From assembly GCA_947365965.1 (NCBI GenBank), contig CANAZG010000018.1, forward strand, positions 1 to 42,644: DNA of 42,644 nucleotides, written 5' to 3'. Below, piece after piece: positions 1 to 42,644 of the stretch. The position numbers and the translations under genes were made by a program. The notes beneath the pieces are model-generated. The model ran no database searches. It was not told where the DNA came from and saw nothing but the letters and a program-made list of their open reading frames with translations. The number at the start of each line of letters is the position of its first letter. Position 1 is the first letter of the stretch. This DNA comes from an uncultured Clostridia bacterium (GTDB lineage: Bacteria > Bacillota > Clostridia > Oscillospirales > Oscillospiraceae).

Positions 1-479
1 CAGACCGCCAGGACTTCCTCGCATAGGTCAGTTTCCAGCCAGTAAATACCGTTGGACAGCGTCCAATGCCGGGTAGTGTATCCTCTGGGGGTATGGAGGG
101 GAACGGGATACGCGCCAAAGTATTCCGGGTGGTATTCAGCGGCATCCAGCGCAATGTTGTGGAGCGTCTGCTCCTGGGGCAGATGATTCTTTACGCGGTA
201 CTTCCCCAGCTCATAGTCGATGATCCGCCAACCGCCGGCATCGTCCTGCATGGAGAACAGCCACCAATCAGAAATCCGTTTGCCATATGCCTTTGCCTGC
301 CGGGATATGATAGACGTATCCGCGACCGCATAATACTCTTCTGCAAATGACGCACCGTCCTGTTGTACGGTCAAGTAGTAGATACCAGGAGCTTTTTCCC
401 CTGTGATAAGTATTTCCCCCAACTCATTTTCAAGTTTAGATAGCAAGGCGTTGATCTCATTATAATATCTGTTGTCCAT
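1..479 (-). CDS. Hypothetical protein, 3' end cut by the window
   Basis: This frame is open from an ATG at 479 to the left edge (159 codons, no stop), so the gene continues outside the window. An AAAGGA sequence eight bases upstream is a good ribosome binding site. The protein starts MDNRYYNEINALLSKLE and has an acidic helical start followed by a mixed, aromatic-rich region (WWLFSMQDDAGGW, YFGAYPVPLHT). I see no signal peptide, membrane helix or catalytic motif and do not recognise the family. Its neighbours, a small Cro/C1 regulator and a MobC-like remnant, suggest cargo of an integrative or mobilisable element. It is transcribed away from the regulator, so the 133 bp between them should hold both promoters. 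Confidence 0.55.
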   Translation of the reverse strand, partial: MDNRYYNEINALLSKLENELGEILITGEKAPGIYYLTVQQDGASFAEEYYAVADTSIISRQAKAYGKRISDWWLFSMQDDAGGWRIIDYELGKYRVKNHLPQEQTLHNIALDAAEYHPEYFGAYPVPLHTPRGYTTRHWTLSNGIYWLETDLCEEVLAV

Positions 480-611
480 AGATTTTTCCTTTACTAATGG
501 AGATATTTTCTAGGGGTGCTACTTCTTGCACAAGACTTTCTATATCTTCTTTAGGCATTCTATCAGGGGTACACTATGTTTGTCAAATCCTTTTTAGATG
601 GGGTGTCTTTT

Positions 612-869
612 ATGGAGCGATTCGGTACAATCAAAATCAATCTTGCAAAACTGATAGAAGATAGAGGCATCAGCAAGAATAAACTCGGTCAACGCGCAGA
701 GATGCAGAGGACACAGATCAATCACTATTGCAACAATACAATTACCCGTCTGGATATAGATGTTCTCGCCAGACTGTGTACCGTTCTTGAATGTGAAATC
801 GGAGATTTACTGGAATTTGTTCCACCAAAGCATGAACAGAACAAGGAGGGCGATACACCGAATATTTGA
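612..869 (+). CDS. Small Cro/C1-type HTH regulator
   Basis: This is an 85-residue DNA-binding protein of the short Cro/C1 family (HTH_26-like) common on Firmicutes integrative elements. The helix-turn-helix covers roughly residues 8-60: ISKNKLGQRAEMQRTQINHY holds the turn and recognition helix, and LDIDVLARLCTVLECEIGDL is the typical closing part. A charged tail follows. I chose the ATG at 612 because the domain starts right after it. An alternative ATG at 576, preceded by AGGGG, would add 12 residues. The gene diverges from the partial gene at 479-1 and probably regulates itself and that element. It ends inside a strong hairpin. Confidence 0.8.
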   Translation: MERFGTIKINLAKLIEDRGISKNKLGQRAEMQRTQINHYCNNTITRLDIDVLARLCTVLECEIGDLLEFVPPKHEQNKEGDTPNI

Positions 870-881
870 TGTATCGCCCTC
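846..881. terminator. Perfect 12-bp hairpin at the end of the HTH gene
   Basis: GAGGGCGATACA at 846-857 pairs exactly with TGTATCGCCCTC at 870-881 across a 12-nt loop that contains the TGA stop of the HTH gene. The plus strand continues TGTTGTTATTT, a modest T-rich tract. The remnant on the other strand ends eight bases away, so this is probably a shared bidirectional terminator. Confidence 0.7.
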
Positions 882-886
882 TGTTG

Positions 887-1020
887 TTATTTAATCTGTG
901 CAAGTGAGGATAGAATTTTCTGTGCGGCTCCCCACAGCTTCTCATAGTTCTGCTGCAAATCCTCCATATCCGCGTCATAATACAGCCCTGTCTCATGGAC
1001 GCGGCGGGCAAGCCGGTTGA
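887..1020 (-). pseudogene. C-terminal remnant of a MobC-like relaxosome protein
   Basis: About 45 codons ending in TAA at 889-887 read NLNRLARRVHETGLYYDAD, then MEDLQQNYEKLWGAAQKIL, then SSLAQIK. This resembles the conserved C-terminus of plasmid and transposon MobC relaxosome accessory proteins (N-x-N-x-L-A-R followed by a coiled helix). No start codon or N-terminal half is present. The reading runs directly into the terminator hairpin of the neighbouring chromosomal operon at about 1,030, so the element was cut at this junction. The family call rests on remembered motifs, not a search. Confidence 0.5.
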
Positions 1021-1032
1021 GATTGCTGCTGG

Positions 1033-1054
1033 AGCGGCGGGTTTCCCCGCCGCT
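1033..1054 (-). terminator. GC-rich stem-loop downstream of the peptidase operon
   Basis: AGCGGCGGG (1033-1041) pairs with CCCGCCGCT (1046-1054) around a 4-nt loop, 26 bases past the stop of the S9 peptidase gene. No T-run follows on the minus strand. The sequence after the stem is already the MobC remnant, so the original U-tract may have been lost at the mobile-element junction. Confidence 0.5.
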
Positions 1055-1079
1055 TCTCCCGCGTCCGGCCAGCCGGCGC

Positions 1080-3029
1080 TCACTGGAGGTAGGTCTGGAA
1101 CCAGGAAAGGATCTCCCTCAGCCTGGTGATTCGATTGTCCGGCCGCCCGCTCCTGGACAGCTCGTGGTTCTCCCCGTGGAACAGGCAGAGCCTGGCGGGA
1201 CAGCCGGCCCGCTTCAGGCAGCTGAACATGGCCAGCGCGTCGGGCAGCGGACAGCGGTAGTCCTCGTCGGAGTGGATAAACAGGGTCGGCGTGTTGCAGT
1301 TGGGCGCGTACTTGAGCGGCGACTCATTCCAGAGCGCCATCGGATCCTCCTCCGCGGAGCCCATGTGCTCGCTGCGGATATTGGTCAGCCCGATATCGCT
1401 GAGATACTCGAAGTTAATCATATTGGCGAAGGATCGCTGGGAGCAGGCGGCCGCGAAGCGGTTCGTGTGACCGATGATCCAGTTGGTCATAAATCCGCCG
1501 TAGGAGCCGCCGCAGACCCCCAGCCGGGTGGAGTCAATGTCCGGGTATCGGGAGAGGACCGCGTCGGTGAAATCCATGAGGTCTGTATAGTCCACCGTGC
1601 CCCAGCGGCCCCGGATATCCGCGAAGTCCCGGCCCCGCCCGTCGGACCCCCTGGGATTGCAGTAGAACACAAAGAAGCCGCCGCTGGCCCAGAGCTGCAT
1701 CTCGTGGTGGAACACATCGCCGAATATTGTCTTGGGTCCGCCGTGGATGTGCAGGATGCCGGGATACCGCCGCCCCGGCTCATACCCCCTGGGCTTCATG
1801 CAGAAGCCGTGGAGGGCCGTCCCGTCCCTGGCAGTAAACACAATCGGCTCCGGCTCGCTGACGGCCCGGCTGCTCAGGTACGCGCCGTTAAAGTCCGTGA
1901 CCTGCCGGCCGTCCAGATAGAGTTCCGCCACGCCGCCGCGTACCATCTTCGCGCAGACAATGGAGCCCCCGTGTATGTCAAAGCTCTCCACGGATCCGGC
2001 AAAATCCGCCTCCTCGGTGACGTTGCGCTCCAGGGCGCCGTCAAAGCGCATCCGGTTGATACAGGTCCCGTCCATCACAGGGGCGAGGAAGTAGACGCCG
2101 TCCTGCCCCAGGCAGATTCCCTGGCCGCCGCCATACTTGGCGTCGGACCCCGTTCCGCCGTAGCCGATCTTCATATCAATATCGGCAAAGGGGCGGATCT
2201 CCCCGCTCTCCAGATCCAGCGTATAGAAATCGCTGTTCTGCCCCATGCTCTTTCCCGGACAGTTCTCGATTCCGCTGAAGAGCAGCTCGCCGTCCTTCCA
2301 GAAGCAGAGGGCAAAGCTGTTGATCCGGCCCACATTGGTCAGCCGCCGCGCCGTATCCGTCTCCACGCTGTAGGCATAGAAGGCGGGGCTGTAGAGGTAG
2401 GGGCGGTAATTCTCCCAGGGGGTGGCCTGGTAGATGAGCGTTCCGGAGCGGTAGACGAACCCGTCCACGTCCGTATGCTCATCGGTCAGCTTCCTCAATT
2501 CGCCGGAGTCCGCCCGGTAGAGATACAGCCCCGTGCGCCGCCCGGCGACGATCCCCTGTCCGTTGCTGCAGTAGGGCGCCTCCTCCAGTATGTGGTATCT
2601 CCGGGGCTCCTTCTGGGTGTCCGATGCGCTTGTCAGGACGTAGAGGCCGTTCTCGAGGGCCCGGAGTTTCCGGATCGGAAGGGGGAGTGAGAACAGCTCC
2701 CGCTCCTCACCCGTCCCGGGGTCCGCCCGGTATACTGCGGTCGCGTCCTCCCGCCGTATCCAGTAGACCAGAGCGTCCCCGTCCCAGAAGTAATCTCTGA
2801 CCTGCCCGCAGTCAGTCACCTGCCGGGCGTCCCCGCGCTCCGGGTCCAGCGCCCACAGATCACTCCAGTAGGCGTTTTGATCGGTCCGGATCTGGGTCAG
2901 CAGGAAAGAGACGCTCCTCCCGTCCGGCGAAAATCTGGGGTCGCTTACATACTTGAGCTCTGTAAAATCTCCAATTTCCACTGGCTTACGGTCCATTGCA
3001 GCGTCGAGGGGGGCTCTCTCGACGTTCAC
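1080..3029 (-). CDS. S9 family prolyl-oligopeptidase-like serine peptidase
   Basis: This 649-residue cytoplasmic peptidase of the S9C (acylaminoacyl-peptidase) type should release residues or dipeptides from the N-terminus of imported oligopeptides. The first ~390 residues hold WD/propeller-like repeats (DPRFSPDGRSVSFLL, GELLFSG). The C-terminal alpha/beta-hydrolase domain carries GGSYGG with the nucleophile Ser509, the acid Asp590 in HSDEDYRCP and His622 in GENHEL. An oxyanion-side HIHGGP motif is also present. No signal peptide is seen. The GTG at 3029 follows GGGGGA; an ATG 11 codons later is an alternative start. It is the last gene of the peptide operon, 36 bp after the amidohydrolase. 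Confidence 0.88.
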   Translation of the reverse strand: MNVERAPLDAAMDRKPVEIGDFTELKYVSDPRFSPDGRSVSFLLTQIRTDQNAYWSDLWALDPERGDARQVTDCGQVRDYFWDGDALVYWIRREDATAVYRADPGTGEERELFSLPLPIRKLRALENGLYVLTSASDTQKEPRRYHILEEAPYCSNGQGIVAGRRTGLYLYRADSGELRKLTDEHTDVDGFVYRSGTLIYQATPWENYRPYLYSPAFYAYSVETDTARRLTNVGRINSFALCFWKDGELLFSGIENCPGKSMGQNSDFYTLDLESGEIRPFADIDMKIGYGGTGSDAKYGGGQGICLGQDGVYFLAPVMDGTCINRMRFDGALERNVTEEADFAGSVESFDIHGGSIVCAKMVRGGVAELYLDGRQVTDFNGAYLSSRAVSEPEPIVFTARDGTALHGFCMKPRGYEPGRRYPGILHIHGGPKTIFGDVFHHEMQLWASGGFFVFYCNPRGSDGRGRDFADIRGRWGTVDYTDLMDFTDAVLSRYPDIDSTRLGVCGGSYGGFMTNWIIGHTNRFAAACSQRSFANMINFEYLSDIGLTNIRSEHMGSAEEDPMALWNESPLKYAPNCNTPTLFIHSDEDYRCPLPDALAMFSCLKRAGCPARLCLFHGENHELSRSGRPDNRITRLREILSWFQTYLQ

Positions 3030-3065
3030 CTCGCTTTCCCCCGTTTTTGTCTGTTGTGAACTGTG

Positions 3066-4274
3066 TCAGAGGGTGCTGCTCTGGTCGATGGGGGGCAGGG
3101 AGACCAGAGCGCCGTCCTTGTAGACCCGCTCCACCTGTCCCAGGGTGCGGATATTCTTGACAGGGTTCTCCCCCAGCACGATAAAGTCCGCGTGCTTGCC
3201 CGGCGTGATGCTGCCGGTCCACTCCTCCACGCCGCAGACCTTTGCGGACTGGATGGTGCCGGCCGCCAGGGTATCCATGGGGTCAAAGCCCATGTCCTCC
3301 ACAAACAGCACAAACTCCATAAACGTTCCCCAGTGGGGGTTGTAGGGCGTGCCGGCGTCGGTCCCGATGGTGACGGGCACCCCCGCCTTCCACGCCTTCT
3401 CCAGGCCGATGTGCTGGGCCTCGGCGGCCCGCTTGCCCTTCTCCACCTTCCAGGGGGCGATTCCCGCCTCCACGCCGAACTTGCAGGTGAAGTAGTGGGT
3501 GGCCAGGGTGGGACAGAGGGCCGTGCCCCGCTCCAGCATCAGATCGATGCACTCGTCGTCGATGTAGCTGCCGTGCTCCACGCTGTCGATGCCAGCCAGG
3601 ACCGCTGTCCTGATACCGGCCTTGCCGTGGGCGTGGGTGGCGGTCTTCTTCCCGGCCCGGTGGGCCTCCGCGATGGCGGCGGTCATCTCCTCCAGATCCA
3701 GCTGGGAGAACTCCGGGCGGGTGTCGGAGTTGACGCCGCCGGTGGCCATGATCTTCACGAAGTCGGCGCCGCCCTTGATCTGCTCCCTGGCAGCCTTCCG
3801 GCAGTCGATCGCGCCGTCGCACTCCCGGCCGGTATTGCAGCCGTGTCCGCCGGTCATGCACAGGCACTGGCGGGCGATGAAGTAGTTCGGCCCCGCAAAG
3901 AGGCCCTGCTTGAGCGCGCTTTTCAGATCCACCTCCGCCAGCTTCCGTCCGTTCATGTCCCGGACAAAGGTCACGCCGGACTGCAGGTGCTGCTGCAAAT
4001 GCCGCAGCCCCCGCAGGGCGAACATGCCGGAGGTCTCCCAGTTCAGGGACTCCGGGGCCGCGACGGGGGTCGACAGGGCGTGGATGTGGCAGTTGAACAT
4101 GCCGGGCATCACCGTCTTGCCCGCCAGATCGACGGCTCCCTCCGCAGCCTCCCGGGGCAGGGACGCCATCGGGCCCACCGCCTGGATGATGCCGTTCTCC
4201 ACGGTCATGAAGCAGTCGTCAACATAGCGCTTGCCGATCACGTCGACAAGGCCAAAGCGGATGTAAGTCTCCAT
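3066..4274 (-). CDS. Amidohydrolase-superfamily dipeptidase (prolidase-like)
   Basis: This is a 402-residue metal-dependent hydrolase of the imidazolonepropionase/Xaa-Pro dipeptidase branch. Metal-binding residues are visible: H63 and H65 in CHIHALSTP, K174 in FVKIMATGG (likely the carbamylated bridging lysine), H214 with H216 in ATHAHGKAG, H234 in SVEHGSY and D306 in IGTDAGTP. The start at 4274 (METYIRFGLV) has AGGAG seven bases upstream. The position between an oligopeptide-binding protein and an S9 peptidase argues for cleavage of imported dipeptides, perhaps proline- or basic-residue dipeptides, as known for characterised relatives. The substrate is inferred from context. No export signal is seen, so it acts in the cytoplasm. 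Confidence 0.85.
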   Translation of the reverse strand: METYIRFGLVDVIGKRYVDDCFMTVENGIIQAVGPMASLPREAAEGAVDLAGKTVMPGMFNCHIHALSTPVAAPESLNWETSGMFALRGLRHLQQHLQSGVTFVRDMNGRKLAEVDLKSALKQGLFAGPNYFIARQCLCMTGGHGCNTGRECDGAIDCRKAAREQIKGGADFVKIMATGGVNSDTRPEFSQLDLEEMTAAIAEAHRAGKKTATHAHGKAGIRTAVLAGIDSVEHGSYIDDECIDLMLERGTALCPTLATHYFTCKFGVEAGIAPWKVEKGKRAAEAQHIGLEKAWKAGVPVTIGTDAGTPYNPHWGTFMEFVLFVEDMGFDPMDTLAAGTIQSAKVCGVEEWTGSITPGKHADFIVLGENPVKNIRTLGQVERVYKDGALVSLPPIDQSSTL

Positions 4275-4290
4275 CAGCAATCTCCTTTTG

Positions 4291-4327
4291 TCGAACGCCG
4301 CGGGAGGAGCGCCTCCCGCGGCTTCGA
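4291..4327 (-). promoter_or_regulatory. Strong stem-loop between binding-protein and amidohydrolase genes
   Basis: GCCGCGGGAGG (4297-4307) pairs with CCTCCCGCGGC (4312-4322), and TCGAA/TTCGA extends the stem past a one-base bulge. On the transcribed strand it is followed by an A-rich sequence and the next ribosome binding site, not a T-run. It is better read as an mRNA 3'-end stabiliser or leaky terminator that keeps binding-protein transcript high. Confidence 0.6.
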
Positions 4328-4347
4328 CTGTCCGTTTCTTGTTTATC

Positions 4348-6015
4348 TTACCGCAGCTCGCCGCCGGTCCACTCAACTGTATTGAGCATGTGATCCGCGG
4401 CGTTGCCGCAGTCAGGCGCCCAGAAGAAGTTGATATACTCCGCGCCGTGGGGCCGGGCGTAGGCGTACTCCACGTAGTTGTAGCTGGGGATGTCCTTGGC
4501 GAAGTGCTCCTGAATCTCCTTGTAGAAGGGGGCCCGCTCCTCCTGGGTGGCGTACTTTGTGCCCTCGTCAAACAGGCGCATGACCTCGTCGTTGTAGTAC
4601 CTGCTCTTGTTGGAGGTGGAGGTGCCCCAGGTGTTGGCGAAGGAGCTGGGGTCGGGGCCCCGGGAGCCGCCGGCGGAGCACATATCCCACTCCAGGTTCT
4701 CGTCCAGATACTCCGTACGGACGGCCCACTCGTACTTCTCGACATTCAGCTTGATGCCCACGGCGTCCAGGTTCTGGGCCACCAGGGTGGGGATGTCGGT
4801 GGTGCCGAAGATGGAGGTGGAGAAGCAGCGGTAGGTCAGCTGGAAGCGGTAGCCGTCCGCGCCGCGGGGATAGCCGGCGTCGTCCAGGATCTGGTTGGCC
4901 TTGTCCACGTCATAGCCGGGGTACGCCACGTCCCTGTTGACCGCCCACTCCACCTTGGAGGTGTACCAGTTGTCGCTGGGATCCACGTAGCCCAGGTAGA
5001 GGATATCCGCAATGCTCTGGTTGTCAATGGCCCAGCAGATGGCCTCGCGCACCCGCACGTCGCTGATATAGGGGCGGGCCGCCTCCTCGCTCATGTTGAA
5101 CTGGGTCCACTGGACGATGTTGGTGCTCTGGCTCTCCACGGTGATGCCGTCCGCCGTGGCCAGCCGGTCGGCCTCCGCGAAGGAGGGCGTGGCCGTCATC
5201 CAGCCGGCCTCGCCGGCCTCCATGGAGGTCATGGCGGTGGTCTCATCGGGAATGAAGTTATAGATCACGCCGTCCAGGTAGGGGCCGTCGCCGTAGTAGT
5301 CCTGGTTGGCCTCCAGCTTGCAGTAGCTGCCCAGCTTGGCCTCAACGAACTTGAACGGGCCGGTGCCCACAGGGGTCTGGTTGGCGGGGTTGGTGAAGGG
5401 ATCCGTCCCCTCGTAAATGTGGGCGGGCAGGATGTCGGGGCCCTGATAGTCGCCGACGCTCTCCACAAGGGTGCCGCAGGGGTAGGCCATGTGGAAGACC
5501 ACCGTGTAGTCGTCCGGGGTCTCCACGGAGTCAATCATCTTCACATAGCTGTAGGTGTATGCCTGGTCGCCGTACTCCAGGATGCTGTCAAAGGTCCACT
5601 TGACATCCTTGGCGGTGAAGGGCTCTCCGTCGTGCCACTTGACGCCCTCCCGCAGGTGGAAGGTGTAGGTCATCAGATCGTCGGCGATGTCCCAGGACTC
5701 GGCCAGATCCGGATAGATGGTCTTGGTGTCCTCGTCCCAGGCGCAGAGCTTGGAGAGGATGTTGTGGCTGATATAGACCACGCCGCCGTCCCACTGGTAG
5801 TTCGTCTGATAGAAGGTGGGCTCAAGCTTGGTGGCGACCACCAGCGTTCCGCCGTAGTAGTGGCCGTCAGTCACGGCGGGGGTGGCCGGGGTGGAGGGCG
5901 CGGGGGTGGTGGAGTTCGCCGGGGGGGTGTTGCCGCTGTCGCTCGGCGTACCGCCGCAGGCCGCCAGGGCGACTGTCATGATGAGCGCCAGTAACAATGC
6001 CAATACCTTTTTCAT
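4348..6015 (-). CDS. dppA: Dipeptide/oligopeptide-binding lipoprotein (DppA/OppA-like)
   Basis: This 555-residue family-5 solute-binding protein captures peptides outside the membrane for the DppBCDF transporter. The ATG at 6015 has AGGAGA six bases upstream. It begins with a lipoprotein signal: KK, a hydrophobic stretch, then LAAC with Cys20 as the lipidated residue. A Thr/Pro/Ser-rich linker runs from about 21 to 50. The family pattern follows: PDLAESWDI, TYTFHLREGVKWHDGEPF, the VGTGPF motif and a C-terminal lobe with DAGYPRG. It lies downstream of the M19 gene after a structured 282 bp spacer. Gene order makes it the receptor of this importer. The peptide length preferred cannot be told from sequence. 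Confidence 0.9.
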   Translation of the reverse strand: MKKVLALLLALIMTVALAACGGTPSDSGNTPPANSTTPAPSTPATPAVTDGHYYGGTLVVATKLEPTFYQTNYQWDGGVVYISHNILSKLCAWDEDTKTIYPDLAESWDIADDLMTYTFHLREGVKWHDGEPFTAKDVKWTFDSILEYGDQAYTYSYVKMIDSVETPDDYTVVFHMAYPCGTLVESVGDYQGPDILPAHIYEGTDPFTNPANQTPVGTGPFKFVEAKLGSYCKLEANQDYYGDGPYLDGVIYNFIPDETTAMTSMEAGEAGWMTATPSFAEADRLATADGITVESQSTNIVQWTQFNMSEEAARPYISDVRVREAICWAIDNQSIADILYLGYVDPSDNWYTSKVEWAVNRDVAYPGYDVDKANQILDDAGYPRGADGYRFQLTYRCFSTSIFGTTDIPTLVAQNLDAVGIKLNVEKYEWAVRTEYLDENLEWDMCSAGGSRGPDPSSFANTWGTSTSNKSRYYNDEVMRLFDEGTKYATQEERAPFYKEIQEHFAKDIPSYNYVEYAYARPHGAEYINFFWAPDCGNAADHMLNTVEWTGGELR

Positions 6016-6092
6016 TGCGATTCTCCTTTTCGTTTGATATTCGGGTTTTACGGTCAGCTTAGAACCTGTATTCATAAGCCGGGGACGTGGGA

Positions 6093-6267
6093 TTGGTGGA
6101 GGATTTTGCCGCCAATCAAGGCGAATTTTCGCCGGCATCCATATTGTGCAATGCCCCCATCGCGGGGTCATGCACGATGATTCTGCACGGGCGCTCGATG
6201 CGCCCGCTGAAGAATCTGACGGATGACAAGAAAATTTAACGAAGAGCGGCGGCAAAAGCCCCGCCAA
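6093..6267. repeat. Palindromic MITE-like structured element
   Basis: The ends are imperfect inverted repeats. GGATTTTGCCGCC at 6101-6113 mirrors GGCGGCAAAAGCC at 6248-6260 with one mismatch, and TTGG/CCAA at 6093 and 6267 extends them. Inside are nested pairs: AATTTTC/GAAAATT, CATCC/GGATG, GATTCT/AGAATC and GGGCGC-tcgat-GCGCCC (6189-6205). There is no open frame of interest. It fills the spacer between the dipeptidase and binding-protein genes. It could be a non-autonomous mobile repeat or a structured RNA. Confidence 0.6.
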
Positions 6268-6297
6268 GACGCGTTCAGCGGTTGTGAATGCAGGCTC

Positions 6298-7335
6298 TTA
6301 CTTCCAGACCTCCTTGAAAACGCGCATCAGGCTTCCGCCAAGGATCTTCTGGATATCATCATCAGAGAACCCCAGCGCCACGAGGCCTCTGGTAATGTTG
6401 ATGTACTGGTCCACCCGCTGGACGTCCCGATTGAATACCGTCTCGAACATCCAGGGGCTGTTGTAGAGCAGCTTGGTCTTGCACTCCCAGTACTGCTTGG
6501 TATAGTACTCATAAATGTCCGTTCCAATTCCCATGTGGTCGGGACCGACCAGCTTGCCCAGGTACTCAAAGTGGGCCATGTAGTCCTCCAAGGTGCCCTG
6601 GACGCCCACCTCCTTGTGGCAGACAAAGCCGTGGGCGTTCAGGCAGACGACGCCGCCCTTGGCCGCGCAGTTTTTGATCATCTCGTCCGTCAGGTTCCGG
6701 CTGGAGGAGGAGCAGACCGTCAGGGAGTTGGAGTGGCTGAAGATGCAGGGGTTGGCGCTGTAGTCGATGGCCTCCAGGCTGGTGCGCTCGCCCACATGGG
6801 ACAGATCCACCACAATGCCCTGCCGGTTCATCTCCCGCACCGCCTGCTCGCCCCAGTAGGTGAGCCCGCCGTTGGCCTTGTCCAGGCAGCCGCTTCCGTA
6901 CAGGTTGGGCTCCATGTAGGTCAGCTGGCAGATCTTGAGGCCCAGCTCGGCCATGATGGACCACTTATAGAAATCCTGGCCCATGGCGGTGGAGTTCTGG
7001 AGGCTGAAGATCACGCCGATCTTCCCGGTCCGCCTGGCGGTCTCGATATCCTCCACGGTCTTGATCTGCATGACCTTGTCCGGGTGGTACTTGAAGAGGT
7101 TGTAGTACCCGTACATATCCTTCAGCACACCCTCAAAGCTGGCCTGGGGGGACGAGAGGGTGATGCTCTGCACGTTGGCGCCGGACTGGAGCACTCTCTC
7201 CAGATAGGGGACGCCGTCCCGCTCAGGGGGCTCGGGATTGACCAGATTTCCGCACAGGCAGTCGATAAAGAGATACTCGTGGTGCAGCTCCTGGGCCCGC
7301 TCCTCCTGAGCTTTGGTGAGTGTAATCGATTTCAT
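6298..7335 (-). CDS. M19 (renal dipeptidase) family protein with atypical metal site
   Basis: This 345-residue member of the membrane/renal dipeptidase fold is expected in the cytoplasm (no signal peptide). Conserved parts are H180 in VVDLSHVGERT, H201 in CIFSHSNS, R213 in SSRNL and D273 in MGIGTDIYE. The N-terminal HxD metal pair is absent, since the equivalent stretch reads IDCLCGNL (residues 24-31), and the bridging glutamate looks replaced by Gln113 in FSLQNS. It may belong to a divergent M19 clade with another chemistry. RBS: AAGGAGGAG upstream of ATG 7335. It follows dppF by 26 bp in the peptide operon, so a role on imported dipeptides is likely but not proven. Confidence 0.8.
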   Translation of the reverse strand: MKSITLTKAQEERAQELHHEYLFIDCLCGNLVNPEPPERDGVPYLERVLQSGANVQSITLSSPQASFEGVLKDMYGYYNLFKYHPDKVMQIKTVEDIETARRTGKIGVIFSLQNSTAMGQDFYKWSIMAELGLKICQLTYMEPNLYGSGCLDKANGGLTYWGEQAVREMNRQGIVVDLSHVGERTSLEAIDYSANPCIFSHSNSLTVCSSSSRNLTDEMIKNCAAKGGVVCLNAHGFVCHKEVGVQGTLEDYMAHFEYLGKLVGPDHMGIGTDIYEYYTKQYWECKTKLLYNSPWMFETVFNRDVQRVDQYINITRGLVALGFSDDDIQKILGGSLMRVFKEVWK

Positions 7336-7361
7336 TTGGAATTGCTCCTCCTTGTATTCGT

Positions 7362-8372
7362 TTACTCCATATTGTAAAGATTTGAGAAATCTTTAGAAAC
7401 CTTGTGACAGGCGACGAAATGGCGGGGCTCGTACTCCGTCAGCTCCGGGACCTTCTCCCGGCAGACGTCCTTCGCGTAGGGGCACCGCGGGGAAAACCGG
7501 CAGCCCTTGGGCGGCGCGACAGCGCTGGCCGCCTCCCCCTCCACCTTGATGCGGTTGCTGGTATCCGTAAACAGGTCCGGCGCCGAGGAGATCAGCAGCT
7601 GGGTATAGGGGTGGAGGGCGTCCTCCACCAGGGAGGTCGGATCGGTGATCTCCACAAACTTCCCCAGGTACATCACAATAATGCGGTTGCACAGGAATCT
7701 GGCCGTGGCCAGATCGTGGGTAATCAGGAGAACGCCGATCCCCTTCTCCCGGTTCATCCGCTGGAGCAGGTTCAGAATTCCCGCCCGGAGGGAGACGTCC
7801 AGCATCGACACCGGCTCGTCGGCGATGATGAACTCCGGCTCCACCACCAGGGCCCTGGCGATGGCCACCCGCTGGCGCTGGCCGCCGGAGAGCTGGTGGG
7901 GGTAGCGGTCCTGATAGAGCTCCACGGGCGTCAGCTCCACCAGGCTCAGGGTCCTGCTCACCCGCTCCTGGAGCTCCGCGCCGGAGCGGCAGAGCTTGAG
8001 CGCCTTGAGGGGCTCCGCCACAATCTCCCGGATGGTCATCTTCGGGTCCAGGGAGTCGTAGGGGTCCTGGAAGATCATCTGCACCTTCTTGCGAAATTCC
8101 ACCGTCTGTTTTCTCCCCCGGACGGAGGAGATGTCCAGTCCGTCAATGCAGGCGCTGCCGGAGGTGATATCCTCGATCTTCAGCAGCATCTTGCCCAGGG
8201 TGGTCTTTCCGCAGCCGGACTCGCCCACCAGACCGATGATCTCCCCCTCCTCCATCTGGAAGCTCACCTGGTCGACGGCGCTGACCACGCCGGCTCTTCC
8301 GGACAGCTGGGTGAAAAATCCGGCCTTGAGAACGTACTTCTTGGAAAGGTTATCCAATGTCATATTGCTCAT
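7362..8372 (-). CDS. dppF: Peptide ABC transporter ATPase (DppF-like)
   Basis: This 336-residue ATP-binding subunit energises dipeptide/oligopeptide import and pairs with the DppD-like subunit on the inner face of the permease. It shows Walker A GESGCGKTT near residue 52, signature LSGGQRQRVAIARAL near 170, Walker B IIADEPVSMLD, and the switch histidine in LLITHD. A C-terminal extension with cysteines (CRFSPRCPYAKDVC) matches the Fe-S or disulfide cluster region typical of Opp/Dpp ATPases. It starts 3 bp after the dppD stop, and its ribosome binding site AAGGGAGG lies inside the end of dppD, so the two are translationally coupled. Confidence 0.92.
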   Translation of the reverse strand: MSNMTLDNLSKKYVLKAGFFTQLSGRAGVVSAVDQVSFQMEEGEIIGLVGESGCGKTTLGKMLLKIEDITSGSACIDGLDISSVRGRKQTVEFRKKVQMIFQDPYDSLDPKMTIREIVAEPLKALKLCRSGAELQERVSRTLSLVELTPVELYQDRYPHQLSGGQRQRVAIARALVVEPEFIIADEPVSMLDVSLRAGILNLLQRMNREKGIGVLLITHDLATARFLCNRIIVMYLGKFVEITDPTSLVEDALHPYTQLLISSAPDLFTDTSNRIKVEGEAASAVAPPKGCRFSPRCPYAKDVCREKVPELTEYEPRHFVACHKVSKDFSNLYNME

Positions 8373-8375
8373 GCG

Positions 8376-9353
8376 CTAACCTCCCTTCTTGTTGAAATCC
8401 AGTTCCTCCGCGTAGTGGCATTTGCACAGCTTATTCAGCCGCACCCGCCGGGAGTCCGGCTTCTCTCTTCCGCACAGCTCTGCGGCGTAGGCGCACCGGG
8501 GCGAAAAGGGACAGCCGGCCGGCATGTCCGCCAGATTCGGCGCGCCGCCTGGGATCTGGGCCAGCGTGGAGAGGGGCTTGTGGAGGGAGGGAAAGGATCC
8601 CACCAGGGCATGGGTGTAGGGGTGGTTGTTCTGGATCAGGACGTCCTTGGACCGGCCCTGCTCCATGATCTCCCCGCCGTACATCACGGCGATGCTGCGG
8701 CAGGCCTCCGCCACGGCGGAGATGTCGTGGGAGATCATGACAATGCTGATGTTGAACTCATCCTGGAGCCCCGCCAGCAGCTCGATGACCTGGCGCTGGG
8801 CCACCACATCCAGGGCGGTGGTTGGCTCGTCGGCAATGAGGATCTTCGGGCTGCAAATCAGGGCCAGCGCAATCACCGCCCGCTGCTTCATGCCGCCTGA
8901 GAACTCATGGGGATACTGCATCAGCCGGGATTTGGCGATGCCCACCCGCTCAAACAGGTACTCCGCCCGCTCAATGGCCTCCTTTTTGCTCACATCCTCG
9001 TGCTCCCGCAGGGCGTTGATGATCTGATCGCCGATCTTCTGAACGGGATTGAGGGCGGTCATCGCGTTCTGGAAGATGATGGAGATATCCTTCCAGCGGA
9101 CCTTGCGGATCTCGTCGTAGGAGGCGGCCGCCAGATCCACGCCGTTGAGCAGGATCTGCCCCTCGGAGATGGACCCGTTGCTGGCCAGCAGGCGCATCAG
9201 CGCGAAGGCTGTGGTGGATTTTCCGCAGCCGGACTCCCCCACCAGGCCCAGGCTGTCCCGCTCGCCCAGGGAGAAGCTGACGTTGTTCACAGCCCGCAGG
9301 GTCTGTCTGCCCACCTTAAAATCAACGGACAGATTTTTTACTTCAAGCAACAT
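8376..9353 (-). CDS. dppD: Peptide ABC transporter ATPase (DppD-like)
   Basis: This 325-residue ATPase subunit is the partner of the next gene. Walker A GESGCGKST sits near residue 40, signature FSGGMKQRAVIALAL near 155, Walker B ILIADEPTTALD, and IVMISHD contains the switch histidine. The C-terminal oligopeptide-transporter domain carries the cysteine pattern CPFSPRCAYAAELC. It is separated from the permease gene upstream by 15 bp, with a GAGAGGGGGA ribosome binding site. Two non-identical ATPases after two permeases is the classic dpp/opp layout. Confidence 0.92.
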   Translation of the reverse strand: MLLEVKNLSVDFKVGRQTLRAVNNVSFSLGERDSLGLVGESGCGKSTTAFALMRLLASNGSISEGQILLNGVDLAAASYDEIRKVRWKDISIIFQNAMTALNPVQKIGDQIINALREHEDVSKKEAIERAEYLFERVGIAKSRLMQYPHEFSGGMKQRAVIALALICSPKILIADEPTTALDVVAQRQVIELLAGLQDEFNISIVMISHDISAVAEACRSIAVMYGGEIMEQGRSKDVLIQNNHPYTHALVGSFPSLHKPLSTLAQIPGGAPNLADMPAGCPFSPRCAYAAELCGREKPDSRRVRLNKLCKCHYAEELDFNKKGG

Positions 9354-9368
9354 AGCGCGTCCCCCTCT

Positions 9369-10196
9369 CTATTCCATTGCGGCCTGCTTCACGTTCAGCG
9401 TCTTATGCAGGGCCGTTCCAATCAGGTTGAAGGCCAGCAGCAGCAGCGCCAGGGCGATGCCGGGGTAGATGACAAGCCAGGGCGCGGAGTTGATGTGCTT
9501 CTGTCCCGCGTTAAGGATCAGACCCCAGGAGGCCCGGTTGGGATCCCCCAGGCCCAGGAAGGACAGGGAGGCCTCCGTCAGCACGGCCTGGGCCATCTGG
9601 AGAATGGAGTTGGAGAGAACGGGGCCCATGCCGTTGGGCACGATGTGCTTGAAGAGGATGCCCAGCTTGGTTCCGCCCGCCACATTGCCCGCCTGGACAT
9701 AGCCCCTGCTCTTGAGGGTCAGCACCTGGGCGCGCATGATCTTGGCGTTGGAGGGCCAGATGGTGATGCCGATGATGATGACCATCAGGCCCACGGAGGA
9801 CCCGAAGAAGGCCACCATCAAAATGACCAGGAACGTTCTGGGGATAATGTAGAACAGCTCAAAAATGCGGCACATCAGATCGTCAAACCAGCCGCCGATA
9901 TACCCGGACAGCGCCCCCAGCACAATGCCGACAATCAGCGACAGCAGCGACGCGCCGAAGGCGAAGATGATGGAGATCCTGCTGCCCCACACCAGCATCG
10001 CCCAGACGTCCCGGCCCAGGTAGTCCGTGCCCATGATAAAATCTCCGCCCGGCGCCTGGAGGGGCTTTCCCACAGAGAACAGAGGGTTGCCCGGGCAGAT
10101 GACGGGGGCCAGCGCGGCCAGTCCCAGCATAATCACCAGGATCACCAGCCCTGTCACCGTCTGCGGATTCGTTAAGAATGACTTCAGCTTTTTCAT
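9369..10196 (-). CDS. dppC: Peptide ABC transporter permease (DppC-like)
   Basis: This 275-residue inner-membrane permease is of the DppC/OppC type. It has an N-terminal helix (TGLVILVIMLGLAALAPVI), the family loop with MGTDYLGRDVWAMLVWGSR near residues 55-75, further helices with GALSGYIGGWFDDLMCRI, and the EAA-type cytoplasmic loop in AGNVAGGTKLGILFKHIVPN. It forms the translocation pore with DppB. Its ATG overlaps the TAA of dppB by one base (TAATG), indicating translational coupling. Confidence 0.92.
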   Translation of the reverse strand: MKKLKSFLTNPQTVTGLVILVIMLGLAALAPVICPGNPLFSVGKPLQAPGGDFIMGTDYLGRDVWAMLVWGSRISIIFAFGASLLSLIVGIVLGALSGYIGGWFDDLMCRIFELFYIIPRTFLVILMVAFFGSSVGLMVIIIGITIWPSNAKIMRAQVLTLKSRGYVQAGNVAGGTKLGILFKHIVPNGMGPVLSNSILQMAQAVLTEASLSFLGLGDPNRASWGLILNAGQKHINSAPWLVIYPGIALALLLLAFNLIGTALHKTLNVKQAAME

Positions 10197-11155
10197 TATT
10201 CTGCCACCACCCTCGGATCAAGATACATGTAGATGATATCTGTGATAAAGCCTCCCACAACAACCATGATCGCGGACACCAGGAACCCGCCCATAATCAC
10301 CGGGTAGTCCCGCCCGGCGATGGCGTCGTAGACCATGCGCCCCATGCCGGGCCAGGAGAACACCGTCTCCGTCAGCAGTGCGCCGTTGAACAGGGTGCTC
10401 AGGCTCATCCCGGCCTGGGTTACTGTCGGCAGCAGGGCGTTTCGCAGCGCGTGCTTGCGGTAGACCACCCGCTCGGAGTAGCCGATGGCCCTGGCGGTGT
10501 TGATGAAGTCCTCCTGCGCCACCTCCACAACGGAGGACCGGGCCAGCTTCAGATACGTGGGAATCCGGATCAGGGAGAGGGTCAGGCAGGGGAGGAACAT
10601 ATGGTGGAGCATGTCCATCAGCGGACTGAGGGGCGTGTTGAAGCTCTGCATGCCAGAGGTGGGGAACCACTTCAGATTGATGGCAAAGAGCAGCATCAGC
10701 ATCATACCGAGCCAGAACGCAGGCATGCAGTAGAGCACCATGGAGAGGTTGGAGATGATGTGGTCCTGAATGCGGTTTTCGTGCTTTGCCGCCGTCATCC
10801 CCAGCAGGGTGCCGAGGACGATGGCGATTATCTCGCTGAGCAGCACCAGCGCCAGCGTGACCTTCATCTTCTCCGCCAGGAGCTCGCTCACCGGGAGCTT
10901 AAGCAGGAAGGAGTTGCCCAGATTCCCCTGGAGAGTGTTCTTGACGTAGATCAGCAGCTGCTGCCACAGGGGCAGGTCCAGCCCGAACTGGGCCTTCAGC
11001 TCCGCGATGTACTCGTCCGTGGCCGTTTCTCCGGCCATAATCGTGGCCGGATCACCGGGCGCCAGGTGGATGATGAGAAAGCAGAGGCAGATGATGGTCA
11101 GAATAACCGGCACCATCTGCAGGAGCCTCCGCAGGACGTACTTACCAAATTTCAC
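10196..11155 (-). CDS. dppB: Peptide ABC transporter permease (DppB-like)
   Basis: This 319-residue integral membrane subunit is of the DppB/OppB type. It opens with the family signature of a first helix (LLQMVPVILTIICLCFLIIH) followed directly by LAPGDPA. About six helices follow, with the EAA-like loop ARAIGYSERVVYRKHALRNA and a C-terminal ETVFSWPGMGRM block. The start is a GTG at 11155, with AGGAG ten bases upstream. The gene begins 23 bp after the GntR regulator and overlaps dppC. Confidence 0.92.
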   Translation of the reverse strand: MKFGKYVLRRLLQMVPVILTIICLCFLIIHLAPGDPATIMAGETATDEYIAELKAQFGLDLPLWQQLLIYVKNTLQGNLGNSFLLKLPVSELLAEKMKVTLALVLLSEIIAIVLGTLLGMTAAKHENRIQDHIISNLSMVLYCMPAFWLGMMLMLLFAINLKWFPTSGMQSFNTPLSPLMDMLHHMFLPCLTLSLIRIPTYLKLARSSVVEVAQEDFINTARAIGYSERVVYRKHALRNALLPTVTQAGMSLSTLFNGALLTETVFSWPGMGRMVYDAIAGRDYPVIMGGFLVSAIMVVVGGFITDIIYMYLDPRVVAE

Positions 11156-11178
11156 CTTTCAGTCTCTCCTTTCTGAGC

Positions 11179-11817
11179 TCACAGGATTTGCGGCGGATCG
11201 GTCAGGTTCTCCTTCAGATACAGCCGGATGTGCCTGGCCGCGTACATGGAGGCGGCCTCCGCGTCCCCCGCCGCGATAGCGTCAAAGATCTTCTGATGTC
11301 CCTTCATGGAATGCCTCATGCTGGTGACGGTGCGCCAGGACAGGCGGCGGAAGGAGGCGGTGAGATCCAGCAGCTGCTTCACATAGCGGACCGCCACCTT
11401 GTTGGGGCAGCGCATGAAGATGAGGGAGTGGAACTTGTCGTCCTCGGCGGCAAAGCCCACTGCGTCGCCCGCCTCGATGCAGTTCTCCATCCGCATCACA
11501 CAGCTGCGGAGCTGACTGATGATGTCCGTCGTGATGTGCTCAACCGCAAGGCCCACCACAAAGGACTCCAGCACACACCGAAGATCGTAGATATTGCGGA
11601 TCTCCTCCAGGTCAATGTCTGAGATGAACGCCCCCTTATAGGGCTCTATCTGGACAAGACCAGCTGACTCCAACTGTTTGAGGGCCTCCCGAATTGGCGT
11701 CCGGCTGACAAAGAACTTTTCGGACAGCTCCTCCTCGATCAGCCTCTCCCTGGGTTTATAAACTCCCGCGATGATCTCGTCGCGCAGAGTCTGGGCAATC
11801 TCTTCACTGATTTTCAA
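11179..11817 (-). CDS. GntR/FadR-family (FCD domain) transcriptional regulator
   Basis: This is a 212-residue regulator and the first gene of the peptide operon. A winged HTH (about residues 1-75) contains RERLIEEELSEKFFVSRTPI and REALKQLESAGLV. An all-helical FCD ligand domain follows, with R and H residues typical of the metal/ligand site (LRCVLESFVVGLAVEHI, FHSLIF). I chose the TTG at 11817 because AGGAGG lies five bases upstream. Longer in-frame extensions to 11925 would run through the promoter. It probably represses its own operon by binding the palindrome at 11855-11872, released by a small carboxylate or peptide-derived ligand (inference). Confidence 0.88.
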   Translation of the reverse strand: MKISEEIAQTLRDEIIAGVYKPRERLIEEELSEKFFVSRTPIREALKQLESAGLVQIEPYKGAFISDIDLEEIRNIYDLRCVLESFVVGLAVEHITTDIISQLRSCVMRMENCIEAGDAVGFAAEDDKFHSLIFMRCPNKVAVRYVKQLLDLTASFRRLSWRTVTSMRHSMKGHQKIFDAIAAGDAEAASMYAARHIRLYLKENLTDPPQIL

Positions 11818-11854
11818 AGCAACCTCCTGTTCTGCGGCAATGCGGGAGAGGATT

Positions 11855-11892
11855 GTATACAATACTGTATACGTTCTGTCCCCATCTGTCAA
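11855..11892 (-). promoter_or_regulatory. Promoter and overlapping GntR-type operator of the peptide operon
   Basis: On the minus strand a perfect -35 TTGACA (11892-11887) is followed after 17 bp by TACAGT (11869-11864). Lying over the -10 is an inverted repeat of GTATAC arms (11855-11860 and 11867-11872) with a 6-bp centre. The core ATTGTATACAAT (11852-11863) is itself a perfect palindrome of FadR-family operator type. The regulator gene starts 47 bp downstream, which fits autorepression. Confidence 0.7.
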
Positions 11893-12597
11893 TGGTTCGC
11901 CGCGCAGATGACATCGAAAGAACACAATTGTATTTTACAGGAAAACCCATCCCGTCTGTATTATGTGAAAAAATGCAAAATCGGTCTATTTGGGGCAGGA
12001 ACCTGTCTTTCTCCGGCTGGGCCGATAAAAAAATTGTATCAACGCCGCCGGCTTTATTGTCAACATGCCCACCCCCCATACGTTATATTCCCTTGACGGG
12101 ACATACCGCCGCCAGAGGCCGCCGTTCACCCCTTCGGCCGCTGGCGGCTGACCGGGCAGACGCCCCGCTCACATCCCATCCGACGCCGCGCGGCTTCGCC
12201 CTCTCCCCTGTCTGTCCCGGCTGGCTCCTCAAAAAAGTTGTGAATTCTTCTGTAGATTCAGCAATTTTTCCACAAAAGCATCCCTCTGTTTGCGGTGAAT
12301 GATTGTGCCGAGGAAGAAGTGTACTTGCTCTGGAGTACATCTGCCCGCATATGACAGAGCCTCCGCGCCCCTTTCCTCTTTATGCCAAGAGGTCCATTTC
12401 CGGAAACGCATGTTGATTCAATTCAGCCTCACGATTATACCTGTTTTTCGGATAGAAATTGTATTTTTCATGAATGAACGGAATGGACCGCTGGAACCTT
12501 CCGGGGCGATCACAATGACGAAGGCGGCGCTGCCCCGGAAGGAGAAGCGCACTGCCGTGCCGGTGGCCAGATCAAGCTCCATGAGAAAGGAAAGAAG
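11893..12597. other. Long intergenic stretch with inverted repeats, no convincing gene
   Basis: About 700 bp lie between the peptide-operon promoter and the parB-like repeat. Imperfect inverted repeats lie at 12109-12147 (CCGCCAG/CTGGCGG) and about 12496-12542 (CCTTCCGGGGC with GCCCCGGAAGG, 11 bp, perfect). A 60-codon minus-strand frame at 12229-12411 and a plus-strand frame ending at 12616 have no recognisable domain and no clear ribosome binding site. Probably decayed mobile DNA. Confidence 0.5.
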
Positions 12598-12898
12598 GAC
12601 AGCTCTACCGCTGTAGTCAGGGCCAGTGTTTCCTCATCTACCAACTTGCTGACATATGTGCGCCGGTGGCCGATCACTATCTCATGCCCTCCGTTCTCCC
12701 GGGGGCGGACAATAGCCGGTGTAAGTACGCCGTATGCCCGACGCTCTCCACAATCTCATGCATCGCCCGGTCCTTCCGGACCTTGATAGGCTGGTTGGGG
12801 AAGGGATGCAGCTCTGACAATGGGATATAGACTACCACCTCGCCTTGAAACTGGCGGATGGCTGGGGTGTTTTGCTGCTTGATGTATGATGCTGACAT
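12598..12898 (-). pseudogene. Decayed ParB-like gene, copy A
   Basis: From ATG 12898 the frame reads a ParB/Noc-like N-terminus, VVYIPLSELHPFPNQP then IKVRKDRAMHEIVESV. After a frameshift near 12,745 the same domain continues in another frame as AYGVLTPAIVRPRENGGHE then IVIGHRRTYVSKL and LALTTAVELS. This is the order expected for a ParB nuclease-like domain (box II GHRR). Homology to copy B stops abruptly at 12598. The gene is broken by the frameshift and lacks a C-terminal half. It comes from an integrative element or plasmid partition module. Confidence 0.75.
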
Positions 12899-13118
12899 TT
12901 CCTGCCTTTCCTTTCTTTGTTGTTGGATATAAGAAATGGGAGAATGCGATCTGATGCTGCATTCTCCCTGAAGAAACCATATGGACTTGTCGTTGAACAT
13001 TATATATAAAAACACTGCCCATAGTCTCCATAGGGCGGCGCTCCATATAATGTGATAGTTTTTATTGTCATATTGTGAAATTTTTCGCAGTTTAATGTAC
13101 TTTCCTATTAAAAACGTC
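12598..13118. repeat. Direct repeat copy A (parB remnant plus structured leader)
   Basis: This stretch matches 29253-29602 in the same orientation. Both copies share the GHRR region, the hairpin GGGAGAATGC/GCATTCTCCC, a second hairpin around CATAGTCTCCA, and an identical edge ending in TCCTATTAAAAACGT. Copy A is longer by about 170 bp because it keeps the ParB N-terminus. The edge abuts a serine-recombinase remnant here and a collagen-like gene in copy B. Confidence 0.8.
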
Positions 13119-13500
13119 CCATATCAGCTTGCCGATATTGGGGAATTGCCGGAAAGCAGCCAGGAGTGGATTTTCCACATTAACGCCATTCCCAACTTCT
13201 TGCTTCTCGGCCTGGAGCCACTCAATAGCTTCTTCCAGAGCCTCGGTCTGACGCTCATAATCCTTAGCGATAATCAGAGGGGGAAATCTCGCCGTCTTTC
13301 CAGTCCTGATAGATGGCCTGCTTGTATCGGACGGTTTGGGCAAGCTCACGTTCCTTTTGCTATATCGCATCTGTCAGCTTTTTTGTCTGGCTCTTTACAA
13401 GTGGTGCTCAGTTAATCCACTCTATCGTTTTCGAGTAGTCCACAACAAGATAAACCTGCTGCTAGATCGCATAGAGTACCGCCCGCCAGACAGTCATGCC
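13119..13500 (-). pseudogene. Remnant of a large serine recombinase C-terminus
   Basis: Read on the minus strand across several stops and frame changes: VYLVVDYSKTIEWIN, SQTKKLTDAI, KERELAQTVRYKQAIYQDW, KDGEISPSDYR, DYERQTEALEEAIEWL, then ENPLLAAFRQFPNIGKL. This is the coiled-coil and C-terminal part of a transposon-type serine recombinase. It is cut at 13,118 by the end of repeat copy A, just before the expected conserved final strand. The remaining sequence to 13,704 has no readable gene. Confidence 0.6.
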
Positions 13501-13704
13501 AGATTGGGCCTTTTCTTGCATTGTGCTTTGGTGTTGACACGTGCTGCTGTGCATCAACAATTTCAAGGGAATAGGTTGTATTCTCGCACGCTCGCCACCG
13601 GCTCCTGCATGCCCCTATCATTCCGGTCCCTGATTGGCTGATGGAAAGCCAAAATCTCCATCCATACAATATCAAGGCGTACAACCACGAGCCCGCAAAC
13701 GCTG

Positions 13705-14040
13705 TTACCATGGTCCCACGACCAGCCCAACACCTACAATAATCAAAAATAGCCCCATGATCTTGCGCTGTGTAATGGGTTCTCCCAAAAATTTATGGGC
13801 AATTATCATCGTCCAGATATATGTAAGAGAGCCTATCGGAACGATAATTGAGTAGGGCAGCTTTTTTAGTAAATACAAATTCATCAACGCAGAAAATACG
13901 TACAATAATCCACCTAAATAAAAATATGGTGACCAGAGCAGATTCCTGATGTTGATGCCTCCAACAGTGGATTTTTTCAAAAAGAGGCTGGCCACGGAGG
14001 CGAGCAGTCCCATCATAATAATAGCCAATATAACAATCAT
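13705..14040 (-). CDS. Small four-helix DMT-superfamily protein (partner 2)
   Basis: This 111-residue membrane protein has four predicted helices (IVILAIIMMGLLASVASLFL, YLGGLLYVFSALMNLYLL, IVPIGSLTYIWTMIIA, IMGLFLIIVGVGLVVGPW), the size and pattern of EmrE/ArnE/ArnF-type half-transporters. It overlaps the preceding similar gene by 4 bp (ATGA), so the two probably form a heterodimer. Coming after a GtrB-like transferase and a GT-C-like protein, the pair is best explained as a flippase for an undecaprenyl-linked sugar, as ArnE/ArnF is for aminoarabinose. A drug-efflux role is the alternative. Confidence 0.75.
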   Translation of the reverse strand: MIVILAIIMMGLLASVASLFLKKSTVGGINIRNLLWSPYFYLGGLLYVFSALMNLYLLKKLPYSIIVPIGSLTYIWTMIIAHKFLGEPITQRKIMGLFLIIVGVGLVVGPW

Positions 14041-14372
14041 GATACACTCTCTTCCTGAGCCAGAAGCACAACTCCTGCTATAATCGCCAGAATGCCTATC
14101 ACCTTCCCCGCAGAGATTACCTCATCAAAGAAAATGTTTCCCAGCACAGCTGCGGCAACATAACTGACACTGTTAATCGGCTGCAATACAGATACACTAC
14201 CAAACTGGTAAGCACACAGCATTGCTAACGCGCCTAGTCCATATATCCCAAATCCAACAGCCAGTGAAAAAATTCCATCATAATATTTCCATATAAACTG
14301 TCCTATACAAAGGCACATGGCACACATCAACATCAAGAAAATCCCCAATATGCCACCCTTCTGCTCTTTCAT
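14037..14372 (-). CDS. Small four-helix DMT-superfamily protein (partner 1)
   Basis: This 111-residue membrane protein has helices at IFLMLMCAMCLCIGQFIW, LAVGFGIYGLGALAMLCAY, PINSVSYVAAAVLGNIFF and VIGILAIIAGVVLLA. The PINSVSYV and FFDEVIS blocks match the conserved loops of EamA/SMR proteins. It starts at ATG 14372 with AGGAAGGA upstream and overlaps the second half-transporter by 4 bp. It lies 330 bp beyond the glycan operon's last transferase on the same strand, so it may be read through or have its own promoter. Confidence 0.75.
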   Translation of the reverse strand: MKEQKGGILGIFLMLMCAMCLCIGQFIWKYYDGIFSLAVGFGIYGLGALAMLCAYQFGSVSVLQPINSVSYVAAAVLGNIFFDEVISAGKVIGILAIIAGVVLLAQEESVS

Positions 14373-14702
14373 CGTCTATATCCTTCCTGCTTTAAGCCAT
14401 TTCCCTTTTAGAATATTAACATGATGGTTCTTTCCTTGCGATTATTACCATGTTCCAACAAAGCCATTTTAGAAAAGGAAATCATATAATTTTAATAAAA
14501 ATTTTTTAATTATTTAGTATTTCCTATGACATAAAACGCGGCCGTTTTTTTGCCTCTAAAATATTCTCCCTGTATATTCGCCAATCACTCCTCGTGAAAA
14601 CAAAAAATGACAGCGGTTTCATGTATGGCCCCCCTCTGAGTTGTATGGCCGGCAACAAGAAATAGGCAAACTAGAAAGAGACGCCCTCTCACATAAGCGA
14701 AC
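14373..14702. other. AT-rich spacer between glycosyltransferase and DMT pair
   Basis: This 330 bp stretch is markedly AT-rich between 14,460 and 14,530. A short stem AAAACG-gccg-CGTTTT near 14,534-14,551 could be a weak terminator for the transferase gene. The AT-rich tract after it could carry a promoter for the DMT pair, but I see no clean -35/-10 pair. No coding frame is supported. Confidence 0.4.
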
Positions 14703-15650
14703 CTATTTTTCCTCAACTAATGTTACGCGCCGCTCTCTGATATGAACTAATTCCATCTCAAAATCCTGTCGATTCTTCTGGTTGATCGTTTCCAAAATCA
14801 TGCCGGAGAAAAACGACTGTATTGCAGCTATCACCGTAAACCCGCATACAATTAGAGTTGGCAAACCGGGGACTTCTCCTGTATTCAAATATTTGATAAA
14901 AATCGGAACAAAGAAAGCGACCGCCAGGATTGTCAGCAGCAGCGCCAGAACTCCAAAAAACAATAGTGGCTTGTAGTTCCGGAATAATTTCCCAATCGTT
15001 TTCAATACCTTAAGCCCATCAGAAAGTGTGTTCAGCTTCGACTCACTGCCTTCGGGCCGGTCACGATAGTCAATAATTACATTCGCCATCTGCATATTTT
15101 TGTCTACTGCATGTATGCTCATCTCCGTCTCAATTTCAAAGCCTTTTGACAAGACCGGAAAGCTTTTAACAAATTGATAGCTAAATGCCCGATATCCGGT
15201 CATAATGTCCTTGATGTCGCTTTTAAACAAAACATTGATGCTTTTTCTGACAAGGCTGTTGCCAACGTTGTGAAAAGGCCGCTTGTTTTCCTCAAAATAT
15301 GTGGAGGATAGCCTGTCTCCAACCACCATGTCAACTTTTTGATTCAGCACTTTCTCGATCATCTCAGGAGCATATTCAGCCGGATAGGTGTCATCGCCGT
15401 CTACCATTATGTAGCATTCCGCGTCAATTTCCCGGAACATCCTGCGGATTACATTTCCCTTTCCCTGCTGGTACTCATGCCGTACAACAGCCCCAGCTGC
15501 CTCAGCAATTTCCGCTGTGCTATCTGTGGAGTTGTTGTCATATACATAAATAGTGCTGTCTGACGGGAGTATGGCTTTGAAATCACATACCACCTTACCA
15601 ATCGTTAACGCTTCATTGTAACAGGGAATTAATACTGCTACTGTGTCCAC
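14703..15650 (-). CDS. GtrB/DPM1-like polyprenyl-phosphate glycosyltransferase (GT2)
   Basis: This 315-residue enzyme should transfer a sugar from a nucleotide donor to undecaprenyl phosphate on the cytoplasmic face. The GT-A domain starts VLIPCYNEALTIGKVV, has DNNSTDSTAE, the DxD motif in VDGDDTYPAE near residue 83 and the family block GYRAFSYQFVKSFP. Two C-terminal helices (PLLFFGVLALLLTILAVAFF and LIVCGFTVIAAIQSFFSGMI) are the GtrB-type anchor. I chose the GTG at 15650 because AGGAGG lies nine bases upstream. It overlaps the preceding membrane protein by 13 bp. With that protein and the DMT pair it makes a likely lipid-linked-sugar modification module. Confidence 0.85.
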   Translation of the reverse strand: MDTVAVLIPCYNEALTIGKVVCDFKAILPSDSTIYVYDNNSTDSTAEIAEAAGAVVRHEYQQGKGNVIRRMFREIDAECYIMVDGDDTYPAEYAPEMIEKVLNQKVDMVVGDRLSSTYFEENKRPFHNVGNSLVRKSINVLFKSDIKDIMTGYRAFSYQFVKSFPVLSKGFEIETEMSIHAVDKNMQMANVIIDYRDRPEGSESKLNTLSDGLKVLKTIGKLFRNYKPLLFFGVLALLLTILAVAFFVPIFIKYLNTGEVPGLPTLIVCGFTVIAAIQSFFSGMILETINQKNRQDFEMELVHIRERRVTLVEEK

Positions 15651-17431
15651 CCCGCGCTGCCTCCTTCTACTTTTATTAGGCACAGAGTATCTGTACATGA
15701 AATAAAATCTGCCGGAAAACATCGTATCTCTTCTGTTAACGTGATCCCAGCCTCTGCGGCCGCATCCAACGTATATTGCATGCCGCTCTGTGTTGTGACG
15801 ATATAAATATTTTGATATCGGGAAAGTATGTCGTGAAACTGGATCTCTCCATGTCTGTTGGTATACCAACCGTTTAAAGACACAACGGGTATATCATCGC
15901 TCAAAAGCGCCCCCATACTAGCGTTATTACGGATGACTCCGATGCAGTCTACACCTTCCAGGAAATCGTTATAATCATACTCTGTAAACACATGTTCAAA
16001 ATTGATTTTCCAGTAGGCTCCATCAACAAGAGCACTATTCCGCCAGCCCGGCTCTTGCGGTGTAAACAAACTGATATGAAGGGATTCTGAACACTGAACG
16101 GTGAGCATTAGGCATAAAATAGTAGCTATACATAAATAGAGAGACTGCTTCATTTGATACAGTTCTCGAATTACGAGGAGCGTGGTAATACCTCCCCACA
16201 CCTCCAAAATCAGTGCATACCGTATCATCCCGCTCATAAAGGGGCCCCAAATCAGACAACATATGATATAAAGTAAAGAATTCTGGAATAGAATATCTCC
16301 GTTACCATTTTTCCTACGTATTTGATAGAAACCACGACATGTCCATAGAATAGCGCATATATACGAGAGAGAAAGTCTTCCCCAATAAACAGACGTATCA
16401 TAGGCCCGCAATGGTTCGAAAAATACTATGACAGGCCAAAATAGCACTTCAATCAATGATTTGGGGCCAAAATTTTTATTAATTCCATCTATGCTATCCA
16501 AATATGGCGATCCAAATATCGTATTATAGAATGGAAATATAGGATTTCCTGTTTGGATATACGTATTAATTGCATAGGGCAATATTGTAGGGGCTATGAC
16601 AAAGACTAGACCACACAGAATAGTTTTGAACTTGATTGATTTTAGATTTTTGGCAAGAAAAATGATTGCAAAAAAAGAAACTAAGACTAAGTTTGATAAT
16701 TTAAGTGCGACTGCAAACCCTCCAAGCGCACACAAATATAGACATTGCTTATTGGCGCGAAATTTTTCCTGTATTTTTATTAGGAGTTCCAAAAACAGGG
16801 GGATTGCGAGCAAATCCACGTAGTAGATGCAGAGTTGAGTAAGTATTTGTTCTGTTAAAATCGAAATACCCGCAATTTGTGATAGCACGGGTTCCGATAT
16901 AGTTGGCTTTAGCCTTGTTATCAAGTGTTTACATTGATAAAAAGTTAGTACCAACACCAGCGCATTGAAACTTGGACCCAAACGATATCCGAAAATTCTT
17001 CGAAAGGGAAAAAACATTCTGTCAGCTAGCGGGAGACTATAACTACAGACCCAACTACTTGGGAAAAAATTCTCTGATACATTATTCGCAAACGGCCTCT
17101 CCTGCATATAGATGTGATAATTCATAGTATCATATGAAGTATCAGGTATAGCAATTCTAAGAGCACATACGGAAAAGATAGCAAGGATGAATATGATATC
17201 TATCGCGTGGAAAAGAGGCGGTTTAAGCCGAATTTTTTTCAAAGAACTGATAGAAATCGCTGACACAATCAAAATTGAAACTATATATGTAATATTATTG
17301 CCATTTGTATTTATCACAAAGCAAAGAATGTCATGGACCCAAATGAAAACAATGTAAACTAAATATACAAATATTAATGTATTTACTTCCAATCGATTTT
17401 CATCTTGTCTCCATCTCGATAAAAACGCCAC
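15638..17431 (-). CDS. Polytopic membrane protein, probable GT-C glycosyltransferase
   Basis: This 597-residue protein has about ten to twelve hydrophobic helices and a hydrophilic C-terminal ~150 residues. An extracellular loop after the second helix pair carries DTSYDTMNYHIYMQE (about residues 97-111), where GT-C enzymes keep their acidic catalytic residue. I do not see a named family. Its size, topology and coupling to a GtrB-like gene suggest it uses a lipid-linked sugar donor on the outer face. The gene is richer in A+T than its surroundings, hinting at separate acquisition. It starts 33 bp after the upstream glycosyltransferase. Confidence 0.65.
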   Translation of the reverse strand: MAFLSRWRQDENRLEVNTLIFVYLVYIVFIWVHDILCFVINTNGNNITYIVSILIVSAISISSLKKIRLKPPLFHAIDIIFILAIFSVCALRIAIPDTSYDTMNYHIYMQERPFANNVSENFFPSSWVCSYSLPLADRMFFPFRRIFGYRLGPSFNALVLVLTFYQCKHLITRLKPTISEPVLSQIAGISILTEQILTQLCIYYVDLLAIPLFLELLIKIQEKFRANKQCLYLCALGGFAVALKLSNLVLVSFFAIIFLAKNLKSIKFKTILCGLVFVIAPTILPYAINTYIQTGNPIFPFYNTIFGSPYLDSIDGINKNFGPKSLIEVLFWPVIVFFEPLRAYDTSVYWGRLSLSYICAILWTCRGFYQIRRKNGNGDILFQNSLLYIICCLIWGPFMSGMIRYALILEVWGGITTLLVIRELYQMKQSLYLCIATILCLMLTVQCSESLHISLFTPQEPGWRNSALVDGAYWKINFEHVFTEYDYNDFLEGVDCIGVIRNNASMGALLSDDIPVVSLNGWYTNRHGEIQFHDILSRYQNIYIVTTQSGMQYTLDAAAEAGITLTEEIRCFPADFISCTDTLCLIKVEGGSAGWTQ

Positions 17432-17464
17432 GCGTGTACCTCCTATCAGCTGGAAATAAAGTGT

Positions 17465-19945
17465 TTATACTGTTTTGAATCCGCAAAATTTCCGTAGTTT
17501 GGCCTTAATTGCTTTTCCACGCCCCTCCGTAAAGAATTGCATCTTCCCAATCCGAACAGTAAAATGGTTATATACCAGCCGCCGAATCTTCATGCTGGAT
17601 TTGAACTTATTTTTCATTCGGTCCTTAAGATGGAGCAGTTTGACGCTCAATGACCGCTTTACCCGATCATAATCAAATCCATATCTTCTGGCAATACGAA
17701 CCATGGGGACGCTTTTAGCAACCCATCTTGCCAATTCCGGATCAGTTTCCCTCAAAAACGCATCAAATCGTTTTCCTATTTCATATCCGTGCTTTTTATC
17801 TTCGTCATATACCATAAATAAAGCGTAGTGTGTGTATAAGTGCCGTTTGAGAATTGCATTATAGTATATTCTCTGCGCCTTAGACGTTGGATGTTCCTGC
17901 TTATATTTCAATACACTTTTCATGACGCGTTCGTGGTGATCATATCGTTTTACCATTGTGGGAATATACACACTCTGCTCTGTATTCCCGCGACAGTACT
18001 TATAGATGCAGTATTTTACAAAAGTCACGTCTTTCAGATATGGTACAGGAAAAAGGATATACTCTACATCAACATAGAACGTATGCTCCTGAAGAGATTG
18101 ATTAACCTGACGGAGTACCGAGAGTTTTATAAGCGTACTCGCCAAAGTAAAGTATATATTCTCAAGGTCTAATTTCTCGAATGGTACAGCCTCGAAATAC
18201 TCCACTTGGACCTGCTGCTCGCACAGAGTACAAATACCGGTTTCCATATTAATCTCATGGTAATTTGACGAAATGATATCCGTATCAATCTGCCGGATCT
18301 TAATTTTCGCCAATAGCTTTTCAAACTGTTCGCTGTCAACCCAGTCATCCCCATCAACAACCATGAAATATCGCCCTATACCTTCTTTTATTGCACGATT
18401 AATGGTAGAACCATGTCCCCCATTTTCTTTTTGAATCAATCGCACAATTCCAGGATATCGGTCTTCAAATGCCTTTGCGATCTGGGCTGTATAATCCTTG
18501 GACCCATCATCAACCACCAGGACCTCAATATCCGCTGCATATTCATGATTGATTAGCGTTCTAAGGCAGCGTTCCAGATACCGTCCCACATTATATGAGG
18601 GAACACAAATAGTCATTAATTTCTCCGGGTTGGACCGTCTGCATTGAGGCCACTTTCTAACACGGGGTTCCCAACAGGACAAACCGCATAATTCTTCGAC
18701 CTTTTTGTCAAACAATGCTGCTGCATGGTCCGCAGAATACTGCGTTACATATCGCTCATTTATCTCTGGTTTTTCTTCTGCTGAACTCAGAATTTCCTCA
18801 AGTCTGTTCGCAATCCCTGCAGTCTCCCACGGGACAACACTGACGCCACCGGCTTTTTTAACAATCTCGTCTGCCGGAGAGCCAGCCCCAGTTAATGCAA
18901 AAATCGGCTTGCCAGCTCCCATATAATCAGCCAGTTTACCGGCAAAGAAGATGGAGCCGCCCGGAGTAAGCTCCGGGAAAAAGGCATCTACATGGAGTAG
19001 CCAATCAGATCCCTGCATCAATGCAAGACTTTGATAATAATCCACTCCCTCTTGAAAATGTATGACATCATCCAAATAGTAGTTCAACACCATATCCTGA
19101 ATGGCCCGAGGATTATTACCAATAAATCGCATATCCAAACGCTTAAGGAAGGGACTCTGATTTTCTTTCAGGTATCTGACGGCCCGGACAAATGGCTCCA
19201 AGGAGCGCAAAAAAGTATCGGAATATCCTATAAAGGAAAACACGAGTTTATCTTTTACGCTATTGTTTTCTTTTTTATAGAAACCTGGATCGAAGCTATG
19301 GGGAACCACCAGATATTTAGGCTGCCATCCTCGCGGTCCGGACATATATCTCAGTTGTCGGCCAGTAGGTGCAATAATCATATCTGCCTGCTGGATGACA
19401 GTATTTTCCCAACGCTTTAATTTGCACATCAGCCGGATCCCTTCCTCGGGACGTTTTTCCCATAGGCGAAGTAGTTCCTCATCCGTGCTCCATAAAGCAG
19501 CCTTTAGGCCTGTCTTTTCCGCCTCAGTTAAGGTCTGGCAATCATTTATGTACGCTTTGATCTCGTAAGGATTGTTGGCAATAGGATCACCCAGGCTGGC
19601 AATCCATTTAACTTGTGGATATTTCTTTTTGATCTGCATACCAACCAGAATGCTTTCCGGCGGCATACTCCTTGTCATTATGCAGGTATACTTTTGCTTT
19701 GGATAAAGGCGTTCAAATTGCTCCACACCGGCCTTTACCCACTCGTCAATGTCATCCGTAGCAATCGTATAACAATGGATATTTTTTTCATCCCCAAATT
19801 CCATCGTTGCTTTGTAGCCCCACTGCCTACTGGTGGAGCTAAATACATCGTACTGGTATCTGGAATTTCGTAATAGTTTATAGGTGACAATTCCCTCCGA
19901 AGATGTTGCCGGCGGAAAAAACCAACTTGCAACAAAGATATTCAC
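17465..19945 (-). CDS. Two-domain glycosyltransferase (GT4-like plus GT2)
   Basis: This 826-residue cytoplasmic protein seems to join two transferases. Residues 1 to ~430 look like a GT-B (GT4-type) enzyme: VASWFFPPATSSEGIVTYKL at the start, VVPHSFD, FSFIGYSDTFLRSLEPFVRA and the late YMGAGKPIFALTGAGSPADE block. From about 440 a GT-A/GT2 domain begins (MTICVPSYNVGRYLERCLRT), with VVDDGSKDYT and DGDDWVDSEQ near 527, then a basic tail. I chose the GTG at 19945 because AAAGAGG precedes it; a GTG at 20005 overlapping the upstream stop is possible but lacks a binding site. A bifunctional enzyme would add two successive sugars to the glycan repeat. Confidence 0.8.
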   Translation of the reverse strand: MNIFVASWFFPPATSSEGIVTYKLLRNSRYQYDVFSSTSRQWGYKATMEFGDEKNIHCYTIATDDIDEWVKAGVEQFERLYPKQKYTCIMTRSMPPESILVGMQIKKKYPQVKWIASLGDPIANNPYEIKAYINDCQTLTEAEKTGLKAALWSTDEELLRLWEKRPEEGIRLMCKLKRWENTVIQQADMIIAPTGRQLRYMSGPRGWQPKYLVVPHSFDPGFYKKENNSVKDKLVFSFIGYSDTFLRSLEPFVRAVRYLKENQSPFLKRLDMRFIGNNPRAIQDMVLNYYLDDVIHFQEGVDYYQSLALMQGSDWLLHVDAFFPELTPGGSIFFAGKLADYMGAGKPIFALTGAGSPADEIVKKAGGVSVVPWETAGIANRLEEILSSAEEKPEINERYVTQYSADHAAALFDKKVEELCGLSCWEPRVRKWPQCRRSNPEKLMTICVPSYNVGRYLERCLRTLINHEYAADIEVLVVDDGSKDYTAQIAKAFEDRYPGIVRLIQKENGGHGSTINRAIKEGIGRYFMVVDGDDWVDSEQFEKLLAKIKIRQIDTDIISSNYHEINMETGICTLCEQQVQVEYFEAVPFEKLDLENIYFTLASTLIKLSVLRQVNQSLQEHTFYVDVEYILFPVPYLKDVTFVKYCIYKYCRGNTEQSVYIPTMVKRYDHHERVMKSVLKYKQEHPTSKAQRIYYNAILKRHLYTHYALFMVYDEDKKHGYEIGKRFDAFLRETDPELARWVAKSVPMVRIARRYGFDYDRVKRSLSVKLLHLKDRMKNKFKSSMKIRRLVYNHFTVRIGKMQFFTEGRGKAIKAKLRKFCGFKTV

Positions 19946-20004
19946 AACACAACCTCTTTTCTCTATAGAGATACTCTTATTCAAAATCAAAAATATATGA
20001 TCCA

Positions 20005-21090
20005 CTAAACAAACTCGCGCTTAAATCGGATTTTGACCAATATTCTGCCAACTGTATAAACACTTCCATGCTCATACAAACATTCCATCAGACGCCCCCA
20101 CCAATGCGTGCTCTTTTTGTAAACGGGAAGTGGTTGTTTCCCCGTCCACTCGCACACATCCCGCAGGAATCTCTGGATTGACTGCGTAAACATATGCGGC
20201 CTATACTCCTGTTTTTCTATTGCCACCCGGAGCTCCTCTGAAAATCTCCTGGTCATTTCAATCTGCCCCGCAGCATCTACCTTGGATAGAATAAACATGT
20301 AGATGCAGACTTTCCGCTTAAACAGGTAGGGTGCAAATCGGACACACAACTCCCGGTCCTGCTGTAATCTGGCATAATTGTCCGCATACTCCTCACATAT
20401 TGCGGAAAATTTTTCTGTCTGCATCATGGATGAACCCGGGTTGTCCCTGCGGATATTATAGAATTTACGCGGAATAAACATGCAGTTCTCCGCGTTGATA
20501 AATATCTGAAACCACATGCCCGTATCCTGATAAAGCGCCCCGGGAGTTTCTCTCAATACAATCCTTTTGTCCAGAAGAAACTTCCGCCGGTAAATGCCCG
20601 TCACATTCATCATTTCTGCATCAAGCAGCCAGGGCATTTTGCAGGGATGGAGAATGCGCCCATACCAACTGAGCCTGGGACAAATCATCACTCTTTCAAA
20701 AATGCGTTTCTCTGCGTCTCCCCTGAAAAACGCGCAGTCAGCCTTGACAAAGTCCAGCGAGTGCCTGCTTGCCGCTGCATACAATTTTTCAAACATTTGG
20801 TTTTCAATGTAGTCATCCGGCTCCACGATGGCGACATACTCGCCCCTGGCTTCTTGGATCCCCACATTGACCGCCCGGCCATACCCTGCATTTTTCTGAT
20901 CGATTATCCGTATCCGCCTATCCCTCGCCGCATATTCCCGCAGGATGTCCCCGGAGCGGTCCGTCGAGCCATCATTGACGCAAACCACCTCGATATCGGT
21001 CAGGCTCTGGTGTATAATGCTATTCATGCATTCCCGGAGATATCTTTCAACATTATAAGTTGGAACTATGACAGAAATCTTACACATCAT
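20005..21090 (-). CDS. GT2 family glycosyltransferase
   Basis: This 361-residue GT-A transferase opens with ISVIVPTYNVERYLRECMNS, has VCVNDGSTDRSGDIL and GRAVNVGIQEARGEY, and its metal-binding acidic motif reads EPDDY instead of the more usual DSDDW. The C-terminal half contains MNVTGIYRRKFLL and a tryptophan-rich tail. No membrane helix is seen. It lies 8 bp after the UDP-galactopyranose mutase gene, so it is a candidate galactofuranosyltransferase by position only. Linkage cannot be inferred. Confidence 0.85.
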   Translation of the reverse strand: MMCKISVIVPTYNVERYLRECMNSIIHQSLTDIEVVCVNDGSTDRSGDILREYAARDRRIRIIDQKNAGYGRAVNVGIQEARGEYVAIVEPDDYIENQMFEKLYAAASRHSLDFVKADCAFFRGDAEKRIFERVMICPRLSWYGRILHPCKMPWLLDAEMMNVTGIYRRKFLLDKRIVLRETPGALYQDTGMWFQIFINAENCMFIPRKFYNIRRDNPGSSMMQTEKFSAICEEYADNYARLQQDRELCVRFAPYLFKRKVCIYMFILSKVDAAGQIEMTRRFSEELRVAIEKQEYRPHMFTQSIQRFLRDVCEWTGKQPLPVYKKSTHWWGRLMECLYEHGSVYTVGRILVKIRFKREFV

Positions 21091-21098
21091 GCCCCCTG

Positions 21099-22196
21099 TT
21101 AACGTGCAGATTCCTCACGCGCAAGGGACAGCGCCGAACGTATCGTATCCTGCATATCATAGTATCGGTATTCACCCAGCCGCCCGCCAAACAGGACATG
21201 CTTCTCCCGCACTGCTAACTGTGCATACTGCTCATATCTTGCCTGATTTTTTTCATCATTGATGGGATAATACGGCTCGATGTCCCGGTTCCACTCCAAT
21301 GGATACTCTCTGGAAATTACTGTTGTTGGCTGTGTACCAAAAGCGAAGTGCTTGTGTTCAATAACCCTGGTATAGGGTGTTTCCCGGTCAGTATAGTTGA
21401 CAACAGCCACGCCTTGGTAATTATCCGTATCCAACTCCTCGTGTTCAAACCGCAAGCTTCTGTACTCCAAAGGGCCATAACAGTAATGAAAATAGCTGTC
21501 GATTGTTCCTGTATACAGGAGTTTCCCTGCGAGCTTGCGGTATTGCTCCGGAGAACGCGTGAAATCCGTATTCAAACGGATTTCACAGCCGCTGAGCATC
21601 TTCTCGATCATCTGCGTATAACCCTCAATCGGAATCCCCTGGTATGGATCATTGAAATAATTATTATCATAAGTAAAACGGACCGGGAGCCGGCGAATAA
21701 TGGAGGCTGGAAGCTCCGAACAGGGCCTGCCCCACTGCTTTTCTGTGTATCCCTTCACCAGAATATTGTAGACGTCCTGGCCAACCAGACTGATTGCCTG
21801 CTCCTCCAGATTTTGGGGCGCTCCGATAATCTCCGCCCGCTGGCGGGATATTATCTCTCTGGCCTGCGCCGGCGTGGATATATTCCACATTTTGCTGAAA
21901 GTATTCATATTGAAGGGCATGTTGTAGATCTGCCCATGATAGTTTGCAATCGGACTGTTGATAAAATGATTGAATTCGGTAAACTGCCGGACATATTCCC
22001 ATATCTCTTTGCTTGAGGTTCGAAAAATGTGCGCACCGTATTGATGTACCTGGATTCCGCTCCAGTCCCGGGTATAGCAGTTGCCGCCGATATGATTCCG
22101 CCTCTCCAGCACAAGGCACGTTTTCCCGGCCTTCACCATCTCATGTGCAAACACCGCGCCATAGAGCCCCGCTCCGACAATCAAATAGTCAAACAT
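21099..22196 (-). CDS. glf: UDP-galactopyranose mutase
   Basis: This 365-residue FAD enzyme converts UDP-galactopyranose to UDP-galactofuranose. The N-terminal dinucleotide fold reads LIVGAGLYGAVFAHEM, followed by LERRNHIGGNCYTRD and the mutase signature QYGAHIFRTSSKEIW. Later blocks include NTFSKMWNI, GYTEKQWGRP, NDPYQGIPIEGYTQM and the C-terminal LFGGRLGEYRYYDMQD. I chose the ATG at 22196, which overlaps the preceding TAA (TAATG) with AGGGAGG upstream. It is direct evidence that the glycan made here contains galactofuranose, unless another locus uses the product. Confidence 0.95.
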   Translation of the reverse strand: MFDYLIVGAGLYGAVFAHEMVKAGKTCLVLERRNHIGGNCYTRDWSGIQVHQYGAHIFRTSSKEIWEYVRQFTEFNHFINSPIANYHGQIYNMPFNMNTFSKMWNISTPAQAREIISRQRAEIIGAPQNLEEQAISLVGQDVYNILVKGYTEKQWGRPCSELPASIIRRLPVRFTYDNNYFNDPYQGIPIEGYTQMIEKMLSGCEIRLNTDFTRSPEQYRKLAGKLLYTGTIDSYFHYCYGPLEYRSLRFEHEELDTDNYQGVAVVNYTDRETPYTRVIEHKHFAFGTQPTTVISREYPLEWNRDIEPYYPINDEKNQARYEQYAQLAVREKHVLFGGRLGEYRYYDMQDTIRSALSLAREESAR

Positions 22197-23179
22197 TATG
22201 TTCCTCCCTTTATTCCGGACCATTTTCTTAATCCGCAGTACAATTTGGGCCACAGCGCCACAAAAGAGTACTTCAGCTTTATTTTGACAGGTAGCGGGGA
22301 ACGCAGGACTTTCCACATACCGAAGCGCATTCTGCATATCAGTCTTTTGCTCTCATCCCGCATGGCTCCCGCCCTCAGCAAACGAAGCAGGATTTCCATA
22401 CATTCCGTTTGCTCTCTCGCGCCGCAGAGTCTGACAGCCGCAGCGGAATGACACACTGTGCGCACCCCCTTCAGCGCCTCAAACGCTGTCATTCTTCTTT
22501 GGAGCCATTCCATGGAAACAGACAGGCTCCCCACGGTGCTTGCGGCATGCTGCCGGTAGTGGTAGGTTGCCTGATTGATGCAAAAAAGTGTTTTACACAG
22601 GTTGAAATAGCTTGCGCAAAACAGCATATCCTCCATATAGGTTACATCTTCTCTGAACTGGATTTTTGCTCCCCGGATCGTAGAAAGCCGGAACATTTTA
22701 TTGCATACAGATCCCAGGATACCAAACGGTGAAAGCAGCTGCTCCATAGCTGTATCCGCAGAAAATTCTTCTGATTTTTCCGCTTTTTGCGCTATAGAAG
22801 ATTTCTGCTCCTCAACCCAATACCCGCAGATGCTGCAATCGCAGTTTTCGATTCCACGCACTAAAATTTCAACGTGCTCAGGCGCTACCCAGTCATCTGA
22901 ATCAACAAACGTAACCAGCTGCCCGGCCGCACTTTCTATCCCTGCGTTTCGCGCACAGGAGACCCCTCTGTTTTCCTGATGGATCACCCGCATTCGAAAA
23001 TCTCTTTGGACATATTCCTCACAGATGGAGCCGCTCATATCCGGCGAACCGTCATCAATCAGGATGATCTCCATCCTCGTGTAGCTCTGCGCAAGAATGC
23101 TGTCCAGGCATTTACGGAGAAACGGTTCCGCCTGATAAACCGGAACAATTATGCTGACCAACGGTTCTATCACTCGCAT
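22196..23179 (-). CDS. GT2 family glycosyltransferase
   Basis: This 327-residue GT-A transferase starts at ATG 23179 (MRVIEPLVSIIVPVYQAE), ten bases inside the end of the upstream GT32 gene. It shows LIDDGSPDMSGSICEEY, NAGIESAAGQLVTF and the DxD-like VDSDDWV near residue 90. An alpha-helical C-terminal half ends in basic residues. A longer upstream in-frame reading exists but lies on top of the GT32 coding sequence and is rejected. It is translationally coupled to glf. Confidence 0.87.
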   Translation of the reverse strand: MRVIEPLVSIIVPVYQAEPFLRKCLDSILAQSYTRMEIILIDDGSPDMSGSICEEYVQRDFRMRVIHQENRGVSCARNAGIESAAGQLVTFVDSDDWVAPEHVEILVRGIENCDCSICGYWVEEQKSSIAQKAEKSEEFSADTAMEQLLSPFGILGSVCNKMFRLSTIRGAKIQFREDVTYMEDMLFCASYFNLCKTLFCINQATYHYRQHAASTVGSLSVSMEWLQRRMTAFEALKGVRTVCHSAAAVRLCGAREQTECMEILLRLLRAGAMRDESKRLICRMRFGMWKVLRSPLPVKIKLKYSFVALWPKLYCGLRKWSGIKGGT

Positions 23180-23883
23180 CGCCTCAACAACTTTTTTAGC
23201 TTTCGTGTGTTTTCCACGCCAATATATTGGGCAATTTTTGTATGGAATCTCTGCCTGGGCGTCATCCAGGACCCTGCAAAGTGGTGGATTGCCGCAGATT
23301 GTTCTGACAGGCGCAGCTTTCCGGTCTGCAAATCCAACGGGCAGAATACATCCGGAGGATAAATGGTAATATTCGAAACACACTGCGTTAATCCGTTTTG
23401 GCGAAGTCCTCTGCGGCACAGTATATCCGTCAGCCAGGTGGTGTTCGTTGTACAGTCACAATTGCCATCAGCCGTACAAAAAACTCTCTTATCGTACTCT
23501 CTGGCTGCCCAACTGAAAAAGGGGTGTCCGGGAACACACCCCATCACGCATGTCGCAACATTCTGCCGGCTTTCAAAGCCTATAAATCCAGCCTGATTGA
23601 TAAATCTGTCCAGCGGCTTCAGCAGCTCCACATCTGTATCCAGGTAAACGCCGCCGTATTCTGACAGAATCCGCAGGCGTACATAATCTGAGACAAACGC
23701 CCACTTTTTCATGCGGTAAGCCTCTTTAACATAGTCATTATCATTAACCGGAGAGTTCGTCTCATTCCAAAATACAATCTCATAGTCGGGACAAGCGCGA
23801 GACCAGCTTGCAGCGCAGCTTTGCTCCAGTTTTCCCAGGGGGCGGCTGCCAAACCAGCAGCAATGAATTTTTTGGGGTATCAT
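23170..23883 (-). CDS. GT32 (OCH1/capsule-type) glycosyltransferase
   Basis: This 237-residue transferase begins MIPQKIHCCWFGSRPLGKLE, the GT32 opening, followed by the conserved WAFVSDYVRLRILSEYGGVY and the metal-binding DTD in YLDTDVELLKPL (near residue 82). Such enzymes usually add mannose, galactose or related hexoses to capsular or lipid-linked glycans. No membrane segment is seen. It starts 6 bp after the preceding GT2 gene and overlaps the next one. Confidence 0.88.
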   Translation of the reverse strand: MIPQKIHCCWFGSRPLGKLEQSCAASWSRACPDYEIVFWNETNSPVNDNDYVKEAYRMKKWAFVSDYVRLRILSEYGGVYLDTDVELLKPLDRFINQAGFIGFESRQNVATCVMGCVPGHPFFSWAAREYDKRVFCTADGNCDCTTNTTWLTDILCRRGLRQNGLTQCVSNITIYPPDVFCPLDLQTGKLRLSEQSAAIHHFAGSWMTPRQRFHTKIAQYIGVENTRKLKKLLRRCE

Positions 23884-23889
23884 AGAATC

Positions 23890-24732
23890 TCACCACAATT
23901 TGTGCAGACTGCATATCTTTGCCTTGATTTCCCACTGCCACTGTTTCAGAATCCTCATAAAGCATCGAGGGATTGCGCATAAAATCATCGGTTTCATTAA
24001 ATAGATGTAGTCGCGCAGGGGGGCCTTCATTTTTCGCAAGCCATATATCCGCACACAAATCTCATACCATCTGGTTTGAAAAGTATGTTTCCGATAGGCA
24101 TCCGCCGGTTCATAGACATAGTACAGGCACTCCTGTAAATTCTTCCCAATCATTCCCTCTGCCGCCAAACGCATTACAAGATCATAATCCTCTGTACGCC
24201 GGGTTTCTTTGGCAACCCGATATCCGTTAGCTGAAGCGATAATTGCTCTTTTGAAGATCATTGTAGGATGAAAAAAGGGATTGTACTGCGCAATCATGTG
24301 TTTTGTAATGACCTCTGGAAACATCCGCTTACTCCAAATGGACGTATCATCAAATATGCAGACTCCACAGCCAGCATAAGGGCAGTCATTTTTCCTCAGA
24401 TACGCCAAAGTCTTCTCCAGCCTGTCCGGTGATGATATGTCGTCGGCATCCTGCCGTGCAATATACTCTCCTGACGCGAGCCTGAGGCAATGATTCAGAG
24501 AGGCCGCAAGCCCCAAATTCTTTTCATTTCTGAACGCTTGAATTTTTTCACTGCCGGCACTATAGCCGGAAATAATATCCCAACTGCGGTCACTGGACCC
24601 ATCGTCGCAAATGACAAACTCAAAGTCCTCTTCAGTCTGATTTAAGATAGATTCAATCGCCTTGGGCAAGGTTGGTTCCGCATTGTAGACACTCATCAAA
24701 ACGGAAACAAGCGGCTTTTTATCCTCCCTCAT
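23890..24732 (-). CDS. GT2 family glycosyltransferase
   Basis: This 280-residue GT-A transferase reads VSVLMSVYNAEPTLPKAIES, then ICDDGSSDRSWDIISGY, GLAASLNHCLRLASGEYIAR and QDADD as its acidic metal-binding motif (near residue 85). RRTEDYDLVMRLAAEG is a typical acceptor-side block. The C-terminus is basic and aromatic and may sit on the membrane. The ATG at 24732 lies 14 bp inside the end of the Wzt gene, so the pair is coupled. It is the first sugar-adding gene after the exporter, but its place in the assembly order is unknown. Confidence 0.86.
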   Translation of the reverse strand: MREDKKPLVSVLMSVYNAEPTLPKAIESILNQTEEDFEFVICDDGSSDRSWDIISGYSAGSEKIQAFRNEKNLGLAASLNHCLRLASGEYIARQDADDISSPDRLEKTLAYLRKNDCPYAGCGVCIFDDTSIWSKRMFPEVITKHMIAQYNPFFHPTMIFKRAIIASANGYRVAKETRRTEDYDLVMRLAAEGMIGKNLQECLYYVYEPADAYRKHTFQTRWYEICVRIYGLRKMKAPLRDYIYLMKPMILCAIPRCFMRILKQWQWEIKAKICSLHKLW

Positions 24733-25450
24733 AGGCGTCGCACACTTCCTGTGCTTCTCCTCCCATCTTGACCCGTCCATACTCCAGCCAGACCACGCGC
24801 CCGCACATTTCCCGCACCTGACTCAGGCTGTGGGACACAAAGAGCACCGTCGTTCCCCCGCCCATGAGCTCCAGCATCCGTCTTTTGCTTTTCTCCTGAA
24901 ACGCTGCGTCCCCTACTGCCAAAATCTCGTCCACAATCAGGACCTCCGGCTGCACCATCGTAGCTACCGAAAACGCCAGCCTTGCCAGCATTCCAGAGGA
25001 GTAATTCCGAATGGGTGTCTCAATGAAGTTCCCTAGTTCAGAAAACTCCACAATTTCGTCATATTTGGCGTTCAGAAAGTCCTCGCTGTATCCCAGGATC
25101 GCGCCGTTGAGAAAAATGTTCTCCCGTCCGGTCAGGTCAAAATCAAATCCCGATCCCAGCTCCAGCATAGGCACCACATTCCCGCAGCATACTACATTTC
25201 CCTCCGTAGGCTTCAAGATCCCGGAGATGATTTTCAGCATCGTGCTCTTTCCCGCGCCGTTTCGCCCGATTAACCCCAGTGTCTCGCCCCGTTTCACTGT
25301 GAACGACACATGGTCCAGTGCCGTAAACTCCTGATATTGCAGCTTTCCCCGCATCGCGGTGGTCACAAATTCCTTCAACGACATAATTTTATCGCTGTTC
25401 ATCCGGAACCGCATGGATACGTCCGATACTTCAATCACAGTTCTGCTCAT
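24719..25450 (-). CDS. wzt: Polysaccharide ABC exporter ATPase (Wzt/TagH-like)
   Basis: This 243-residue ATPase is of the glycan-export branch. Walker A is GRNGAGKST (near residue 63), the signature YSSGMLARLAFSVA is the Wzt/TagH form, Walker B is VLIVDEILAVGD, and LFVSHS carries the switch histidine. FDFDLTGRENIFLNG is the family G-loop region. The protein ends right after the ATPase core, so it lacks the C-terminal carbohydrate-binding domain found in many Wzt proteins that recognise the glycan end. It lies 9 bp after the permease gene. Confidence 0.92.
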   Translation of the reverse strand: MSRTVIEVSDVSMRFRMNSDKIMSLKEFVTTAMRGKLQYQEFTALDHVSFTVKRGETLGLIGRNGAGKSTMLKIISGILKPTEGNVVCCGNVVPMLELGSGFDFDLTGRENIFLNGAILGYSEDFLNAKYDEIVEFSELGNFIETPIRNYSSGMLARLAFSVATMVQPEVLIVDEILAVGDAAFQEKSKRRMLELMGGGTTVLFVSHSLSQVREMCGRVVWLEYGRVKMGGEAQEVCDAYEGG

Positions 25451-25459
25451 TACATACCC

Positions 25460-26935
25460 TCACAGATACAGGACAAACCTGTCCTGACTTTTCTGGAAAA
25501 CCAGCGCGCCAATCAGCAGGGAGCCTAATGCCATCAGCGTGCACTGGACATATACCGACGGCTCCGGCGAAATGCCGTTCAGAATGCAAAGCCGGATGTT
25601 TTGCAGAAAATGATACATAGGATTAACCCGCAGAATAAACCTAAAGTCCTCCGGCAGGATGCTCTCCGGATAAAAGATCGGCGTCACATACATCCATATC
25701 ATACTTAATACGCCCCACAGGAATTGGGTATCCCGGAAAAATACCATTGCCGCCGACAGGAGCAGTCCCACGCCCAGGCTGAAAATAATTACACAGCAGA
25801 AGAAAAAAAGCGACAAAACCGCAGATTTCCTGAATTCAATTCCTGTTGCCAGAGAAACAAGCACCAGAGGAATCAGGGAGATCCCCAGATTCACGACGGA
25901 GGACATGACACGTGTAAGCGGATAAATATATTTAGGCATATAGACCTTGGTAATTAGGCCGGCATTTCCCACGATAGAGCTCAGCGCCATACCGCTGGCT
26001 TCCGTGAAGAAGTTAAAGGTTACAATGCCGATCAGCAGATACGCCGGATAATTGGGAATGTCGCTTTTGAAAATGGTGGAGAAGACAAAATACTGTACAA
26101 ACATGGTCAGCAGCGGGTTAAGAAAACTCCAGAACATTCCCAGGACAGAGCGTTTGTACTTGGTCTTAAAGTCTCTGGATACCAGCTGACGAATCAGAAA
26201 ACGGTACTTCTGCACCGCAGCCACAGCGTTGACCACATAGCTGCGCCTGCCCTGTCGCAGGCGCAGCCATATCACGCCCAGCCCCGCCAGCAGCAGCAGC
26301 TCTCCTGCTGCTGCAAACTCCCAGTAGTGCAGGCCCGTCCAGATATAATCCGTACCTTTGACCGCAAAGCAAAGCACACCTTCTGACGGCTCCCCGTTAA
26401 GGGTCAGACTGCCGCCCTCCAGCTTCTCCTGCGTATTCATCAGCGGCGAGGCCGCGCTGCCGACCGCACAGTCCGGAGAGGTAATCCGCAGCAGCAGCGG
26501 AACATTGTATAATCCTTCTATTGGTTCCTCCGCTGTCAGCGTGGTCAACCCACCCTCGGTAATGGCGGCGGCATCGAAAGCACCCGACAGCAGCACGCTG
26601 CTGTCCCGCAGGTCCATCAGCTCCAGCAGAACAGTTCCAGCATTCGGCCGGTAATAGGTCCCCCATTGCACGTCAATCTGCTCCAGCCGCTGAATCGTTG
26701 TTATGAAGCTTTGCTCCACAACACTTCCCGCTGTCAGCTCCACTGTCCCGCTGTCTGCTGCTGGCAATTCCCTGTTTCCTCTTGACTGACGCAAATGTAA
26801 CTGTTCTCCAACCAGAAAATAAAACAGGATAATCAAGGCAGCGTATCCCAGGAGGAGCATGACAGCCAGCCGCCGTATTATCCGAAGATTTTCTGCTGCT
26901 TCGTTGTTTACTGATTTATTTTGCAATAATCTCAC
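25460..26935 (-). CDS. wzm: Polysaccharide ABC exporter permease (Wzm/TagG-like) with extra extracellular domain
   Basis: This is a 491-residue protein, while ordinary Wzm/TagG permeases have about 260. An N-terminal helix (LAVMLLLGYAALIILFYFLV) is followed by roughly 180 extracellular residues with a beta-sandwich-like pattern, a second helix near GELLLLAGLGVIWLRL, then a complete ABC-2 permease starting FLIRQLVSRDFKTKYKRSVL. The permease has the usual helices and the GVLSMIWMYVTPIFYPESIL block. The GTG at 26935 overlaps the stop of the recombinase-like gene (GTGA); GTG 26947 and TTG 26926 are alternatives. The extra domain could bind the exported glycan, replacing the domain missing from Wzt (inference). 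Confidence 0.87.
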   Translation of the reverse strand: MRLLQNKSVNNEAAENLRIIRRLAVMLLLGYAALIILFYFLVGEQLHLRQSRGNRELPAADSGTVELTAGSVVEQSFITTIQRLEQIDVQWGTYYRPNAGTVLLELMDLRDSSVLLSGAFDAAAITEGGLTTLTAEEPIEGLYNVPLLLRITSPDCAVGSAASPLMNTQEKLEGGSLTLNGEPSEGVLCFAVKGTDYIWTGLHYWEFAAAGELLLLAGLGVIWLRLRQGRRSYVVNAVAAVQKYRFLIRQLVSRDFKTKYKRSVLGMFWSFLNPLLTMFVQYFVFSTIFKSDIPNYPAYLLIGIVTFNFFTEASGMALSSIVGNAGLITKVYMPKYIYPLTRVMSSVVNLGISLIPLVLVSLATGIEFRKSAVLSLFFFCCVIIFSLGVGLLLSAAMVFFRDTQFLWGVLSMIWMYVTPIFYPESILPEDFRFILRVNPMYHFLQNIRLCILNGISPEPSVYVQCTLMALGSLLIGALVFQKSQDRFVLYL

Positions 26936-27801
26936 CGCTCTTCCCACCCAATTTCCAACTGCTCCTGCTCCAGCAGGCGACTGTGGGCCTGCTCCACCAG
27001 CAGGGCGATGTTGTCCTCAATCCCCGCCCGGGTGGTCTGATACAGCCGCTTTAAGCACCGGGGGTTGCCCTTCTCCTCCGGCACCTTCGCCGCTGTGCAC
27101 AGCTGACGGATGATGGTGCTCACGTAGGTGCGGCTCATGGGCGTGCCGTCCTTGGTGAGGAAGATGGGGCCGGAGAGGCAGCCGTTTCGCCGTGCGTAGT
27201 CCAGCAGTTCCGCCTGTAGGCCCTCCGGGATACGCAGCACCTGTTTATTCCGGCTGAAAGTGACCGTCAGCTTACCCTCTCTCACCGACTCCACTGTTAC
27301 CTTCTCTAATTCCTGCACAGTCAACCCCGTGGTACCGAACAGCTTCACCAGCAGGTACACCCTTTCCCGGCCTAACGCCCGGGCCGTTTGCAGCAGCCGC
27401 AGGTACTCCGTCCGCGTCAGCTCCGGCTGGAGCTCCGTCTCCAGCTTCAACTGATTAGCCAGCTGGTACTCCCGGTGGCCGACAAAGTCCAGATAGGCGT
27501 TGTTCACTGAGAGGTAGCTGTTGATGGTACTGGGGGCGTAGCCCGCCTTCACCAAATGCTCACGCCAGCGCTCCAGGGTACCGTGGCAGATGATTTTGTC
27601 CTCCGGGAGGTCATCATAGAGGCGGTTCAAGCCCCGGCGATACCATTTTAATGTGCCCTCCACACGTCCTTCGTTCTGGCAGACAGTCATAAACCGCTCT
27701 ATGCCATCTCGGGTCAAACGTACGCCCGCATCCGGCACTTGGCTATGCCGATGCCGTTGCTGGCTGTAGCCCCTCTGAATGTGCTGTCTCGTTTGCGGCA
27801 T
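26932..27801 (-). CDS. Catalytically degenerate tyrosine-recombinase-like protein
   Basis: This 289-residue protein has the two-domain layout of phage-type integrases: a SAM-like core-binding region (about 30-115) and a catalytic-like domain from 128. It is clearly paralogous to the intact recombinase next door (EYLRLLQTARALGRERVYLL against EYLRLLETANHLGRKRLALL). The catalytic set is gone: Thr161 replaces Arg I (TTGLTVQEL), RCLKR (248-252) replaces HxLRH, and the GH...Y end is missing. The lysine-like K186 remains. The ATG at 27801 has GGGAGG six bases upstream. Its stop overlaps the start of the exporter permease, so it is the first gene of the glycan operon. It likely works as a DNA-binding regulator. 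Confidence 0.8.
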   Translation of the reverse strand: MPQTRQHIQRGYSQQRHRHSQVPDAGVRLTRDGIERFMTVCQNEGRVEGTLKWYRRGLNRLYDDLPEDKIICHGTLERWREHLVKAGYAPSTINSYLSVNNAYLDFVGHREYQLANQLKLETELQPELTRTEYLRLLQTARALGRERVYLLVKLFGTTGLTVQELEKVTVESVREGKLTVTFSRNKQVLRIPEGLQAELLDYARRNGCLSGPIFLTKDGTPMSRTYVSTIIRQLCTAAKVPEEKGNPRCLKRLYQTTRAGIEDNIALLVEQAHSRLLEQEQLEIGWEER

Positions 27802-28105
27802 AGATACCTCCCTCTTGGTTCATCACAGACTTAATAGACCGCCCTGTTTCTTCATGGATTTTTGGGGGCTACAGGCCGCAAAATCCCCGCGCAAAATGCG
27901 CGGGGGTAGAAAAAGGCATAGAAATATAAGCCGGTCATCCAGTATTGTTGACCGGCAGGATTTGTTACGCGAAAAAACAGGGAAATGGGCTTGCATTCCC
28001 CTATCTTTTGTGATAGGATACCTACAGTCCTCAAAGTTCATCATAACTGAGGATCTGTTTTTATTACCTTTTGAGGCAACTTATTAATTTTGTCTATTTT
28101 GGGGG
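27802..28105 (-). promoter_or_regulatory. Structured leader between the two recombinase genes
   Basis: This 304 bp spacer holds three separate inverted repeats: CCCCGCGC/GCGCGGGG (27885-27905, 5-nt loop), GCCGGTC/GACCGGC (27930-27956, 13-nt loop) and CCTATC/GATAGG (28000-28017, 6-nt loop). On the transcribed strand the first is followed by ATTTTGC, weakly terminator-like. A poor promoter (TCAACA, 17 bp, TATATT) overlaps the middle repeat. The stretch ends with GGGAGG before the glycan operon's first gene. It is a plausible site of conditional termination or recombinase-like protein binding. Confidence 0.5.
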
Positions 28106-28951
28106 TTAAGAAATAAGTCCCAATCTCTCTAACTGACGAGCGTGCTCCACGCCAGTGGAGATGAGGTAGATACGGGTAGTCTCGATACTGGAATGGCCCA
28201 GTACATCCGCCAACTTCGCCACATCTCGACAGACCCGGTAGAAAGTTCTAGCAAACAGATGCCGCAGGTTGTGGGGAAATACTTTCGAGGGAACCACGTT
28301 GGCTTTTTTGCATAGCGCCTTCATCTCTGCCCAGATTTGACGGCGGGAGATGCCTTTGCCGCTTCTGGTGAGAAAGAGCTCGCCGGAAGTGATTTTTTCC
28401 TTTTTCGCATATTTTTGCAGCTTACGGCACAGCTTGCCAGGCAGAAGGACGGTACGGATTTTTCCTTTCAATGCAATATCTGCACGACCTGCACGGACCG
28501 CCTCTGCTGTTATATATCTCACCTCCGATACGCGGATACCCGTGGCGCAGATGGTTTCGATGAGTAAAGCAAGCCTTTTCCTACCTAAGTGATTAGCTGT
28601 CTCCAATAGGCGAAGATATTCCTCTTTGGTCAGTTCTTTCTCTGTATCGCGAAATAGCTTTCTCTGAATTTTTAGGTACTTTATCCGCAACTCCTGCCGC
28701 CCCACACTCTTGAAAAACTTATTCAGTGCGGAGAGCTTGGAATTGATGGTTTCCGGCTTATAACCTTCATCTCGTAAATAATTTTTCCAATTAGCCACCA
28801 TCTCTGCTGTTATCGGCCTCCCCGCCAACCAGTGCGTGAAGAATCGCACTTCACGTATGTATTTTTCTATCGTACTCTGTTCGCGTTCTTCTGACCTTAA
28901 CTGATGCTTGAATGAGATGAGTTGTCCGCCTGTCAGGGTGTGACTGTCCAT
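28106..28951 (-). CDS. Tyrosine recombinase, catalytically intact
   Basis: This recombinase of 281 residues keeps the full active site. Numbered from ATG 28951: Arg140 (ATGIRVSEV), the beta-hairpin lysine in ALKGKIRTVLLP, His227/Arg230 in HNLRHLF, His253 in LGHSSIETT and nucleophile Tyr262 (TRIY). The core-binding domain covers about residues 10-90. A TTG at 28969 would add six residues but would touch a palindrome; GGAGG lies 11 bases before the ATG. It resembles phase-variation or element integrases. Lying just upstream of the glycan operon on the same strand, with a palindrome at its 5' end, it is a candidate for DNA inversion or local integration. Confidence 0.87.
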   Translation of the reverse strand: MDSHTLTGGQLISFKHQLRSEEREQSTIEKYIREVRFFTHWLAGRPITAEMVANWKNYLRDEGYKPETINSKLSALNKFFKSVGRQELRIKYLKIQRKLFRDTEKELTKEEYLRLLETANHLGRKRLALLIETICATGIRVSEVRYITAEAVRAGRADIALKGKIRTVLLPGKLCRKLQKYAKKEKITSGELFLTRSGKGISRRQIWAEMKALCKKANVVPSKVFPHNLRHLFARTFYRVCRDVAKLADVLGHSSIETTRIYLISTGVEHARQLERLGLIS

Positions 28952-28967
28952 TGTGTAAGCTGCCTCC

Positions 28968-29003
28968 AATCAAGTAAAATGGTATGTCCCATTTTACTTG
29001 ATT
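28968..29003. promoter_or_regulatory. 15-6-15 bp perfect palindrome, candidate recombination site
   Basis: AATCAAGTAAAATGG (28968-28982) and its exact complement (28989-29003) flank a 6-bp spacer. This is the geometry of a core site for a tyrosine recombinase (two arms around a 6-8 bp crossover). It sits 16 bp upstream of the recombinase ATG. It is not followed by a T-run in either direction, so a terminator is less likely. I found no second exact copy in the window. Confidence 0.5.
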
Positions 29004-29350
29004 GAGGATTTTATGTAAAATTCTTCTCGGTGTGTCTCTTTCCTTGGTACGGTTAAAGGATAGCCGGAGTTGGGAGGCGGGGCCTGAGAAAACGTAGTAA
29101 GCAGGGCGGATGTTAATACATCTGCAATTTGCTTGTTGGGGGCAGCAACCGCATTCCTCATACTCATTTGCTGGGCCCGGGAGATGGATGGTACGGCCTT
29201 CTCCCGCACCATCGCCTCGTCCACTCGTATTTGTTCGTCCGGCATCAGGTAGGACAGCTTTACCGCTGTAGTCAGGGCCAGTGTTCCCTCATCTACCAAC
29301 TTGCTGGCATGTTTGCGCCAGTGGCCAGACACGATCCTCATTCCTGGGGG
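29004..29350 (-). pseudogene. Decayed ParB-like gene, copy B
   Basis: The minus-strand frame reads [20 protein letters not shown], then [19 protein letters not shown] and [12 protein letters not shown], the middle and C-terminal parts of a ParB-like protein from an integrative element. It lacks the N-terminal ParB motif because about 170 bp present in copy A are missing. By chance its frame is continuous with the collagen-like gene upstream, giving one chimeric reading of 325 codons (29971-28994). Confidence 0.65.
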
Positions 29351-29602
29351 CGGACAATGGCCGGTGTAAATACGCCGTATGCCCGGACGCTCTCCACTCT
29401 GTGTTTTGGATATAAGAAAAAGGGAGAATGCGGTATGATGCTGCATTCTCCCTGAAGAAGCCATATGGACCTCGTTGAGTATTATATATGAAAACACCGC
29501 CCATAGTCTCCACAGGGCGGTGTTCCGTGTAATGTGATAGATTTTATTGTCATATTGCGATATTTTTTGCAGTTTTATGCATTTTCCTATTAAAAACGTT
29601 CC
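29253..29602. repeat. Direct repeat copy B (parB remnant plus structured leader)
   Basis: Homologous to 12598-13118 and in the same orientation. It keeps the hairpin GGGAGAATGC/GCATTCTCCC and a 10-bp hairpin AACACCGCCC/GGGCGGTGTT that has decayed in copy A. It ends at the same edge (TCCTATTAAAAACGT), which here breaks into the collagen-like gene. The two copies bracket about 16 kb holding the whole glycan operon. Confidence 0.8.
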
Positions 29603-29971
29603 GGTGGGGCCGATCGGACCGGCAGGGCCAGCGGGACCCGTTGCCCCAGTCGCGCCCGTAGCGCCGGTGGCTCCCGTCACACCGGCAGGACCGGCAGGAC
29701 CAGTGGGACCTGTCGCCCCAGTCGCGCCCGTGGCGCCCCTTGCGCCGGTAGCTCCCGTGGCGCCTGTCGCGCCGGTTGCCCCCGTAGCTCCCGTTGCCCC
29801 GGTGGGGCCAACAGGACCAATCGGACCCATAGGTCCCATGGGACCGGCGGGACCGGGCAGACCCCGGGGACCCATGGGTCCCGGAGGGCCGGGGACGTAG
29901 CAGACCGTATCGCAGGGGTCGCAGCAGGGACTTCCGCAGCAGCGGTCGGATTCGTAACGATTGTATCGCAT
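29603..29971 (-). pseudogene. Collagen-like repeat protein, truncated
   Basis: From ATG 29971 (GGGAGG ten bases upstream) the protein has a cysteine-rich start ([15 protein letters not shown]) and then about 95 residues of uninterrupted Gly-X-Y triplets, first GPP/GPM/GPA types and then GAT runs. This resembles exosporium or surface collagen-like proteins of spore-forming Firmicutes. Such proteins end in a globular domain, which is missing: the triplets stop at GPTGT, exactly where repeat copy B begins, and the frame runs on through non-homologous sequence. Probably inactivated, although a chimeric protein could still be made. Confidence 0.75.
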
Positions 29972-30087
29972 AGAGACAGATCCTCCCTTGTCTCACAGTG
30001 ACGCGGCGCGCCGCCGCGCCGCGTGGGCATCCGTCTCCGCCGCGCCGGAAGAGACGGGTGTCCGTTTTTATCCTATGCGCCGCCGTG

Positions 30088-30123
30088 AAAAAGGTGACGG
30101 GGGAGGCTCCCCGCCTCCCCCGT
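30088..30123 (-). terminator. Rho-independent terminator of the ABC exporter pair
   Basis: Read on the minus strand, ACGGGGGAGGC (30123-30113) pairs perfectly with its complement (30107-30097) around a 5-nt loop, followed by CACC and TTTTT (30092-30088). It lies 3 bp after the stop of the exporter gene. Confidence 0.85.
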
Positions 30124-30126
30124 TCC

Positions 30127-31917
30127 CTATGCCATCTGCAATTGGTACAGCTTCTTATAGATGCCGTCCTGGTCCAGCAGCTCCTGGTGAGCGCCGCTCT
30201 CCCGGATGCGGCCCTTGTGCATGACGATGATCTTGTCCGCGTGCTGGATGGTGGAGAGCCGGTGGGCCACCATGATGGTGGTGCGTCCGGCCATCAGGGT
30301 CTCCAGGGCCTCCTGAATCCACTGCTCCGTCTCGGTGTCGATGTTGGCCGTAGCCTCGTCCAGAATGAGGATGGCCGGGTCAAAGGCCAGAGTCCGGGCG
30401 AAGCTGATGAGCTGCCGCTGTCCGGCGGAGAAGGTGGAGCCCCGCTCCGTAACCCGCTCGTCGTAGCCCGCCGGCAGCTTCTCGATGAAGCGGCCGGCGT
30501 TGACCTGCCGGGCCGCCCGGACCACGTCCTCGTCGGTGATGGTCTCGCTGCGCAGGCGGATGTTGCTCTTGATATCCCCGGTGAAGAGGAACACGTCCTG
30601 CTGCACCTGTCCGATGGAGGAGCGGATCTGGTCCCGGGTCATGTCCTTGACATTGACGCCGTCGATGAGAATCTCCCCCCGCTGCACGTCGTAATACCGG
30701 CCGATCAGGTTCAGGATGGAGCTCTTGCCCGCGCCGGTGGCCCCCACGAAGGCCACCTTCTCCCCCGGCTCGATGACAAAGCTCACGTCCCGGAGGATAT
30801 AGTTCTCCCCATCGTAGGCGAACCACACGTTCTTGAACTCAATCCGCCCCCGGATCTCCGCCGGACCCCTGGGCTCTGCCGGATCGTGGATCTGGGGCTC
30901 CTCGTCCAGGAGCGTGAATATCTTCTCCGCCGAGGCCACCGCCGACTGGAGGGTGGAGAGCTGCTCCGCCAGATCCTGGATGGGATCGAAGAAGGTCTTG
31001 ATGTACTGTAAGAAGATGTACATGGTGCCGAAGGACACTGTCCCCGCCAGCACGCCCCGGCTCCCCGCGGCGATGACAATGGCCATGGCCGCCACGGAGC
31101 ACATGACGATCACCGGCCGGAACACGGCCCCCACCAGGATCTCCCGGCGAAAGGCCTGATGGAGCTCCTGACTGCGGACCCGGAAGGCGTCCAGCTTCGC
31201 CTCCTCTCGGTTGAAGATCTGGATCACCTTCATGCCCGATAGGTTCTCGGAGAGGAAGGTGTTCACCTCCGTTAGCTTGGTCTTGCTCAACTGATAGGCC
31301 CGGCGGGAGAGGGTGCGGAACACCACGGTCAGCGCCGTCACCACCGGCACCATCACAAAGCTCAGCAGGGCCATGCGCACGTCCAGCAGCAGCATCACTA
31401 CTGCCAGACCGATGATCTTCACCACATTTTTGAAGAGCTTGGCCAGGATGTTGGCGTACAGCTCGTGGACCGCCTCCACGTCGTTGGTGACCCGGGTGAC
31501 GATCTTGCCCACCGGGGTGAGATCAAAAAAGCGCATGGAGAGGCTCTGGATGTGCTCAAAGAGCTGCCGGCGCATGGTGTAGACGATCTCCTGGCCCGTC
31601 TTTTGCAGCAGCAGGAACTGGGCCCGGTTGCACACAAACAGGATCGCCAGTACGGCCACATACTTCCCCGCTGCGGTCAGTATGCCCATGAACCGCTCCT
31701 CCACCGCCTCCCCGGGGGCGTAGCCCCCATCGATGAAGAGATCAATGGCGTCGCCGGTGAGGATGGGCTTGTAGAGCTCCAGCGCCGTGATAGCCAGCGC
31801 CAGAACCAAACAAGCCGCCATGGCTGCCATGTGGGGCCGCAGGTAGGAGAGCATCCGCACCACGGCGTTGCCACGGTAGTGGACGTCCTCCTCCGTCTTT
31901 TTGAGAAACAGCTTCAC
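30127..31917 (-). CDS. Heterodimeric ABC exporter subunit (canonical ATP site)
   Basis: This 596-residue half-transporter of the MsbA/TM288 type has six membrane helices in the first ~320 residues (GDAIDLFIDGGYAPG, the FFDLTPVGKIVTRVTNDVEA coupling region) and a C-terminal ATPase. Walker A is GATGAGKSS near residue 391, signature FSAGQRQLISFARTL, Walker B with catalytic glutamate LILDEATANID near 512, and H-loop VAHRLST. The GTG start overlaps the TGA of the partner gene. It probably forms a drug or lipid exporter with that partner; substrate unknown. Confidence 0.9.
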   Translation of the reverse strand: MKLFLKKTEEDVHYRGNAVVRMLSYLRPHMAAMAACLVLALAITALELYKPILTGDAIDLFIDGGYAPGEAVEERFMGILTAAGKYVAVLAILFVCNRAQFLLLQKTGQEIVYTMRRQLFEHIQSLSMRFFDLTPVGKIVTRVTNDVEAVHELYANILAKLFKNVVKIIGLAVVMLLLDVRMALLSFVMVPVVTALTVVFRTLSRRAYQLSKTKLTEVNTFLSENLSGMKVIQIFNREEAKLDAFRVRSQELHQAFRREILVGAVFRPVIVMCSVAAMAIVIAAGSRGVLAGTVSFGTMYIFLQYIKTFFDPIQDLAEQLSTLQSAVASAEKIFTLLDEEPQIHDPAEPRGPAEIRGRIEFKNVWFAYDGENYILRDVSFVIEPGEKVAFVGATGAGKSSILNLIGRYYDVQRGEILIDGVNVKDMTRDQIRSSIGQVQQDVFLFTGDIKSNIRLRSETITDEDVVRAARQVNAGRFIEKLPAGYDERVTERGSTFSAGQRQLISFARTLAFDPAILILDEATANIDTETEQWIQEALETLMAGRTTIMVAHRLSTIQHADKIIVMHKGRIRESGAHQELLDQDGIYKKLYQLQMA

Positions 31918-33680
31918 GCCTCCTCGCCCCCTTCCTCCCGCAGCTGCTTCTCCAGCTGCTGCTTGTCGTGGATGCTCCGGTAGATGCCCCCCAGGGCCAT
32001 CAGCTCCTCGTGGCTGCCGTACTCCGCCGCCCGGCCCTCGTCCAGCACCAGAATGCGGTCCGCGCTCTGGATGGTGGAGATGCGGTGGGCGATGATGATG
32101 GTGGTGCGGCCCGCCCGGCTGCGCCGGAGATTTTTGAGAATCTGCTCCTCCGTGTCCGTGTCCACCGCCGAGAGGGCGTCATCCAGGATGAGGATGGGCG
32201 CGTCCTTCAGAAGGGCCCGGGCGATGGCGGAGCGCTGCTTCTGGCCGCCGGAGAGGGTGACCCCCCGCTCCCCCACCACGGTGTCGTACCCCTCGGGGAA
32301 GTCCATGATATTGCTGTGGATGCAGGCGTCCTGGGCGGCCCTTTGGATCTCCTCCCGGCTCTTCCACTCCGCGCCAAAGGCGATGTTGCGCTCCAGGGTG
32401 TCGGAGAACAGGAAGCTCTCCTGGGGCACGTAGGCGATGTCCCGCCGGAGCACGGACAGGGGAATCTCATAGATGGGCCGGCCGTCGATGCGGATCATGT
32501 CGCTTTTGGCGTTGTACAGCCGCAGCAGCAGGCTGGCCAGGGTGCTCTTGCCGCTGCCGGTGCGGCCCAGAACCGCCAGGGTGCTCCCCCGGTCCACGTG
32601 GACCCGGATGGCGTCCAGCACCGTCACGTCCTCCTGGTCCGGGTAGGCGAAGGTCAGCCCGTTAAAGTCGATCTCCCCCTCCAGGGCCGCCACGTCCTTT
32701 ACCTCCGCCCCGTCCACGATCTCCGGCTGCTCGTCCAGGATGGTGCGGATCCGCTTGAGGCTGGCCGTGCCCTGGGAGATGAAGGTGATGCACTCGCCGG
32801 CGGCCAGCATGGGCCAGACCAGCATGGCGATGTACAGGTTGAAGGCCTCGAACTGGCCCAGGGTGATCTCCCCGGCGATGGTGAGGTAGCCGCCGTAGAG
32901 GAGGGTCAGCAGGCCGCTGACGCCGATAATCAGATCCAGCAGGGGCATGAAGAGGGCCTGTGAGCGGGCCACGTCCATGTTCCGGTCCTGGTTGCGGCGG
33001 TTGACCTGGGCAAAGGCCGCCAGCTCCCGGCGCTCCTGGACAAAGGCCTTGATGACCCGGATGCCGCTGACCGCCTCCTGGACCTGGTCCGTAAGATCGG
33101 AGAAGGCCCGCTGCTTGGCAAAAAACCTCCGGTGCATCACCTTGCCGTAGTAGTAGTCCCCGTACATGATGAGCAGCAGGGGGATCACCGCCACCAGGGT
33201 CAGACGCATGTCCACATAGAACATCATCTTCCCCAGCACCATGATGAGCATCACCGTGGCGTCAAAGGCGGTGACCACCGTGGGCCCCATGAGCATCTGC
33301 ACGGAGCGCATGTCGTTGGTGAAGTGGGCCATGAGATCGCCGGTCTTGTGCTCGTTGTAGTAGCGCATGGACAGCTTCTCCAGGTGGGCGAACAGGTCCT
33401 CCTGGAGCCTCCTGCGCACGTCCAGGGCCGCGCCGAAGATGAAGTAGCGCCACCCGAAGCGGCCCACGGCCATGGCCCCGCCCATGAGCACAATCAGCCC
33501 GATGAGCCGCCACACCCCGTCCATCCCGATGGTCCCGGCCTTCAGCCCGTCGGTGATCTGGCCGGTGAACTGGGGGATGTAGACGTTCATCTGGTCCACC
33601 GCCGCCAGGGACAGGATTCCCAACACGTAGTGGAGCCAGCGGCTCCTGGCATAGCCGCCGATCAGTCGAAGCTCCCTCAT
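31914..33680 (-). CDS. Heterodimeric ABC exporter subunit (degenerate ATP site)
   Basis: This 588-residue half-transporter is the first gene of the pair. I chose the ATG at 33680 because GAGGAGG lies six bases upstream. It has six helices, an ATPase with Walker A GRTGSGKST near residue 372, signature LSGGQKQRSAIARAL, and Walker B ILILDDALSAVD near 495. The residue after the Walker B aspartate is Asp, not the catalytic Glu. That is the hallmark of the degenerate site in heterodimeric exporters such as TM287/288 and BmrCD. This supports an asymmetric pair with the downstream subunit. Confidence 0.9.
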   Translation of the reverse strand: MRELRLIGGYARSRWLHYVLGILSLAAVDQMNVYIPQFTGQITDGLKAGTIGMDGVWRLIGLIVLMGGAMAVGRFGWRYFIFGAALDVRRRLQEDLFAHLEKLSMRYYNEHKTGDLMAHFTNDMRSVQMLMGPTVVTAFDATVMLIMVLGKMMFYVDMRLTLVAVIPLLLIMYGDYYYGKVMHRRFFAKQRAFSDLTDQVQEAVSGIRVIKAFVQERRELAAFAQVNRRNQDRNMDVARSQALFMPLLDLIIGVSGLLTLLYGGYLTIAGEITLGQFEAFNLYIAMLVWPMLAAGECITFISQGTASLKRIRTILDEQPEIVDGAEVKDVAALEGEIDFNGLTFAYPDQEDVTVLDAIRVHVDRGSTLAVLGRTGSGKSTLASLLLRLYNAKSDMIRIDGRPIYEIPLSVLRRDIAYVPQESFLFSDTLERNIAFGAEWKSREEIQRAAQDACIHSNIMDFPEGYDTVVGERGVTLSGGQKQRSAIARALLKDAPILILDDALSAVDTDTEEQILKNLRRSRAGRTTIIIAHRISTIQSADRILVLDEGRAAEYGSHEELMALGGIYRSIHDKQQLEKQLREEGGEEA

Positions 33681-33747
33681 AGCGCCCCTCCTCAACCCTC
33701 TCTGGTATATCTGTGGGGCGGACAATTCCGCCGGCACATGTTTCTCC

Positions 33748-33776
33748 ATTGTAGCACAGCGGGCAGCGGAGCACAA
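33748..33776 (-). promoter_or_regulatory. Promoter of the ABC exporter pair
   Basis: Minus strand -35 TTGTGC (33776-33771), 17 bp spacer, -10 TACAAT (33753-33748), about 68 bp upstream of the chosen ATG. It faces away from the SPFH promoter. Confidence 0.6.
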
Positions 33777-33814
33777 TAGCTATTTGGGGAAATTCTGGGC
33801 AGGATAAAATCCAG

Positions 33815-33843
33815 TGGAAAATCCCAGCCGGGTGTGGTATAAT
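33815..33843 (+). promoter_or_regulatory. Promoter of the SPFH gene
   Basis: A perfect -10 TATAAT (33838-33843) follows a weak -35 TGGAAA (33815-33820) with a 17 bp spacer. AAGGAGG and the ATG follow within 32 bp. Confidence 0.65.
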
Positions 33844-33874
33844 GGGTCCATCCAAACAAAGGAGGGCAAACGCT

Positions 33875-34765
33875 ATGCCGTACATTCTGATTGCCATCGG
33901 TGTGATCGTCCTGATCCTGCTGGTGACCAACATCCACGTGGTCCAGCAGTCCCGTGCCTTTGTGGTGGAGCGCCTGGGCGCTTACAACACCACCTGGGGC
34001 GTAGGACCTCACATCAAGCTGCCCATCATTGATCGGGTGGCCAAGCGGGTGAGCCTGAAGGAGCAGGTGGTGGACTTCGCGCCCCAGCCCGTCATCACCA
34101 AGGACAACGTCACCATGCAGATCGACACGGTCATCTACTTCCAGATCATTGACCCCAAGCTCTACACCTACGGTGTAGAGCACCCCATGAGCGCCATCGA
34201 GAACCTGACCGCCACCACCCTGCGCAACATCATCGGCGATCTGGAGCTGGACCAGTCCCTCACCAGCCGTGACCACATCAACACCAAGATGCGGGCCATC
34301 CTGGACGAGGCCACAGACCCCTGGGGCATCAAGGTCAACCGGGTAGAGCTGAAGAACATCATCCCGCCCCGTGAGATTCAGGACGCCATGGAGAAGCAGA
34401 TGAAGGCGGAGCGTGAGCGCCGGGAGTCCATTCTCCAGGCCGAGGGCCAGAAGCAGAGCCAGATTCTGGTGGCCGAGGGCGAGAAGCAGTCCCTCATTCT
34501 GCGGGCCGACGCGGCCAAGCAGGCCCGGATCATGGAGGCCGAGGCCCAGGCGGAGGCCATCCTCCGGGTGCAGCAGGCCACGGCCGACGCCCTCAAGCTC
34601 CTCAACGAGGCCGCCCCCAACGATCAGGTGGTGAAGCTCAAGGCTCTGGAGGCCTTCCAGGCCGCCGCCGACGGCAAGGCCACCAAGATCATCATCCCCA
34701 GCGAGATTCAATCCCTGGCCGGTCTGGCCGCCGGCATCCAGACCCTGATGGAGAAGGACAAATAG
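33875..34765 (+). CDS. SPFH/band-7 (stomatin-like) membrane protein
   Basis: This 296-residue protein has one N-terminal helix (YILIAIGVIVLILLVTNIHV) and then a band-7 domain: SRAFVVERLGAYNTTWGVGP, DNVTMQIDTVIYFQI and LDQSLTSRDHINTKM. An Ala/Glu/Gln-rich coiled coil follows (AEAQAEAILRVQQATADALK). Such proteins assemble into membrane-bound rings or microdomain scaffolds and often modulate proteases such as FtsH. The usual NfeD partner gene is not adjacent. I chose the ATG at 33875 because AAGGAGG lies ten bases upstream. It is a single-gene unit with its own promoter and terminator. Confidence 0.92.
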   Translation: MPYILIAIGVIVLILLVTNIHVVQQSRAFVVERLGAYNTTWGVGPHIKLPIIDRVAKRVSLKEQVVDFAPQPVITKDNVTMQIDTVIYFQIIDPKLYTYGVEHPMSAIENLTATTLRNIIGDLELDQSLTSRDHINTKMRAILDEATDPWGIKVNRVELKNIIPPREIQDAMEKQMKAERERRESILQAEGQKQSQILVAEGEKQSLILRADAAKQARIMEAEAQAEAILRVQQATADALKLLNEAAPNDQVVKLKALEAFQAAADGKATKIIIPSEIQSLAGLAAGIQTLMEKDK

Positions 34766-34774
34766 GCGATCATA

Positions 34775-34804
34775 GGGCCCCGGACCAGAGCTGGTCCGGG
34801 GCCC
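34775..34804 (+). terminator. Terminator after the SPFH gene
   Basis: GGGCCCCGGACCA (34775-34787) pairs perfectly with TGGTCCGGGGCCC (34792-34804) around GAGC. A pyrimidine-rich tract ending in TTTTT follows at a distance of about 25 bases. Confidence 0.8.
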
Positions 34805-34886
34805 TATTCCCCCTCCGTCCCCCTTTTTGACGCAAAATACTAAAAACGGGGAAGAAATTCTTCTCACATATTTAACACTTTGTCCA

Positions 34887-34958
34887 TAAACATTTTCGCC
34901 TTTTTGTGCTATAATGCCAACAAAATGCGCAAAAAGGATGATAGGCCCCTTCGGGGCC
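34887..34958 (+). promoter_or_regulatory. Promoter and leader hairpin of the activase operon
   Basis: A perfect -10 TATAAT (34910-34915) has TAAACA 17 bp upstream (34887-34892). The short leader contains GGCCC and GGGCC closing a C(TTCG)G tetraloop (34944-34958), placed immediately before the GGGAG ribosome binding site, so it could modulate translation. Confidence 0.55.
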
Positions 34959-34969
34959 GGGAGTTGGAC

Positions 34970-37900
34970 ATGACCCATACAGGCTTGAGCTTAGGCATCG
35001 ACATCGGTTCCACCACCGCCAAGGCGGTGCTGGTGGAGGACGGCCGAATCCTATACGAGAAATACCAGCGCCACTTCTCCCAGGTGCGCCAGAAGACCCT
35101 GGAGCTGCTGGAGGAGGCGGCGGAGGCCGCCGGGGACCGGCCCTTCACCGCCGCCATCTCCGGCTCCGCCGGCCTGGGGCTGGCGGAGAGCGCAGGCGTG
35201 CCCTTTGTCCAGGAGGTCTTCGCCACCGGCGAGGTGGTCCGGGCCCTGGAGCCGGACGCCTCCGCCGTGGTGGAGCTGGGGGGCGAGGACGCCAAGATCA
35301 TCTTCTTTGACGGCGGCATCGACGAGCGGATGAACGGCTCCTGCGCCGGGGGCACCGGGGCCTTTATTGACCAGATGGCCACCCTCCTGGGCCTCACCGC
35401 CGACGAGCTGGACGCGCTGAGCCTGGAGAGCACCCGCCTCTACCCCATCGCCTCCCGGTGCGGCGTGTTCGCCAAGACGGACATCCAGCCCCTGCTCAAC
35501 CAGGGGGCCAAGCACGCCGACGTGGCGGCCAGCATCTATCAGGCGGTGGTGAACCAGACCATCGCCGGTCTGGCCCAGGGCCGGCGGATCACCGGGAAGG
35601 TCCTCTTCCTGGGCGGGCCCCTCTACTACTGCAAGGGCCTGCGCCGCCGGTTCCAGGAGACCCTGGGCCTGACGGACGATCAGGCGGTGTTCCCCGACTA
35701 CGGCCGCTTCGCCGTGGCCATGGGGGCCTCCCTCTACGCCCGGAGCGCCGGGGAGGAGTACACCATGGACCGGCTGCGGGAGAAGATCGCCCACAGCTCC
35801 GCCGTCCGGGACGCGGCCAACCTCCTGCCGCCCCTGTTTGCCAGCGAGGCGGACTACGCCGCCTTCCGGGCCCGCCACGCCGCCGCCACCGTGGCGGAGG
35901 AGGATCTGGCCGCCTACAAGGGCTCGGCCTGGCTGGGCATCGACTGCGGCTCCACCACCACCAAGGCAGCCCTTCTGGGGGAGGACCGGCAGCTCCTCTA
36001 TACATACTACAGCTCCAACCGGGGCAATCCGGTGGAGATCGTCCGGGAGCAGCTGGAGACCATCTACGGCCTGTGCGGGGACCGGGTGCGGATCCGGGGC
36101 AGCGCTGTCACCGGCTACGGCGAGGAGCTCATCCGGGCCGCCTTCGGCGTGGACCGGGGGGTGGTGGAGACCATCGCCCACTACACCGCGGCCAAGCACT
36201 TCTGCCCGGAGGTGGACTTCATCCTGGACATCGGCGGCCAGGACATCAAGTGCTTCAAGATCAAGAACGGGGCCATTGACTCCATCATGCTCAACGAGGC
36301 CTGCTCCTCCGGCTGCGGGTCCTTTATCGAGACCTTCGCCCGGTCCATGGGCTATGACGTGGCGGAGTTCGCCCGGAAGGGGCTCCAGGCCGCCGCGCCG
36401 GTGAACCTGGGCAGCCGGTGCACCGTGTTCATGAACTCCTCGGTGAAGCAGTCCCAGAAGGACGGGGCCACGGTGGAGGACATCTCCGCGGGGCTCAGCG
36501 TCAGCGTGGTGAAAAACGCCATCTACAAGGTCATCCGGGCCGGCAGCGCCGACGAGCTGGGCCGCCGCGTGGTGGTCCAGGGGGGCACCTTCTACAACGA
36601 CGCGGTGCTCCGAGCCTTTGAGATGGAGCTGGGCCGGGAGGTCATCCGCCCCGCCATCGCCGGCCTCATGGGGGCCTACGGCGCGGCCCTCTACGCCATG
36701 GACCTGGAGGAGAGCGCCCTCATTTCCCCGGAAAAGCTGGGGAGCTTCACCCACGCCGCCAGGGCCGCCGTCTGCCAGGGGTGCGCCAACCACTGCCGCC
36801 TGACGGTGAACAGCTTCGGCGGGAGCAAGAAGTATATCTCCGGCAACCAGTGCCAGAAGGGCCTGGGGCTGGCCAACGCCCAGGAGCTGCCCAACCTCTA
36901 CGCCTGGAAGCGGGACGCCCTGACAAGCCTCCGGCCCGGGGCGGAGATCCGGGGCTCCGTGGGCCTGCCACTCTCTCTGGGCATGTATGAGCTGCTGCCT
37001 CTGTGGCACGCGTTTTTCACCCGGCTGGGGTTCCGGGTGGAGGTCTCCGGCCTCTCCTCCCGGCGGGTCTATGAGAAGGGGCAGTTCTCCATCCCCTCGG
37101 ACACCGCCTGCTACCCGGCCAAGATCATGCACGGCCACATGGAGGTGCTGCTGGAGCGGGGGGTGGACGCCATCTTCTACCCCAGCCTCACCTACAACGT
37201 GGACGAGCGCGGGGGCGACAACCACTACAACTGCCCCGTGGTGGCCTACTACGCGGAGCTGCTCCGGGGCAACATGGACGATCTGGCCCAAACCCGGTTC
37301 CTCTACCCCTTCCTGAACATCAACAACCGCCGGGAGCTGGCCCGGGAGCTCTTCGCCTGTCTGCATCCCGTGTTTCCGGACGTGACGAAAAAGGAGATCC
37401 GGCAGGCGGTGGACCACGCCTTTGCGGCCTATGAGGCTCACATGACGGCCGTGCGGCGGCAGGGGGAGGCGGCGGCGGCCTGGGCCCGGGCCCACGGCAA
37501 GCGGATCATGATCCTGGCCGGGAGGCCCTACCACATTGACCCGGAGATCGGCCACGGCATCGACAAGCTGGCCGCGTCCCTGGACTTCGTGGTGGTCAGC
37601 GAGGACAGCGTGTGCCATCTGGCGGACCCGGCGCCGGTCCACGTGCTCAACCAGTGGACCTACCACGCCCGGCTCTACCGGGCGGCCCGGTACGCCTGCC
37701 AGCATTCGGACGTGCAGCTGGTGCAGCTGGTGAGCTTCGGCTGCGGCGTGGACGCCATCACCACCGACGAGGTGCGGCGGATCCTGGAGGAGGCCGGGAA
37801 GCTGTACACCCAGATCAAGATCGATGAGATCACCAATCTGGGCGCGGTGAAGATCCGGCTCAGGAGCCTCATCGGCGCACTGGAGGAGAAGGGCGTCTGA
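34970..37900 (+). CDS. Acyl-CoA dehydratase activase, N-terminal part (two ASKHA domains plus DUF2229)
   Basis: This 976-residue protein is of the BcrAD/BadFG/HgdC family, ATPases that pump an electron into 2-hydroxyacyl-CoA dehydratase-type enzymes. Two actin-like ATPase domains are in tandem: GIDIGSTTAKA near residue 9, with VELGGEDAK and CAGGTGAF near 124, then GIDCGSTTTKA near 323, with DIGGQDIKCFKI and CSSGCGSF near 444. A cysteine-rich DUF2229 region begins at CQGCANHC near 602. Characterised long relatives are near 1,400 residues; here the expected C-terminal part is a separate downstream gene. The ATG at 34970 has GGGAG upstream. The target dehydratase is not in the window. Confidence 0.88.
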   Translation: MTHTGLSLGIDIGSTTAKAVLVEDGRILYEKYQRHFSQVRQKTLELLEEAAEAAGDRPFTAAISGSAGLGLAESAGVPFVQEVFATGEVVRALEPDASAVVELGGEDAKIIFFDGGIDERMNGSCAGGTGAFIDQMATLLGLTADELDALSLESTRLYPIASRCGVFAKTDIQPLLNQGAKHADVAASIYQAVVNQTIAGLAQGRRITGKVLFLGGPLYYCKGLRRRFQETLGLTDDQAVFPDYGRFAVAMGASLYARSAGEEYTMDRLREKIAHSSAVRDAANLLPPLFASEADYAAFRARHAAATVAEEDLAAYKGSAWLGIDCGSTTTKAALLGEDRQLLYTYYSSNRGNPVEIVREQLETIYGLCGDRVRIRGSAVTGYGEELIRAAFGVDRGVVETIAHYTAAKHFCPEVDFILDIGGQDIKCFKIKNGAIDSIMLNEACSSGCGSFIETFARSMGYDVAEFARKGLQAAAPVNLGSRCTVFMNSSVKQSQKDGATVEDISAGLSVSVVKNAIYKVIRAGSADELGRRVVVQGGTFYNDAVLRAFEMELGREVIRPAIAGLMGAYGAALYAMDLEESALISPEKLGSFTHAARAAVCQGCANHCRLTVNSFGGSKKYISGNQCQKGLGLANAQELPNLYAWKRDALTSLRPGAEIRGSVGLPLSLGMYELLPLWHAFFTRLGFRVEVSGLSSRRVYEKGQFSIPSDTACYPAKIMHGHMEVLLERGVDAIFYPSLTYNVDERGGDNHYNCPVVAYYAELLRGNMDDLAQTRFLYPFLNINNRRELARELFACLHPVFPDVTKKEIRQAVDHAFAAYEAHMTAVRRQGEAAAAWARAHGKRIMILAGRPYHIDPEIGHGIDKLAASLDFVVVSEDSVCHLADPAPVHVLNQWTYHARLYRAARYACQHSDVQLVQLVSFGCGVDAITTDEVRRILEEAGKLYTQIKIDEITNLGAVKIRLRSLIGALEEKGV

Positions 37901-37928
37901 ATCTGTGTTGGAACAGGAGGTTGCACAC

Positions 37929-38099
37929 ATGAATGAAGAAAAGCAGATATCTGTTCAGAAAACCGTCAAGTCGGGCATTACCTTCGGCAGCGCGCTGGCG
38001 ATGGTCATCAGCTACTCTACCTGGCGTTCTGTTGGGTGGGCTGTTTTTCACGGACTCCTGAGCTGGATATATGTGATTTACTTTGTGCTCAAATACTAA
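37929..38099 (+). CDS. Small single-helix membrane protein, 56 aa
   Basis: The ATG at 37929 has a perfect AGGAGG eight bases upstream, so it is very likely translated. The charged N-terminus (MNEEKQISVQKTVKSG) is followed by a hydrophobic stretch with small residues (ITFGSALAMVISYS) and a second one (AVFHGLLSWIYVIYFVLKY). It could span the membrane once or form a hairpin. Function unknown. It lies 28 bp after the activase and 34 bp before the activase C-terminal partner, which suggests it belongs to the same system, perhaps anchoring it to the membrane (inference). Confidence 0.8.
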   Translation: MNEEKQISVQKTVKSGITFGSALAMVISYSTWRSVGWAVFHGLLSWIYVIYFVLKY

Positions 38100-38133
38100 T
38101 TTCACGTCTATGGAATCGAAAGGAATCCGATCT

Positions 38134-39435
38134 ATGGTGGATCAGAATAAGGGCTATGTGGTCTTTACCCAGGAGATGAAGAGGACCCACACCATCCTGG
38201 TGCCCAACATGCTGCCCATGCACTTTCAAATGATTGGCCGGGTGCTGGAGCGGGTGGGCTACAAGGTGGAGCTGCTGGAGACCAGCGGCCCCCAGATCGC
38301 GGAGACGGGGCTCAAGTACGTCCACAACGACACCTGCTACCCCGCCATCCTGGTGATCGGGCAGTTCATCCACGCCCTGCAAAGCGGGACGTACGATCCG
38401 GACCGGGTGGCCCTCATCCTGTTCCAGACCGGCGGGGGCTGCCGGGCGTCCAACTACATTCACCTGCTGCGCAAGGCCCTGGAGAAGGCGGGGCTGGGCC
38501 ATGTGCCGGTCATCAGCCTGTCCATGGCCGGGCTGGAGAAGCACCCGGGGTTCCAGCTGACCCTGCCGCTGGTGATGAAAATGATGTACGGCGTGCTCTA
38601 CGGGGATCTGCTCATGACCCTGGTGAACCAGTGCAAGCCCTACGAGGTGGAGAAGGGCTCCGCCCAGGCCCTGGCGGACCGTTGGACCCGGCAGCTGGCC
38701 GGGGAGCTGACGGCCAGGAGCGCCGGCGGCTACCGCCGGGTGAAGGCCAACTACCGCCGCATTCTGGACCAGTTCGCCGCCATCCCCATGGAGCGGCGGG
38801 ATACCCTGAAGGTGGGCGTGGTGGGGGAAATCTTTGTCAAGTACTCCCCCCTGGGCAACAACAACCTGGAGCAGTTCCTGGTGGACGAGGGGGCGGAGGT
38901 GGTCATCCCGGGGCTCATGGACTTCTGCCTGTACTGCGTGTACAACAACATGCTGGACCACCAGCTCTACGGGATGCAGAAGCTCTCCCAGCCCGCCTAC
39001 CGCGCAGCCTATCAGTATCTGGTGGGCAAGGAGCGGGACATGATCGCGGCCATTGCCGCCCACGGCCGCTTCACGCCCCCCACCCTCTTTACCCGCACCG
39101 TCTCCCTGGTCCAGGGCACTATCAGCATGGGCGTGAAGATGGGGGAGGGGTGGCTGCTGACGGCGGAGATGCTGGAGCTGGCGGACAAGGGGGTGGGCAA
39201 CATCGTGTGCACCCAGCCCTTCGGGTGCCTGCCCAACCACATCTGCGGCAAGGGCATGATGAAGCCCATCAAGGAGAAGAACCCGGCCATCAACATCGTG
39301 GCCATTGACTACGACGCCGGGGCCACCCGGGTCAACCAGGAGAACCGGCTGAAGCTGATGCTGGCCAACGCCCGGCAGGCGGCCCGAGAGCCGGAGCCCG
39401 CCGGAAGCCGCCGGGTCTCCGGCAGCGCGCTGTAG
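38134..39435 (+). CDS. Activase C-terminal partner (2-hydroxyacyl-CoA dehydratase-like domain)
   Basis: This 433-residue protein matches the C-terminal portion of long acyl-CoA dehydratase activases. Recognisable blocks are KRTHTILVPNMLPMHFQM, YVHNDTCYPAILVIGQFIHA, ILFQTGGGCRASNYI, VVGEIFVKYSPLGNNNLEQF and CTQPFGCLPNHICGKGM. The cysteines in DTCYP, GGGC and CLPNHIC could ligate an iron-sulfur cluster, as in dehydratase D-components. I chose the ATG at 38134 because AAAGGA precedes it by nine bases. It probably works in complex with the 976-residue activase. Confidence 0.85.
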   Translation: MVDQNKGYVVFTQEMKRTHTILVPNMLPMHFQMIGRVLERVGYKVELLETSGPQIAETGLKYVHNDTCYPAILVIGQFIHALQSGTYDPDRVALILFQTGGGCRASNYIHLLRKALEKAGLGHVPVISLSMAGLEKHPGFQLTLPLVMKMMYGVLYGDLLMTLVNQCKPYEVEKGSAQALADRWTRQLAGELTARSAGGYRRVKANYRRILDQFAAIPMERRDTLKVGVVGEIFVKYSPLGNNNLEQFLVDEGAEVVIPGLMDFCLYCVYNNMLDHQLYGMQKLSQPAYRAAYQYLVGKERDMIAAIAAHGRFTPPTLFTRTVSLVQGTISMGVKMGEGWLLTAEMLELADKGVGNIVCTQPFGCLPNHICGKGMMKPIKEKNPAINIVAIDYDAGATRVNQENRLKLMLANARQAAREPEPAGSRRVSGSAL

Positions 39436-39530
39436 GCGCGGCCGCTGCCCGTCCGTTCTGACGAATAAACAATATTCGTGATCGAGCATCAGAAATCGTC
39501 CATGCTGAGTTGATTTTCGCCTAATTATCC

Positions 39531-39565
39531 AAAGGGACGCAAGGCAGTCTGCCATGCGTCCCTTT
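39531..39565. terminator. Bidirectional terminator after the activase operon
   Basis: AAAGGGACGCA (39531-39541) pairs with TGCGTCCCTTT (39555-39565), and GGCA/TGCC extends the stem inward, leaving a 3-nt loop. T-rich sequence follows on the plus strand. It also separates the operon from the converging recombinase remnants. Confidence 0.85.
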
Positions 39566-39589
39566 GCTTACTTCTTATTTGTTATCCAG

Positions 39590-39703
39590 CTATTTCTTTA
39601 GATTGCTTTCGGCTGCTTTTACAGACTGCCGCACGGACGTTAAACTGCATCCCTCCTGTTTAGCGATTTCAGCATATGTTAAATCGAAAAAGCAGTAGAA
39701 CAT
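39590..39703 (-). CDS. Short sigma-70 region-4-like HTH peptide
   Basis: Minus-strand frame ending at TAG 39592-39590 reads MFYCFFDLTYAEIAKQEGCS, then LTSVRQSVKAAESNLKK. This is the helix-turn-helix of sigma-70 region 4-like proteins carried by Firmicutes integrative elements. From ATG 39703 it is only 37 residues. The frame stays open further upstream and overlaps the recombinase end, so it may be a truncated longer regulator. No clear ribosome binding site is seen. Confidence 0.45.
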   Translation of the reverse strand: MFYCFFDLTYAEIAKQEGCSLTSVRQSVKAAESNLKK

Positions 39704-39840
39704 TACCCTAGAGTCTGTTTTAAAACCGTCAAAGTAAGTGCCGAGGTCGTTGTGGCACAAATGTTTACGGTTAGAGGGAAGTAATTTCAGATTAGGCGGT
39801 ATAGCCCCAATTACAAGGGCTGTACCGTCTTTTCGAGTTC

Positions 39841-41030
39841 CTATGCGCCTTGCCGTTTCGGTTGCGTGACAGAAAGGAAATTGATTTCCCCTACAAAATT
39901 GAAAACAATATCTACTTTCTGTACCCGTTTCCCGTCCACCTTTTCCGGCGCATGGACTATGATTTTCTTGATAAATTCATTGACGATTGTGGGGGTGAGT
40001 TCCTTTATCCCCACATACTTGCGGATAATCGCGGCGAAGCTGTCAAAATCGCTTTTGTTCTGTTCGTAGGTATCGACTTCCTGCTGGTCTGCCTTGACCT
40101 TTTCTTCCAGTTCCCGCTGTTCCGCTTCATACTCTGCGGACAGCTTCAAAAACCTGTCGTGGCTGATTGCGCCGCTTATGTCGTCCTCATAAATCCGCTT
40201 GAAGATACGGTCAAGTTCTACAATCCGTTTTTTTGCCTGTCCGACTTCCCGTTTTCTGCGCTTCATTTCCTTTTCCGTTTCGGCAGAGCGTTGTGCGTAC
40301 ATCATTTCATGGAAAGCCATGATGTCATCAAAGAAAAGGGCAGTCACATCAAATATCCTGCCCCACACTATCTGCTTCAACACTTCCTCGCGGATAAAGT
40401 GAGCCGTACAGCTTCCCGTATTGCTCTTGTACTTTGCACAGCGGTAATGGTCTTGTGAACCGTTAAAACTTTTACAAGTAGCGAAATGTAGCTTACTCCC
40501 ACAGTCCGCACAATATACCAAGCCGGAAAACAATCCCTGTCTGTCCGCTTTTGTGGGGCGGCGTTTGTTTGCCCTTAGTTCCTGCACCCGTTCAAAAACT
40601 GCGTCTTCCACAATCGCTTCATGGGTATTATAGAAAACCGCCTGCTGTTCCTTTGTGGTAGGAATCCGCTTTTTCAGCTTGTGGGATTTGGAATAGCTTT
40701 TGAAGTTCACCGTATGCCCGCAGTAGTCCATACGCTCCAAAATACCGACAATGGTACTATCTCTCCAATCATAGGGATTTTCGGGAAGTGCTTTCCCCTT
40801 TTTCTTTGCGTAGTGGGCTTTGGCAGTCAGTACCTTATCTTCTTTGAGGATTTTTGCTATCTGCATAGGTCCTTTCCCACCGATACATAAATCAAAAATG
40901 CGTTTCACCACAGCGGCGGCTTCCTCGTCCACAATCCATAGCTTTTTGTCCGCAGAGCTTACCATGTAGCCATAGGGCGGCTTTGTCAGATGTTCCCCCG
41001 CCTGTCCTTGCGCCCGCTTTTCCGTATCCT
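39841..41030 (-). pseudogene. TnpX-like large serine recombinase lacking its catalytic domain
   Basis: The minus-strand reading from about 41,030 to TAG at 39841 carries the recombinase domain (LTKPPYGYMVSSADKKLWIV, DEEAAAVVKRIFDL), the zinc ribbon (LVYCADCGSKLHF with a second pair in DHYRCAKYKSNTGSC), a long coiled coil and the DUF4368-type end (ELTPTIVNEFIKKIIVHAPE). The N-terminal resolvase domain with the catalytic serine is absent. The frame is instead fused, near GEHL, to the tail of another recombinase, giving a chimeric 439-codon frame. It cannot recombine DNA alone. Confidence 0.8.
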
Positions 41031-41485
41031 CCGGCAACGCCAGCGCCTGTTCCATCAGCACCGCCTGTTCCGCCGTCAGGGCCGTCAGCCGCTGCCGCAG
41101 GGCGAGGGGATCAACCCCGCCGCACTCCTGTCCCTGCTGGACAAGGCTGGCGATGTCCAAGAACTCCTCCGTGATCTCCTGCCCGGTTTGGTCGAGGCCG
41201 TTGATGGCCTCCAGGATGAAAGGTTTCGCTGCCGATCAGGACAGGGTAATCATCGGCGCCCATGTAACGCTCATTTCTGAGGATAAACGAGATCCTGAAC
41301 TTGGTCCACACAGGCCGCTCCGGGCTGTAGAGAATGCCCTCGGCGTTCAGCGTGTCCGATATCTCCCGCTGTAGGTTTCCTTCGAGGTAGAGGCCGAACA
41401 CCCTGCTGACCACCGCCGCCTCCTGGGGCTGGGGAACCAGCTTCCCGTCCATGATCTGATAGCCGTACAGCACCTTCCGATTCAT
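41031..41485 (-). pseudogene. Second-subunit recombinase fragment with internal deletion
   Basis: The ATG at 41485 overlaps the upstream stop (ATGA). The first part reads KVLYGYQIMDGKLVPQPQE, AAVVSRVFGLYLEG and ILRNERYMGADDYPVLIGSE, a recombinase domain without a catalytic domain, as in the accessory recombinases that follow some large serine recombinases. Near 41,220 the frame breaks. The true continuation is in another frame (FILEAINGLDQTGQEI, ASLVQQGQECGG, LTALTAEQAVLMEQALALP), then joins the TnpX-like remnant. Two rearrangements are visible. Confidence 0.65.
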
Positions 41486-42644
41486 CTCTCGTCCTCCCCG
41501 ATTTGTTCCGTTACCTCGATGCCGCCGTACAGCCGAAACCGCAGGGCAGTGGGGCTGGCCACGATCTGCTCGACCAGCTCCGCAAACAGGGCTTCATCGA
41601 ATTTCTCCAGCCGTTCCGGGCCTTGGCGGATGGTGTCTGCCGTCTGGCGCAGGGCCTCCGCCGCCTCGCCAATGTCATCATTCTTCAGCAGCCTCCGGCG
41701 CTTGGCCCGGAGTTGGGTCAGTTGTGCGTTATTGACCGCCATCTGGGCGGCGCAGGCGTCCGCATCCAGCAGGCCGTTGGCGCGGAGCTTACTGATCTTA
41801 TAGCCGCGCTCGGTGGCCTGGGCGATGGCCTGGTTGACCTCCAGCATGGCGGGGTTGCCCCGCTGCAGGGCTGTCTCCAGTGAATCCATCTGACTCAGGG
41901 CGGGCCGCAGGATGACGCCCTCATGGAGCCTCAGCTTGTTGTACATCCGCAGGAAGGCGGCGTAGATGGCCTCCTCCGGGATGGGGCCTGTCGCACAGTT
42001 GGAGGCTTTCCGCTGGTGGCGGCCACAACTCCAGGTGGCGGAGCCTTTCCGGGTCACATGGCGGTAAAGTGTGAAACCGCAGATCCCGCAGCACATTTTC
42101 CGGGACAGCGGGTAGACTCCATCCGGGCCGTAGATTTTCTTCTTTTTCATTGCCCGCAGGGCCTGGGCCTTGTCGAACACCTCCCGGCTGACGATAGCGG
42201 GGTGGGTCCCCTCCACATAGAATTGGTCCACCTCGCCCTGGTTGATCTTCTGGACGAAGGGAAAGCCGGTTTTGTAGGTTTTTTGGCAGAGGGTATCGCC
42301 CACATATTTCTCATTGGACAGCCAGTAGTAGATTTCCCTGGTGGTCCAGTGGACGTTGCCCTTTCGATCCCGGATGCCCCGGCGGATCAGCTCATTGGCA
42401 ATGTCTTTGGCACTTTTTCCGCCGAGGTAGGCGTCAAATACCCATCGGATGATCTCCGCCTCCTCCGGGACGATCTCCAGATCCCTCCGGTTTACCAGCC
42501 GGTAGCCGTAGGGGGCTTTCGTTGTGATGAACTCGCCCCGCTCCATTCTCCGGCGATAGCTCTGATGGCTATTCTGCGAGATGGAGATGGACTTTGCCGC
42601 GTTCCTCCGGCTGATGGAAGAGTCCGGCTTTGCCGTCAAGCGCG
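41482..42644 (-). CDS. Large serine recombinase, 5' end outside the window
   Basis: The frame is open to the right edge, so the gene starts beyond 42644. Visible are the end of the resolvase linker (SISISQNSHQSYRRRMERGE), the recombinase domain (TTKAPYGYRLVNRRDLEIV, WLSNEKYVGDTLCQKTYKTG), the zinc ribbon (MCCGICGFTLYRH and a later Cys pair near RKASNC) and a long helical C-terminus. The catalytic serine region would lie outside. It overlaps the accessory recombinase fragment by 4 bp. The source is an integrative element, and activity cannot be judged here. Confidence 0.8.
   Translation of the reverse strand, partial: RLTAKPDSSISRRNAAKSISISQNSHQSYRRRMERGEFITTKAPYGYRLVNRRDLEIVPEEAEIIRWVFDAYLGGKSAKDIANELIRRGIRDRKGNVHWTTREIYYWLSNEKYVGDTLCQKTYKTGFPFVQKINQGEVDQFYVEGTHPAIVSREVFDKAQALRAMKKKKIYGPDGVYPLSRKMCCGICGFTLYRHVTRKGSATWSCGRHQRKASNCATGPIPEEAIYAAFLRMYNKLRLHEGVILRPALSQMDSLETALQRGNPAMLEVNQAIAQATERGYKISKLRANGLLDADACAAQMAVNNAQLTQLRAKRRRLLKNDDIGEAAEALRQTADTIRQGPERLEKFDEALFAELVEQIVASPTALRFRLYGGIEVTEQIGEDER

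Follow-up and report, generated by a model that had tools for sequence, protein, structure and literature searches.

In gut Clostridia, operons for sugar coats and surface proteins appear to be switched on and off through a promoter inverted by a working recombinase. Such an operon often begins with a gene for a conserved, catalytically dead relative of that enzyme. Phase-variable coats shape the encounters of gut bacteria with phages and immunity. The gene order is shown at the level of sequence: an active recombinase gene, a repeat-flanked segment found in both orientations, and a dead recombinase gene followed by a surface operon. We consider it very nearly certain that this constitutes an invertible promoter module, and fairly probable that it is a phase-variation module with the dead recombinase as a putative ON-state DNA-binding regulator. 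The window (the whole stretch of DNA analysed, 42,644 nucleotides) is contig C18 of genome G000, a draft assembly that is 76.6% complete; its features are collected in Table 1.

The invertible segment between the two recombinase genes

As the original prediction had described, two recombinase genes stand in tandem before an exporter; both lie on the minus strand. The upstream product is catalytically complete, with R, E, K, H, R, H, H, and Y at the eight inspected positions. The downstream product has lost Arg I (T161), the HxLRH motif (RCLKR), and the Tyr, as had been noticed, and Lys and His-III are absent too; T, N, R, K, S, and E occupy the positions of Arg I, Lys, His-II, Arg II, His-III, and Tyr. 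Judged by these residues, the active gene product is catalytically competent and the dead gene product is not. The Pfam family Phage_integrase is matched at 9.8e-25 by the former and at 0.0024, under the family cut-off, by the latter. An alternative upstream TTG start would extend the active gene to 28969. The open frame of the dead gene, its good ribosome-binding site (GAGGGAGG), and the GTGA shared by its stop and a possible start of the exporter permease were likewise found in the sequence. A mechanical ORF caller places the exporter start at a GTG earlier than this overlap. Three further active-dead pairs occur in the same genome, with identities of 89-92% for the dead and 81-88% for the active proteins. 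These pairs, together with the 85 distinct dead loci described below, place the tandem arrangement beyond chance.

Table 1. Coordinates of the features of the window and the evidence for each.
Feature	Position	Strand	Evidence or sequence
Active tyrosine recombinase, presumed invertase	28106..28951 from ATG	-	PF00589 9.8e-25; eight residues inspected
Inverted repeat adjoining active gene	28075..28093	.	Gene orientation ACAAAATTAATAAGTTGCC; breakpoint of collinear/inverted alignment with C56
Likely promoter TTGCAT-17-TAGGAT, TG before -10, toward active gene	27991..28019	+	Conserved in paralogues
GC-rich hairpin, likely an OFF-state terminator separating the operon from the active gene	27885..27905	-	Sequence
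Inverted repeat adjoining dead gene	27825..27843	.	Plus strand ACAGACTTAATAGACCGCC; other breakpoint versus C56
Invertible segment including repeats, about 269 bp	27825..28093	.	Inner part reversed versus C56
Catalytically dead tyrosine recombinase, operon gene 1, 289 aa	26932..27801	-	Residues, dN/dS, AlphaFold
ABC-2 exporter permease	25460..26947	-	PF01061 5e-20; junction sequence
ABC exporter ATPase	24719..25450	-	PF00005 2.2e-21
Glycan genes: glycosyltransferases and UDP-galactopyranose mutase	20005..24780	-	PF00535, PF04488, PF03275

The two recombinase genes are separated by 304 bp, and comparison with paralogues identifies this gap as an invertible promoter, the centre of the arrangement, which the original prediction had missed. 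When the window was aligned with C56, a paralogous locus of the same genome, the outer flanks were collinear and the inner part was reversed (81.5% identity over 151 bp, E 4e-34); the inner segments of the window and of the paralogues C66 and C144 share one orientation. The two repeats of the window are imperfect, matching at 13 of 19 positions, and a generic repeat search missed the terminal repeats of the window, C144, and C56 and picked another pair for C66; the inverton call in the window is based on the paralogue comparison. Across paralogues and relatives, the repeat-flanked segment was found in both orientations. The promoter-like element lies on the same side in C66, is similar in C144, and is reversed in C56; in C56 it faces the operon, in the window it faces the other way, and by this direction the window was called OFF and C56 ON. 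A consensus promoter scan of the window missed this element, which is weak by consensus, and returned one other weak site only, on the opposite strand and toward the dead gene, with 0.7 such sites expected by chance. The hairpin position scores as a terminator, with a T run, in C66; in the window itself the hairpin scored under the threshold.

The active enzyme would recombine the two repeats, and the outward-facing promoter would come to face the operon in the ON state and to face away in the OFF state. In the OFF state the hairpin may shield the operon against read-through, and in the ON state the dead recombinase would be the first protein made. With less confidence, the dead protein would have ceased to be a recombinase and become a DNA-binding regulator, as the phage repressor MrpR has; it would report that its locus is ON and act on switch or promoter regions, either its own or those of sister loci.

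Conservation of the dead family and of its loci

A scan profile built from eight dead proteins passed 94 candidates, from which 80 loci were kept; three of these (L059, L066, and L109) were already in the profile, giving at least 85 distinct dead loci (80 plus eight starting loci minus three duplicates). Record titles of the scanned loci are for the most part those of Oscillospiraceae and Lachnospiraceae; Oscillibacter valericigenes An411 and Pseudoflavonifractor capillosus An827 are culturable carriers among them. The active gene lies directly upstream in 46 of the 85, or in 41 of the 65 loci whose upstream DNA exceeds 1.5 kb, and the gap between the two genes measures 270-375 bp in 37 of the 46. 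Of the 45 gaps tested, 35 contained a repeat pair beating all 30 shuffles, and many of these repeats read ACARAAT-n-ATTYTGT; 9 of 27 pairs of alignable gaps aligned on opposite strands. Sixty further loci from the order were collected, 55 selected as dead-less and five dead-bearing, and repeats exceeded their own shuffles in 49 of the 52 that were analysable. The best promoter lay 45-110 bp from the edge it reads toward in 32/37 dead-bearing and 43/46 dead-less loci (shuffles, 25% and 32%). The ON:OFF counts were 10:22 with and 13:30 without a dead gene (p 1.0); in this analysis the entry for L047 is unreliable, its inner segment having been mis-cut by a hand rule (138 bp), and L229 and L230 were tallied as dead-less although a dead gene lies farther downstream. 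A site profile placed 43 of the 44 loci with an active gene, and 9 of the 29 remaining loci, above the 95th control percentile, a test that is partly circular because the profile was built from those same loci. Some irregularities were also seen: contig ends cluster in the first 300 bp before the dead gene (10, versus 3, 2, and 3 in the next bins), which is no more than a hint that both orientations coexist in a clonal population; the active gene of L120 is split across two frames and was kept in that form; L077 and L080 contain extra dead-type ORFs; and C34 carries a C-terminal dead-type fragment with a stop.

The loss of catalytic residues is characteristic of the whole family. Tyr, His-II, and His-III are absent at their columns in all 85 dead proteins, with a Tyr one column off in two of them (L118 and L132), and neither HxxRH nor LGH..Y was found in the dead ORFs of the 85 distinct loci. 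Arg I is retained in 38/85 and Lys in 3/85, the protein of the window having neither. All eight inspected residues are kept in 42 of 42 active relatives. Both His of HxLRH are mostly replaced by Arg or Lys in the dead family, the basic residues R130, R224, and K244 are retained, and the C-terminus has a GW motif in 85/85. A tree was built from 85 dead, 42 active, and nine other recombinases; in it, the dead proteins formed one clade without any active member (support 0.78) and the active proteins another (0.94).

Selection on the family, as estimated from codons, is strongly purifying. Among the four copies of the genome, dN/dS spanned 0.062-0.092 in the dead genes and 0.056-0.142 in the active ones, with some dS values near saturation, and it was 0.065-0.080 between the dead gene of the window and its three paralogues. 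Random decay of the dead gene was rejected, since dN/dS stays below 0.1 among the four own copies. The AlphaFold model of the dead protein (67 sequences, pLDDT 90) predicts an integrase fold with core-binding and catalytic domains and a single continuous helix (residues 247-284) in the C-terminal part. Among its fold matches, the phage repressors SroF, MrpR, and YopR rank below the Xer, Int, and Cre enzymes. The supposition that the dead form is a maintained gene with an integrase fold thus agrees with its conservation, its codons, and its predicted structure. An inserted phage gene was also considered and rejected: one of 50,697 phage records matched P0001 (E 1e-8, 31% over residues 49-270).

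The original prediction also tied the dead form to glycan operons. This holds in the genome of the window, where all four active/inverton/dead sets stand before a glycan operon; elsewhere, the dead gene also precedes secreted proteins and others and is not confined to glycan operons. Among 61 loci, with first genes assigned by simple rules, the gene behind the dead gene was a glycosyltransferase 2 in nine, an ABC-2 permease in seven, a nucleotidyltransferase in three, a VWA protein in six, and a BTAD protein in four, and 30 of the 61 carried a signal peptide by a rough rule. Glycan-type first genes were more frequent in dead-bearing (19/61, the sum of three Pfam rows) than in dead-less loci (at least 2/42, from the glycan-type rows among the best 25 of 58 families; p 0.001), in a comparison of two sets that were sampled differently.

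The dead gene apart from its invertase

The dead gene and the invertase are also found apart. No active gene adjoins the dead gene in 24 of the 65 testable loci, which are scattered over the tree. For instance, L074 has a serine resolvase in its place, with a 163-bp repeat pair. Loci L108 and L112 belong to a single contig and share a 147-bp segment at 94.6% identity, which faces opposite ways in the two and has another repeat type; the same segment is reversed relative to L108 in L115, L119, and L136. A 158-bp repeat pair occurs in L118 and L132, the repeat score of L118 merely equalling its best shuffle, and L073, L102, and L106 retain one tyrosine-type site with no active gene next door. 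The other 13 partnerless loci had no recognisable inverton; the repeat pair of L127 lies farther upstream and was excluded from the inverton count. When 14 partnerless genomes were searched, four drafts (G354, G359, G363, and G365) gave only matches that were read as dead-type by score and extent. Conversely, the invertase and an inverton can be present where the dead gene is missing, as in two genomes from the genus to which Ca. Intestinimonas pullistercoris belongs, and surface genes also follow invertons of this kind. Among the matches listed for 297 genomes of the order, with up to eight candidates scored per genome, those above 200 bits (read as dead) occurred in at least seven genomes and the wider family in at least 88.

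The persistence of the dead gene without its partner, beside a serine resolvase, and with another inverted segment indicates that the dead protein is probably more than an invertase subunit. The earlier alternative, in which the dead protein serves the active enzyme as a directionality partner, is unlikely to account for everything, given the 24 partnerless loci and L074. We rank a DNA-binding regulator above a pure invertase partner because each gene occurs without the other, and a regulator expressed together with the ON operon is, by analogy, the reading we judge reasonably probable. Reuse as a DNA-binding regulator, as originally proposed, stands as regards conservation, selection, predicted integrase fold, and the solved precedent of MrpR and YopR (from the available text of PMC10516654); the regulatory role itself would follow by analogy. 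A more far-reaching form is tentative and, in our judgement, would need some luck to be right: dead recombinases made only in the ON state would hold sister loci OFF or lock their own switch, forming a mutual-exclusion network of surface antigens that evolved from the invertase and is independent of which invertase does the flipping. Locking in ON or OFF is not visible in the assemblies, as the ON:OFF counts are alike with and without the dead gene.

Slightly less likely still is that the dead protein modulates inversion, binding the same repeats, entering mixed complexes with the active invertase, and breaking the cyclic tetramer, so that inversion would be lowered or biased once the locus is ON. 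The proposed breakage follows from the dead protein lacking the post-tyrosine residues that would form the docking helix: 19 residues follow the Tyr in 39 of 42 active proteins, and from the His-II column to the end dead proteins are 13 residues shorter (median). Docking in XerH is cyclic, with the C-terminal helix of one subunit entering the neighbouring subunit (in the part of PMC5241119 available). In addition, the dead clade is sister to the invertase in the sampled tree, the dead gene adjoins it in 41/65 testable loci, and dead and active distances correlate (Mantel r 0.48, 0/2000 permutations), although shared ancestry alone could suffice for this. However, the 24 loci without an adjacent active gene, the four drafts, of 14 genomes searched, whose matches were all read as dead-type, the resolvase of L074, and the similar ON:OFF counts all speak against modulation.

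UpxY of Bacteroides is a NusG-like antiterminator. By similar logic, the dead protein could act as a local activator or antiterminator that aids transcription of its own long operon, which we consider improbable. It does head long operons and is retained whichever invertase serves them, and UpxY is such a first gene (available text of PMC7315117). Nevertheless, surface genes also stand behind invertons of this family where the dead gene is missing, the predicted fold is that of an integrase, and the listed Pfam matches of the dead protein and of 67 family members include no NusG domain. A decaying passenger left by tandem duplication, which the lost catalytic residues, the C34 fragment, and the extra ORFs of L077 and L080 might suggest, is highly implausible given dN/dS below 0.1 among own copies, a single clade with its own GW motif, and retention of the gene where the partner is gone.

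Relation to known switches and regulators

The putative regulator stands beside an invertible promoter of a known kind. In the available text of PMC11892184, inverton group 139, with 32 of its 33 invertons in Clostridia, is tied to a tyrosine recombinase group and shows orientation shifts in reads; the present module resembles group 139 and tyrosine invertase group 35 in being a clostridial inverton with an adjacent tyrosine recombinase. The Intestinimonas butyriciproducens example of group 139 has 14-nt repeats spanning 255 bp, similar to those found here, the likeness being one of geometry (PMC11892184). The recombinase family of group 139 is named non-regulatable in that text, which makes no mention of a dead paralogue behind the promoter (PMC11892184). 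Of the original statement that no glycan control module of this form had been described, the part that stands is the dead first gene, which was unreported in the literature searched: among the titles and abstract openings listed, none described an operon that follows an invertible promoter and starts with a dead recombinase, preprints and most subscription journals being outside the scope. In RecV, a single recombinase serves several switches. In the RecV switches of Clostridioides difficile, too, the switch before a surface operon is flipped by a recombinase, and no dead paralogue is mentioned for them in the available text (PMC5386303, PMC7446863).

Former recombinases acting as repressors are known from phages. 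MrpR represses prophage SPbeta, and its authors expect more such cases; MrpR and YopR (PDB 8A0A, 8BJ6) share with the dead protein a tyrosine-recombinase fold with lost catalytic residues, the DNA-binding repression being that of MrpR (available text of PMC10516654). SroF of phi3T (PDB 9RD5, 9RGL) is another structural match and is a repressor according to its entry title. Unlike the dead protein, MrpR retains Lys and Tyr and rules a prophage (PMC10516654, in part). The dead protein also differs from MrpR in its predicted single long C-terminal helix, in a gene that follows an inverton, and in that its closest sampled relatives are local invertases.

To our knowledge, UpxY and UpxZ are not recombinase-like, and the putative regulator described here differs from them as a sibling of the invertase. 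The Upx capsule loci of Bacteroides share with the present loci invertible promoters and regulators as first genes of the operon, and UpxZ represses non-adjacent loci (available text of PMC7315117). Rules of cross-talk are known for Bacteroides, through UpxY and UpxZ, and Clostridia now have a concrete module. The dead gene is a marker at at least 80 loci and a candidate for cross-talk between surface loci, and this chromosomal case, spread over many species, would join the phage precedent of recombinases turned regulators.

Genes beside the dead gene and the invertons

The gene immediately behind the catalytically dead recombinase paralogue (the dead gene) encodes a BTAD/Trans_reg_C regulator in four of 61 cases (loci L111, L121, L122, and L123), the call being confirmed in L122 and read from the sequence in L111, L121, and L123. 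Behind invertons that lack a dead gene, DUF4379 zinc-finger-like proteins account for 7 of the 42 first genes (L175, L176, L178, L184, L209, L212, and L215), these loci being assigned from translations. At L085, an integrase-like protein weakly matches a regulator C-terminal domain (Table). The collagen-like ORF of the window carries an unrelated tail at its end, immediately before the switch.

Table. Features of the window and of related loci
Feature	Location	Details
Dead-gene remnant	L050 7512-7736 (G000:C34:17511-17735, another contig of the same genome)	75 residues, one stop
Serine-recombinase-like ORF	L050 8905-10722	Strand opposite to remnant; read from sequence
Another integrase-like protein	L085 3054-4343	PF00589, 7e-7; directly upstream of dead gene
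Collagen-like repeat ORF	Window 28994-29971	PF01391
Two serine recombinase ORFs	Window 39841-42639	PF07508; at window's end
Perfect palindrome, 16-6-16	Window 28967-29004	Just upstream of active gene's ribosome-binding site
Stretch from likely promoter (OFF orientation) to active gene	Window 27991-28106	Promoter directed at active gene's 3' end, antisense

Short and decayed dead forms

In L108, L112, L115, L119, and L136, the dead forms are short (170-182 aa), lacking the N-terminal domain, and the invertible segment that precedes them is of another kind, about 147 bp long and bearing repeats of the GTATAC type. Glycosyltransferase-like genes lie downstream in L108, L112, L115, and L136; none was called among the downstream genes of L119. 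The remnant in L050 is located near another glycan/exporter cluster, and a search within this locus for a tyrosine recombinase of the active/dead family found none. L050 is probably a lost switch.

Hairpins and possible antisense reading at the active gene

Hairpins containing GGTAAAAT or GGTAGAAT precede the active gene, which encodes the presumed invertase, in at least three loci (L062, L069, and L075), and the palindrome in the window may control the invertase, either as an operator or as a leader hairpin. Antisense reading from the likely promoter could lower invertase expression in the OFF orientation.
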